Below the pieces are notes generated by a model. The model ran no database searches. It was not told where the DNA came from and worked only from the letters and a program-made list of their open reading frames with translations. Positions 1-41,302 of a stretch of 41,302 bases of DNA are shown piece after piece. Origin of the DNA: Rhodoglobus sp. (GTDB lineage: Bacteria > Actinomycetota > Actinomycetes > Actinomycetales > Microbacteriaceae); NCBI GenBank assembly GCA_025463515.1, contig JAODAQ010000042.1, positions 1 through 41,302 on the forward strand, in the 5' to 3' direction. The position numbers and the translations under genes are program-made. Each line of letters begins with the position of its first letter. The stretch's first letter is position 1.

Positions 1-1257
1 GATACGGTGCGCGACCAGAAGAAGGTGCAGTTCGTCGTGCTGCGCGACGAGTCGGGCGCGGTTCAGCTCGTGAACCCCCGTCCCTCCGACGACGAGGGCA
101 ACGTCATCCCGTCGGAGCTCAGCGACACCATCTCGGGCCTCGCCCAGGGCACGTTCCTCACCGCGACCGGCGAGCTCAAGCACGACGAGCGCGTCAAGCT
201 CGGCGGCGTCGAGATCAAGCTCGAGGGCCTCGTCATCGCGGCCGCCGCGAACCCCGAGACCCCCATCGCCGACGACACCGGCGTGGACAAGCGCATGGAC
301 TGGCGCTTCCTCGACCTGCGCCAGCCGAAGAACAACCTGATCTTCCGCATCCAGACCACGCTCGAGCACGCCTGGCGCACTTACTGGGTCGAGCACGACT
401 TCGTGGAGCTGCACACTCCCAAGCTCATGGCGAGCGCGAGCGAGTCGAAGGCCGAGCTGTTCGAGGTCGACTACTTCGAGGGCAAGGCCTACCTCTCGCA
501 GAGCCCGCAGTTCTTCAAGCAGATGGCCCAGCCCGCCGGCTTCGGCAAGATCTTCGAGGTCGGGCCCGCGTTCCGCGCCGACCCGAGCTTCACGAGCCGC
601 CACGCGACGGAGTTCACGAGCGTAGACAGCGAGATCAGCTGGATCGACTCCCACGAGGACGTCATGAAGCTGCACGAGGAGCTGCTCGTCGCGGGCTTCC
701 AGGCCGTCAAGGACAAGCACGGCGCCGAGATCGAGGCGCTGTTCGGCGTCGAGGTCACCGTGCCCGCTACCCCGTTCCCGCGCATCCCGCTCGCCGAGGC
801 GAAGCGCATCATCGCGGAGCGGGGCTACACGGTTCCCCGCACGGACGACGACATGGACCCGGAGGGCGAGCGCCAGATCGCGGCCTACGTCAAGGAGGCG
901 TTCGACCACGAGTTCGTGTTCCTCACCGACTACGCGTCGAGCATCCGGCCGTTCTACCACATGCGCCACGAGGGCGACCCGTCGCTCACCAACAGCTACG
1001 ACCTCATCTTCAACGGTGTCGAGATCTCGACCGGCGCCCAGCGCGAGCACCGCGTCGACATCCTCGTCGAGCAGGCGAAGGACAAGGGGCTCGACCCCGA
1101 GGAGCTCGATTTCTACCTCGACTTCTTCCGCTACGGCGTCCCGCCGCACGGCGGTTTCGGCATGGGGCTGAGCCGCGTGCTCATGCTCATGCTGCACCTG
1201 TCGAACATCCGGGAGTCCACGTACCTGTTCCGCGGCCCGACGCGCCTTCTGCCGTAA
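1..1257 (+). CDS. aspS: Aspartate--tRNA ligase, archaeal-type (5' truncated by window edge)
   Basis: Charges tRNA with aspartate in the cytoplasm. The reading frame is open from base 1, so the true start lies upstream, and about 20-25 residues of the N-terminal anticodon-binding OB fold are missing. Class II synthetase motif 2 is seen around FRADPSFTSRHATEF and motif 3 around GFGMGLSRVLMLMLH near the C-terminus. The protein has no room for the large GAD insertion of ordinary bacterial AspRS (about 590 aa), so it is the compact archaeal/eukaryal-like form (about 430-440 aa). Such enzymes can be non-discriminating (Asp-tRNAAsn as well), but the sequence seen here does not settle that. The usual C-terminal motif-3 tail appears as FRGPTRLLP. 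The downstream gene begins 68 nt later. Confidence 0.93.
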   Translation, partial: DTVRDQKKVQFVVLRDESGAVQLVNPRPSDDEGNVIPSELSDTISGLAQGTFLTATGELKHDERVKLGGVEIKLEGLVIAAAANPETPIADDTGVDKRMDWRFLDLRQPKNNLIFRIQTTLEHAWRTYWVEHDFVELHTPKLMASASESKAELFEVDYFEGKAYLSQSPQFFKQMAQPAGFGKIFEVGPAFRADPSFTSRHATEFTSVDSEISWIDSHEDVMKLHEELLVAGFQAVKDKHGAEIEALFGVEVTVPATPFPRIPLAEAKRIIAERGYTVPRTDDDMDPEGERQIAAYVKEAFDHEFVFLTDYASSIRPFYHMRHEGDPSLTNSYDLIFNGVEISTGAQREHRVDILVEQAKDKGLDPEELDFYLDFFRYGVPPHGGFGMGLSRVLMLMLHLSNIRESTYLFRGPTRLLP

Positions 1258-1325
1258 AACTCGGAGCGCTACCATAAGCCATCGCTACTCAGCGAAAACT
1301 ATCCACAGAGGAAGTTGGCACGACT

Positions 1326-1505
1326 ATGGCTGGCAAATTCGTGATCACGAAGGACAAGAAGGGCGAGTTCCGCTTCTCGCTCAAGGCGGGCAACGGCGAG
1401 ATCATCGCGATCTCGGAGGGCTACGCCGCCAAGGCGAGCGCCCTCAACGGCATCGAGTCCGTCCGCAAGAACGCCGCAGACGCCGTGGTGGTCGACGAGT
1501 CCTAG
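1326..1505 (+). CDS. DUF1508 / YegP-family small protein
   Basis: A 59-residue protein beginning MAGKFVITKDKKGEFRF and containing one YegP-type repeat: a short beta-rich unit with FRFSLKAGNGEII followed by a SEGYAAKASALNGIESVRKNA helix. The family has one or two such units; this has one. Its cellular role is not firmly established. The ATG at 1326 is preceded by a GAGGAAG ribosome site about 10 nt upstream. It is separated from aspS by 68 nt containing a possible -10 (TACCAT), so it may have its own promoter. Confidence 0.85.
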   Translation: MAGKFVITKDKKGEFRFSLKAGNGEIIAISEGYAAKASALNGIESVRKNAADAVVVDES

Positions 1506-1552
1506 AAACTCGCCCTTGGCGCGCGTTTACCTTCATGAGGCAGGATGACCCC

Positions 1553-1855
1553 ATGTCCAAGAAAATCGACGCAGCGCTCAAGGATCTCAAGAAGGCGCTC
1601 AACCAGCACGCCGAGGCGGTCGGCGGCAGCGCGGTATCCCTCAAGAAGGCCCAGCGGGCCGGCGCGAAGGTGGCCGCTGCCGCCACCGCCTACGCGGAGG
1701 CAGTGCACGCGAAGAGCGGCATGAGCAATCCGTTCGACGACATGGTGCAGCCGGGCCTCGAGGGCGCGACGATCGCCTCCCTCGCCGCCGAGCGCGACGC
1801 CATCGCGAAGCACCTCACCGGCCCGATCCCGATCCAGAGCGCCAAAGCCCTCTAG
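1553..1855 (+). CDS. Hypothetical protein, Ala/Lys-rich, helical
   Basis: A 100-residue protein starting MSKKIDAALKDLKKALNQ, rich in Ala, Lys and Gln with few aromatics, so probably mostly alpha-helical. I do not recognise the family. I chose the ATG at 1553 because the in-frame ATG at 1535 lies one base after a possible -10 (TACCTT at 1529-1534). The gene ends in TAG that shares CTAG (1852-1855) with the stop of the convergent glutaredoxin-like gene, so the two overlap tail to tail by 4 nt. Confidence 0.7.
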   Translation: MSKKIDAALKDLKKALNQHAEAVGGSAVSLKKAQRAGAKVAAAATAYAEAVHAKSGMSNPFDDMVQPGLEGATIASLAAERDAIAKHLTGPIPIQSAKAL

Positions 1856-2112
1856 GCGCTCGCGAGAATGGCGGCCTTGAGCCGCTCGGCGTCCAGCCGC
1901 CAGATGGCGTGCACGCGCCCGTCGACCATGAGCACCGGGATCTCGTCCCAGTACTTCTCGTTGAGCTCCGGGTCGTCGTGGATGGACAGCTCTTCAAGCG
2001 ACACGGATGCCCCGTCGCCCAGGTCTTCGAGCACGGAGGCGATCACCGCTCGGGCGTCGTCGCAGAGGTGGCAGTCGGGCTTGCCGATGAGAGTCAGCCG
2101 CGTAGTGGACAC
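1852..2112 (-). CDS. Glutaredoxin-like thiol-disulfide protein (DUF836 type)
   Basis: A small thioredoxin-fold protein with a CHLC redox motif (CxxC) following TLIGKPDCHLCDDA, and the later EIPVLMVDG segment with the fold's cis-proline region. It probably acts as a cytosolic thiol oxidoreductase; the partner is unknown. Start choice: an ATG at 2118 is possible, but a -10 element TAGTCT (2119-2124, minus strand) would then touch the start codon. The GTG at 2112 lies exactly 6 nt after that hexamer, the spacing of the other leaderless genes here, so I prefer the 86-aa GTG form. It is divergent from the HAD gene with overlapping -10 boxes and tail-to-tail overlapping with the upstream hypothetical gene. 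From memory, a similar protein lies near serB1 in Mycobacterium tuberculosis (Rv0508). Confidence 0.85.
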   Translation of the reverse strand: MSTTRLTLIGKPDCHLCDDARAVIASVLEDLGDGASVSLEELSIHDDPELNEKYWDEIPVLMVDGRVHAIWRLDAERLKAAILASA

Positions 2113-2133
2113 GACCATAGACTAAACGGGATG
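2110..2133. promoter_or_regulatory. Overlapping divergent -10 elements, glutaredoxin-like / HAD
   Basis: On the plus strand TAGACT (2118-2123) is 7 nt before the HAD ATG. On the minus strand TAGTCT (complement of 2119-2124) is 6 nt before GTG 2112. The two hexamers share 5 bp, so both promoters cannot be occupied at once. Both transcripts would be leaderless. Confidence 0.5.
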
Positions 2134-2895
2134 CCCGAAGCAGCGCCGCCACCACCCAGCGATCGCCCGATCGTCGCCTTCTTCGACGTCGACAACACCC
2201 TCATGCGCGGGGCCAGCGTGTACTACGTGGGCCGCGAGGCGTTCCGCCGGGGCCTCATCTCCGTGCGCGACATCGCCCTGTTCGGCTGGCACCAATTCCG
2301 CTTCCTCGCGGTCGGGGAGAACCGCCAGCACCTCTCCACCGCGAAGGACCGCGCGCTCGGCCTGGTGAGCGGGCACACCGAAGAGGCCCTCATCGCCATG
2401 GCCAACGAGATGTACGAGCGCGACTTCGCGCCGAAGCTCTGGCCCGAGACCGTCGCCCTCACCCAGGCCCACCTCGAGAAGGGCCACGAGGTCTGGCTGA
2501 TCACCGCGACCCCGCAGCTCGTCGCGCAGGTCATCGCCGACCGCCTCGGCCTCACGGGCGCGATCGGCACCCGCGTGCAGGCGCTCGACGGCGTCTTCAC
2601 CGGCGCCCTCGACGGCCACGTCATCCACGGCGACGAGAAGGCCGCGGTCGCGCTGCAGTTCGCGAGCGACCGCAAGGCCGACCTCGCCGACTGCTGGGCG
2701 TACTCCGACTCGAGCAACGACATCCCGCTGCTCACCATGGTGGGAAACCGCGTCGTCGTGAACCCCGATGCGAAGCTCCTCGCCCACGCGAAGGAGCGCG
2801 GCTGGGAGGTGCTGCCGCTCAAGCGGTCGAGCATCCGGGATGCCCAGAAGAAGGTCAAGCGCGAGGCGCGGGCGGTACGCAAAAAGGCCCGGTAG
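2131..2895 (+). CDS. HAD-IB family phosphatase (SerB1-like)
   Basis: A 254-residue cytosolic hydrolase. HAD motif I is DVDNTL near residue 17 (nucleophile and acid Asp); motif II is around WLITATPQ; the basic residue lies near HGDEKAAVAL; motif IV is SDSSNDIPLL. The helical cap between motifs I and II identifies subfamily IB, which includes phosphoserine-phosphatase-like enzymes; the substrate is not determined by the sequence. I used the ATG at 2131 rather than the long open frame upstream because it lies 7 nt after TAGACT and gives the normal family N-terminus. The stop codon lies inside a bidirectional terminator hairpin. Confidence 0.88.
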   Translation: MPEAAPPPPSDRPIVAFFDVDNTLMRGASVYYVGREAFRRGLISVRDIALFGWHQFRFLAVGENRQHLSTAKDRALGLVSGHTEEALIAMANEMYERDFAPKLWPETVALTQAHLEKGHEVWLITATPQLVAQVIADRLGLTGAIGTRVQALDGVFTGALDGHVIHGDEKAAVALQFASDRKADLADCWAYSDSSNDIPLLTMVGNRVVVNPDAKLLAHAKERGWEVLPLKRSSIRDAQKKVKREARAVRKKAR

Positions 2896-2908
2896 AAACC
2901 GGGCCTTT
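2881..2908. terminator. Bidirectional intrinsic terminator, HAD / bS22
   Basis: An 8-bp perfect stem GGCCCGGT / ACCGGGCC with loop AGAA (2886-2905), flanked by AAAAA on the left and TTT on the right. It has a U-tract on both strands and sits between the convergent HAD and bS22 genes. The HAD stop codon lies in the hairpin. Confidence 0.85.
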
Positions 2909-2913
2909 AGCGA

Positions 2914-3012
2914 CTACTTCTTGTTGCGACGCTGGTGGCGCGTCTTGCGCAGCAGCTTGCGGTGCTTCTTCTTCGCCATCCGCTTGCGGCGCTTCTTGAT
3001 GACTGAACCCAT
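2914..3012 (-). CDS. Small ribosomal subunit protein bS22 (AURKAIP1/COX24-like)
   Basis: A 32-residue, extremely basic protein, [18 protein letters not shown] followed by [14 protein letters not shown]. It matches the actinobacterial AURKAIP1/COX24 peptide identified as bS22 in mycobacterial ribosomes, where it sits in the small subunit near the decoding region. A GAGG ribosome site precedes the ATG. A candidate -10 TAAGAT (minus strand, 3098-3103) lies about 90 nt upstream and overlaps the 3' end of the preceding LLM gene. In mycobacteria the orthologue lies next to proC and a small HTH gene; here those neighbours are still nearby but separated. Confidence 0.92.
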
Positions 3013-3107
3013 GGACTACCTCACGGTCTTTGTAATGAACACATCTGAATGGACTCGACCCGGTCCGATTCAGAACCGCGGAAAGACATACCGGAAGATC
3101 TTAGCAC

Positions 3108-4115
3108 TCAGGCCAAGGCGCGCAGGCGGGGCGCCAGATCGCGCTCGAACAGCTCGAGGAAGCGGCGCTGGTCCTGGCCCGGGGCGTGGAACACGAGGTG
3201 GTTGAGCCCGGCATCCGTGTACTGCTTGATCTGCTCGACGACGGCGTCGGGGTCGGCGCCCACGATCCAGCGCGAGGCGATCTGCTCGATCGGCAGGGCG
3301 TCGGCGGCCTTCTCCATCTCGATGGGGTCGGTGATGTCGTGCTTCTGCTCCTTCGAGAGCGCGAGCGGTGCCCAGAACCTGGTGTTCTCGAGGGCGGTCG
3401 CCTCGTCGGTGTCGTAGGAGAGCTTGATCTCGATCATCCGGTCGATCTGCTCGAAGTCGCGCGACGCCTGGGCCGCGCCCTCCTTGACCGCCGGGATGAG
3501 CTCTTCGGTGTACAGGCTCATGCCCTTGCCCGAGGTGCAGATGAAGCCGTCGCCGGAGCGCCCGGCGTAGCGCGCCACGACTGGCCCGCCCGCGGCGATG
3601 TACACCGGGATCGGGAGATCCGGCCGGTCGTAGATCGAGGCGTCGACGGTCTTGTAGTACTCGCCGTCGAAGCTCACGCGGTCGCCGGTCCACAGCGCGC
3701 GCATGAGGTCGACCGACTCGCGGAGCCGGGCGAAGCGCTCCTTGAACTCTGGCCACTCGGCGGTCCACCCGGTGGCGATCTCGTTGAGGGCCTCGCCGCT
3801 GCCCACGCCGAGCATGATGCGGCCCGGGTAGAGGCAGCCCATGGTCGCGAACGCCTGCGCGACGACCGCGGGGTTGTAGCGGAAGGTCGGGGTCATCACG
3901 GATGTCCCGATCGTGATGGTTTTCGTGCGCTCGCCGACGGCGGCCATCCAGGAGAGGGAGAACGGCGCGTGGCCGCCCTCGTGGCGCCAGGGCTGGAAGT
4001 GGTCGCTGACCGTGACGGTCTCCATGCCGTGGGCCTCCGCCGCGACGGCGATCTCCACGAGCTCGCGCGGGTCGAACTGCTCTGCCGAGGCCTTGAAGCC
4101 GAGTTTGAGGGTCAT
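3108..4115 (-). CDS. LLM-class F420-dependent dehydrogenase, Fgd-like
   Basis: A 335-residue luciferase-like TIM-barrel oxidoreductase, close to the 336-aa length of F420-dependent glucose-6-phosphate dehydrogenase. Typical segments are TVSDHFQPW near residue 38, [10 protein letters not shown] near residue 105, and the C-terminal [18 protein letters not shown]. Fgd oxidises glucose-6-phosphate and produces reduced F420; that exact substrate here is an inference because related LLM enzymes share these motifs. The start ATG is preceded by GGGGG. The gene follows the small HTH gene by 16 nt on the same strand and is probably cotranscribed with it. Confidence 0.85.
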
Positions 4116-4131
4116 CCCCCGAGTTTACGTA

Positions 4132-4326
4132 CTAGCCGACCTCGGAGATCGGCGTCTCGATCGCCGCGACGACGGCAGACTCCGGGATGCGGAACGAGCG
4201 CCCGAAGCGCACGGCGGGAAGGTCGCCGGAGTGCACGAGCCGGTACACGGTCATGTTCGAGACGCGCATCATCTCGGCCACCTCGGCGACCGTGAGAAAG
4301 CGAACGTCGGACAGATCACGCGACAT
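4132..4326 (-). CDS. Small excisionase-type HTH DNA-binding protein
   Basis: A 64-residue MerR/excisionase-like winged helix. The core is FLTVAEVAEMMRVSNMTVYR (residues 10-29), then LVHSGDLPAVRFGRSFRIPE, the usual arrangement of helix-turn-helix plus wing. It is very like the small proC-linked protein of mycobacteria (Rv0500A, from memory). It is unlikely to be a phage excisionase because there is no integrase nearby. An AAGGAGC ribosome site lies 10 nt upstream of the ATG. The LLM gene follows 16 nt downstream. Confidence 0.88.
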   Translation of the reverse strand: MSRDLSDVRFLTVAEVAEMMRVSNMTVYRLVHSGDLPAVRFGRSFRIPESAVVAAIETPISEVG

Positions 4327-4359
4327 ATCGGGTAGTGCTCCTTGGTTATCGACAGCGCA

Positions 4360-4391
4360 CCAGTGTTACTGGAGTGCTAAACGGCAACACT
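4360..4391. promoter_or_regulatory. Dyad sequences upstream of the small HTH gene
   Basis: CCAGT-GTT-ACTGG (4360-4372) is a 5-bp-arm dyad, and AGTGTT (4362-4367) with AACACT (4386-4391) is a second inverted pair. They lie 34-65 bp upstream of the HTH start and could be an operator; the binding protein is unknown. Confidence 0.3.
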
Positions 4392-4432
4392 AGGGGTTGG
4401 AGTTGTACGGTGTCCACCCCCATACGGGTGGC

Positions 4433-4885
4433 CTACGAGCGCCGGAACAGCCGCCGCTTGACGGTCGTGGGGAGCTGGCGCGCCTGGTACGTGCCCTCCG
4501 CGACGCGGCGGCCGATCGTGCCGCCCACGTCAGCGCCCGACCAGGCGGCGAACACCGCAGAGCCGCCGTCGTCGATGCGCAGGTCGTCCTCGTCGTCGAG
4601 CGCCGGCTCGATGAACGGGGTGAGCCAGTCTTCGAGCTCCTCGAGGGGGCCGGGGTCGAGGCGGTAGTAGCGGTGCTGCCCGTCCTCGCGGACCGTGACG
4701 AGTCCGTGGTCCCTCAGCACCTTCAGGTGCTTCGAGACCGTCGGCTGGCTCAGGCCGAGCCGCTCCACGAGGTCGCCGACGCTGATCTCGCCGGCCGCGG
4801 CATCCCGCGCAAGGGAGCGCTCGAGCAGGGCCGACATGAGCTCCCGCCTCGTCGGATCGGACACGACGTCGAAGATGTCAGCCAT
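4433..4885 (-). CDS. ArsR-type winged-helix transcriptional regulator
   Basis: A 150-residue regulator. The N-terminal winged helix runs MADIFDVVSDPTRRELMSAL, then LVERLGLSQPTVSKHLKVLR (recognition helix) and a wing HGLVTVREDGQHRYYRLD. The C-terminal 60 residues form an acidic then basic tail without an obvious metal-binding Cys pair, so it is probably not a metal sensor of the SmtB kind. It is divergent from trkH, only 41 bp away, and the two promoters share a -10 region, so control of K+ uptake is a reasonable inference. The ATG is 6 nt after TACCCT, which predicts a leaderless transcript. Confidence 0.85.
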   Translation of the reverse strand: MADIFDVVSDPTRRELMSALLERSLARDAAAGEISVGDLVERLGLSQPTVSKHLKVLRDHGLVTVREDGQHRYYRLDPGPLEELEDWLTPFIEPALDDEDDLRIDDGGSAVFAAWSGADVGGTIGRRVAEGTYQARQLPTTVKRRLFRRS

Positions 4886-4891
4886 GAGGTA

Positions 4892-4901
4892 AGGGTACTG
4901 T
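4892..4901. promoter_or_regulatory. Shared divergent -10 10-mer, ArsR / trkH
   Basis: AGGGTACTGT reads as TACCCT on the minus strand (6 nt before the ArsR ATG) and TACTGT on the plus strand (25 nt before the trkH ATG, which has a GAGGGGG ribosome site). The central TA is positions 1-2 of both hexamers. Confidence 0.5.
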
Positions 4902-4926
4902 GATGGTCGAAAGATGAGGGGGTGGG

Positions 4927-6351
4927 ATGCGCGGCAAGCCGGTCTCGCGAGACACGCCGTTCGCCCGCATCCGAGACGGGGTCGACGCGTTCATCGCCGC
5001 CACCCCCGCGCGGTTCGCGATCCTGATCTTCGCGGGGCTGATCCTCGTCTTCACCCTGTTGTTCTCGCTCCCGCTCTCGACCACGTCGGGCAAGCAGGCG
5101 CCCCTCGTGGACGCGCTCTTCACCGCCGTCTCCGTGATCTGCGTGACGGGCCTCTCGACCGTGGACATGGCGACCTACTGGTCGCCGCTCGGCCACGTGT
5201 TCATCTTCATCGGCGTGGAGATCGGCGGTATCGGGGTGCTCACCCTGGCCTCGATCCTCGGCCTCGTGATCAGCCGCCGCCTCGGCCTGCGCCAGAAGCT
5301 GCTCGCCGCGGGCGACGCGAACCCGCTGCGCATCCGCAAGGGCCCGATCGCCGAGGGCCAGGCGGTGCGGCTCGGCGAGACCGGCAACCTGCTGGTGACG
5401 GTCGCCATCAGCGCGATCGCGATCGAGATCGTCGTCGCGATCCTGCTCTACCCCCGGATGCTGCTGCAGGGGGTGAACCCCCTCGACGCCGCGTGGCAGT
5501 CGATCTACATCTCGGCCATGGCGTTCACCAACACCGGGTTCCTGCCCACCTCCGAGGGGCTCGCGCCGTACGCGGGCGACGTGTGGTTCCTGAGCGTGAT
5601 CATGCTCGGGGTGGTCGCCGGCGCGATCGGCTTCCCCGTGATCTACGTGCTCTCGCGCAACCTGCGGCACCCGCGCAAGTGGTCGCTGCACGTGAAGATG
5701 ACGCTGCTGACGTTCGGCCTGCTGCTCCTGCTGGGTGCGCTCGCCTACTTCGTGCTCGAGTTCAACAACCCCCGCACCATGGCGAACCTCGACGCGGGCC
5801 AGCGCATCCTGCAGAGCTTCTTCATGTCCACGATGGCTCGCTCCGGCGGGTTCTCGACGATCGACCCGTCGCAGTTCGACGGCTCGAGCCTGCTCGTCAC
5901 CGACATGCTCATGTTCATCGGCGGCGGGTCCGCCTCCACCGCGGGCGGCATCAAGGTCACCACTCTCGCCGTGCTGTTCCTCGCTGCGTTCGCGGAGGCG
6001 CGGGGCAACGACGAGATGGAGGCGTACGAACGGCGCATCCCGCCAGACGTGCTCCGACTCGGCGTGAGCGTCGTGCTGTGGGGTGCCACGACCGTGGCCG
6101 CGGCATCCATCGTCCTTCTCCTCATCACGGACGAGCCGCTCGACTACGTGCTGTTCGACGTGATCAGCGCGTTCGCGACTTGCGGACTGTCGACCGGATT
6201 CACCCAGCACGCGTCGGACGGCGCGCAGTACGTGCTCGCGGCCACCATGTTCCTCGGCCGCATTGGTACCGTGACTCTTGCGGCAGCCCTTGCCGCCAGC
6301 CAGCGTCGCCAGCTGTTCCGGCGACCAGAAGAAAGGCCGATCGTTGGTTGA
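4927..6351 (+). CDS. TrkH/KtrB-type potassium transporter membrane subunit
   Basis: A 474-residue polytopic membrane protein that forms the K+ translocation path. Four pore-loop motifs are visible: VSVICVTGLSTVD (about residue 65), ISAMAFTNTGFLPT (about 198), MSTMARSGGFSTID (about 300) and DVISAFATCGLSTGF (about 415), each with the selectivity-filter Gly. The length suits KtrB/TrkH of Gram-positive type. The ATG is preceded by a GAGGGGG ribosome site. Its stop overlaps the start of the regulatory subunit gene by 8 nt, so the pair is translationally coupled. Confidence 0.93.
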   Translation: MRGKPVSRDTPFARIRDGVDAFIAATPARFAILIFAGLILVFTLLFSLPLSTTSGKQAPLVDALFTAVSVICVTGLSTVDMATYWSPLGHVFIFIGVEIGGIGVLTLASILGLVISRRLGLRQKLLAAGDANPLRIRKGPIAEGQAVRLGETGNLLVTVAISAIAIEIVVAILLYPRMLLQGVNPLDAAWQSIYISAMAFTNTGFLPTSEGLAPYAGDVWFLSVIMLGVVAGAIGFPVIYVLSRNLRHPRKWSLHVKMTLLTFGLLLLLGALAYFVLEFNNPRTMANLDAGQRILQSFFMSTMARSGGFSTIDPSQFDGSSLLVTDMLMFIGGGSASTAGGIKVTTLAVLFLAAFAEARGNDEMEAYERRIPPDVLRLGVSVVLWGATTVAAASIVLLLITDEPLDYVLFDVISAFATCGLSTGFTQHASDGAQYVLAATMFLGRIGTVTLAAALAASQRRQLFRRPEERPIVG

Positions 6352-7015
6352 CAAGATCCCGCACGACGCGCCCGTGCTCGTCATCGGCCTGGGGCGCTTC
6401 GGCGCCGCCACTGCCGGCCAGCTGCAGCGCCTCGACCGCGAGGTGCTCGCGATCGACGAGGACAACGCCCTCGTGCAGAAGTGGTCGGAGCGCGTCACGC
6501 ACGCCGTACAGGCCGACGCGCGGTCCATCGATGCGCTGCGGCAGATCGGCGCCCAGGACTTCGCGATCGCCGTGGTCGCGGTCGGCTCGTCGATCGAGGC
6601 ATCCGTGCTCATCACGGCCAACCTGGTCGACCTGAAGATCCCGCAGATCTGGGCGAAGGCGATCAGCCAGTCGCACGGCAAGATCCTCGCGCGCATCGGC
6701 GCCAACCACGTGATCTACCCGGAGGCGGAGGCCGGCGAGCGCGTCGCCCACCTCGTCTCGGGCCGGATGCTCGACTTCATCGAGTTCGACGACGACTTCG
6801 CGATCGTGAAGATGTACCCGCCGAAGCCGATCCGCGGCATCCCGCTGTCGGAGTCGCAGGTGCGCAAGAAGTACGGCATCACCGTGGTCGGCGTGAAGTC
6901 GCCGGGCAAGGACTTCACCTACGCGACGCCCGAGACAGTGGTCTCGAACCACGACCTCATCATCGTGAGCGGCAACTCTGTCGACATGGAGCGGTTCGCG
7001 ACGCTGAGCTCCTGA
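6344..7015 (+). CDS. TrkA/KtrA-type potassium uptake regulatory subunit (RCK)
   Basis: A 223-residue cytosolic RCK protein. The N-terminal Rossmann domain starts VLVIGLGRFGAATAGQL (GxGxxG nucleotide-binding loop) and ends strand 2 with LAIDED. A RCK_C domain follows from about residue 140 (FAIVKMYPPKPIRGIPLSES). It gates the TrkH/KtrB channel in response to bound nucleotide (ATP/ADP or NAD(H) in the family; some homologues bind c-di-AMP). I chose the TTG at 6344 because it follows GAAAGG and gives the usual KtrA length; the longer frame would run into trkH coding sequence. Confidence 0.92.
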   Translation: MVDKIPHDAPVLVIGLGRFGAATAGQLQRLDREVLAIDEDNALVQKWSERVTHAVQADARSIDALRQIGAQDFAIAVVAVGSSIEASVLITANLVDLKIPQIWAKAISQSHGKILARIGANHVIYPEAEAGERVAHLVSGRMLDFIEFDDDFAIVKMYPPKPIRGIPLSESQVRKKYGITVVGVKSPGKDFTYATPETVVSNHDLIIVSGNSVDMERFATLSS

Positions 7016-7020
7016 CGACC

Positions 7021-8133
7021 GTGCACCTTCACGACGCGCTCCTCGACGAGCAGGGCTCTGCCTACGCCGCGGGCCAATTCGACCTGCCCGCGTCTCCGGA
7101 CGGCGCCTACCCCTCAGTCTCGGGAAAGCTCGTGCGGGTCCGGTCCGAGTCCGGACTCCTGACTCTGGCGGCAGCGCGAGCGCACCGAGATCTGCGCTCC
7201 GGCTACCTCGTCGGCAAGAGCAGTTCGCCGGTGGTCTACCTGAATTCTGTGGTCAGCGACATCCTGAAAGACGCACTTCGCTTCGGCGAGCGCCGCGCAT
7301 CGACGTTCTCTTTCGATGCAAAGGGCGCGCTTCGCGACCCCGCGGGCGAGTCGAACATCCAGGACCTCTCCGACTGGAGGGGCCGGATCGAGTCCTTGGG
7401 AGAGGACTCGGTGCGCGTAGAGCTCTCGGCCGCCCTCAGTCCGGCGCCGGCGCTCGATGCCGTCCCGTCGACCCGTCAGCACTGGAATGCGGGCGGCATC
7501 AACTCGTTGCGCCTCCGAGTCGCGTTCTCGATGGATGCTGCGACCCGGGTGTTGGCCATGCGAGCGCATTCGCGCGCGCTGCCGCAGCTTCCCCTGGCCA
7601 AAGCCGCGCCGCTTGCCCGCACCACGATCGATGCGATGCGCTTGAAGTCGACCCCGATCGGCTCGGGCGGCGGCATCTTCGGCGTGACGGACGACGGCCG
7701 CTCGGTCGAACTCTACGAGGGTCGCTCGCCCACGAACAGCTCCTTCGTCATCCATCGGCCCGGTCGCGCGGTGCGGACTGCGTCGGGGCTCCTCGAAGGC
7801 ACGAACGAGTTCCCCCGGATCTGGCTCGAAGGATTCGACCTCGACACTGTCGCACGGTCACTGCGGCGAGGCCTGACCTTCGCTGTCGCGGTCTCTGGCA
7901 GCAGTGCGGGCGAGGTCGACTTCACGGGCGGCGGCAGTGACGGCCCTGGCCACAGTGAGCGACTCGTCCAGGCACGCTGCGACTTCGAGCTCACGCGAGA
8001 CGGCCTGATCGTCGTCTACGAGGCGCAGCCCGAGAATGCCCAACCGCTCCGCGGACAGTTCACCGTTCCGTGGGAGGTGCTGATCATCCGGTCGCCGCTC
8101 TTCGTTCGCCTTCGGGACAGGGTGCGCGGCTAG
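7021..8133 (+). CDS. Hypothetical protein, 370 aa, no recognised family
   Basis: The GTG at 7021 begins 5 nt after the trkA stop and gives VHLHDALLDEQGSAYAAG. The protein has no signal peptide, no long hydrophobic segment and no motif I can assign. It is rich in Ser, Arg and beta-prone segments (for example STFSFDAKGALRDP and SFVIHRPGRAVRTA), so it could be a soluble beta-rich protein. Codon use looks less GC-biased than trkH/trkA. It may be transcribed with the K+ genes by position, but no function should be inferred. It ends tail to tail with the next gene at CTAG (8130-8133). Confidence 0.75.
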   Translation: MHLHDALLDEQGSAYAAGQFDLPASPDGAYPSVSGKLVRVRSESGLLTLAAARAHRDLRSGYLVGKSSSPVVYLNSVVSDILKDALRFGERRASTFSFDAKGALRDPAGESNIQDLSDWRGRIESLGEDSVRVELSAALSPAPALDAVPSTRQHWNAGGINSLRLRVAFSMDAATRVLAMRAHSRALPQLPLAKAAPLARTTIDAMRLKSTPIGSGGGIFGVTDDGRSVELYEGRSPTNSSFVIHRPGRAVRTASGLLEGTNEFPRIWLEGFDLDTVARSLRRGLTFAVAVSGSSAGEVDFTGGGSDGPGHSERLVQARCDFELTRDGLIVVYEAQPENAQPLRGQFTVPWEVLIIRSPLFVRLRDRVRG

Positions 8134-8411
8134 GGCTGCGAGTCGTCGTTCTGACCGCCCCGGTCCTGACCGGGCGCGGCCGGGCCGGGTCCGCCCATGC
8201 CGTTCGGGCCGCCGGGGAAGCCGCCGTGCCCGCCCGACCCGAACTGCGCTTGGCTCTGGCCCTGCGGCAGGTGGGCGCCGACGAGCACGCCGCCGCCGAA
8301 CAGCGCGCCCGCGACGATCACGGCACCCACGACTAAGCCCGCGACCGCGAGGCCGCTCCGGCGCTGCTCGACGACGACGGGTGTTGCTACTTCTTCGACC
8401 TTCTTGGCCAT
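8130..8411 (-). CDS. Small single-pass membrane protein with Gly/Pro-rich tail
   Basis: A 93-residue protein: a charged N-terminus (MAKKVEEVATPVVVEQRR), one transmembrane helix of about 24 residues (LAVAGLVVGAVIVAGALFGGG) and a Gly/Pro/Gln-rich tail. The positive residues before the helix suggest the tail is outside the cell. No catalytic motif; family not recognised. A GAGGAGC ribosome site precedes the ATG, and a candidate -10 TAGAGT (minus strand, 8469-8474) lies about 60 bp upstream. Confidence 0.75.
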   Translation of the reverse strand: MAKKVEEVATPVVVEQRRSGLAVAGLVVGAVIVAGALFGGGVLVGAHLPQGQSQAQFGSGGHGGFPGGPNGMGGPGPAAPGQDRGGQNDDSQP

Positions 8412-8545
8412 GGTTGCTCCTCAGGTTCGGAGCGTGCTCCTCTGCACGCGCGACAACACTGCTCCCCGACTCTATGAACCACCCAAGACGACGCCCAGAG
8501 AGCGCCCAGCGCGAGGCGGCCGGGGGCCGGGGGGCGCGTTTCGCA

Positions 8546-8568
8546 ACGTATGCCACCGCGGCATACGT
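8546..8568. promoter_or_regulatory. Perfect 9-5-9 inverted repeat in proC / small membrane protein gap
   Basis: ACGTATGCC and GGCATACGT, perfect 9-bp arms with a 5-nt centre, in a 242-bp gap between two minus-strand genes. No U-tract follows on either strand, so an operator is more likely than a terminator. It is about 70 bp upstream of the TAGAGT -10 candidate of the small membrane protein. The rest of the gap shows nothing else I can support. Confidence 0.4.
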
Positions 8569-8653
8569 CGTCAGGAAGAGGTGCCCGGCGCGGCGGGGTC
8601 GACGGCTCGGAGCTCCACGACGCGAGGCAGGCGAGACCCCCGGATGCCGCGGC

Positions 8654-9478
8654 TCAGGCCCCCGCGGCCATCTCCCGCGCCCGCGCCAGGGCCGCCGCCG
8701 TCGCACGGTCGAACAGCCCGGAGAGATCGGCGGACTGCAGCACGCAGATCGCGCGCTCCGTGGTCCCCTTCGGGCTCGTGACCTGGGCGCGCAGGCTCTC
8801 GGGCGAGGTACCCGAGGCGAGCAGGAGGTCCACCGACCCCGCGAACGTGCCCTGCACGAGCACAGCCGCCTGCTCTGGCGTGAACCCGAGGTTCACGGCT
8901 GTGCGGGTGAGCTCCTCCACCAGGTAGAACACGTAGGCGGGGCCGGATCCGGAGATCGTGCTCAGCGCGTCGATCTGCGACTCGGGGATCTCGACGACCG
9001 TGCCGACCGTCTCGAAGAGTGCGACACCGAGCGCCACCTGCGAGGGCGTCGCGCGCGAGCCGGCCGCGATTCCCGTGACTCCCTTGCCGATCTTCGCCGG
9101 GGTGTTGGGCATGGCGCGCAGCACCGCGTTGTCGACCTCGGCCTCCATCGTCGCCGTCGTGATGCCGGCCGCGACGCTGATGACCAGGGCTCCGGGGTCG
9201 AGGGTGAGCCCTCGCAGGGTGTCGACGATCATGGCGGGCTTCACGCCCAACAGCACGATGCCCGCTCCCCGCACTGCGCGCTGATTGCCGTCGGGCTCCG
9301 ACTCGAGGGCAATCGACTCCACGCCGTCCGCGGCCACGAGTGCGGCTTTCGCGTCGGTGCGGTTGGTGACCCGGATGCCCCCGCTCACGCTCACGGAGGG
9401 ATCGAGCAGGCCCTGGAGGATGGCGCCGCCCATGGCGCCCGCGCCGATGATCGCGATGGAGGGAAGATTTGTGGTCAC
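8654..9478 (-). CDS. proC: Pyrroline-5-carboxylate reductase
   Basis: A 274-residue cytosolic enzyme that reduces 1-pyrroline-5-carboxylate to proline with NAD(P)H, the last step of proline synthesis. The dinucleotide-binding start is IAIIGAGAMGGAILQGLL. The C-terminal dimer/active-site signature includes SGSGPAYVFYLVEELT near residue 170 and TSPKGTTERAI near 235. The GTG start is 6 nt after TAGGAT on the minus strand, which predicts a leaderless mRNA. It is divergent from the cation transporter and shares its -10 region. Confidence 0.95.
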   Translation of the reverse strand: MTTNLPSIAIIGAGAMGGAILQGLLDPSVSVSGGIRVTNRTDAKAALVAADGVESIALESEPDGNQRAVRGAGIVLLGVKPAMIVDTLRGLTLDPGALVISVAAGITTATMEAEVDNAVLRAMPNTPAKIGKGVTGIAAGSRATPSQVALGVALFETVGTVVEIPESQIDALSTISGSGPAYVFYLVEELTRTAVNLGFTPEQAAVLVQGTFAGSVDLLLASGTSPESLRAQVTSPKGTTERAICVLQSADLSGLFDRATAAALARAREMAAGA

Positions 9479-9484
9479 GCCCTC

Positions 9485-9494
9485 ATCCTAGGAT
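9485..9494. promoter_or_regulatory. Palindromic shared -10 10-mer, proC / cation transporter
   Basis: ATCCTAGGAT is a perfect palindrome giving TAGGAT on both strands, 6 nt before the proC GTG and 7 nt before the transporter ATG. Both genes would be leaderless from one symmetrical -10 site. Confidence 0.55.
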
Positions 9495-9501
9495 TGAGCA
9501 C

Positions 9502-10470
9502 ATGAGCGCATCTGGCGGCGGCAAGGCAATCATCGCGGCACTGCTCGCGAACCTCGGTATCGCGATCGCAAAGTTCGTCGGCTTCCTCGTCTCCGGCTCG
9601 AGCTCGATGCTCGCCGAGAGCGTGCACTCCCTCGCCGACACGGGCAACCAGGGCCTCCTGCTCCTGGGCGGCCGCAAGTCGCGCAAGCTCGCCGACGAGT
9701 CGCACCCCTTCGGCTACGGCCGGGAGCGCTACGTCTACGCGTTCGTCGTGTCGATCATCCTGTTCTCGGTCGGCGGTGTCTTCTCCATCTACGAGGGCGT
9801 CGAGAAGATCCAGCACGCGAACGAGCACGCGCTCGACAACCCGATCGTCCCGCTCGTCATTCTTCTCGTCGCGATCGGCCTCGAGTCCTTCTCTCTCCGT
9901 ACCGCGATCAGGGAGTCGAACCACGTCCGGGGCAACCAGGGCTGGATCTCGTTCATCCGTCACGCCAAGGCGCCCGAGCTGCCCGTCGTGCTGCTCGAGG
10001 ATGTCGCCGCCCTCACCGGTCTCGTCTTCGCGTTCGCGGGTGTGGGCCTGACCACCATCACCCACGACGGCATCTTCGACGCCATCGGCACCCTCGCGAT
10101 CGGCGTGCTGCTGGTGCTCGTCGCGATCATCCTCGGCATCGAGACCAAGAGCCTGCTCGTCGGCGAGGGCGCGAGCGCCGGCGACACCGACAAGATCCGC
10201 GACGCGATCAACGCGCACCCCGACGTCGAGGCGCTCATCCACATGAAGACGCTCTACCTCGGGCCCGACGAGCTGCTCGTCGCCGCCAAGCTCGCCTTCG
10301 GCAAGACCAAGAAGCTGTCGGATGTCGCCGCCTCGATCGACGCGGTCGAAGCCGCGATCAGGGCCGAGGTGCCCATCGCGCGCATCATCTACCTCGAGCC
10401 CGACGTGTACTCCCCGCCGAACGCGGCCAACCCCGCCACCGACACGATCGTGATCAAGGGCGCAGACTGA
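9502..10470 (+). CDS. Cation diffusion facilitator transporter, ZnT9-like
   Basis: A 322-residue CDF membrane protein that would export divalent cations (Zn2+ or similar) in exchange for protons. It has about six membrane helices and a C-terminal cytoplasmic dimerisation domain from about residue 220 (DKIRDAINAHPDVEALIHMK). Helix 2 carries ESVHSLADTGNQ with the HxxxD metal pair. The helix-5 site, normally HxxxD, reads LLEDVAALTG, a variant typical of the SLC30A9-like branch. The HPFGYGRERY loop after helix 2 is also family-typical. I chose the ATG at 9502, 7 nt after TAGGAT. Its 3' end overlaps the convergent TetR gene by 17 nt. Confidence 0.9.
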   Translation: MSASGGGKAIIAALLANLGIAIAKFVGFLVSGSSSMLAESVHSLADTGNQGLLLLGGRKSRKLADESHPFGYGRERYVYAFVVSIILFSVGGVFSIYEGVEKIQHANEHALDNPIVPLVILLVAIGLESFSLRTAIRESNHVRGNQGWISFIRHAKAPELPVVLLEDVAALTGLVFAFAGVGLTTITHDGIFDAIGTLAIGVLLVLVAIILGIETKSLLVGEGASAGDTDKIRDAINAHPDVEALIHMKTLYLGPDELLVAAKLAFGKTKKLSDVAASIDAVEAAIRAEVPIARIIYLEPDVYSPPNAANPATDTIVIKGAD

Positions 10471-11023
10471 CCGCGGTGCTCACCAGCGCCTCGGCCCGAG
10501 ACGCGGCGTTCGGCACAGCCGAGAGCCCGTCGTAGCACGCGAGGAATGCGGCCTGGAACGCCGCACCGCACAGCAGCGCCGCGAGCGCCGCGACATCCGT
10601 GCCGCTGGCGAGACGGCCGAGAGCCGTCTCCTCCTCGAGGTAGCGCTCGAGCCCGCGCAGGGGCGCGCGCGGGCCCATGCCGCGCGCGCTCATGCCGTCG
10701 CGCCACGCGGCCAGCAGTTCGCGGTCGCTGAAGATCGATGCCGACATCGGGAACGACGCGACGTAGAACTCCATGAGGCCGACCGTCACGTCGACGAGGT
10801 TGTCGTGCACGTCGCCGACTCCGGGCTCGAGCGGCGGGGCAGCGCCGCCGGCACGCTCCTTGAGCACCGCGAGGTATATCGCCTGCTTGTCGGCGAAGTA
10901 CTTGTAGAGCAGGGCCTCGGAGTAGCCGGCGGCCCTCGCGATCTCCTTCGTCGTGGCCCGGGCGATGCCCTGCTCGCGCATGATCGCGGCAGCGGCGTCG
11001 AGGATCGTCTCCCTGGCGGCCAT
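10454..11023 (-). CDS. TetR-family transcriptional regulator
   Basis: A 189-residue repressor. The N-terminal HTH is ETILDAAAAIMREQGIARATTKEIARAAGYSEALLYKYFADK, split here by helix turns, and the C-terminal ligand domain is variable. The ATG follows an AGGAGGAAC ribosome site. It is divergent from the NAD(P)-binding gene, and two repeat sites lie in the 82-bp gap, so it most likely represses that gene and itself. The inducer is unknown. Confidence 0.9.
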   Translation of the reverse strand: MAARETILDAAAAIMREQGIARATTKEIARAAGYSEALLYKYFADKQAIYLAVLKERAGGAAPPLEPGVGDVHDNLVDVTVGLMEFYVASFPMSASIFSDRELLAAWRDGMSARGMGPRAPLRGLERYLEEETALGRLASGTDVAALAALLCGAAFQAAFLACYDGLSAVPNAASRAEALVSTAVSLRP

Positions 11024-11035
11024 GAAAGTTCCTCC

Positions 11036-11095
11036 TTGACAGGTGAGCGTCCACTAACCCTATCATTGCGGGGTAAGTAAGCGTTCACTAACCCT
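11036..11095. promoter_or_regulatory. TetR / NAD(P)-binding protein divergent promoter and two putative TetR operators
   Basis: On the plus strand TTGACA (11036-11041) and TATCAT (11061-11066) form a promoter. The direct repeat GCGTCCACTAACCCT (11047-11061) and GCGTTCACTAACCCT (11081-11095) differs at one base. Each copy lies in an imperfect dyad (11042-11055 and 11076-11089). One sits between -35 and -10, the other just downstream of the start point, as expected for repression. ACCCTATCAT (11057-11066) also gives TAGGGT on the minus strand for tetR. Confidence 0.55.
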
Positions 11096-11105
11096 TGGAG
11101 ACATT

Positions 11106-11729
11106 ATGAAGATCGCCGTCATCGGCGCCACCGGCAAGACCGGCACCGCGTTCGTCGAGGCGGCACTCGCCGCCGGGCACGAGATAACCGCCGTCGTGCG
11201 CGACCCGTCGCGCCTCACGGTCGCCGTCGACAGTATCGAGCGGGCGGATGCCACCTCCGCCGCAGAGCTGACGACCGCCATCCGCGGGGCCGACGCCGTC
11301 GCCTGGTGCGTGGGCCCGGGCCGCGACACCCCGATCGACATCATGGAGCGCTCCGCCACCGCCACCATCGAGGCCATGCGCGCGGCCGGGGTGCGCCGGC
11401 TCATCGCCATCAGCGCGACCGGTCCGTTCAACAAGGGCGACAACCCGATCACCCGGTTCATCGCCAAGCCGATCCTGTGGCGCATCCTGGGCGACGTCTG
11501 GCGCGACATGGAGGCGACTGAGCTCGTCATCCGGCCGAGCGGCCTCGACTGGACCATCATGCGCCCGCCCCAGCTCAAGGACGGCCCCGCGAAGGGCCGC
11601 TACGCGAGCCGGCGCGATGCGAACGTCAGGTGGGGGTTCACCATCAGGCGGGCCGACCTCGCGCAGGCGATGGTCGACGCCCTGGCCGACCCCACGAGCA
11701 TCCATGAGGCCGTCGCCGTGGCGAACTAG
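11106..11729 (+). CDS. NAD(P)H-binding (NmrA/atypical SDR) protein
   Basis: A 207-residue Rossmann-fold protein starting MKIAVIGATGKTGTAFVEA (GATGxTG dinucleotide loop), with later RLIAISATGPFN and DWTIMRPPQLKDG segments typical of the NAD(P)H-binding atypical SDR group. The usual SDR Tyr-x3-Lys catalytic pair is not evident, so it may be a redox sensor or an enzyme on an unknown substrate. It has a GGAG ribosome site. The adjacent TetR protein and operator repeats suggest induction by a small molecule. It ends tail to tail with tadA at CTAG. Confidence 0.87.
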   Translation: MKIAVIGATGKTGTAFVEAALAAGHEITAVVRDPSRLTVAVDSIERADATSAAELTTAIRGADAVAWCVGPGRDTPIDIMERSATATIEAMRAAGVRRLIAISATGPFNKGDNPITRFIAKPILWRILGDVWRDMEATELVIRPSGLDWTIMRPPQLKDGPAKGRYASRRDANVRWGFTIRRADLAQAMVDALADPTSIHEAVAVAN

Positions 11730-12178
11730 CGCTTGCTCTGGAAGAACTCGAGCAGCAGCTGCGCGCAGGCCTCGGCCTCGACCCCGGCGATGACCTCGAC
11801 CGTATGGTTGAGCCGCCGATCGCGGAGCACGTCGTAGACGCTGCCCACGGCGCCGGCCTTCTCATCCCAGGCGCCGAAGACCACGCGGGGGATGCGCGAG
11901 TTGAGGATCGCGCCGGCGCACATGACGCACGGCTCGAGCGTGACGACGAGGGTGGCGCCGGTGAGGTGCCAGTCCCCCAGCGCGGCAGCGGCCTCGCGGA
12001 TCGCGATGAGCTCGGCGTGGGCCGTCGGATCCTGGTGGAGCTCGCGCTCGTTGCGCCCTACGCCGATGCGGTTGCCCGCGGCATCCATGATGATCGCGCC
12101 GACCGGCACGTCGCCCGAGCCGAGCGCGCTGCGGGCCTCGGCGAGCGCCTCGCCCATCCACTCCGCATACCGGTTCAC
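11726..12178 (-). CDS. tadA: tRNA-specific adenosine-34 deaminase
   Basis: A 150-residue zinc deaminase that converts A34 to inosine in tRNA-Arg(ACG). The active site has HAE (TAHAELIAI, Zn ligand and proton shuttle) and PCVMC (two Zn Cys) near residues 53-86. The C-terminus LLEFFQSKR is typical. The GTG start gives YAEWMGEALAEAR, aligned with the family N-terminus. However, the minus-strand -10 TACTGT overlaps this GTG, so a start at the ATG at 12157 (GGAG just upstream) is possible if that promoter is used. The substrate tRNA-Arg(ACG) is encoded at 35084-35156. Confidence 0.93.
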   Translation of the reverse strand: MNRYAEWMGEALAEARSALGSGDVPVGAIIMDAAGNRIGVGRNERELHQDPTAHAELIAIREAAAALGDWHLTGATLVVTLEPCVMCAGAILNSRIPRVVFGAWDEKAGAVGSVYDVLRDRRLNHTVEVIAGVEAEACAQLLLEFFQSKR

Positions 12179-12186
12179 AGTAGATT
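12177..12186. promoter_or_regulatory. Shared divergent -10 10-mer, tadA / upp
   Basis: ACAGTAGATT reads TAGATT on the plus strand, 6 nt before the upp ATG, and TACTGT on the minus strand toward tadA. An alternative tadA -10 is TAGGCT (minus strand, 12188-12193). Confidence 0.45.
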
Positions 12187-12192
12187 GAGCCT

Positions 12193-12825
12193 ATGCGAGT
12201 ACACGTTGCCGACCACCCGCTCATCACCCACAAGCTCACGGTGCTGCGCGACAAGAACACCCCGTCGCCGACGTTCCGCGCCCTCGCCGAGGAGCTCATG
12301 ACGCTCCTCGCCTACGAGGCGACCCGCAACGTGCGCACCGAGGTCGTGGAGATCGAGACTCCCGTCACGAAGACCACCGGGCTCGCCATCAGCATGCCCC
12401 GCCCGCTCGTCGTCCCGATCCTGCGGGCCGGCCTCGGGATGCTCGAGGGCATGGTCAAGCTCATCCCCACGGCCGAGGTCGGCTTCCTCGGGATGATGCG
12501 CGACGAGGTGACCCTGCAGCCCACCACGTACGCCCAGCGGCTGCCCGACGACCTGTCCGACCGCCAGTGCTTCATCCTCGACCCGATGCTCGCGACCGGT
12601 GGATCGCTCATCGGCGCCATCGAGTTCCTCTTCGAGAGGGGTGCCAGGGATGTCACGGCAGTCTGCCTCATCGGATCGCCCGAGGGCCTCGCCGCCGTCG
12701 AGAAGGCAACCGAGGGCCGCGAAGTGACCGTCGTACTGGGAGCGCTCGACGAGAAGCTCAACGAGGTCGGGTACATCGTCCCCGGGCTCGGCGACGCGGG
12801 CGACCGGCTCTACGGCACGGTGTAG
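12193..12825 (+). CDS. upp: Uracil phosphoribosyltransferase
   Basis: A 210-residue cytosolic enzyme that makes UMP from uracil and PRPP (pyrimidine salvage). The PRPP-binding signature is [17 protein letters not shown] near residue 130, and the C-terminal uracil-binding [12 protein letters not shown] is intact. The N-terminal half includes [14 protein letters not shown]. The ATG is 6 nt after TAGATT and so probably leaderless. Uracil could come from psuG (19306-20223) acting on pseudouridine monophosphate. Confidence 0.96.
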
Positions 12826-12830
12826 CGCCA

Positions 12831-12860
12831 CTTGCATTTCTTGCGCGAATGCAAGATAGT
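12831..12860 (+). promoter_or_regulatory. Promoter with dyad operator upstream of the leaderless mini-ORF
   Basis: TTGCAT (12832-12837), a 17-bp spacer, then GATAGT (12855-12860), with a start point expected at the ATG 7 nt later. A perfect dyad CTTGCATT (12831-12838) / AATGCAAG (12848-12855) covers the -35 and spacer. GCGAATGCA (12845-12853) has a second complement, TGCATTCGC, at 12879-12887, inside the mini-ORF, so a regulator could contact both. Confidence 0.55.
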
Positions 12861-12867
12861 TGCACGC

Positions 12868-12945
12868 ATGACTGTTCGTGCATTCGCCCTAACCTCCCTT
12901 GAGGTTCGCGAGAGCATGGTCATGTGTTGTCGAATGTGTGCCTAA
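12868..12945 (+). CDS. Putative leaderless Cys/Met-rich leader peptide (uORF, 25 aa)
   Basis: The ORF reads MTVRAFALTSLEVRE followed by SMVMCCRMCA and TAA. It starts at the predicted transcription start, 7 nt after the GATAGT -10. Of its last ten residues three are Cys and three are Met. All three Cys codons are TGT, a codon expected to be rare in such GC-rich DNA. A stem CGAAT(G)TGTG / CACAATTCG (12931-12959) begins just after the TGT TGT pair; a ribosome stalled there would cover its 5' arm. Known relatives of the idea are the poly-Cys leaderless uORFs of mycobacteria. It could instead be a chance ORF; no homology search was possible. Confidence 0.5.
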   Translation: MTVRAFALTSLEVRESMVMCCRMCA

Positions 12946-13107
12946 CAGCCCACAATTCGTCGGGTTCCGCCTCCCTTAGAGGGCGTAACTCCCGGGCCCC
13001 AGTCCTCATAACGGCTGGCTACCGCTTCGCATGACCGCAGTACCCGAAGGATCACAACCTCATCATCAGAGGCCCTTCACCCCACAAAACTAAGGATTCC
13101 CAGGACC
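12946..13107 (+). promoter_or_regulatory. Structured 5' leader of the winged-helix gene
   Basis: 162 nt with no ORF I can support. Besides the hairpin ending at 12959, there is CCCT-TAG-AGGG (12973-12983), enclosed by CGGG (12961-12964) and CCCG (12991-12994). I see no clear U-tract terminator and no ribosome site stronger than GGATTCCCAGG near the ATG. It does not match a riboswitch class I recognise. Confidence 0.35.
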
Positions 13108-13809
13108 ATGTCCATCGCTACTATCGACCGCACCCCCCTCTCGACCGTCTCCCCCGTCGCCCCCGCTCCGGAGGCTCCGGCTCCCCGCCGCCTGCAGGCC
13201 GTGCCCACGGGCACGGAGGCCCGCGGCTTCGCCCTCTACGTCGGCCTCGACGAGTTCAAGGCCCTCGACTCCGGCACCGACCTCGGCCACGTCGTCGAGC
13301 AGCTCAAGGCCCTCCTGGCCCAGCTCGTCCCGAGCGCCGAGACCTACGCGGCCGTCGCGCTCGCCCCGGCCGGCGCCGGCGGTCGTGACGTCGACGTCGT
13401 GCGACTCGCGCTACAGGACCCGGCCGCGCTCGCCAAGCACCGCCAGGCCGCCGAGGAGCCCGAGGCCCGCCAGCGCACGGGCGTCGTGATCGACATCTCC
13501 CGCAAGCGCGTCACGCTCGACGGCGACACCGCGTCGCTCACCTACAAGGAGTTCGAGCTGCTGCAGTACCTCGTGCTGCGCGAGGGCCGCACGATCGACC
13601 GCACGGAGCTCATCTCCTCGCTGTGGTCCGCTGCGGACGACGAGATCCCGAACGAGCGCACCATCGACGTCCACGTGCGCCGCCTGCGCGCCAAGCTCGG
13701 CGACTACGAGGACATCGTGCGCACCGTGCGCGGCGTCGGCTACCGCTTCGACCGCCACGCGGACGTCGCGATCCGCCAGGCCTCTACCCCGAGTCCGGAC
13801 TTCTTCTAG
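13108..13809 (+). CDS. Winged-helix (OmpR/PhoB-type C-terminal domain) regulator without a receiver
   Basis: A 233-residue protein. Residues about 115-215 form an OmpR/PhoB-type winged helix: VVIDISRKRVTLDG, SLTYKEFELLQYLVLREGRT, ERTIDVHVRRLRAKLGD and the terminal VRTVRGVGYRFD. The first 110 residues are Pro/Ala-rich and then GFALYVGLDEFKALDSGTD; they do not carry the Asp and Lys of a response-regulator receiver. It is therefore not controlled by ordinary phosphorelay; the N-terminal part may sense something else. It lies downstream of the Cys/Met-rich mini-ORF, which suggests a link to sulfur amino-acid supply. The MFS gene follows 32 bp later. Confidence 0.88.
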   Translation: MSIATIDRTPLSTVSPVAPAPEAPAPRRLQAVPTGTEARGFALYVGLDEFKALDSGTDLGHVVEQLKALLAQLVPSAETYAAVALAPAGAGGRDVDVVRLALQDPAALAKHRQAAEEPEARQRTGVVIDISRKRVTLDGDTASLTYKEFELLQYLVLREGRTIDRTELISSLWSAADDEIPNERTIDVHVRRLRAKLGDYEDIVRTVRGVGYRFDRHADVAIRQASTPSPDFF

Positions 13810-13817
13810 GCGGGCGA

Positions 13818-13850
13818 GTCGCTCATGTGTACGCTGTGTACATGAGCGAC
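13818..13850. promoter_or_regulatory. 33-bp dyad over the MFS promoter and start codon
   Basis: GTCGCTCATGT (13818-13828) and ACATGAGCGAC (13840-13850) are perfect 11-bp arms; the centre GTACGCTGTGT continues the symmetry loosely. The -10 TACGCT (13830-13835) and ATG (13842) lie inside it. As DNA it could be an operator; in the upstream gene's mRNA it would form a 3' hairpin. Confidence 0.5.
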
Positions 13851-15128
13851 CCCACCGCCGCCCCTGAGCCCGCCCCCGTTCCTGCGCACTGGAAGCGCAA
13901 CGTCTCCCTGTTCCTCACCGGACAGACGATCTCCCTCTTCGGCTCGATGATCGTGCAGTACGCGGTCATGTGGTACATCACGTTCGAGACCGGCTCGGGC
14001 ATCGCGGTCGCCCTGTATGCGCTCGCGGCGTTCCTGCCGCAGGGCATCATCTCGATCTTCGGCGGCGTGCTCGCCGACCGCATGAACCGCCGCGTGCTGG
14101 TCATGCTGTCGGACGGCACCATCGCAGCGGTCACCCTCTTGCTCGCGCTGCTCATGGCCAACGGGGTGACCGACCTGTGGATCATCCTGCTCGCCGTCGC
14201 CGCGCGCTCGATCGGTGCCGGGGTGCAGACGCCCGCGGTGTCCGCGATCCTCCCGCAGCTCGTGCCGGGCGAGCAGCTCATGCGCGTCAACGGCATCTTC
14301 GGCACGATCCAGTCGGCGATGGCCCTCCTCGCCCCCGCCGCGGCGGGCCTCGTGTTCGGACTCTTCGGCATCGTCCCGGTGTTCTTCATCGACGTGGTCA
14401 CGGCGGTCATCGGCATCGGTGTGCTGTTCTTCGTCACGGTGCCGACCCTGGCATCGATCGCCGAGAAGACGACCTCCTACCGCGCGGACCTCGTGGAGGG
14501 CATGCGCTACATCTGGCACCACGCGATCGTGCGCTGGCTGCTCGTGGTGTTCGCGATCATCTTCCTGCTCACCGTCGCGCCGTCGTTCGTCACGCCGCTG
14601 CTCATCGCGCGCGAGTACGGCAACGACGTCACGCTGGTCACGCTTCTCGAGATCGCCTTCAGCGTCGGGATGCTCGGCGGCGGCGTCCTCGTCTCCACCC
14701 TGCTCGCGAAGCGCAGCAGGCTGGGACTGATCCTCGTCTCCACCTTCGGGTTCGCCGCCTTCACCGTGGGCCTCGGACTCAGCCCCAACCTCGTCGTCTT
14801 CTACGGCTTCATGTTCGGCATCGGCCTGCTCGTGCCGCTGTTCTCTACGCCGTTCATGACGCTCGTACAGGAGACCGTGCCGCCCGAGATGCACGGCCGC
14901 GTGTTCAGCTACGTCGGCATCGTGATGGCGCTGGCCGCTCCCATCGGCATGACGGTCTTCGGGCCTCTCGCGGACGTGATCAGCGTGCAGCTGCTGCTCG
15001 TAGTCGCCGGCGTCGTGATGGCCGTGGTCATGGTCATCGCGATCGTGGTGCCCTCCGGCCGCGCCGCGATGCGGGCTGCGCGCACGCCAGCGCCGGAGCC
15101 CGAGCAGCCGGCGGTCGTGGACGCCTAA
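13842..15128 (+). CDS. MFS efflux transporter (DHA3-like)
   Basis: A 428-residue, 12-helix major facilitator protein. The loop after helix 2 has the motif-A form GGVLADRMNRRVLVMLSD, and the protein resembles DHA3-type drug/macrolide exporters (for example PAVSAILPQLVPGEQLMRVNG between helices 4 and 5). It probably exports a toxic compound by proton exchange; the substrate is not predictable. The ATG at 13842 is 6 nt after TACGCT and is used rather than the longer upstream frame, which overlaps the winged-helix gene. It ends tail to tail with the YjbR gene at CTAA. Confidence 0.88.
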   Translation: MSDPTAAPEPAPVPAHWKRNVSLFLTGQTISLFGSMIVQYAVMWYITFETGSGIAVALYALAAFLPQGIISIFGGVLADRMNRRVLVMLSDGTIAAVTLLLALLMANGVTDLWIILLAVAARSIGAGVQTPAVSAILPQLVPGEQLMRVNGIFGTIQSAMALLAPAAAGLVFGLFGIVPVFFIDVVTAVIGIGVLFFVTVPTLASIAEKTTSYRADLVEGMRYIWHHAIVRWLLVVFAIIFLLTVAPSFVTPLLIAREYGNDVTLVTLLEIAFSVGMLGGGVLVSTLLAKRSRLGLILVSTFGFAAFTVGLGLSPNLVVFYGFMFGIGLLVPLFSTPFMTLVQETVPPEMHGRVFSYVGIVMALAAPIGMTVFGPLADVISVQLLLVVAGVVMAVVMVIAIVVPSGRAAMRAARTPAPEPEQPAVVDA

Positions 15129-15469
15129 GGCTTCGGGCGCAGCGCCCTCGGCAGGCCCGCGACCACGAGGTCGTACGAGTCGGCGATGAGTTCCGCCACG
15201 GGAACGTCGGCGCTGGGCAGCCGCACCGAGATCCAGTGCTTCTTGTTCATGTGGAAGCCGGGGGTGACATCGGCGAACGTGGAGACCAGGGCGCGGGCAT
15301 CCTCGGGGTCTGCTTTGAGGGTCAGCGTGCCCGGGCCCTCCTCCGCATCGAGGATCGCGAAGACCTTGCCCACCACCTTGAAGACCGGCGTCTCCTCCCC
15401 GAAGGGGTAGCCCAGCTCGACGGCCGGGAAGGCCGCGCAGGCGTCCATGGCCTCGTCGATCGTGAACAC
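15125..15469 (-). CDS. MmcQ/YjbR-family protein
   Basis: A 114-residue protein with the CyaY-like YjbR fold: FPAVELGYPFGEETPVFKVVGKVFAI, LKADPEDARALV and GFHMNKKHWISVRL, which ends in the conserved K-H-W segment. The family is annotated as DNA-binding-like, but its role is not established. The GTG start lies just past the stop of the DUF1905 gene on the same strand, giving a two-gene operon. A second family member is at 35224-35613. Confidence 0.88.
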   Translation of the reverse strand: MFTIDEAMDACAAFPAVELGYPFGEETPVFKVVGKVFAILDAEEGPGTLTLKADPEDARALVSTFADVTPGFHMNKKHWISVRLPSADVPVAELIADSYDLVVAGLPRALRPKP

Positions 15470-15471
15470 GC

Positions 15472-15759
15472 CTAGCTCAGCCGCTGCAGCAGGTGCACGG
15501 TGATCTGGTCGCCCGGCTGCTTGCCGATCGCCTTGCGGAGATCAGCCTTGATCGGGAGCATGTGCTGGCCGTCGCCCATCGGCATGAGGGAGCTGCTGAA
15601 GGGCTCGCCGTCCACGGTGCCCGAGACCTTCGCCGCGCGCCGGGTGCCGAGCGCGTCGGCGGCACCGGGGACGATGACGCAGTTCCAGTTCACGCCCGCC
15701 GCCTCCGCGAGCAGCTCACCGGTGAACTTCAGGTCGAGGGGGTGCTGGGTGATCGCCAT
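15472..15759 (-). CDS. DUF1905 protein
   Basis: A 95-residue protein with the compact DUF1905 beta-barrel pattern: FTGELLAEAAGVNWNCVIVP, AKVSGTVDGEPFSSSLMPMG and HMLPIKADLRKAIGKQPGD. The function is unknown; the domain is often fused to or beside YdeI-type proteins. The ATG at 15759 gives normal family length; the longer frame overlaps DUF952. Its minus-strand -10 may be TATACA (15780-15785). Confidence 0.85.
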   Translation of the reverse strand: MAITQHPLDLKFTGELLAEAAGVNWNCVIVPGAADALGTRRAAKVSGTVDGEPFSSSLMPMGDGQHMLPIKADLRKAIGKQPGDQITVHLLQRLS

Positions 15760-15779
15760 GCTCCCATCGTGGTCGGGAA

Positions 15780-15789
15780 TGTATACGAT
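15780..15789. promoter_or_regulatory. Overlapping divergent -10s, DUF1905 / DUF952
   Basis: TGTATACGAT gives TACGAT on the plus strand, 6 nt before the DUF952 ATG, and TATACA on the minus strand toward DUF1905; the central TA is shared. Confidence 0.4.
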
Positions 15790-15795
15790 GTCAAC

Positions 15796-16134
15796 ATGAC
15801 GATCTTCCATCTGGCGCGGGTCACCGACTGGGATGCCGCTGCCGCCTCCGGCGAGTACCGCGTCTCCACCCTGGACCGCACGCTCGACGAGGTCGGGTTT
15901 ATCCACGCCTCCCGGGCCGAGCAGCTGCCGGGTGTGGCGGAGCGGTTCTACCGCGACGAGCCGGGCGACCTCGTCGTGCTCGAGATCGACGAGCGCGGCC
16001 TCGACATCCGCGAGGAGGACGGCGGCGCGGGCGAGCTGTTCCCGCACATCTACGGGCCCATCCCGGTCGCGTCGGTGACCCGCGCAACGGCCGCGTGGTT
16101 CGAGGACGACGGCGGGTTCGCCACTGCGGACTGA
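15796..16134 (+). CDS. DUF952 protein
   Basis: A 112-residue protein of the DUF952 family: an opening IFHLARVTDWDAAAASGEYR, the central GFIHASRAEQLPGVAERFY and the final FPHIYGPIPVASVTRA. The conserved FIHAS and HIYGP-like motifs are family hallmarks. The fold is related to ADP-ribosyl-transferring enzymes, but no activity is proven that I know of. The ATG is 6 nt after TACGAT, so it is probably leaderless. Confidence 0.88.
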   Translation: MTIFHLARVTDWDAAAASGEYRVSTLDRTLDEVGFIHASRAEQLPGVAERFYRDEPGDLVVLEIDERGLDIREEDGGAGELFPHIYGPIPVASVTRATAAWFEDDGGFATAD

Positions 16135-16203
16135 GCGTCTCCCGGGTCTTCGGAGGGCGGCGATCCGGCCCGAAACCGACCCTCAGAAAACTCGCAGGAA
16201 AAA

Positions 16204-16247
16204 TAACGGTTTGGTAACTAGACAGCGTTACCGTTCCGTTATACATT
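16204..16247 (+). promoter_or_regulatory. Promoter inside a 38-bp dyad, upstream of a putative small RNA
   Basis: TAGACA (16219-16224), exactly 17 bp, then TACATT (16242-16247). The dyad is TAACGG-TTT-GGTAAC (16204-16218), 8 bp, GTTACC-GTT-CCGTTA (16227-16241), covering -35 to just before -10. This is strong evidence for a regulated promoter; the regulator is unknown. Confidence 0.55.
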
Positions 16248-16253
16248 CATAGA

Positions 16254-16361
16254 GCAGAAGTTGTTTGCTGTGGCAGCTGAAGCGGAATGTGATTGCAGGA
16301 CACTCTTGGTGCAAGGGAGAGGGTCGGTTCCTAGCCTCTGGAACCGACCCTCAATCCTTTT
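16254..16361 (+). ncRNA. Putative regulatory small RNA of about 105 nt
   Basis: The RNA would start about 7 nt after the -10 and end at a strong intrinsic terminator. The interval has no convincing ORF. It includes a small hairpin CTTG-GTG-CAAG (16305-16315). The terminator stem is 13 bp. The 12-mer AACCGACCCTCA of its 3' arm is repeated at 16174-16185, just before the promoter dyad. It is not 4.5S, 6S or tmRNA by any feature I can see. Coordinates of the 5' end are inferred from promoter spacing. Confidence 0.5.
16319..16361 (+). terminator. Strong intrinsic terminator of the small RNA
   Basis: A 13-bp perfect stem GAGGGTCGGTTCC (16319-16331) / GGAACCGACCCTC (16340-16352) with an 8-nt loop, then AATCCTTTT. 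Confidence 0.8.
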
Positions 16362-16408
16362 AAGCACCGGTCCTTCACCGCCGCCCTCTACGTTCCCACG
16401 ACAGCGTC

Positions 16409-16502
16409 TCCCTTCCGAAATGACGGAGATCCGCAGCGTCCGGACGCAGTCAAGCGCTCGACACGACTGCCAGGTGCGCCATCTCCGTCATTTCGGAAGG
16501 GA
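16409..16502. repeat. Palindromic intergenic repeat, family R2 (solo copy)
   Basis: 22-bp perfect inverted arms at 16409-16430 and 16481-16502, with the core TTCCGAAATGACGGAG. Inside is a perfect 12-bp palindrome GCGTCCGGACGC (16436-16447). A second copy of the core arms lies at 27545-27630. No ORF inside, so it is a non-autonomous repeat. Confidence 0.8.
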
Positions 16503-16574
16503 CGGGCGGGCGCGAAGGTCCAGCGGCCGCATCGGGCCAGCGCAATCCCCCGTCGCCGATTCTTCCGAGGTCGT

Positions 16575-16590
16575 TGCACGTGCATAGAGT
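16575..16590 (+). promoter_or_regulatory. MarR promoter and putative self-operator
   Basis: The perfect palindrome TGCACGTGCA (16575-16584) directly abuts the -10 TAGAGT (16585-16590), which is 6 nt before the GTG start. Position suggests autorepression. Confidence 0.45.
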
Positions 16591-16596
16591 TGTGGG

Positions 16597-17043
16597 GTGA
16601 GCGACAAAACCTCGTCTGTGAATGCCTGGGAGGCGCTGTTCCGCGCGCAGGTCTCCGTGCTGCGGCAGCTCAACGCCGAGTTCCCGACCGACGAGCTCTC
16701 GTTCAACGAGTACGACGTGCTGTTCAACCTGTCGCGCCAGCCGGAGCGCCAGCTGCGCATCCGCGACCTGAACCGCCACCTGCTGCTCACCCAGCCGAGC
16801 GTGAGCCGGCTCGTCGACCGCCTCGTCGGTCGCGACCTCGTGCGCAAGGAGCCCGACCCCGGCGACGGCCGCGGCACGGTCGTGTGCCTGACGGATGCCG
16901 GCTACGACCTGTTCCGGCGGGTCGCCGTTGTGCACGCCGAGTCGATCCACCGCCGCGTGGGCGGCGCACTCACGACCGACGAGCTGCGCGAGCTCGCACG
17001 GCTGACAGACAAGCTGCGGCTCAACGCCCCCATCGACGACTGA
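16597..17043 (+). CDS. MarR-family transcriptional regulator
   Basis: A 148-residue winged-helix repressor. Key parts are LSFNEYDVLFNLSRQPERQLRI, then HLLLTQPSVSRLVDRLVGRD (recognition helix) and the wing RKEPDPGDGRGTVVCLTDAG. It has no obvious Cys redox switch. The GTG start is 6 nt after TAGAGT and so probably leaderless. Only one base separates its stop from the photolyase ATG, so the two are cotranscribed and MarR may control DNA repair by photolyase. Confidence 0.9.
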   Translation: MSDKTSSVNAWEALFRAQVSVLRQLNAEFPTDELSFNEYDVLFNLSRQPERQLRIRDLNRHLLLTQPSVSRLVDRLVGRDLVRKEPDPGDGRGTVVCLTDAGYDLFRRVAVVHAESIHRRVGGALTTDELRELARLTDKLRLNAPIDD

Positions 17044-17044
17044 C

Positions 17045-18361
17045 ATGGCCTCCCCCAGCATCGTGTGGCTGCGGGACGACCTGCGGCTCGCCGACAACCC
17101 CGCGCTGACGGCGGCGGCGGAGCGGGGTGAGCCGATCGTGCTCGTGTATGTGCTCGATGACGTGAGCCCGGGCATCCGGCCGCTAGGGGCGGCGAGCCGC
17201 TGGTGGCTGCACCACTCGCTCGCGGCGCTCGGCGAGCAGCTCGTGCTGCGGCGCGGGGCCGCGGAGGACGTCATCCCCGCGCTCGTCGCGGAGGTCGGCG
17301 CGGGTGCGGTGTTCTGGAACCGGCGGTACGGGGCGGCCCGCGAGATCGACGCCCGGCTCAAGGCCCGGCTCCGCGAAGACGGCCTCGAGGTGCGGAGCTT
17401 CCAGGCGAGCCTGCTCGTCGAGCCGTGGATGCTCACGCCCGGCACCGGTGGGCCGTACCGGGTGTTCACGCCGTTCTGGAAGGCGGCGCGGGAGGTGCGG
17501 TTCAGGGGCCCGCTTCCGGTTCCGGAGGTCGAGTGGCTGTCGGCCCCCAGCGACGACGTCGACCTGCTGCCGCGCCAGGACTGGGCCGGCGGGCTGCGCG
17601 AAGCGTGGCATCCGGGCGAGGCGGGCGCGCACGAGCAGCTCGAGAGCTTCGTCGAGGAGCGGCTCGAGAACTACCACCGGCGCGACGAGCCCGCGGTCGA
17701 CGGCACCAGCCGGCTGAGCCCGCACCTGCGGTTCGGCGAGATCAGCCCGTTCCAGATCTGGCAGCGGATGCACGGCGCGATGTCGCCAACGGCGCGGAAG
17801 AACGTGCCGAAGTTCCTGAGCGAGCTCGGCTGGCGCGAGTTCAATTGGAGCATCCTGTTCCACCAGCCCGAGCTCGCGTCGCGCAACTACCGGCCCGCGT
17901 ACGACGCGTTCCCCTGGTCGGAGCCCGACCCCGAGGAGCTCGCGGCCTGGCAGCAGGGGCGCACGGGCATCCCGCTCGTCGATGCCGGGATGCGCGAGCT
18001 GTGGCAGACCGGCGTCATGCACAACCGCGTCCGGATGATCGTGGCGAGCTTCCTCGTGAAGAACCTGCTCGTCGACTGGCGTGTGGGGGAGCAGTGGTTC
18101 TGGGACACGCTCGTGGACGCCGACGAGGCGAGCAACCCCGGCAACTGGCAGTGGGTCGCGGGGTCGGGGGCGGATGCCGCGCCGTACTTCCGCGTGTTCA
18201 ATCCGGAGCTGCAGCGGGAGAAGTTCGACAAGCTCGGGCGGTACGTCAACCGGTGGGTGCCGGAGTACGGGACCCCGCGGTATCCGGAGCCCATCGTCGA
18301 CCTCGCCGCCACCCGCAAGGAGGCGCTCGAGGCCTACGAGCACGTGAGGCGGGTTGAGTAG
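17045..18361 (+). CDS. phr: Deoxyribodipyrimidine photolyase (class I CPD type)
   Basis: A 438-residue flavoprotein that splits UV-induced cyclobutane pyrimidine dimers using blue light. The N-terminal antenna (Rossmann) domain starts SIVWLRDDLRLADNPAL; the C-terminal FAD domain has TSRLSPHLRFGEISP, WREFNWSILF, DAGMRELWQTGVMHNRVRM and DEASNPGNWQWVAGSGAD, the strongest family signatures. Length is normal. Its last residues (RRVE) and TAG stop are supplied by the arm of the R1 intergenic repeat, suggesting the original C-terminus was slightly different. Confidence 0.95.
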   Translation: MASPSIVWLRDDLRLADNPALTAAAERGEPIVLVYVLDDVSPGIRPLGAASRWWLHHSLAALGEQLVLRRGAAEDVIPALVAEVGAGAVFWNRRYGAAREIDARLKARLREDGLEVRSFQASLLVEPWMLTPGTGGPYRVFTPFWKAAREVRFRGPLPVPEVEWLSAPSDDVDLLPRQDWAGGLREAWHPGEAGAHEQLESFVEERLENYHRRDEPAVDGTSRLSPHLRFGEISPFQIWQRMHGAMSPTARKNVPKFLSELGWREFNWSILFHQPELASRNYRPAYDAFPWSEPDPEELAAWQQGRTGIPLVDAGMRELWQTGVMHNRVRMIVASFLVKNLLVDWRVGEQWFWDTLVDADEASNPGNWQWVAGSGADAAPYFRVFNPELQREKFDKLGRYVNRWVPEYGTPRYPEPIVDLAATRKEALEAYEHVRRVE

Positions 18362-18436
18362 GGCGCTCTGGCGCACGTATCGAAACCCGGAAGCAACCGG
18401 TTTCGATACGGCCGCGGGCGGCCTACTCAACCCGCC
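18348..18436. repeat. Palindromic intergenic repeat, family R1 (copy A)
   Basis: Outer 15-bp perfect arms GGCGGGTTGAGTAGG (18348-18362) and its complement (18422-18436); inner 12-bp arms CGTATCGAAACC (18376-18387) and GGTTTCGATACG (18399-18410). It lies between the convergent phr and psuK-like genes, contains the phr stop, and ends just before the psuK stop. It may also act as a bidirectional terminator. Confidence 0.8.
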
Positions 18437-18437
18437 A

Positions 18438-19313
18438 CTAGGGCTGCGGGCGGCCGCCGATGACGCCGACGGCGCGGGATGCCACGGCCGCGCCCGAGCG
18501 AGCGGACTCGACAGCATCGCCCGTGCGCACCCACTGGTCGAGGAAGCCCGCGCAGAACGCGTCGCCCGCGCCGGTCGGATCGACCACCGGGACCGACACG
18601 GCGTGCACGCCTGTCGACTCGCCGCCGTGGCGCACGAGCACGCCGGCGGCGCCGAGGGTAAGCACGACGGTGGTGAACCCGAGTGCCGCGGCGACCTCCT
18701 CGGGCTCGGCGAGGCCGGTCAGGAGCCGCCCCTCCTCGAGCGAGGGAAACAGGATGTCGGCACCGGCCATCGCATCGAGGAACCGCGAGGGGCCGTAGTC
18801 GGCGATGAACCCCGCCGAGCCCGGTGCCACGGAGACCGTGACACCGGCGGCGCGCGCCCGGGCGATGAGGGAGGCGATCCCGGAGGCCCCCGCATCGTTC
18901 AGCAGCGCATGCCCGGTGATGTGCAGCACGGCGGCCGAGGAGAGCAGCTCGTCAGTGACCCACGCCGGGTCGAGCAGGGTGTTCGCGCCGCGCTCGGTCA
19001 GCATCGCGCGGCGCTGGCCCTCGACGATCACGACGATCGTGCCAGTGGGCAGCTCTGGTGAGCCGTGCAGCTCCGATGCCGCGCCGACCGCGCTCAGGAG
19101 CTGCGCGTGGCGGGTGGCGTCCCACGAGGAGACGCTGCCCACGAAGAGGGCGTCCGCGCCGAGCGAGCCGAGCCAGGCGGCAGTGTTGGCCGCGGAGCCG
19201 CCGGGGCGGGAGTGGATCGAGGACGGCGTGTCAGTGTCATCCCGGATCGGGCCGTCTGGGATCGCGACGACGTCGTCGATGACGTCGCCGTAGGTGATGA
19301 TCCGGTCAGCCAC
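18438..19313 (-). CDS. psuK: PfkB-family sugar kinase, probable pseudouridine kinase
   Basis: A 291-residue ribokinase-fold enzyme. PfkB signature 1 is around RPGGSAANTAAWLGSLGAD and signature 2 is DPTGAGDAFCAGFL with catalytic Asp. It would phosphorylate pseudouridine to pseudouridine 5'-phosphate. The kinase assignment by fold is firm; the substrate is inferred from the overlapping psuG gene, whose stop overlaps this GTG start by 8 nt. Confidence 0.85.
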   Translation of the reverse strand: MADRIITYGDVIDDVVAIPDGPIRDDTDTPSSIHSRPGGSAANTAAWLGSLGADALFVGSVSSWDATRHAQLLSAVGAASELHGSPELPTGTIVVIVEGQRRAMLTERGANTLLDPAWVTDELLSSAAVLHITGHALLNDAGASGIASLIARARAAGVTVSVAPGSAGFIADYGPSRFLDAMAGADILFPSLEEGRLLTGLAEPEEVAAALGFTTVVLTLGAAGVLVRHGGESTGVHAVSVPVVDPTGAGDAFCAGFLDQWVRTGDAVESARSGAAVASRAVGVIGGRPQP

Positions 19314-20223
19314 GCTGGAGCGCAGACCAGGCCGAGGCCACGGCCGCGGCGACCCGCACGTTGTTGCGCGCGAGGTCGAGGTTCACCTCGAGGCTGCGCC
19401 CGCCTGAGAGCTCGACGATCTTGAGGAGCAGGAACGGCGTGACCGCCTTGCCCGTGACGCCGGCCTCGTCGGCGAGCGCGAGCGCCTGCGTGAGGATGCG
19501 GTCGTGCTCCGCCGGGTCCCACTGCTGCTCGAGCGGGATCGGGTTCGCGAGCACGATGCCCTGGCCGTGGCCCAGATCATCCTGAGCCTGCATGATCGCG
19601 GCGACTTGCGCGGCGTTCTCGACCGACCAGTCGAGCGTGAACGCCGACTCGCGCAGCCAGAAGCTCGGGAAGACGGTCGTGCCGAAGCCGACGACGGGAA
19701 CGCTGAGCGTCTCGAGGCGCTCCAGCGTCGCGGCGATGTCGAGCACCGACTTCACGCCTGCCGAGACGACGGTGATGTTGGTGACGGCGAGCGTCGAGAG
19801 GTCGGCAGACTCGTCGAACGACTCGCCCGCGCCGCGGTGCACTCCCCCGAGGCCGCCGGTCGCGAAGACCCGGATGCCCGCGAGCGCCGCCAAGTGGGAG
19901 GTAGCCGCCACCGTGGTCGCCGCCGAACCGCCCGCCGCCGCGATGATCGGGAGGTCGCGCACGCTCGCCTTCGCGAGCTCGTCCTCCGCGATCCGCCGCA
20001 CGCCCTCGGCGTCGAGCCCGATCTGGGGCACCCCGTCGAGCACCGCGATCGTGGCCGGGGTGACGCCCGCCTCGCGCAGGATCGTCTCGAACTCGATCGC
20101 CGCCTCGTGGTTGCGGGGGCGCGGGAGGCCGTGGGAGATGATCGTGGACTCGAGGGCGACGACCGGATCGCCCGCGGCTAGCGCGGCGGCGACCTCGTCA
20201 CTGAGTTGAAAGGGCGTAGGCAC
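19306..20223 (-). CDS. psuG: Pseudouridine-5'-phosphate glycosidase
   Basis: A 305-residue enzyme that cleaves pseudouridine 5'-phosphate into uracil and ribose 5-phosphate. Conserved stretches include PVVALESTIISHGLPRPRN near the N-terminus, FATGGLGGVHRGAGESFD near residue 130, VVSAGVKSVLDI, and the C-terminal ALEVNLDLARNNV-like SLEVNLDLARNNVRVA. The GTG at 20223 is 6 nt after TACAGT on the minus strand and matches family length; the longer ATG frame is not needed. Together with psuK it forms a two-gene catabolic operon, and its uracil can feed upp. Confidence 0.95.
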   Translation of the reverse strand: MPTPFQLSDEVAAALAAGDPVVALESTIISHGLPRPRNHEAAIEFETILREAGVTPATIAVLDGVPQIGLDAEGVRRIAEDELAKASVRDLPIIAAAGGSAATTVAATSHLAALAGIRVFATGGLGGVHRGAGESFDESADLSTLAVTNITVVSAGVKSVLDIAATLERLETLSVPVVGFGTTVFPSFWLRESAFTLDWSVENAAQVAAIMQAQDDLGHGQGIVLANPIPLEQQWDPAEHDRILTQALALADEAGVTGKAVTPFLLLKIVELSGGRSLEVNLDLARNNVRVAAAVASAWSALQRG

Positions 20224-20229
20224 CGATCC

Positions 20230-20239
20230 ACTGTACCTT
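20230..20239. promoter_or_regulatory. Shared divergent -10 10-mer, psuG / threonine aldolase
   Basis: ACTGTACCTT gives TACAGT on the minus strand (6 nt before the psuG GTG) and TACCTT on the plus strand (6 nt before the aldolase ATG). The two starts are only 22 bp apart and both mRNAs would be leaderless. Confidence 0.55.
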
Positions 20240-20245
20240 CGACGT

Positions 20246-21301
20246 ATGGCTCCACCCCTGCAGCTCCACGACCCGCAGCGCCGCGGATTCGGCTCCGACA
20301 ACCAGTCGGGCGTGCATCCGGAGATCCTCGAGGCGATCGCGACGGCCAACGGCGGCCACGTCGGCGCCTACGGGGAGGACCCGTACACCGAGCGGCTGCA
20401 GTCGGTCATTGCGAGCCGCTTCGGCGAGGGGGCGGAGGCGTTCCCGGTGCTCACGGGCACGGGCGGCAACGTCATCGCGCTGCAGTCGATGATCCCGCGC
20501 TGGGGCGCCGTGCTCTGCTCGGCCTCCGCGCACGTGAACACCGACGAGAACGGCGCCGTCGAGAGCGTCGCGGGCATCAAGCTGCTGCCGATCGCGTCGG
20601 ACGACGGCAAGCTCAGCCCCGAGCTCATCCACGACCAGTCGTGGCGCTGGGGCTCCGTGCACCGCGGCGAGCCGCTCGCCATCACGATCACGCAGACCAC
20701 CGAGCTCGGCACCGCCTACACGGCGGACGAGATCGCCGCCGTCGCCGAGTACGCGCACTCCCACGGCATGGGCCTGCACATCGACGGCGCGCGCCTCTCG
20801 AACGCGGCAGCGCACCTCGGCCTCTCCCTCAAAGAACTGACCATGGATGTCGGCGCCGACACCGTCTCGTTCGGCGGCACCAAGAACGGCCTCCTGTTCG
20901 GCGAGGCCATCGTCTCGCTCACCCCCGGCTCCCTCCACGGCTTCTCGCACCTCCGCAAGGCCGACATGCAGCTCGCCAGCAAGATGCGCTTCATCTCCGC
21001 CCAGCTCATCGCACTGCTCGAGGGCGACCTCTGGTTGCGCAGCGCAGGCCACGCGAACGCCATGGCCACTCGTCTGGCAGACGGCGTGCGCGGGATGCCC
21101 GGGGTAGAGGTAACCCAGAAGGTGGAGGGCAACGCGGTATTCGCGATCCTGCCGCCCGGCGTCTTCGAGAAGCTGAGGCAGGTCGCGTACTTCGACGAGT
21201 GGAACGAGTTCACCCACGAAGTCCGCTGGGTCTGCTCCTTCGACACGACCGAGGCCGACGTGGACGCCTTCGTCGCCGCGCTGGGCGAGCTGCTCAAGTA
21301 G
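20246..21301 (+). CDS. Low-specificity L-threonine aldolase (PLP enzyme)
   Basis: A 351-residue fold-type I PLP enzyme that splits threonine or allo-threonine to glycine and acetaldehyde. Family marks are GFGSDNQSGVHPEIL at the start, LTGTGGNVIALQ, the HIDGARLSNAAAH segment (PLP-interacting Asp) near residue 175, and FGGTKNGLLFGEA with the PLP-binding Lys near residue 212. Stereospecificity cannot be read from sequence. A related beta-eliminating lyase is the alternative. Confidence 0.92.
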   Translation: MAPPLQLHDPQRRGFGSDNQSGVHPEILEAIATANGGHVGAYGEDPYTERLQSVIASRFGEGAEAFPVLTGTGGNVIALQSMIPRWGAVLCSASAHVNTDENGAVESVAGIKLLPIASDDGKLSPELIHDQSWRWGSVHRGEPLAITITQTTELGTAYTADEIAAVAEYAHSHGMGLHIDGARLSNAAAHLGLSLKELTMDVGADTVSFGGTKNGLLFGEAIVSLTPGSLHGFSHLRKADMQLASKMRFISAQLIALLEGDLWLRSAGHANAMATRLADGVRGMPGVEVTQKVEGNAVFAILPPGVFEKLRQVAYFDEWNEFTHEVRWVCSFDTTEADVDAFVAALGELLK

Positions 21302-21308
21302 CACTATC

Positions 21309-21325
21309 GGGTGCACAATGCACCC
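21309..21325. promoter_or_regulatory. Small hairpin after the threonine aldolase gene
   Basis: GGGTGCA-CAA-TGCACCC, a 7-bp stem 7 nt after the stop, without a U-tract. It may help terminate or protect the mRNA. The rest of the 227-bp gap to the next gene holds near-repeats (CCGGAAATCACC / CCGGATTTCACC around 21379-21403) and a GAAGGAG ribosome site at the end. Confidence 0.35.
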
Positions 21326-21528
21326 AGCCAACTCGGAGCCTCGACCGACTGCCCCGAGATCGTGCGGATCGGGCATCCGGAAATCACCCGGATTTCACCC
21401 TCGAACGGGGGTCACGCCGCCGACGGCCCAAACCGGCACGGGACCCGCACCGGACCCCCACTGTGACCGGGAGACACTCGGATCACTGGGTCGGTTCTCC
21501 GGCCCGAAACCCGTGAAGGAGTTCAGAA

Positions 21529-21996
21529 ATGAACATCACAAAGAAGACCGCCTTTGGTGCAACCGCTGCTGCCGCAGCGCTCGTCGTCGTGGGAGCTGCC
21601 GCTCCGGCAATGGCCAGCGACAACGGCGATTGGAGCAGCTACGCCAAGTCGTTCTCGCGTACCTCCACGTCGCACCAGACCACCGACACGGTGGTCGCCC
21701 CTGACGTCGACATCCTGGGGGGCGGCGTGCTGAACGGCGACGTGCTGGGCGGCAATGACGTCAGCGCGCCCGTTCTCTCGGGCAACGACACTGCCATCGG
21801 CAGTGGCAACGACACCGCGATCGGCAACGTGAGCGGCAACAGTGTCGACGGCAACTCCGTCGGCAACGTCGACACCGAGGTCTCTGACCTCGTCGACAAC
21901 GCCACGGGCACCTCGGTCAGCGATCTCGTGGATGTCGACGACATCCTCGGCGACATCGGCGGCTGGGTCGACCTGGACGGCATGTTCGAGGACTAG
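21529..21996 (+). CDS. Secreted, Asp/Asn/Gly-rich repetitive protein
   Basis: A 155-residue protein with a clear signal peptide: MNITKK, a hydrophobic stretch of Ala and Val, and a cleavage site after APAMA (about residue 29). The mature part is acidic and Cys-free, with irregular repeats such as SGNDTAIG, SGNDTAIGN, VSGNSVDGN and DVxxLGG, giving a low-complexity, probably beta-solenoid or disordered chain. No catalytic motif; function unknown. A GAAGGAG ribosome site and a strong terminator bracket it as a single-gene unit. Confidence 0.8.
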   Translation: MNITKKTAFGATAAAAALVVVGAAAPAMASDNGDWSSYAKSFSRTSTSHQTTDTVVAPDVDILGGGVLNGDVLGGNDVSAPVLSGNDTAIGSGNDTAIGNVSGNSVDGNSVGNVDTEVSDLVDNATGTSVSDLVDVDDILGDIGGWVDLDGMFED

Positions 21997-22008
21997 GTCC
22001 CCGTTCGA

Positions 22009-22043
22009 GAAGGCCCCGCGGCTCGCGCTGCGGGGCCTTCTCT
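22009..22043 (+). terminator. Intrinsic terminator after the secreted protein gene
   Basis: An 11-bp perfect stem GAAGGCCCCGC (22009-22019) / GCGGGGCCTTC (22030-22040), followed by TCTGTG; the tail is only weakly T-rich. Confidence 0.7.
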
Positions 22044-22103
22044 GTGCCTGGCGTCCGTCGCGCTGTCGTTCCTGCGTTGCGCCCCCGAACGGATCGACCG
22101 CGC

Positions 22104-22185
22104 CACGCAGGAGCGACCGCGCTACAGGTTCTTGATCGCGCGGCAGGAATTTCAGTAGCGCGACGCGAAAGCTGTAGCGCGAACG
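22104..22185. repeat. Degenerate GTAGCGCGA-type repeats
   Basis: The motif (T/A)GTAGCGCG appears three times: once on the minus strand near 22116-22124 and twice on the plus strand near 22155-22164 and 22171-22180, between the terminator and the FBP stop. Too short and irregular to name. Confidence 0.3.
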
Positions 22186-22677
22186 CTAGCCCTCCGTCAT
22201 CACCGCGGTCACGAACGCCGCGGCGCGCACGCGCAGCCCGAGCATCCGCTCATCACGCGCGGCCTCCTGGTCGAAGCCCAAGTAGGCGACGGGCGGGAGC
22301 TTGCGCACGTTGGTCGAGCACTCGAAGTTCTCGCACACGAGGGTGCCGAGGGTGTTGCCGTTGCGACCGCCGTGGCCGGCGCGGCGAGCGCCGTAGAACA
22401 CGACGTCATTGGGCAGCGTGATGTCCTGGCACCACGAGCACTGCGCTCGCTTGCGGGGGTCGGCGTCGGCCTGCTTCAGGACCACGCCCGCCACGCCGTC
22501 ATCCGTGGGGACGACGATGTACGCGCGCTTGGCGTATTTCGGATCGCGCCAGCCGAGGTAGTCGAGGCGCTCCCAGTTGAGCTCCGCGAAACCGGCGGGC
22601 AGGGTCAGGTCAGACAGTTCTTTGCGCGTCGCGTTGACGAAAGACGCGCGGATGGTGGGGTCGTTCAGGGGCAGCAT
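22186..22677 (-). CDS. FBP-type treble-clef zinc-finger protein (EF-G-binding-like)
   Basis: A 163-residue protein matching the FBP C-terminal zinc-finger family found in FusB-type EF-G-binding proteins. The finger uses AQCSWCQDITLP near residue 78 and VCENFECSTNVRK near residue 113 (four Cys). FusB relatives rescue EF-G from fusidic acid, but stand-alone actinobacterial copies are not proven to do so. The ATG follows a TTGGAGAA ribosome site. Confidence 0.82.
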   Translation of the reverse strand: MLPLNDPTIRASFVNATRKELSDLTLPAGFAELNWERLDYLGWRDPKYAKRAYIVVPTDDGVAGVVLKQADADPRKRAQCSWCQDITLPNDVVFYGARRAGHGGRNGNTLGTLVCENFECSTNVRKLPPVAYLGFDQEAARDERMLGLRVRAAAFVTAVMTEG

Positions 22678-22716
22678 GGTTCTCCAAGAGCTTCGGTAAG
22701 TGGGTACGACTCAGCG

Positions 22717-22740
22717 CCGAGCCCTCTGCGAAGGGCTCGG
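22717..22740. promoter_or_regulatory. 8-bp hairpin in the FBP / mannosidase gap
   Basis: CCGAGCCC (22717-22724) and GGGCTCGG (22733-22740) with an 8-nt loop, in a divergent 172-bp gap. A candidate mannosidase -10 TAGACT lies at 22819-22824. Confidence 0.35.
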
Positions 22741-22849
22741 GAGCGGGGTTATCTGCCGCCGGCGGATGAGCCGCCGACAACCTCCACGTTCGAAACCGAA
22801 TACTGCATCCGCCCAGAATAGACTGGCGACCGGCCAAGGGAGGGTGTCG

Positions 22850-25777
22850 ATGGGCGGATTCGCGGCTTTCCTGTTCGGCCTCAAACTGCAGCAGCCTGCC
22901 GAGTACCGGCGGCTCATGCGCATCCGGCGCGGGATCTACACGAAAGTGGGCGGGCTCAAGGCCGGGATCCTCCGCTCCGCCGAGCCGATCCCGTTCGCCG
23001 AGCTCGACAGGTCGGCGTTCCGTCCGTTGCGCCCGGGCACGGGCTGGGGGCGCACGTTCGACTGCGCGTGGCTGCGCATCACGGGCGAGGTGCCCGCGGG
23101 AGTTTCGACGGGCTCAACCGGCGAGGTCCAGCTGTTCCTGGGCATCCGGAGCGAGGGGCTGGTGCACTCGGCGGAGGGCGACCTGCTCGACTCGGTGAGC
23201 ACCGCGTTCCAGCAGGGAGACCTGCCGCACAGCGCGGGCAAGTACCGGCCCGTGCGGGGCGTCGACCTCTCGGCCGGCTCGATCGAGGTCTACGCCGACG
23301 TCACCTACAACGGCTGGATCCTCTACGAGGTCGGCCGCCCCGCGTACTTCGGCGCCTACCTCGCCACCAAGGACGACGAAGTCTTCGCCCTGTACTACGA
23401 CTACCTCACGCTGCTCGTGCTGGCGGGGGCGACGGATGACCCGGCTCTCGAGTCCGAGTTGCGCACCGTGCTCCGGGCCGCCTTCTCCCGCTTCACGTCC
23501 GGCGATGCCACCGGCGCGCGCGCCGCCCTGGCGGAGCAGCTCGCCCGCCCCTCGGCCAGCGAGTTCACCTACAGCGCCGTCGGCCACGGCCACCTCGACA
23601 TGGCCTGGCTGTGGCCGCTGCGCGAGACCCGGCGCAAGTCCGCGCGCACGTACATCCGGGCGATCAACACGATCGAGACCCGCGACGACTACATCTACGG
23701 CACGAGCCAGCCGCAGCAGATGGCATGGATGAAGCAGCGGCATCCGGCGCTCTTCGACCGCATGAAGCGGGCCGTGGCTGCGGGCCGGCTGGAGATCCAG
23801 GGCTCGTTCTGGGTGGAGCCCGACACCAACCTGCCGTCGGGCGAGTCGCTCGTGCGGCAGGCGCTCGTGGGCCGGCGCTTCCAGCAGGAGGAGTTCGGCC
23901 TGACCGACGAGCAGCTGCGGCTGTGCTGGCTGCCCGACACGTTCGGCTACAACGGCAACCTGCCGCAGATCCTGCGGAAGAGCGGGATGGACTGGTTCCA
24001 GACCATCAAGCTCGCGTGGAACAAGGTCAACGACTTCCCGCACCGCACCTTCCACTGGGAGGGTATCGACGGGTCATCCGTGCTCGTGCACATGCCCCCG
24101 GAGGGCGACTACAACAGCCGCGGCGCAGCCGACGGGCTGCTGAACGGGCTGAAGAAGTACCCCGAGATCGCCTTGAACACCGCACTGCTGGTCTACGGCT
24201 CGGGGGACGGCGGCGGCGGGCCGGGCGAGATCCACCACGAGGTAACCCACCGCGAGCGGAATCTGCACGGGCTGCCGAAGGTGGAGCACTCGACGGCGAG
24301 CGACTTCTTCCGCGCGCTCGAGAAGCGCGAGGTCGCGCACACCCACCGGGGCGAGCTCTACCTCGAGACGCATCAGGGCACGTACACGACGCAGGCCCAG
24401 ATCAAGCGCCACAACCGGCTCGTCGAGCGCAAGCTGCACGAGGTCGAGGCGCTCGCGGTGCTGGTCGGCGACGACAGCCGCCCGGTGCTGGCGGAGCACT
24501 GGCGCGAGGTGCTGCTCAACCAGTTCCACGACATCATCCCCGGGTCGTCGATCGCCCGCGTCAACCGCGAGGCCATCGCCACCTACGAGCGGATCGAGAC
24601 GGCACTCGACGAGTATGCCGACGCGCTGCTGGCGCGACTGCGGCCCGCCGGCCGCTCGGCGCTCAACCTCACGAGCTTCCCGCGGCGGGAGCATGTCAAA
24701 GTCAACGACGAGTGGTTCGAGGCCGACGTCGAGCCGTACGCCGCCGCCGTACTCACGCGGTCCGCGGTAGAAGGCCTCGACTTCACCGACGACACTCTCA
24801 CCAACGGGCTGCTCACGCTCCGCTTCGGGCCCACCGGCGAGGTCGTGTCGTGCGTCGACGCGGATGGCACCGAGCACGCGGCCGACGGCCTCAACCGCCT
24901 GACGATCCACAAAGACCCCTATGTCTGGCCGTTCAACGCCTGGGACATCAAGGTCGACTACTTCGAGAAGGCCCCGCGCACCCTGCGTGCAACCTCCTCG
25001 GAGAGTTACGTCGACGGGGCCACGGTCGTGCGCAAGCAGGCGCACAAGAGCAGCAAGGTCACGGTCACGCAGCTCATCACGCTCGAGTCCGGAAGCGACG
25101 TGGTGCGCTTCGAGACCGAGGTCGACTGGCACGAGAAGCACCGGATGCTCCGCGCCGAGTTCCGCCCGGTGCACTACGGCGACACCGCCCTGTGCGAGAT
25201 CCAGTTCGGCCACATCGCGCGGGTCACGACCGAGAACGACCCCGTCGAGCGCGCGCAGTTCGAGGTGTGCGCCCACAAGTGGATCGCCACGGAGGACGCG
25301 GAGGGCGGCTTCGCGCTGCTCAACGACGGCAAGTACGGCCACCGCGCGAAGAACGGGCTCCTCTCCCTGAACCTGCTGCGGGCACCGACCTACCCGGACA
25401 AGACTGCTGACCGCGGCATCCATCGCTTCACGTACGCCTTCACCCCGTTCGCGACCGGCGACCTCGCGAAGGTCGTGCGAGAGGGCTACCGGCTGAACAA
25501 CCCGCTCATCATCGGCGACATCGAGCTCGAGAGCGCCGCTTCCGTCGACGACCCCGGCGTAGTGCTCGAGACGATCAAGGTCGGCGAGAACGGCGGCACC
25601 GTGCTGCGCCTCTACGAGAGCCTCGGGCGTGAGACGACCACCGCGGTGCGCACGACGCTGCCGCACAGCGGCGCCCACCAGACCGACCTGCTCGAGCGCC
25701 CGACCGGGCCGGCCGACCTCGCCCGGCTCACGTTCACCCCGTTCGAGATCAAGACCATCCTGCTGGAGGACGCGTGA
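22850..25777 (+). CDS. GH38 alpha-mannosidase
   Basis: A 975-residue glycoside hydrolase removing alpha-linked mannose; no signal peptide, so probably cytosolic. The N-terminal region is followed by the catalytic domain with GHGHLDMAWLWPLRET (metal-binding His/Asp) and the nucleophile Asp in WLPDTFGYNGNLPQI; then YGSGDGGGG and QFHDIIPGSS, and the beta-rich C-terminal domains. The ATG at 22850 is chosen because AAGGGAGG lies 6 nt upstream; the GTG at 22844 is too close to it. The stop overlaps the transporter start (GTGA). A fragment resembling repeat R1 lies in frame at 23102-23119. Confidence 0.93.
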   Translation: MGGFAAFLFGLKLQQPAEYRRLMRIRRGIYTKVGGLKAGILRSAEPIPFAELDRSAFRPLRPGTGWGRTFDCAWLRITGEVPAGVSTGSTGEVQLFLGIRSEGLVHSAEGDLLDSVSTAFQQGDLPHSAGKYRPVRGVDLSAGSIEVYADVTYNGWILYEVGRPAYFGAYLATKDDEVFALYYDYLTLLVLAGATDDPALESELRTVLRAAFSRFTSGDATGARAALAEQLARPSASEFTYSAVGHGHLDMAWLWPLRETRRKSARTYIRAINTIETRDDYIYGTSQPQQMAWMKQRHPALFDRMKRAVAAGRLEIQGSFWVEPDTNLPSGESLVRQALVGRRFQQEEFGLTDEQLRLCWLPDTFGYNGNLPQILRKSGMDWFQTIKLAWNKVNDFPHRTFHWEGIDGSSVLVHMPPEGDYNSRGAADGLLNGLKKYPEIALNTALLVYGSGDGGGGPGEIHHEVTHRERNLHGLPKVEHSTASDFFRALEKREVAHTHRGELYLETHQGTYTTQAQIKRHNRLVERKLHEVEALAVLVGDDSRPVLAEHWREVLLNQFHDIIPGSSIARVNREAIATYERIETALDEYADALLARLRPAGRSALNLTSFPRREHVKVNDEWFEADVEPYAAAVLTRSAVEGLDFTDDTLTNGLLTLRFGPTGEVVSCVDADGTEHAADGLNRLTIHKDPYVWPFNAWDIKVDYFEKAPRTLRATSSESYVDGATVVRKQAHKSSKVTVTQLITLESGSDVVRFETEVDWHEKHRMLRAEFRPVHYGDTALCEIQFGHIARVTTENDPVERAQFEVCAHKWIATEDAEGGFALLNDGKYGHRAKNGLLSLNLLRAPTYPDKTADRGIHRFTYAFTPFATGDLAKVVREGYRLNNPLIIGDIELESAASVDDPGVVLETIKVGENGGTVLRLYESLGRETTTAVRTTLPHSGAHQTDLLERPTGPADLARLTFTPFEIKTILLEDA

Positions 25778-27093
25778 CCGAGATCTCCGTCCGCAAGCAG
25801 ACGGTCTCGATCGTGGCGGCGGGGTTCGGGCAGAACTTCGTGCTCACGACCGTCTCGACGTTCCTGCTGCTCTACCTCGTGCAGTACGCCGACATCAGCA
25901 CCGCGGGCATCGCCGTCGTCACCGGGATCATCACCGTCGCCAAGATCGCCGACGCCGTGCTCGACCCGGTGATGGGCAGCATCATCGACATGACGCGCAC
26001 GCGCTGGGGCAAGCTGCGGCCGTACATCCTGTTCTCCGCGCTGCCGGTCGCGGTGCTCTCCGGGCTGCTCTTCACGGTTCCGGATGCCGACGAGCCTCTC
26101 AAACTCGTCTACTTCGGTATCGCGTACCTCCTGTGGGGCATCGCGTACACCGTCTGCGACGTGCCGTTCTGGGGCCTCATCGGGTCCGCCTTCGTGGACC
26201 CGTCGGCCCGCACCCGCGTGATCGGCTTCGTGCGCGCGTTCGGCGCCATCGCGCTCGGCCTCTCGACGCTCGGCATGCCGTGGATCGCCCGCGCCCTGAG
26301 CTTCGGCAGCGCCGAGACCACGGCCCAGGGCTGGTCGCTCGCGGTGTTCCTCACGTCGATCCTCGGGATGGCCGTCTTCCTCCTCGCGTTCTTCAACGCG
26401 CGCGAGCGGCAGACCACGGCCGTCTCGATGCGCCTGTCCTTCCGCCAGCTGTTCACGACGCTCGCCAAGAACACGCCGCTCCTCATGGTGCTGCTCGGCT
26501 CGATCCTCGGCTTCGGCCGATTCATCGTGCAGGCCGGCGGGGCGGTGTTCGTAGTGATCGCCTACAACAGCGAGGGCACGTTCACTCTCGTGGGCGCCGC
26601 GATCATCGCCGGCCTCGTGATCTCGTCCTTCGCCACCCCCGCGCTGCTTCGGCGCTGGTCGGGCCGCACCCTGGTGGTCGCGAGCTCGCTCGTCGCGGTC
26701 GTGCTCTACCTCGGGCTGTTCTTCGCCGGGTTCGAGAACCTCGCCGTGGTGCTGGTGTTCATCTTCCTGACCGGCCTCACCCTGGGCATCTTCCTCGTCG
26801 TGCAGGCGACGATGATCGCCGACTCGGTCGACGACGTCGAGAAGCGCCTGGGGGTTCGAAACGACGGCATCTCGTTCGCGACGCTCACCTTCGTCTCGAA
26901 GATCATGAACGCCGTCGCGCTGCTCGTCTTCGGCGTCTTCATCGTCGCCGCGGGCTACGAGAACGGCGTCACCGTCACGCCCGCCATGCAGGGCACCGTG
27001 TTCGCGTCGATCACCCTCGTGCCCGCGATCAGCTGCCTGCTCTCGATCGTGCCCTTCCTCTTCTACCGGCTCGGCGGTAAGAAAGAGGCATGA
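25774..27093 (+). CDS. GPH-family sugar:cation symporter
   Basis: A 439-residue, 12-helix MFS protein of the glycoside-pentoside-hexuronide family. Helix 2 and the next loop read DAVLDPVMGSIIDMTRTRWGKLRPY, the family's hallmark. It probably imports the oligosaccharide or mannoside cleaved by the upstream GH38 enzyme. It begins with GTG overlapping the mannosidase stop by 4 nt and ends overlapping the PIN gene by 4 nt (ATGA), so all three are translationally coupled. Confidence 0.9.
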   Translation: MTEISVRKQTVSIVAAGFGQNFVLTTVSTFLLLYLVQYADISTAGIAVVTGIITVAKIADAVLDPVMGSIIDMTRTRWGKLRPYILFSALPVAVLSGLLFTVPDADEPLKLVYFGIAYLLWGIAYTVCDVPFWGLIGSAFVDPSARTRVIGFVRAFGAIALGLSTLGMPWIARALSFGSAETTAQGWSLAVFLTSILGMAVFLLAFFNARERQTTAVSMRLSFRQLFTTLAKNTPLLMVLLGSILGFGRFIVQAGGAVFVVIAYNSEGTFTLVGAAIIAGLVISSFATPALLRRWSGRTLVVASSLVAVVLYLGLFFAGFENLAVVLVFIFLTGLTLGIFLVVQATMIADSVDDVEKRLGVRNDGISFATLTFVSKIMNAVALLVFGVFIVAAGYENGVTVTPAMQGTVFASITLVPAISCLLSIVPFLFYRLGGKKEA

Positions 27094-27491
27094 CCCGCTA
27101 CGGAATCGACGCCCTCACCGCGGTACGACTGGTGCGCGAGGGGGTGGTCGTCTCCGACCAGCACAAGCTCGTCGCTCCCAATCTGCTCCGCTCGCAGGCG
27201 CTCTCGATCATCTACCGCTCGGTGCGCGACGGGTCGACGACCGCGACGGATGCCCGGCAGCAGCTCGAGGGGATCACCACCATGAGCATCCGGCTGCTCG
27301 GAGACCGGGTGTCGCGCGGCACCGCGTTCCGCCTGGCCTCGTCATTGGACTGGGACGACACCCCGAACGCCGAGTACGTCGCCGTCGCGCAGCTGCAGGC
27401 CGACGCCTTCGTGACGGGCGACCCGGCACTGGCGAAGGCGGTTGCCGACCTCGTGACGGTCGCGCCGTACGAGGCGCTCCTCGCCGGTTGA
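27090..27491 (+). CDS. PIN-domain (VapC-like) protein without a visible antitoxin
   Basis: A 133-residue protein resembling the PIN ribonuclease fold: YGIDALTAVRLV with Asp7, LVAPNLLRSQALSIIYRSV, the DDTPNAEYVAVAQLQADAFVTGDPAL segment split here by words, and a terminal PYEALLAG. Acidic residues Asp7, Asp89/90 and Asp111 fit the metal site, but the usual Glu of LLRSE is Gln36, so nuclease activity is doubtful. There is no small antitoxin gene beside it; instead it is coupled to the sugar transporter. Its TGA stop is supplied by the R1 repeat arm (GGTTGA). Confidence 0.75.
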   Translation: MTRYGIDALTAVRLVREGVVVSDQHKLVAPNLLRSQALSIIYRSVRDGSTTATDARQQLEGITTMSIRLLGDRVSRGTAFRLASSLDWDDTPNAEYVAVAQLQADAFVTGDPALAKAVADLVTVAPYEALLAG

Positions 27492-27701
27492 GTAGGCCGC
27501 CCGCGGCCGGGCTCCTGCGGCACCTCCCTTCCCCGGGCTGCCCCTTCCGAAACGACGGAGTTTGGGCGATGCGGGGCCCCGCCTCCCCATGAAGCTGGTT
27601 GCGGAGCGCCCAAACTCCGTCATTTCGGAACGGCGGGGCGCTCGGCTTGTGCCGCCCTGGAGCCCGGTTTCGATGCGCGCGCCAGAGCGCCCTGCTCAAC
27701 C
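27486..27701. repeat. Compound palindrome: R1 repeat containing an R2 repeat (copy B)
   Basis: Outer arms GGTTGAGTAGG (27486-27496) and CCTGCTCAACC (27691-27701, one mismatch). Middle arms GGGCTCC/GCGGCAC (27509-27523) with GTGCCGC/GGAGCCC (27649-27665). Inner R2 arms of 24 bp with one mismatch at 27545-27568 and 27607-27630. The R1 inner sequence GGTTTCGATGCG survives only on the right (27666-27677). It lies between the convergent PIN and PPOX genes and carries both of their stop codons. Confidence 0.75.
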
Positions 27702-28076
27702 CGCGAGCAGGCCCGCCGAGCCCATGGCGGATTCGACCGCGATGACGATCGCGACGCGCAGCGGGTTCACGCGCGGCTGGCGGTAGCGAGCGGCGTACAG
27801 CTCGACCGCGAGCTGTACCGAAGCCGGATCCTCGAGGATTCGGGCCGTTCCCGCCAGCGTGAGCCAGCGACCGCCGTCGACCTGGGAGACGGTGGCGCGG
27901 GCATCCCGCCGCAGGTTCTGCACTTTATGCGACGGGCCGGAGGTGATGATGCGCACGAGTCCGTCGCGGTACGTGAAGCCGACCGGCACGACGTGCAGGC
28001 GACCGTCGGGACCCAGCGTGGAGAGCGTGGCGAGGTGCCGCTCGGTGGCGAAGTCCCTGCTCTCTGGGGTCAGCAG
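27696..28076 (-). CDS. PPOX-class F420/FMN-dependent oxidoreductase-like protein; non-standard start
   Basis: A split-barrel flavin/F420-binding fold: LTPESRDFATERHLATLSTL, GRLHVVPVGFTYRDGLVRII, RDARATVSQVDGGRWLTL and the terminal MGSAGLLAG. Typical members are 130-140 aa and begin about 25 residues before PVGF. In frame there is no ATG, GTG or TTG between the upstream stop (28095-28097) and GTG at 27989, which would lose strand 1. I therefore place the start at one of two CTG codons (28076 or 28073); this is uncertain. The GGTTGA stop lies in the R1 repeat. A -10 TAGCAT lies at 28092-28097 on the minus strand. Confidence 0.7.
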   Translation of the reverse strand: MLTPESRDFATERHLATLSTLGPDGRLHVVPVGFTYRDGLVRIITSGPSHKVQNLRRDARATVSQVDGGRWLTLAGTARILEDPASVQLAVELYAARYRQPRVNPLRVAIVIAVESAMGSAGLLAG

Positions 28077-28107
28077 CTCGCTCGCAGGTTGATGCTACAG
28101 GCCCGTT

Positions 28108-28121
28108 AACGATATATCGTT
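28108..28121. promoter_or_regulatory. Perfect palindrome, putative PadR operator
   Basis: AACGATATATCGTT, a perfect 14-bp palindrome in the PPOX/PadR divergent gap, followed by a second TATCGTTA at 28125-28132. PadR proteins typically bind AT-rich palindromes of this kind near their own gene. It could control both genes. Confidence 0.55.
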
Positions 28122-28148
28122 GAGTATCGTTAGCTTCAGGAGGTCATC

Positions 28149-28703
28149 ATGAGCAACTCATTCTTCGGAAACGGATACCCGGGCGGTCGCGGCGGCGGCA
28201 AGGGCTGGCCCGGCGACAGCATGTGGGAGGCCATGGAGCAGCTCCGCGGCCAGTTCGAGCAGAAGGCCGGCGGCCGGATGGGCCGCGGCGACGTCCGCGC
28301 GGCCGTTCTCGCGCTGCTCGCCGAGAAGCCGATGCACGGCTACCAGCTCATCCAGGAGATCCAGGAGCGCAGCGGCGGCGCGTGGAAGCCGAGCCCCGGC
28401 TCGGTGTACCCCACTCTCCAGCTGCTCGCCGACGAGGGCCTGATCACGGCAGAGGAGTCCAGCGGCCGCAAGACCTACTCGCTCACCGACGCCGGGCGCG
28501 CGGCCGCCGACGACGCAGGGCCCTGGGAGGCGCCCGCCGCGCGGGAGCCCGGCCACCGCTCCGCGCTCGCGAAGGCGGGCGTCGAGCTCGCCCACGCAGC
28601 AGCCCAAGTGGGCCGCTCGGGCAGCCCCGATCAGGTGGACAAGGCCGTCGCCGTGCTCGACGAAGCGCGACGTAAGCTCTATTCCATCCTCGCCCAGGAC
28701 TGA
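28149..28703 (+). CDS. PadR-family transcriptional regulator
   Basis: A 184-residue regulator. After a Gly-rich, disordered N-terminus (residues 1-50), the PadR winged helix has DVRAAVLALLAEKPMHGYQL, WKPSPGSVYPTLQLLADEGL and the wing SGRKTYSLTDAGR. The C-terminal helix (from about residue 140) should mediate dimerisation. A strong AGGAGG ribosome site lies 5 nt before the ATG. The ABC1 gene follows 24 nt later, and the two are likely an operon. Confidence 0.92.
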   Translation: MSNSFFGNGYPGGRGGGKGWPGDSMWEAMEQLRGQFEQKAGGRMGRGDVRAAVLALLAEKPMHGYQLIQEIQERSGGAWKPSPGSVYPTLQLLADEGLITAEESSGRKTYSLTDAGRAAADDAGPWEAPAAREPGHRSALAKAGVELAHAAAQVGRSGSPDQVDKAVAVLDEARRKLYSILAQD

Positions 28704-28727
28704 GCGGGCACGACCGACCGAGACCAG

Positions 28728-30404
<1,677 letters not shown>

Positions 30405-30407
30405 CCG

Positions 30408-30962
30408 CTACTGCGAGATCGCGTAGATGAGCCGGGCGAACGGGCCCATCGCCGCGGCCGACCGCAGGTGCACCCGATCGGACTCGATGCGGCGCGGCAG
30501 CAGCGGAGCCCCGCCGTCGAGGAACACGGGCGCGATAGACAGCGCGATCTCGTCGAGGGCGCCCGCATCGAAGAACTGCCCGACGAGCTCACCGCCGCCG
30601 ATGACCCACACGTCGCCATCCCCCGCGGCCTCGCGGATCGCGGGAAGCGCGTCGGCGACGTCGCCGCGCACGAAGCGGATGTCGGCGCCCGCGGGCGCCA
30701 GGAGGTCGCGCGTGGTGAACACGAACGTGGGCCGGTCGCCGTGGAACTCCCTCCACTTCTCCGGGTGCGCGAGGATGTCGGACTCGCCCAGCACCCACTC
30801 GTAGGTGGTCGAGCCCTCGACCATGACCGTCGCGTTCTGCGGGAGCATGGCCGGATCCGGCTCAGAACCGCCCTCGACGGAGAACAGCCAGCTGAGCGAG
30901 TTCTGCTGGTCGGCGATCCAGCCATTGATGGTCGTGGCGGTGTCGAAGACGAACTTTGTCAT
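30408..30962 (-). CDS. RibD C-terminal / DHFR-like reductase (1)
   Basis: A 184-residue NADPH-dependent reductase of the RibD_C superfamily: KFVFDTATTINGWIADQQN at the N-terminus, a central TVMVEGSTTYEWVLGE, and DVWVIGGGELVGQFFDAGALDEI with the nucleotide-binding GGG. It is unlikely to be the main dihydrofolate reductase. The ATG is 6 nt after TACGGT on the minus strand, predicting its own leaderless transcript, although a similar gene lies 33 nt upstream on the same strand. Confidence 0.87.
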   Translation of the reverse strand: MTKFVFDTATTINGWIADQQNSLSWLFSVEGGSEPDPAMLPQNATVMVEGSTTYEWVLGESDILAHPEKWREFHGDRPTFVFTTRDLLAPAGADIRFVRGDVADALPAIREAAGDGDVWVIGGGELVGQFFDAGALDEIALSIAPVFLDGGAPLLPRRIESDRVHLRSAAAMGPFARLIYAISQ

Positions 30963-30995
30963 GCCCCGACCGTAGCCAAGGGGTCTGACGCTGGC

Positions 30996-31658
30996 TCAGC
31001 GCGCCTTGCGGGTGAAGACGTAATGGACGACCCCCGACGGCGAGGCGGTCACCTCGACGTCGAACCTCGCCTCGAGGCCCTCCTGGCCGTCCCACAGGCG
31101 CACACCGCGACCGAGGATGATCGGGGAGACGACGATGTGGAGGTGGTCGACGAGGTCGGCCTCGAGGAACTCGCGCACCACGGTCGGCCCTCCGCCGAGG
31201 CGCACGTCGAGGCCACCGGCGCGCTCTGCCGCGAGGTCGAGCGCCTCGCGCGGCGAGAGGTCTCGGAACAGGAACTCGGTCTCGCCCACCGCAAGGTCGG
31301 GCCGCGCGTGGTGCGTCAGGACGACGACCGGCGAGTGGAACGGGGGCTCCTCGCCCCACCACCCGCGCCAGGTCTCGTCCTCCCAGGGACCCTCCTGCGG
31401 ACCGAACTTGCCGCGGCCCATGATCTCCGCGCCGATGCCCTCGCTCGTCGCCGCAGCGAACGCGTCGTCGACGCCGCGCGTGCCGCTGCCGATCGCCTCG
31501 TCCTCGTGGCCGGACATGCTCACGAAGGCCCGGGTCGGGAAGAACCAGCCCATCAGCCGCTGCCCGGCATGGCCGAAGGGGGCCTCGAACGTCCGGCCCT
31601 CGCCGGTCGCGAAGCCGTCGAGCGAGATCGCGAAGTTGTGCACTCGGAGTTTGGTCAC
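30996..31658 (-). CDS. RibD C-terminal / DHFR-like reductase (2)
   Basis: A 220-residue relative of the previous gene: VHNFAISLDGFATGEG at the N-terminus, GIGAEIMGRGKFGPQ in the middle, and LDVRLGGGPTVVREFLEADLVDHL with the nucleotide-binding Gly run. The two tandem genes are diverged paralogues by family, not a recent duplication. The GTG start is 7 nt after TAGGTT on the minus strand. The substrate is unknown; such proteins are often annotated as deaminase-reductase-like. Confidence 0.87.
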   Translation of the reverse strand: MTKLRVHNFAISLDGFATGEGRTFEAPFGHAGQRLMGWFFPTRAFVSMSGHEDEAIGSGTRGVDDAFAAATSEGIGAEIMGRGKFGPQEGPWEDETWRGWWGEEPPFHSPVVVLTHHARPDLAVGETEFLFRDLSPREALDLAAERAGGLDVRLGGGPTVVREFLEADLVDHLHIVVSPIILGRGVRLWDGQEGLEARFDVEVTASPSGVVHYVFTRKAR

Positions 31659-31691
31659 GGCTTCGAACCTAGCACCGGGCTCCGACGCCTC

Positions 31692-32333
31692 TCAGGCCGC
31701 CAGATGGAACGTGCTCGCGAACCGGTCGAGCAGGTCGACGCGGCCGTGGCGCACCTCGACCACGCCGGTCGCGATCGCGCGCTCCGGCGCGAGCTCGCCC
31801 GAGATGAGGCGATGGATGCCCGCGCCCGCCGTGAACGCGAAGTCCACCGGTCCTTCCCCGCGAGTGACCTCCAGCGCCGAGCCGTCGACGCGGATGAGCA
31901 GTTCGGCGGAGTCGACCCGCGCCGAGTACGCCGTGGCGGGCAGCTCCGCCGCGACGTTCGCGCGGAACGCCGTGCGGAGGTCCATCGTCATCGAGTCCGG
32001 GGTGATGATCTGCTCCTCGCGCTGCTCGTCCAGAGCCTTGAAACCCCAGGCACCGAGAGCGAGGACGGCCGGCTCGAGCTCCCGGCCGTAGGGAGTGAGC
32101 TCGTAGACGATGACGCGGGAGCGGGGCATCCGGTGGATCACGCCTGCTTCTTGGAGCTCTTTGAGCCGCGCCGCCAGGATGTTGCTCGGGATCCGGGGGA
32201 GGCCCCCGGCCAGCTCACCGTAGCGGCGCGGCCCGACGAGCAGGTCGCGGACGATCAGGAGGGCCCAGCGCTCGCCCACGAGCTCGAGGGCTCGCGTGAT
32301 CCCGCCGAACTGTCCGTAATCGCGCGCGGCCAT
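31692..32333 (-). CDS. HxlR-family transcriptional regulator
   Basis: A 213-residue protein. The N-terminal HxlR winged helix (residues 1-100) has GITRALELVGERWALLIVRD, YGELAGGLPRIPSNILAARL and RSRVIVYELTPYGREL. The C-terminal 100 residues form an extra SCP2-like or ligand-type domain (ELLIRVDGSALEVTRGEGPVD). The ATG at 32333 gives the right family start; the long upstream frame overlaps the VOC gene. It follows the VOC gene by 5 nt, so the two are cotranscribed. Confidence 0.9.
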   Translation of the reverse strand: MAARDYGQFGGITRALELVGERWALLIVRDLLVGPRRYGELAGGLPRIPSNILAARLKELQEAGVIHRMPRSRVIVYELTPYGRELEPAVLALGAWGFKALDEQREEQIITPDSMTMDLRTAFRANVAAELPATAYSARVDSAELLIRVDGSALEVTRGEGPVDFAFTAGAGIHRLISGELAPERAIATGVVEVRHGRVDLLDRFASTFHLAA

Positions 32334-32338
32334 CGGCC

Positions 32339-32773
32339 CTAGCCCTGCTGGTCGGCGAACGCCTCGGGGCCCTGCGCGGCGGCGGTCGGGTCCATCCAGC
32401 CGAACTCGATGAGGTTGCCGTCGGGGTCGCTGAGCTGGCGCTGGTACATGAAGCCGTAGTCGGAGGCGGGGCGGGCCTCCGAACCGCCGGCGGCGAGTCC
32501 GTCGGTGACGGCCTTGTCGACGGCCTCGCGGCTCTCGACGAAGATCGCGGTCGCGACCGACGGGTTGACCGCAGGGTCGCCGATCGGCAGCGCGCTGAAG
32601 GTCTGGAAGTACTCGCGGGTGAGGATCATGAAGTAGCTGTGGTCCTCTTCGACGACGACGCACGCGGCGTTGTGGTCGGTGAACAGCGGGTTGATGCTGA
32701 AGCCGAGCGCCTCGTAGAACGACTTCGCGCGATCGAGGTCGGTCACCGGCAGGTTGACGAACATCTGGGGCAT
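32339..32773 (-). CDS. VOC-family (glyoxalase-like) protein
   Basis: A 144-residue vicinal-oxygen-chelate fold protein: PQMFVNLPVTDLDRAKSFYEALGF, CVVVEEDHSYFMILTREYF, and the C-terminal YQRQLSDPDGNLIEFGWMD, the usual metal-ligand segment. It could be a small-molecule binding resistance protein or a dioxygenase-like enzyme; the substrate is unknown. It heads a minus-strand cluster with HxlR and the two RibD_C reductases. Confidence 0.88.
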   Translation of the reverse strand: MPQMFVNLPVTDLDRAKSFYEALGFSINPLFTDHNAACVVVEEDHSYFMILTREYFQTFSALPIGDPAVNPSVATAIFVESREAVDKAVTDGLAAGGSEARPASDYGFMYQRQLSDPDGNLIEFGWMDPTAAAQGPEAFADQQG

Positions 32774-32806
32774 TGTGGTCTCGCTTTCGTGGGTCCCTTA
32801 GTGGAT

Positions 32807-32840
32807 GACGTCTACACTTGCAAAAAACAAGTACGACGTC
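32807..32840. promoter_or_regulatory. Dyad upstream of VOC-HxlR, possible HxlR operator
   Basis: ACTTG (32816-32820) and CAAGT (32828-32832) around a CAAAAAA centre, extended by GACGTC on both sides (32807-32812 and 32835-32840) with a one-base offset. The ACTT...AAGT form resembles known HxlR/YodB-type operators. It lies 34-67 bp upstream of the VOC ATG. Confidence 0.45.
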
Positions 32841-33124
32841 AAGGGGGTGCGCAATTCGAGCGAAACTGGCTCTTCAACCCGGCGCGAGTCGACTCAAAGA
32901 ACAAGAGGCCGGGCGGTTCCATGGAACTCCCCCGGCCCTCGTACGCCCTCCAGGTGTGGACGGTGGGCCTTTCGCCCAACGCGCCATCATGCGCACCGTG
33001 CCACTTCATCCTGACCTGTGTGGGTGCGATGACAACGCTAGGCATCGACGTGGGTAGCGGAAATCCGGTCAACGCGCCGATGTCGCCGATTTGCGCGAAC
33101 CATTTCGCACCAGGCATCCAGTGG
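32841..33124. other. Gene-poor gap between the VOC operator and the AraC stop
   Basis: No ORF with family-like sequence is found on either strand. Its only clear structure is the terminator-like hairpin at 32905-32940. The rest shows nothing I can support. Confidence 0.5.
32905..32940 (-). terminator. Likely intrinsic terminator for the AraC transcript
   Basis: A long imperfect hairpin: GAGGCCGGG on one side pairs with CCCCGGCCCTC, with the perfect palindrome GTTCCATGGAAC at its tip. On the minus strand it is followed by TTGTTCTTT. It lies 185 bp after the AraC stop. Confidence 0.5.
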
Positions 33125-34126
33125 CTAGTGCGCTGACTTCGCCGTGCGCCTGATAGTCTCCGACGGCTTCTCAGAGAACCGCCGTTGGTAATTGGCGGCG
33201 AAGCGACCGAGGTGGGTGACTCCCCACCTAGCCGCGACCTCACTCACCGCCACCGAGCCCGGCTCGGCGTGGCAGAGCTCGCTGTGTATCTGCTCGAGGC
33301 GCAATTCTCGCAAGTAGCTCAAGGGAGTGGTGTCCATCGATCTACGGAAACCCTCTTGGAGGCTGCGCACACTGACCGCGACTTCGTTTGCCAGCTCCGT
33401 GACGGTCCACGCGTGCTCCACGTTGGCCCGGAGCAGTTCGACGGCGCGGGCCACGGGCCGCGGACCTGCCGCAGCGACGTGGGTGGAGAGCGCATCGCAG
33501 TAATTGTGCGGCTGTGTGAGCAGGAGGGAGGCCATGAGCACCTGCTCCAAGCGCTGCGACGCGAGTGGGTGCTGAAGCAGGCCGGACGTGTCGTTGGAGA
33601 CCCGGTCGATGAAGCGGAGTGTCTCGAGCACGGTACGTCCCGGGCCCTCAACCAGCCCCAGCTCGGCGGCGAACTCGAGTGGTTTCGTGACGCTGCGGCC
33701 GAGGAGGCCCTCCAACTCAAGGTTGAGTTCCGCGCGAGGGATCATGATGGCCAATTGGGAGAACTCCGCGTCGCAGTCCAGCTCGGCGGTGTAGCCCGGC
33801 ATGAAGATGCTGGCGGTCTGGGGCGTCCCGTACATGGGGCCGCGCGAACCGGCACGCATTACCGCCCTGCCGGTGACAGGTATGTCGATGTGATAGTCGG
33901 TTGCTTCGGCAGTGAGGATCCGAATGGCGCCGCCGAATCGAAGGTAGCCCGCCGTGATCCGTCCCACTTTGACGACGTTGATGCGCAAGTCGACCGCAGT
34001 CGATGTCGACGCGGAGGGGAAGCAGAGAGGCAGGTACGCGCCGCTGAGGACGTGGCGCGCGTGGTCGATGTCGGCCGCTGATGCGAGCGGATAGCTCTGG
34101 AAGAGCTCTCTGGCGGCTGGTGGCAC
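33125..34126 (-). CDS. AraC-family transcriptional regulator
   Basis: A 333-residue protein. The N-terminal AraC-binding-like (cupin-type) domain (residues about 20-190) includes YLRFGGAIRILTAEATDYHI and ASIFMPGYTAELDCD. The C-terminal double HTH (residues about 225-330) includes WTVTELANEVAVSVRSLQEG and VAARWGVTHLGRFAANYQRR. The GTG at 34126 is chosen because TATACT ends 6 nt before it; the longer ATG frame would translate that -10. It is divergent from the SGNH-like gene and may regulate it. The region appears somewhat less GC-rich than its neighbours. Confidence 0.88.
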   Translation of the reverse strand: MPPAARELFQSYPLASAADIDHARHVLSGAYLPLCFPSASTSTAVDLRINVVKVGRITAGYLRFGGAIRILTAEATDYHIDIPVTGRAVMRAGSRGPMYGTPQTASIFMPGYTAELDCDAEFSQLAIMIPRAELNLELEGLLGRSVTKPLEFAAELGLVEGPGRTVLETLRFIDRVSNDTSGLLQHPLASQRLEQVLMASLLLTQPHNYCDALSTHVAAAGPRPVARAVELLRANVEHAWTVTELANEVAVSVRSLQEGFRRSMDTTPLSYLRELRLEQIHSELCHAEPGSVAVSEVAARWGVTHLGRFAANYQRRFSEKPSETIRRTAKSAH

Positions 34127-34132
34127 CTTGGG

Positions 34133-34138
34133 AGTATA
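34133..34138 (-). promoter_or_regulatory. -10 element of the AraC gene
   Basis: TATACT, the closest match to TATAAT in the window, 6 nt before the GTG start. It overlaps codons of the longer annotated-type frame, which argues against that longer start. Confidence 0.55.
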
Positions 34139-34247
34139 GGCATGTGCCCACGCACCTGCGGGCGCTCGTGTCCTCATCCGCGCAAGGTGGACGTTCCTCC
34201 GCGGTATGCGGATTTCGCGATCCGCAGCCGAGATCTACCGTGGGGGA

Positions 34248-34286
34248 ATGCGCTGCCGAACGGCCGGCGCCGCCCGGGGGGGGTGA
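34248..34286 (+). CDS. Possible leaderless 12-codon mini-ORF ahead of the SGNH-like gene
   Basis: The ATG is exactly 6 nt after TACCGT (34236-34241). The ORF encodes MRCRTAGAARGG and stops at TGA, overlapping the GTG at 34283 by 4 nt (GTGA). A run of eight G (34276-34283) ends it; loss or gain of bases in that run would fuse it to the downstream frame. It may be a coupling uORF, a real frameshift, or chance. Confidence 0.35.
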   Translation: MRCRTAGAARGG

Positions 34287-35002
34287 TAGAAGTGATGGCC
34301 CGTTGGGTGTTGGCCCCCTTGCTGCGGGCGTGGGTCGCCTCGAAGAAGAGCGAGGTTGATCGGCTGCCGCGACCTCGTGATGCCACGGAATGGCGCTCCC
34401 CGGGGCCGGACACCAATCGGGTTCTCATCTTCGGAGGAGGACCCGCCGTCGGCTGGGGCGTCCTGAGCCACGCGCTCGCGCTTCCCGGTTCTCTGGGTCG
34501 CGCGCTGTCATGCCGAACCAATCGGGGCACCGACATCTTCGCCTTCCCCGTGCCCCGGCTCAAGATGCGGTCTGCGCTCGCGGAGCTCGGCAAGATTGAG
34601 TTGGAAGATTATGACGCCGTCGTCATCACGCTGGGCGTTAACGACGCCGGGGCTTTGACCTCGTTGACGTCGTGGGAGCGGGGACTTCTCAACCTGCTGC
34701 GGATGATGGTTCAGCGGTGTTCGCCGGACGCACGTATTTTCGTGGCGGGCGTGCATCCGATCCGTTCGATCCCGGTGTACGACAGCCTGCTGGGGTCCGT
34801 CGCAGACACCCACGCCCGCAGGATGAATGCCATCTCTGCGCGCATCTGTGAGCACGTGCCCAGCGCAAGTTTCGTTACCTTGACCGCCCCCGAGCCCAGC
34901 GGCGCCCTCCGCTTTCGCGACGCGAAGTCCTACCAGCACTGGGCAGCCGAGTTGGCCGAGGCCATGGCGCCCCAACTCGATGCCAGCGCCCGGCGGGGCT
35001 GA
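34283..35002 (+). CDS. SGNH-hydrolase-like protein lacking the usual Ser and His
   Basis: A 239-residue protein with the SGNH/GDSL fold pattern: RVLIFGGGPAVGWGVLSHAL at block I, VVITLGVNDAG at block III (Asn/Asp kept), and RFRDAKSYQHWAAELAEAM at block V. The block-I Ser (GDS) is replaced in GGGPAVGWG, and block V has DAKS in place of DxxH, so it may be a non-catalytic binding protein or use other residues. I recall similar actinobacterial proteins with GxGPAxGWG, so this may be a subfamily trait. The start is uncertain: GTG 34283, or ATG 34295. Confidence 0.75.
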   Translation: MIEVMARWVLAPLLRAWVASKKSEVDRLPRPRDATEWRSPGPDTNRVLIFGGGPAVGWGVLSHALALPGSLGRALSCRTNRGTDIFAFPVPRLKMRSALAELGKIELEDYDAVVITLGVNDAGALTSLTSWERGLLNLLRMMVQRCSPDARIFVAGVHPIRSIPVYDSLLGSVADTHARRMNAISARICEHVPSASFVTLTAPEPSGALRFRDAKSYQHWAAELAEAMAPQLDASARRG

Positions 35003-35044
35003 CCCCCAAGCCCGTGCGCATGAGAACGAGAGCGGGGTTAAACG

Positions 35045-35078
35045 GAACAAGACGCCACACGGATGTGACGTCTTGTTC
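35045..35078. terminator. Bidirectional terminator, SGNH-like gene / tRNA-Arg
   Basis: GAACAAGACG-C-CACA (35045-35059) pairs with TGTG-A-CGTCTTGTTC (35064-35078), 14 of 15 matched, loop CGGA. It lies between the plus-strand SGNH-like stop and the minus-strand tRNA 3' end. T-tracts are weak on both sides (CTTGTTCTT / CCGTTT). Confidence 0.65.
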
Positions 35079-35083
35079 TTGAG

Positions 35084-35156
35084 TGCGCCCGGAGGGATTT
35101 GAACCCCCGGCCTATTGATCCGTAGTCAATTGCTCTATCCGCTGAGCTACGGGCGC
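35084..35156 (-). tRNA. tRNA-Arg (anticodon ACG)
   Basis: A 73-nt cloverleaf: acceptor GCGCCCG pairs with CGGGCGC plus discriminator A; D-arm AGCTCAGCGGATAGAGC; anticodon arm TTGA-CTACGGA-TCAA with anticodon ACG; T-arm with GGTTCAAATCC. CCA is not encoded. A34 would be deaminated to inosine by TadA (11726-12178), allowing reading of CGU, CGC and CGA. Confidence 0.96.
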
Positions 35157-35183
35157 AGACCATCGGCCGAAGCCAACCTGAAA

Positions 35184-35189
35184 ACTATA
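35184..35189 (-). promoter_or_regulatory. -10 element of tRNA-Arg
   Basis: TATAGT on the minus strand, 28 bp upstream of the tRNA 5' end, leaving a short 5' leader for RNase P to remove. No good -35 match is seen. Confidence 0.45.
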
Positions 35190-35223
35190 CCAGCGAGTCG
35201 GGGGCCCCTTGTACCCTGTGGGC

Positions 35224-35613
35224 ATGGCGACCTGGGATGACGTCAACCGACTTGCGCTCGAGCTGCCCGATGTCGTGGCGGGCACCGACAGCCAAGGCCT
35301 CAAGTGGGAGGTGCACAAGGTGCACTTCGCCTACGAGCGCCCGATGCGCAAGCGCGACCGGGAGGAGCTGGGCGACGCAACACCCGAGGGCGACATCCTC
35401 GGCGTCCGCGTCGCCAGCCTCGACGACAAGCTCGGCCTCATCGGCAGCAACCCAGACGTGTTCTTCACCATCCCGCACTACGCCAACTACCCCGCCGTGC
35501 TCGTGCTGCTAGAGAAGATCAGCCTCGAGCAACTGCGCGAAGTGCTCACGGATGCCTGGCTCTGCCGTGCCCCGAAGCGCCTTGCCGCGCGCTACCTCGA
35601 AGAGCATCCGTGA
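35224..35613 (+). CDS. MmcQ/YjbR-family protein (second copy)
   Basis: A 129-residue YjbR-fold protein: ATWDDVNRLALELPDVVAGT at the start, LKWEVHKVHFAYERPM in the middle and FFTIPHYANYPAVLVLLEKI near the end, typical of the larger YjbR group. Function unknown. The ATG at 35224 is 6 nt after TACCCT, so it is probably leaderless. Its stop overlaps the GTG of the GH16-like gene by 4 nt. The first family member is at 15125-15469, in a different operon. Confidence 0.87.
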   Translation: MATWDDVNRLALELPDVVAGTDSQGLKWEVHKVHFAYERPMRKRDREELGDATPEGDILGVRVASLDDKLGLIGSNPDVFFTIPHYANYPAVLVLLEKISLEQLREVLTDAWLCRAPKRLAARYLEEHP

Positions 35614-36383
35614 CCGCACTCGACCGCTCCGGGTACACGCTCGACTTCGAGGACCGCTTCCGCGAGCTCGACGCATCCCGCTGGCTGCCGTTCTACCTGC
35701 CGCAATGGGCCAGTCGCGAAGGCACCCGCGCGCGGTTCGAGGTCGGGCCCGGGCTCACGCTGCTCATCGAGGAGGACCAGCAGCCCTGGGCCCCGCGGTA
35801 CGACGGGCCGCTGCGCGTCACCAACCTGCAGAGCGGCGTACGGTCGGGGCCGGTCGGCAGTCATGACGGGCAGTTGAGGTTCCGGCCCGAGGTCGTCGTG
35901 AGCGAAGAGCAGCCGGCGCAGGCGCTCTACACACCGACGTACGGCCTGGTCGAGGTGCGCTCGCGGGCGATCGCGCAGCCGAACTGCATGGTCGCCCTCT
36001 GGATGATCGGCTTCGAGGAGCTGCCGCACGAGTCGGGCGAGATCTGCCTCATGGAGGTCTTCGGCACCGAGGTCGAGCACGACCGCGCGAGTGTCGGCAT
36101 GGGCATCCACCCCTGGCACGACACCACCCTCACCGACGACTTCGAGAAGGTCGAGCTGATCGGCGACGCCACGGAACCGCACACCTACTCCGTCGAGTGG
36201 ATGCCGGGCGGCACCCGCTTCTACATCGACGACCGGCTCGTGAAAACGTCGTCCCAGGCTCCGGCCTACCCCATGCAGCTCATGCTCGACGTCTACGAGT
36301 TCGAGCCAGGCGGGGAGTACCCGAAGCGCTTCGAGGTCGAGTTCGTCAGGGGCTGGACTCGGGTTACGGAATCACGAAGCTGA
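35610..36383 (+). CDS. GH16-like (laminarinase/glucanase fold) protein, altered catalytic motif
   Basis: A 257-residue beta-jelly-roll protein without a signal peptide. The N-terminal LDFEDRFRELDASRWLPFY and the C-terminal GTRFYIDDRLVKTSSQAP are typical. The catalytic loop reads EICLME (residues 144-149), where the GH16 consensus is ExDxxE; both Glu are present but the Asp is Cys. Activity is therefore uncertain. The GTG start overlaps the YjbR stop. Its 3' end overlaps the convergent lipoprotein gene by 20 bp. Confidence 0.8.
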   Translation: MTALDRSGYTLDFEDRFRELDASRWLPFYLPQWASREGTRARFEVGPGLTLLIEEDQQPWAPRYDGPLRVTNLQSGVRSGPVGSHDGQLRFRPEVVVSEEQPAQALYTPTYGLVEVRSRAIAQPNCMVALWMIGFEELPHESGEICLMEVFGTEVEHDRASVGMGIHPWHDTTLTDDFEKVELIGDATEPHTYSVEWMPGGTRFYIDDRLVKTSSQAPAYPMQLMLDVYEFEPGGEYPKRFEVEFVRGWTRVTESRS

Positions 36384-36741
36384 ACGGCTCGCTCTCAGCA
36401 GTCGCCGTTGGCGAACTGTAGCGAAGCACCGCCGTGTAGTCGCCGGGCCACAGCGTCCGGATGCGCTCGTCCACGGCCGGGCACGCGGTGCGGTCGCCAT
36501 CCGCCTTCCCCGTCGAGCTGAGGCGCGAGGCGCCACCGCCCTCCGACCAGAACGTGAAGCTGCACGTGCCGCCGTCCTCCGCGACCCCCGACACGAAGCC
36601 GTCGGCGGTGAGGTAGCCCGCGTCGTCGACCTGAGCCGAGGCGACGGTGGCCGTCACCGGTCCGCTGGGGGTGGGCGCGCAGGCAGCGAGAGCGAGGAGC
36701 GTGGCCGCTGCCACGATCGTCGGCCGGATGCCCCAACTCAT
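36364..36741 (-). CDS. Small secreted lipoprotein
   Basis: A 125-residue protein with a type II signal peptide: MSWGIRPTIVAAATLLALAAC with a lipobox LAAC (lipidated Cys near residue 21). The mature part carries SFTFWSEGGGASRLSS and DYTAVLRYSSPTATAESE, a beta-sandwich-like pattern. The function is unknown. It overlaps the GH16-like gene tail to tail by 20 bp. Confidence 0.78.
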   Translation of the reverse strand: MSWGIRPTIVAAATLLALAACAPTPSGPVTATVASAQVDDAGYLTADGFVSGVAEDGGTCSFTFWSEGGGASRLSSTGKADGDRTACPAVDERIRTLWPGDYTAVLRYSSPTATAESEPFSFVIP

Positions 36742-36782
36742 GCGGTCCAGTGTGCCGCAGCCGCGGCATCCGGCCAAGAGCC

Positions 36783-37802
36783 CTAACGCCCTTGCACGTC
36801 GACCAGCACCTTCAGGAGCCGGCCCGCCTCGAGCTCGTCGATGGCGGCGAGGATGCCGGAGAGGGGGTCGATCTGGGTAACGAGCTGCTCGGTGGGGATC
36901 GCACCGCGCGCGAGCAGTTCGAGGGCGGCGTAGAAGTCGGTGCGCTGGTAGACGCGGGCGCCGAGGATGCGCAGCTCGCGGCGGAAGACGCGCTCGAGGT
37001 TCACCTCGTGCGGCGCACCGTGGGTGGTGACGAACACGATCGTGCCGCGGACCTTGGCGAGGTCTGCCGCGGCCAGAACGGCGTCGGCGGAGCCGTAGAC
37101 CTCGAAGACGATGTCGGCACCGGCGCCGGCGGTCCACTGGTCGACCCACGCTGTGAGGTCGGTCGCAGCGGGATCGAGCGTGACGAAGCCGAGCTCGCCG
37201 ACTCGCGCTCGGCGCGGAGGGTCGGGCTCCACGACTACGGCATCGGCGCCGAACTCGCGCACGACGGTCGCGATCAGCGCGCCGACGGGCCCCGCGCCGA
37301 GGATGACGACCTTGTTGCCTGCCTTCAGCTCGCTCCGGCGCACGTCGTGCACCGCGGCCGCGACCGGCTCGACGAGAGCGGCAGTGGTCAGCGGAGTGCC
37401 GGCGGGGATCGCCACGAGGAGCTTCGCGCTGACCGTCCAGAGCGACTGGAGCGCTCCGGGCGAGTCGACGCCGACGAGGTCGAGGTTCTGGCAGATGTGG
37501 GTGTTGCCGGCGAGGCAGGCAGGGCAGGTGCCGTCCCACGTGAGCGGCATGACGGTGACGGCGTCGCCGACTGACCACTCCTCGACCCCGGCGCCCACCG
37601 CCTCGATCGTGCCGCTCATCTCGTGGCCGAGGACGAGCGGCAGGTGCACCTGGGCATCCATCTCCCCCATCAGGATCTTGGCGTCGTTGCAGCACAGGCC
37701 GACGTAGGCGACGCGGATCTGCACTTCACCAGGGCCGGGCGGTATCGGCTCAGCCTCACGGATCTCGATTGCGGAAGCGCCGACATACGCAGCAGTGAGC
37801 AT
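36783..37802 (-). CDS. Zinc-dependent alcohol dehydrogenase (MDR family)
   Basis: A 339-residue MDR enzyme. GLCCNDAKIL holds the catalytic Zn Cys near residue 38; LVLGHEMSGTIEAVGAG has the next His and Glu. The structural Zn lobe reads DGTCPACLAGNTHIC, three Cys with the usual first Cys replaced by Asp. The NAD(P)-binding loop is VVILGAGPVGALIATVV. It resembles sorbitol/threonine-dehydrogenase-like proteins; the substrate is open. The ATG at 37802 has GGGAG 7 nt upstream, preferred over the long frame. A -10 TATAGG lies on the minus strand at 37839-37844. Confidence 0.88.
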   Translation of the reverse strand: MLTAAYVGASAIEIREAEPIPPGPGEVQIRVAYVGLCCNDAKILMGEMDAQVHLPLVLGHEMSGTIEAVGAGVEEWSVGDAVTVMPLTWDGTCPACLAGNTHICQNLDLVGVDSPGALQSLWTVSAKLLVAIPAGTPLTTAALVEPVAAAVHDVRRSELKAGNKVVILGAGPVGALIATVVREFGADAVVVEPDPPRRARVGELGFVTLDPAATDLTAWVDQWTAGAGADIVFEVYGSADAVLAAADLAKVRGTIVFVTTHGAPHEVNLERVFRRELRILGARVYQRTDFYAALELLARGAIPTEQLVTQIDPLSGILAAIDELEAGRLLKVLVDVQGR

Positions 37803-37838
37803 TTTGTACTCCCATGGTGAGGTGATGGTTGACGGTAC

Positions 37839-37888
37839 CCTATAGGAAATAGTTGTATTCGCCATTTTGTGTATCGATACATTATGGT
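37839..37888. promoter_or_regulatory. ADH / Gly-rich protein divergent promoters and palindrome
   Basis: CCTATAGG (37839-37846) is a symmetrical -10-like site on both strands. TGTATCGATACA (37870-37881) is a perfect 12-bp palindrome just before TATGGT (37883-37888), which is 7 nt before the Gly-rich gene ATG. The palindrome is of the GntR/HutC type by appearance only. Confidence 0.45.
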
Positions 37889-37895
37889 GTGATCC

Positions 37896-39431
37896 ATGCG
37901 TACTAGTTCTGTCCTCGCAACTGCTCTTCTCACCGCCATCGGGTTGGCCGTGCTGCCCGCGGGCGGCGCCACAGCGGCGCCTACCAGCGCCTCGTTCACC
38001 ACACCGGGCGGGCCGTACACCTACACGGTTCCGGCGGGGGTGACCTCCATCCGCGTCACCGCGCAAGGAGGAACGGGCGCGAGCTACGCCGGGCCGGGCA
38101 TCCCGTCCGCGGGCGGGGCGGGCGGGCTGGTCACGGCAGACCTTCCTGTCACGACGGGCCAGACGCTGCAGGTCTATGTCGCCGGCAACGGGAGCGGCGC
38201 CGCTGGCGGCGCGAACGGCGGTGGCAACGGCTCGAACCTGGGCAACGGAGTCAAGATGGGCGGAGGTGGGGGCGCCTCCGACATCCGAACCGCGGCGGGC
38301 GACCTGTCGACCAGACTGGTCGTCGCAGCTGGCGGAGGCGGCAGCACGCCCGCCACGAACGGTGGCGATGCAGACCAGCCCGCGCCGCCGAACCTCAGCA
38401 GTCTCACTACGGCGGGCGCGGGCACCCAGAGCGCCGGTGGCGCTGGTGGCACCGCGTCGTTCATCGCTGTACCGGTGGCCGGGAAGCCCGGAACGTTCGG
38501 CAATGGTGGCGACGGCACGCCCATGATCCCCGTGGGAGTGGGAGGTGGCGGTGGCGGCTACTTCGGCGGTGGCGGCGGTGCCTGGACCGGCAGCGGCGCG
38601 GGCGGCTCGAACTTCGTGGCACCCTCAGCGAGGAACGCGACCATCGCGCTCGGAGCGCGCGACGCTGCGCCGTTCGTCCAAATCTCGCCCAACATCACGA
38701 CGGCAGTCTCCGTGACCTCCGCTGACGCGCAGCTCGTCGCGAACGGAGTCTCGACCACCACGGTCACAGCGACCGTGACCGACGACCACGGCGGGCCGGT
38801 CATCGGGGCGGATGTCGCATTCTCCGGCTCGCTCGGCAACGCCTTCGGCCCCGTCACCGACAACGGAGACGGCACCTACACGGCTACGTTGACCTCCACC
38901 ACGATCGCGGGAGTGGACCGGGTGGGCGCCACGGTCACGGGCGGCGACGGCCCAGTCGCCGCCGCACCGACCGACATACGGCAGCTCGCCGGGCCGCCGA
39001 CGCGCCTCGCCCTCGCACTCTCCAGCACGGGCATCCCGGCGAACGGAACGGCCAGCACCGTCGCGACGATCACCGCGATCGACGCCAACGGGAACCCTGC
39101 GCCCGGCGCGACACTCACGCTGACGAGCTCCGACCTCGGCGTGGGGATCGGCCCGATCACCGACAACGGCACCGGCACCTACCGGGCGACGATCACCGCA
39201 TCGAGAACCCCGGGCACGGTCACGCTCACGGCCGAGGTGCCCGGGGCAACGGCCACGGCCACCCTTCTCGAGGTTGCGGTGCCCGCGGTTCCCGTCGCGG
39301 TGACCGCGACACAGCGACTCGCGAATACCGGCACCGACCTCGCACTACCGCTGATCGTCGGGCCGGTGCTGCTGCTGCTCGGAACTGCGACTGTCACGCT
39401 CGGGGTCCTCCGGAGGCGGCGCGCTCGCTAG
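37896..39431 (+). CDS. Gly-rich, Ig-like surface protein with LAxTG sortase signal
   Basis: A 511-residue cell-wall protein. Residues 1-28 are a signal peptide ending near GATAA. Residues about 30-270 are a Gly-rich domain beginning with TYTVPAGVTSIRVTAQGG and containing GGGGGASDIR and GGGGGYFGGGG, like the glycine-rich domain of ALK-type receptors. Two invasin-type Ig repeats follow: ITTAVSVTSADAQLVANG and LALALSSTGIPANGTAST, each with a TDNGxGTYxAT(L/I)T strand pair. The C-terminus has LANTG, a hydrophobic helix and RRRRAR, the class E sortase form. It probably serves adhesion or surface coating. It ends tail to tail with LysR at CTAG. Confidence 0.88.
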   Translation: MRTSSVLATALLTAIGLAVLPAGGATAAPTSASFTTPGGPYTYTVPAGVTSIRVTAQGGTGASYAGPGIPSAGGAGGLVTADLPVTTGQTLQVYVAGNGSGAAGGANGGGNGSNLGNGVKMGGGGGASDIRTAAGDLSTRLVVAAGGGGSTPATNGGDADQPAPPNLSSLTTAGAGTQSAGGAGGTASFIAVPVAGKPGTFGNGGDGTPMIPVGVGGGGGGYFGGGGGAWTGSGAGGSNFVAPSARNATIALGARDAAPFVQISPNITTAVSVTSADAQLVANGVSTTTVTATVTDDHGGPVIGADVAFSGSLGNAFGPVTDNGDGTYTATLTSTTIAGVDRVGATVTGGDGPVAAAPTDIRQLAGPPTRLALALSSTGIPANGTASTVATITAIDANGNPAPGATLTLTSSDLGVGIGPITDNGTGTYRATITASRTPGTVTLTAEVPGATATATLLEVAVPAVPVAVTATQRLANTGTDLALPLIVGPVLLLLGTATVTLGVLRRRRAR

Positions 39432-40342
39432 GTCGCCGCTGGGAGCTCCGCCGCTGTTGGGAGCTCCGCAGCCACCTCCACGGCGATCTCGATCGCGCGC
39501 CGGGCCAGTGGCGAGTGGGTGCGCCCCGTTCGCCAGTGCAGGTAGATCTCGCGCGCTGGGAGGGAGGGCGTGAGCTCGTGGACGCTCAGCCTGCTGTCGG
39601 CCGGAACGTCGGAGCCGCGGATGGCGAGCCACGGCAGCACGGCTGATCCCAGCCCCGCTCGCACCATCGACAGGAGTGTGTCGTTGATCGCGGTGCGGAA
39701 CACGACCTGCGGCGTGGCACCGCCACGGGCGAGCGCCTGCTCCATGACGGGCTGGTCGCAGGTGAGCGGCCAGGCGACCATCGGCACGCTGTCCAGCTGG
39801 GGCAGGGAGACCGGGCCGTCGGGGAAGGTGCCCGCGGCAGCGACCAGCAGGTAGGGGTCGTCGAGCAGTTTGACCTGCTCGAGGTCGCCCTCGACCGGGC
39901 CGTCGTAGAACAGCAGGTCGAGATCGCCGATCTGCGGCTGCTCGGGCTCCTCCTCGGAGAGCCGGATGTCGCAGTGGGGAAACTCGTCGCGCAGCCGGCG
40001 GACCACGGTCGGCAGGATGACGTTGGACACGCTCTGGAAGGTGCCGATGTCGATGCGGCCCTCTCCGGCCTTGAACCGGTCGACCGCGTCGGCGAGGGTG
40101 TCGGCTCTGGCCAGCAGCTCCCGGCCCTGGCTCAGGACGACCGAGCCCAGCGGGGTGATCCGCACCGGCCGCGGGCCTCCGGGCCGGTCGAACACGGCAC
40201 CGCCGACCGCCCGCTCCAGTGCGGCGATCTGCTGGCTCACGGTCGACTGGGTGTAGCCCAGCCGCGTCGCCGCTCGGCCGAACGAGCCCTCCTCGGCGAC
40301 AGCGGCCAGCGCCGCCAAGTGTCGCAGCTCTACATCGCTCAC
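39428..40342 (-). CDS. LysR-family transcriptional regulator
   Basis: A 304-residue regulator. The N-terminal winged helix is LRHLAALAAVAEEGSFGRAA then LGYTQSTVSQQIAALERAVG; the effector-binding domain follows from about residue 90. The GTG start gives VSDVELRHL. A GGAGAGG site overlaps the start. It is divergent from the alpha/beta hydrolase, and a dyad lies in the gap, so it probably controls that gene and itself. The inducer is unknown. Confidence 0.92.
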   Translation of the reverse strand: MSDVELRHLAALAAVAEEGSFGRAATRLGYTQSTVSQQIAALERAVGGAVFDRPGGPRPVRITPLGSVVLSQGRELLARADTLADAVDRFKAGEGRIDIGTFQSVSNVILPTVVRRLRDEFPHCDIRLSEEEPEQPQIGDLDLLFYDGPVEGDLEQVKLLDDPYLLVAAAGTFPDGPVSLPQLDSVPMVAWPLTCDQPVMEQALARGGATPQVVFRTAINDTLLSMVRAGLGSAVLPWLAIRGSDVPADSRLSVHELTPSLPAREIYLHWRTGRTHSPLARRAIEIAVEVAAELPTAAELPAAT

Positions 40343-40359
40343 CTCTCCACTATTGCACT

Positions 40360-40390
40360 AAGCGATTGCTTTGATCATAGATAATCGCTT
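40360..40390. promoter_or_regulatory. Putative LysR binding dyad
   Basis: AAGCGATT (40360-40367) and AATCGCTT (40383-40390), perfect 8-bp arms with a 15-nt centre containing TTGATCATAG. It is placed 18-48 bp from the lysR start and upstream of the hydrolase -10 TAGCGT (40413-40418). Confidence 0.55.
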
Positions 40391-40424
40391 TTCACGATCA
40401 ATCCGACCGACTTAGCGTTCTGGT

Positions 40425-41258
40425 ATGACACACGCACACGATGAACAAGTCCTCAGCGTCAACGGCATCGAGATCTGCAGTCAGACCTTTGGCGAGCCGG
40501 ATGCCCCGCCCGTGCTGCTCATCGGCGGGGCCGAGGCGTCCATGGACTGGTGGGACGACGAATTCTGCGAGCTGCTGGCCACCGCGGGCCGTCGCGTCAT
40601 CCGCTACGACACTCGGGACACCGGCCGCTCCACGACCTTCCCGCCTGGCAGGCCGCCGTACGGTGGCGACGCCCTCCTCGACGACGCCGTCGGGGTGCTC
40701 GACGAGCTCGGGGTCCCCATCGCCCACATCGTCGGCATCTCGATGGGCGGCGGCATAGCGCAGCAGCTCGCCGTGCTCCACCCCGAGCGGGCCGCATCCC
40801 TCACCCTCATCTCGACCAGCCCGGGCGGTCCCGGGCTGCCGCCGACGGACCCTGCCGTGGCGGTCGGAGGCGGCGAACAGCCCGACTGGTGGGACCGCGA
40901 GGCGGTCATCGAGTACTACACCGCGGGCGAGCACATGCTGGCCGGGACGATCCCCGTCGACGACGACCGGATGCGCGTGATCATCGGCCGCGCCTGGGAC
41001 CGCAGCCCGTCCATGGCTTCGGGGCAGAACCACTGGCAGCTCGACGGCGAGTCCGTGCGCAGCCGGCTCGGCGAGATCACAGTGCCCACTGTCGTGCTGC
41101 ACGGCACTGCCGACCCGCTGTTCCCGTACGGGCACGGAGCGGCGCTGGCGGCGGCGATCCCCGGAGCACGGCTCGTGCCGCTCGAGGGCATGGGGCACCA
41201 GATGCCGCCGCCCGAGGTGTGGGACACGGTGGTCGCCGAGATCGTGGCGATCTCATGA
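40425..41258 (+). CDS. Alpha/beta-hydrolase
   Basis: A 277-residue cytosolic hydrolase of the ester/epoxide-hydrolase-like group. The oxyanion region follows VLLIGGAEASMDWWDD; the nucleophile elbow is GISMGGG (Ser near residue 106); the acid Asp is in LHGTADPLFP; the catalytic His is in EGMGHQMP. The substrate is unknown, possibly an ester or lactone matched to the LysR inducer. The ATG is 6 nt after TAGCGT, so it is probably leaderless. It overlaps the next gene by 4 nt (ATGA). Confidence 0.9.
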   Translation: MTHAHDEQVLSVNGIEICSQTFGEPDAPPVLLIGGAEASMDWWDDEFCELLATAGRRVIRYDTRDTGRSTTFPPGRPPYGGDALLDDAVGVLDELGVPIAHIVGISMGGGIAQQLAVLHPERAASLTLISTSPGGPGLPPTDPAVAVGGGEQPDWWDREAVIEYYTAGEHMLAGTIPVDDDRMRVIIGRAWDRSPSMASGQNHWQLDGESVRSRLGEITVPTVVLHGTADPLFPYGHGAALAAAIPGARLVPLEGMGHQMPPPEVWDTVVAEIVAIS

Positions 41259-41302
41259 AGTCGGCGCTGTGGCTGCCGCTCTTCGACGACCTCGCCGACC
41301 CG
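41255..41302 (+). CDS. LLM-class flavin-dependent oxidoreductase (start only; window edge)
   Basis: Sixteen codons, MKSALWLPLFDDLADP, overlapping the hydrolase stop (ATGA). This opening is typical of LLM-class flavin/F420 oxidoreductases, whose next segment describes directions and a WDH motif, but the rest is beyond the window. The assignment rests on the opening only. Confidence 0.55.
   Translation, partial: MKSALWLPLFDDLADP

Follow-up and report, generated by a model that had tools for sequence, protein, structure and literature searches.

Attenuators of the leaderless polycysteine type are defined by the cysteine or sulfur operon that lies downstream of the short upstream ORF. Canestrari and colleagues, in 2020, reportedly dealt with leaderless polycysteine short ORFs of mycobacteria and with the operonic genes. 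According to the passages devoted to them, the leaderless poly-Cys leaders of mycobacteria respond to cysteine (PMC9031893, PMC9094748). Candidate cys leader peptides of Actinobacteria have runs of Cys codons near the stop and no obvious terminator; the section that treats them places them before cys operons or cbs and reports no conserved terminator hairpins (PMC1262725). The section on the LEU element of actinobacterial leuA, in turn, describes the codons of a leader ORF as pairing partners of the Shine-Dalgarno box downstream (PMC1262725).

The leader described here lies in a stretch of 41,302 nt (the window) from Rhodoglobus sp., a member of the Microbacteriaceae (assembly GCA_025463515.1, contig JAODAQ010000042.1, forward strand). 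It shares with the mycobacterial ORFs, as these are portrayed in the passages cited, a leaderless start (predicted in our case), a short length, contiguous Cys codons in most leaders and a position upstream of a gene. The target differs from that portrayal, given that theirs is a cysteine operon and here it is an orphan regulator, and so does the invariant element, which here is CGA-AUG and not Cys, with a long-range arm proposed. The Cys codon runs near the stop and the want of an obvious terminator are also found in the cys leader peptides of Actinobacteria, and the proposed pairing of leader codons with a downstream site recalls the LEU element, which differs in relying on its Leu codons, in preceding another gene and in forming a pseudoknot (PMC1262725). 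In contrast to a classical transcription attenuator, the regulator gene is not preceded by an intrinsic terminator, according to a consensus scan of the window. Relative to the leaderless Cys-leader attenuators, the predicted novelty would lie in the target, an orphan regulator, and in the proposed helix arm, which is conserved more strongly than the codons that would be sensed. No description of this leader was found in a search of the open-access literature, outside of which most subscription papers fall.

The leader ORF, its promoter and its neighbours

The genes of the locus are, in order, a tadA-like gene on the minus strand (label assigned by eye), upp (PF14681), a 25-codon ORF and a winged-helix gene of 233 residues (Table 1). 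The elements from which the initial annotation was built (both hexamers, the ATG, the 25 codons with their three TGT codons, a stem and a dyad) are all in place in the sequence.

Table 1. Features of the leader and of the region before the regulator, in window coordinates.
Feature	Position	Strand	Remarks
-35 hexamer TTGCAT	12832..12837	+	Relatives often have TTGACA
Inverted repeat over the promoter, TTGCATT (12832-12838) / AATGCAA (12848-12854)	12832..12854	+	Whole only in near relatives
-10 hexamer GATAGT	12855..12860	+	17 bp after the -35; 7 nt to the ATG
Upstream ORF MTVRAFALTSLEVRESMVMCCRMCA and stop, 25 codons, predicted leaderless	12868..12945	+	ATG 12868, stop 12943-12945
TGT-TGT-CGA-ATG core (Cys-Cys-Arg-Met)	12925..12936	+	CGA-ATG invariant; proposed 5' arm of a long-range helix
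Hairpin CAGTC-CTCATAAC-GGCTG	13000..13017	+	Both sides changed in three pairs among relatives
Weak, interrupted complement of the core, CCGCTTCGCATGACC	13022..13036	+	No better than shuffles in the window (z 0.13)
Hairpin GAAGG..CCTC..GAGG..CCTTC before the ribosome site	13046..13078	+	One compensatory pair (UA 18, CG 5)
Shine-Dalgarno-like AAGGA of the regulator gene	13092..13096	+
Orphan winged-helix regulator, 233 aa	13108..13809	+	PF00486 only

The leader transcript is predicted to begin on the start codon of the leader. The in silico promoter spacing fits the start point that had been proposed on ATG 12868, although a sigma-70 scan reported no promoter at the leader at the tool's threshold. 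A crude search located TTGNN at 36 or 37 nt 5' of the start codon in 66 of the 119 non-identical leaders, with the nearest TTGNN at another distance in 48 and none in 5; a T stands at -36 in 95% of the first-family leaders. The dyad that had been noted over the -35 is present in the window, but beyond it the repeat is whole in L002 and L005 and partial in L006 and L007. Promoters of several leaders of a second family (L149, L153, L154, L156 and L157) carry GTTAC boxes repeated about 20 nt apart (TGTTACTTGC...TTGTTACG), the first of which is still visible by eye in leaderless loci, for example L158, L190 and L193. These boxes suggest an OmpR-type operator and, perhaps, autoregulation.

That the winged-helix protein has no receiver domain, as first proposed, agrees with the profile search, which gives only PF00486 at an E value of 0.001 or better; this is the DNA-binding domain that the protein has in common with OmpR/PhoB-type response regulators. 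Its matches among solved structures are response regulators, over the C-terminal part only, and its structure model (mean pLDDT 74) has high confidence over the DNA-binding part and low confidence towards the N terminus. The gene is present in 149/149 genomes of the second family that were searched, in 60/60 genomes of a third family (f7) and in 13/197 genomes of a class-wide draw (E < 1e-30). The window genome (G000, approximately 95% complete) has no member of the PAPS reductase family (PF01507), so that no role in sulfate assimilation is apparent.

Two further observations concern the neighbourhood. Of the 80 loci, 67 have a tadA-like gene and 67 have upp (window 11726-12825); where no upp was found in the flank (13 loci), the leader is kept in all but one. 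Farther along the window, at 16225-16365, a small-RNA-like unit (by eye) precedes a MarR-like gene (label by eye); it consists of a promoter-like TATACAT, approximately 100 nt, and then a GC-rich stem with a T run. The unit has no Rfam match, and similar DNA occurs in 46/60 family genomes, at one place each; pairing in trans between the element at 16252-16365 and the leader was considered and rejected, its energy being no better than that of shuffles (-74.9 vs -73.3, sd 5.4).

Distribution of the leader and conservation of its codons

The first family was sampled by scanning one genome per species, which yielded 80 loci titled as Microbacteriaceae genera or as unplaced actinobacteria. The mini-ORF noted at the outset is conserved beyond chance: a leader lies 5' of the winged-helix gene in 78 of these 80 named loci, mostly Microbacteriaceae (59 with the strict pattern and 19 with variant leaders; the locus L058 is truncated where its contig ends, and L077 is diverged). 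The strict pattern was found genome-wide in 251/398 family genomes, a count that takes in chance matches and misses variants. Second copies of the leader elsewhere were sought among 20 pattern places fetched from genomes and discarded, given that nine proved to be leaders, all of them in front of the winged-helix gene, and the other 11 had no leader ORF. In the window and in these nine pattern-derived places (9/9) the next gene is the winged-helix regulator and not a cysteine or sulfur operon, whereas the remaining leaders were sought upstream of that gene and are no test of next-gene identity.

A second family of the same order, probably Micrococcaceae, has the leader in 62 of 77 non-identical loci; 63 were scored, and L193 (CGG, upstream of the promoter) was set aside as a chance match. 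Its leaders measure 30 codons in 32/53 and start with GTG in 44/53. In three leaders (L196, L205, L238) the frame extends 6-8 codons past the usual stop with CGA-ATG kept, and in L146 and L235, which come from the same genome, CGA-ATG does not share the frame of the usual GTG start, possibly a broken or re-started leader. With the CGN-ATG pattern, no leader was seen in 20 third-family loci; in two of these (L227, L228) the match is limited to the protein's second half, so that the region upstream was perhaps not reached.

The set used for most comparisons was obtained from 145 loci by removing 12 without a pattern match and 14 identical duplicates, which left 119 non-identical leaders (112 of the first family and 7 of the second). 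The 12 loci comprise three with variant leaders (L145, L146, L151), one at a contig end (L058), one with a diverged tail (L077), six with no leader (L150, L152, L155, L158, L159, L160) and L133, where there is no leader at the locus and the pattern occurs near the end of another contig of the same genome. Thinning was the sole correction for shared descent, and 82/112 first-family and 26/48 second-family loci were kept for the strict-word test. The search pattern of the first family fixed the Cys codon, CGN and ATG, so that the third base of CGN is the sole unbiased result there; that of the second family fixed CGN and ATG and left Cys free.

The Arg codon is CGA in 112/112 first-family and 62/62 second-family leaders (L193 set aside), and in the non-identical set CGA (119/119) is followed by ATG in 119/119, against a background in which CGA accounts for 9% of 5,906 Arg codons (244 ORFs). 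Cys codons are likewise unusual in composition, with 271 TGT vs 64 TGC in the 119 leaders and a background of 16% TGT. Although strongly favoured, the Cys codons are not invariant. The first and the fifth Cys positions are each Cys in 106/119 leaders; a rule by which the two are never lost together was considered and dropped, since 13 and 13 losses with 0 doubles in 119, where about 1.4 are expected, provide no evidence for it. In the second family, the four codons before Arg hold at least two Cys in 55/62 leaders, one in 6/62 and none in 1/62 (L188), and the three residues before Arg read CCC in 16 and RCC in 11 of 53 leaders, with CRS, SGF, CCY, SCL, CCF and others in single leaders. Contiguous Cys codons near the stop are thus a feature of the window and of most leaders, and are absent from L188, L184, L151 and others. 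By eye, L077 keeps CGA without Cys and Met, and 10 of the 12 second-family leaders that lack the last Cys before CGA still have a T before it (L151 and L240 have A), as would be expected if that base were required by a helix.

Complementarity between the leader core and the region before the regulator

Complementarity to the core is found upstream of the regulator in both families, not in the window. It is most regular in the second family, where CGAATGC of the leader has its complement in GCATTCG, mostly located 41-51 nt before the regulator AUG. Strict Watson-Crick matches of at least 7 nt occur in 23 of the 26 thinned loci vs 1.9 expected from dinucleotide-shuffled targets. GCATTCG is present in 48/62 loci with a leader vs 1/14 scored without one (p 2e-6, uncorrected for shared descent); the exception is L146, with its motif out of frame, and the exact word is absent from 14/62 leader loci. 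A C directly following ATG is answered by a G in front of CATTCG in 37/37, and a T by A or G in 7/18. Compensation is exemplified by CGAATGT leaders with the partner ACATTCGA (L171, L176, L181), L175 and L231 having at that base a G, which gives a wobble pair, and by TGCTGTCGA leaders with the partner TCGACAGCA (L048, L119, L131).

In Microbacteriaceae a complement of the core appears to be enriched, with a position that drifts. Strict complements of at least 6 nt occur in 43 of 82 thinned first-family loci vs 21.8 expected (sd 3.7), of at least 7 nt in 17 vs 5.9 and of at least 8 nt in 9 vs 1.8, while the reversed motif, used as a control, gave 7, 3 and 0 loci at these lengths and the first 60 nt past the stop gave 2/65 vs 4.7 expected. 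Of the 43 partner sites, 32 lie at -93 to -47, two at -29 and -22, and nine at -10 to -7, which is the ribosome site. A scan of five six-base words showed a modest excess over the 119 leaders (TCGAAT 32 vs 14.2 expected; CGAATG 37 vs 20.3 expected). A partner of CGAATG at a fixed position was looked for with six-base words and base-pair probabilities and abandoned, as no consistent position emerged; the second family and the strict-word test on thinned loci gave a clearer picture. When G-U pairs and gaps are allowed, duplex energies lie hardly under those of shuffles in the first family (mean z of -0.21, n = 112), the mean z of the second being -1.53 (n = 48). Covariation at the wobble base is faint for the second Cys codon (Fisher p 0.05; 0.09 after thinning), and the first Cys codon shows none (p 0.49). 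By strict Watson-Crick words, no complement of the core of 6 nt or longer exists in the window.

The computed access to the ribosome site, with a ribosome placed on the Cys codons, does not change uniformly in either family (first: 0.488 to 0.511, p 0.35, 31 up and 26 down; second: p 0.96, 8 up and 8 down). It rises in five loci whose arm lies at the ribosome site (L025, L031, L033, L065, L073) and also in others (for example L008, L010, L136), and falls in some (L027, L028, L035).

Local structure was evaluated on 24 aligned sequences. The hairpins shared by the relatives have 5 of 16 consensus pairs with both sides changed, though covariation contributes little, -0.85 of -14.47 kcal/mol. A search of the window against Rfam 15 gave no family above the gathering threshold. 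A hairpin formed with a methionine run (GMMMP) was also tried and rejected: it is possible in 82 leaders with ATGATG, its stem varies from 0 to 7 pairs, and the run is absent from the window.

Possible modes of action of the leader

The reading that we favour, with some reservation, is that a ribosome gates the leader and that the last leader codons supply one arm of a long-range RNA helix, the other arm of which lies before the regulator. The transcript would start on the leader ATG and a ribosome would translate the 25-codon ORF at once; the Cys-Cys-Arg(CGA)-Met codons would double as the 5' arm, with a partner in the last 95 nt before the regulator AUG. A ribosome sitting on the last codons would mask this arm and prevent the helix, and once it has gone the helix could form and change the fate of the downstream gene, in one direction or the other, through translation start or Rho-dependent termination. 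The likeliest cause of a pause would be a shortage of Cys-tRNA, because Cys codons directly precede the arm in most leaders, and the slow codon CGA may lengthen it. With the leaderless poly-Cys leaders of mycobacteria as a parallel, cysteine is thus a likely, if unproven, signal.

With regard to the output, Rho-dependent termination in the C-rich stretch before the regulator, protected or exposed by the leader ribosome, is possible, if on the doubtful side. Across 112 first-family loci C averages 40% and G 23.5% of this stretch from stop to ATG (the window has 38% and 21%), no intrinsic terminator emerged from the scan, and Rho is suggested for mycobacterial cys leaders in the section that treats them (PMC1262725). 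However, C-richness alone is weak evidence, and the conserved hairpins point to a stretch that is structured and not bare.

Other proposals concern what is sensed. CGA is a slow codon, read by an inosine tRNA, and could itself be the sensor, in which case the leader would report the supply of tRNA-Arg(ICG) or decoding speed. This seems unlikely to us, in spite of the unbroken use of CGA in both families, of its persistence in L077 after the loss of Cys and Met, and of the tadA-like gene in 67/80 loci, for the position of CGA at the centre of the proposed helix accounts for its constancy with no need of slow decoding, and the neighbourhood is not required, as 12 of the 13 loci without upp in the flank keep the leader. 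In the portion of a Salmonella his-leader study that bears on this matter, CGU and CGC were apparently translated faster than CGA (PMC4046918), in keeping with such a sensor. Less probable still is a general sensor of translation stress, for example of antibiotics, and not of an amino acid: one such sensor of ribosome-targeting antibiotics is reported among bacterial leader ORFs (PMC12121999), but the strong and recurring Cys enrichment would be left unexplained.

An arrest peptide, whose nascent chain stalls the ribosome upon ligand binding, would account for the constant tail (pN/pS 0.34), in which Arg stands four codons from the stop, counting itself, in 59/62 second-family leaders. It is nevertheless very improbable, given that codons 2-13 show no constraint at the amino acid level (pN/pS 0.87 in 108 leaders, similar to the 0.81 and 0.86 of shifted frames), that the constant residues there are also constant in codon (Glu12 GAG 90/90, Thr9 ACC 85/85), that a fixed CGA codon answers no need of the peptide, and that three leaders are 6-8 codons longer. 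Finally, the cysteine attenuator originally drawn, in which a stall at Cys or Met codons blocks the stem CGAATGTGTG / CACAATTCG, can hardly be maintained, even though Cys codons precede that stem in the window and cysteine-responsive leaders are reported in the mycobacterial passages (PMC9031893, PMC9094748), since its 3' arm occurs only in the window and in none of the other 23 aligned relatives (by eye), Cys is dispensable in some genera and the scan found no terminator.

Returning to the ribosome-gated helix, a wider version of it can be envisaged, speculative and rather unlikely, in which the CGA-AUG arm is fixed and the sensed codons drift: Cys would be ancestral and replaced in some genera, and the orphan GlnR/PhoB-like regulator would act as a master switch for sulfur amino acids, or for a re-tuned signal, in two families. 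What the data establish at the level of sequence is the ORF with its deep conservation, the promoter spacing, the constancy of CGA-AUG and the complementarity in both families, though not in the window; the regulator that follows belongs to the core genes of the second family. If the proposed mechanism is true, it would provide a handle on the signal of this regulator and represent attenuation that controls a regulator rather than a biosynthetic operon.
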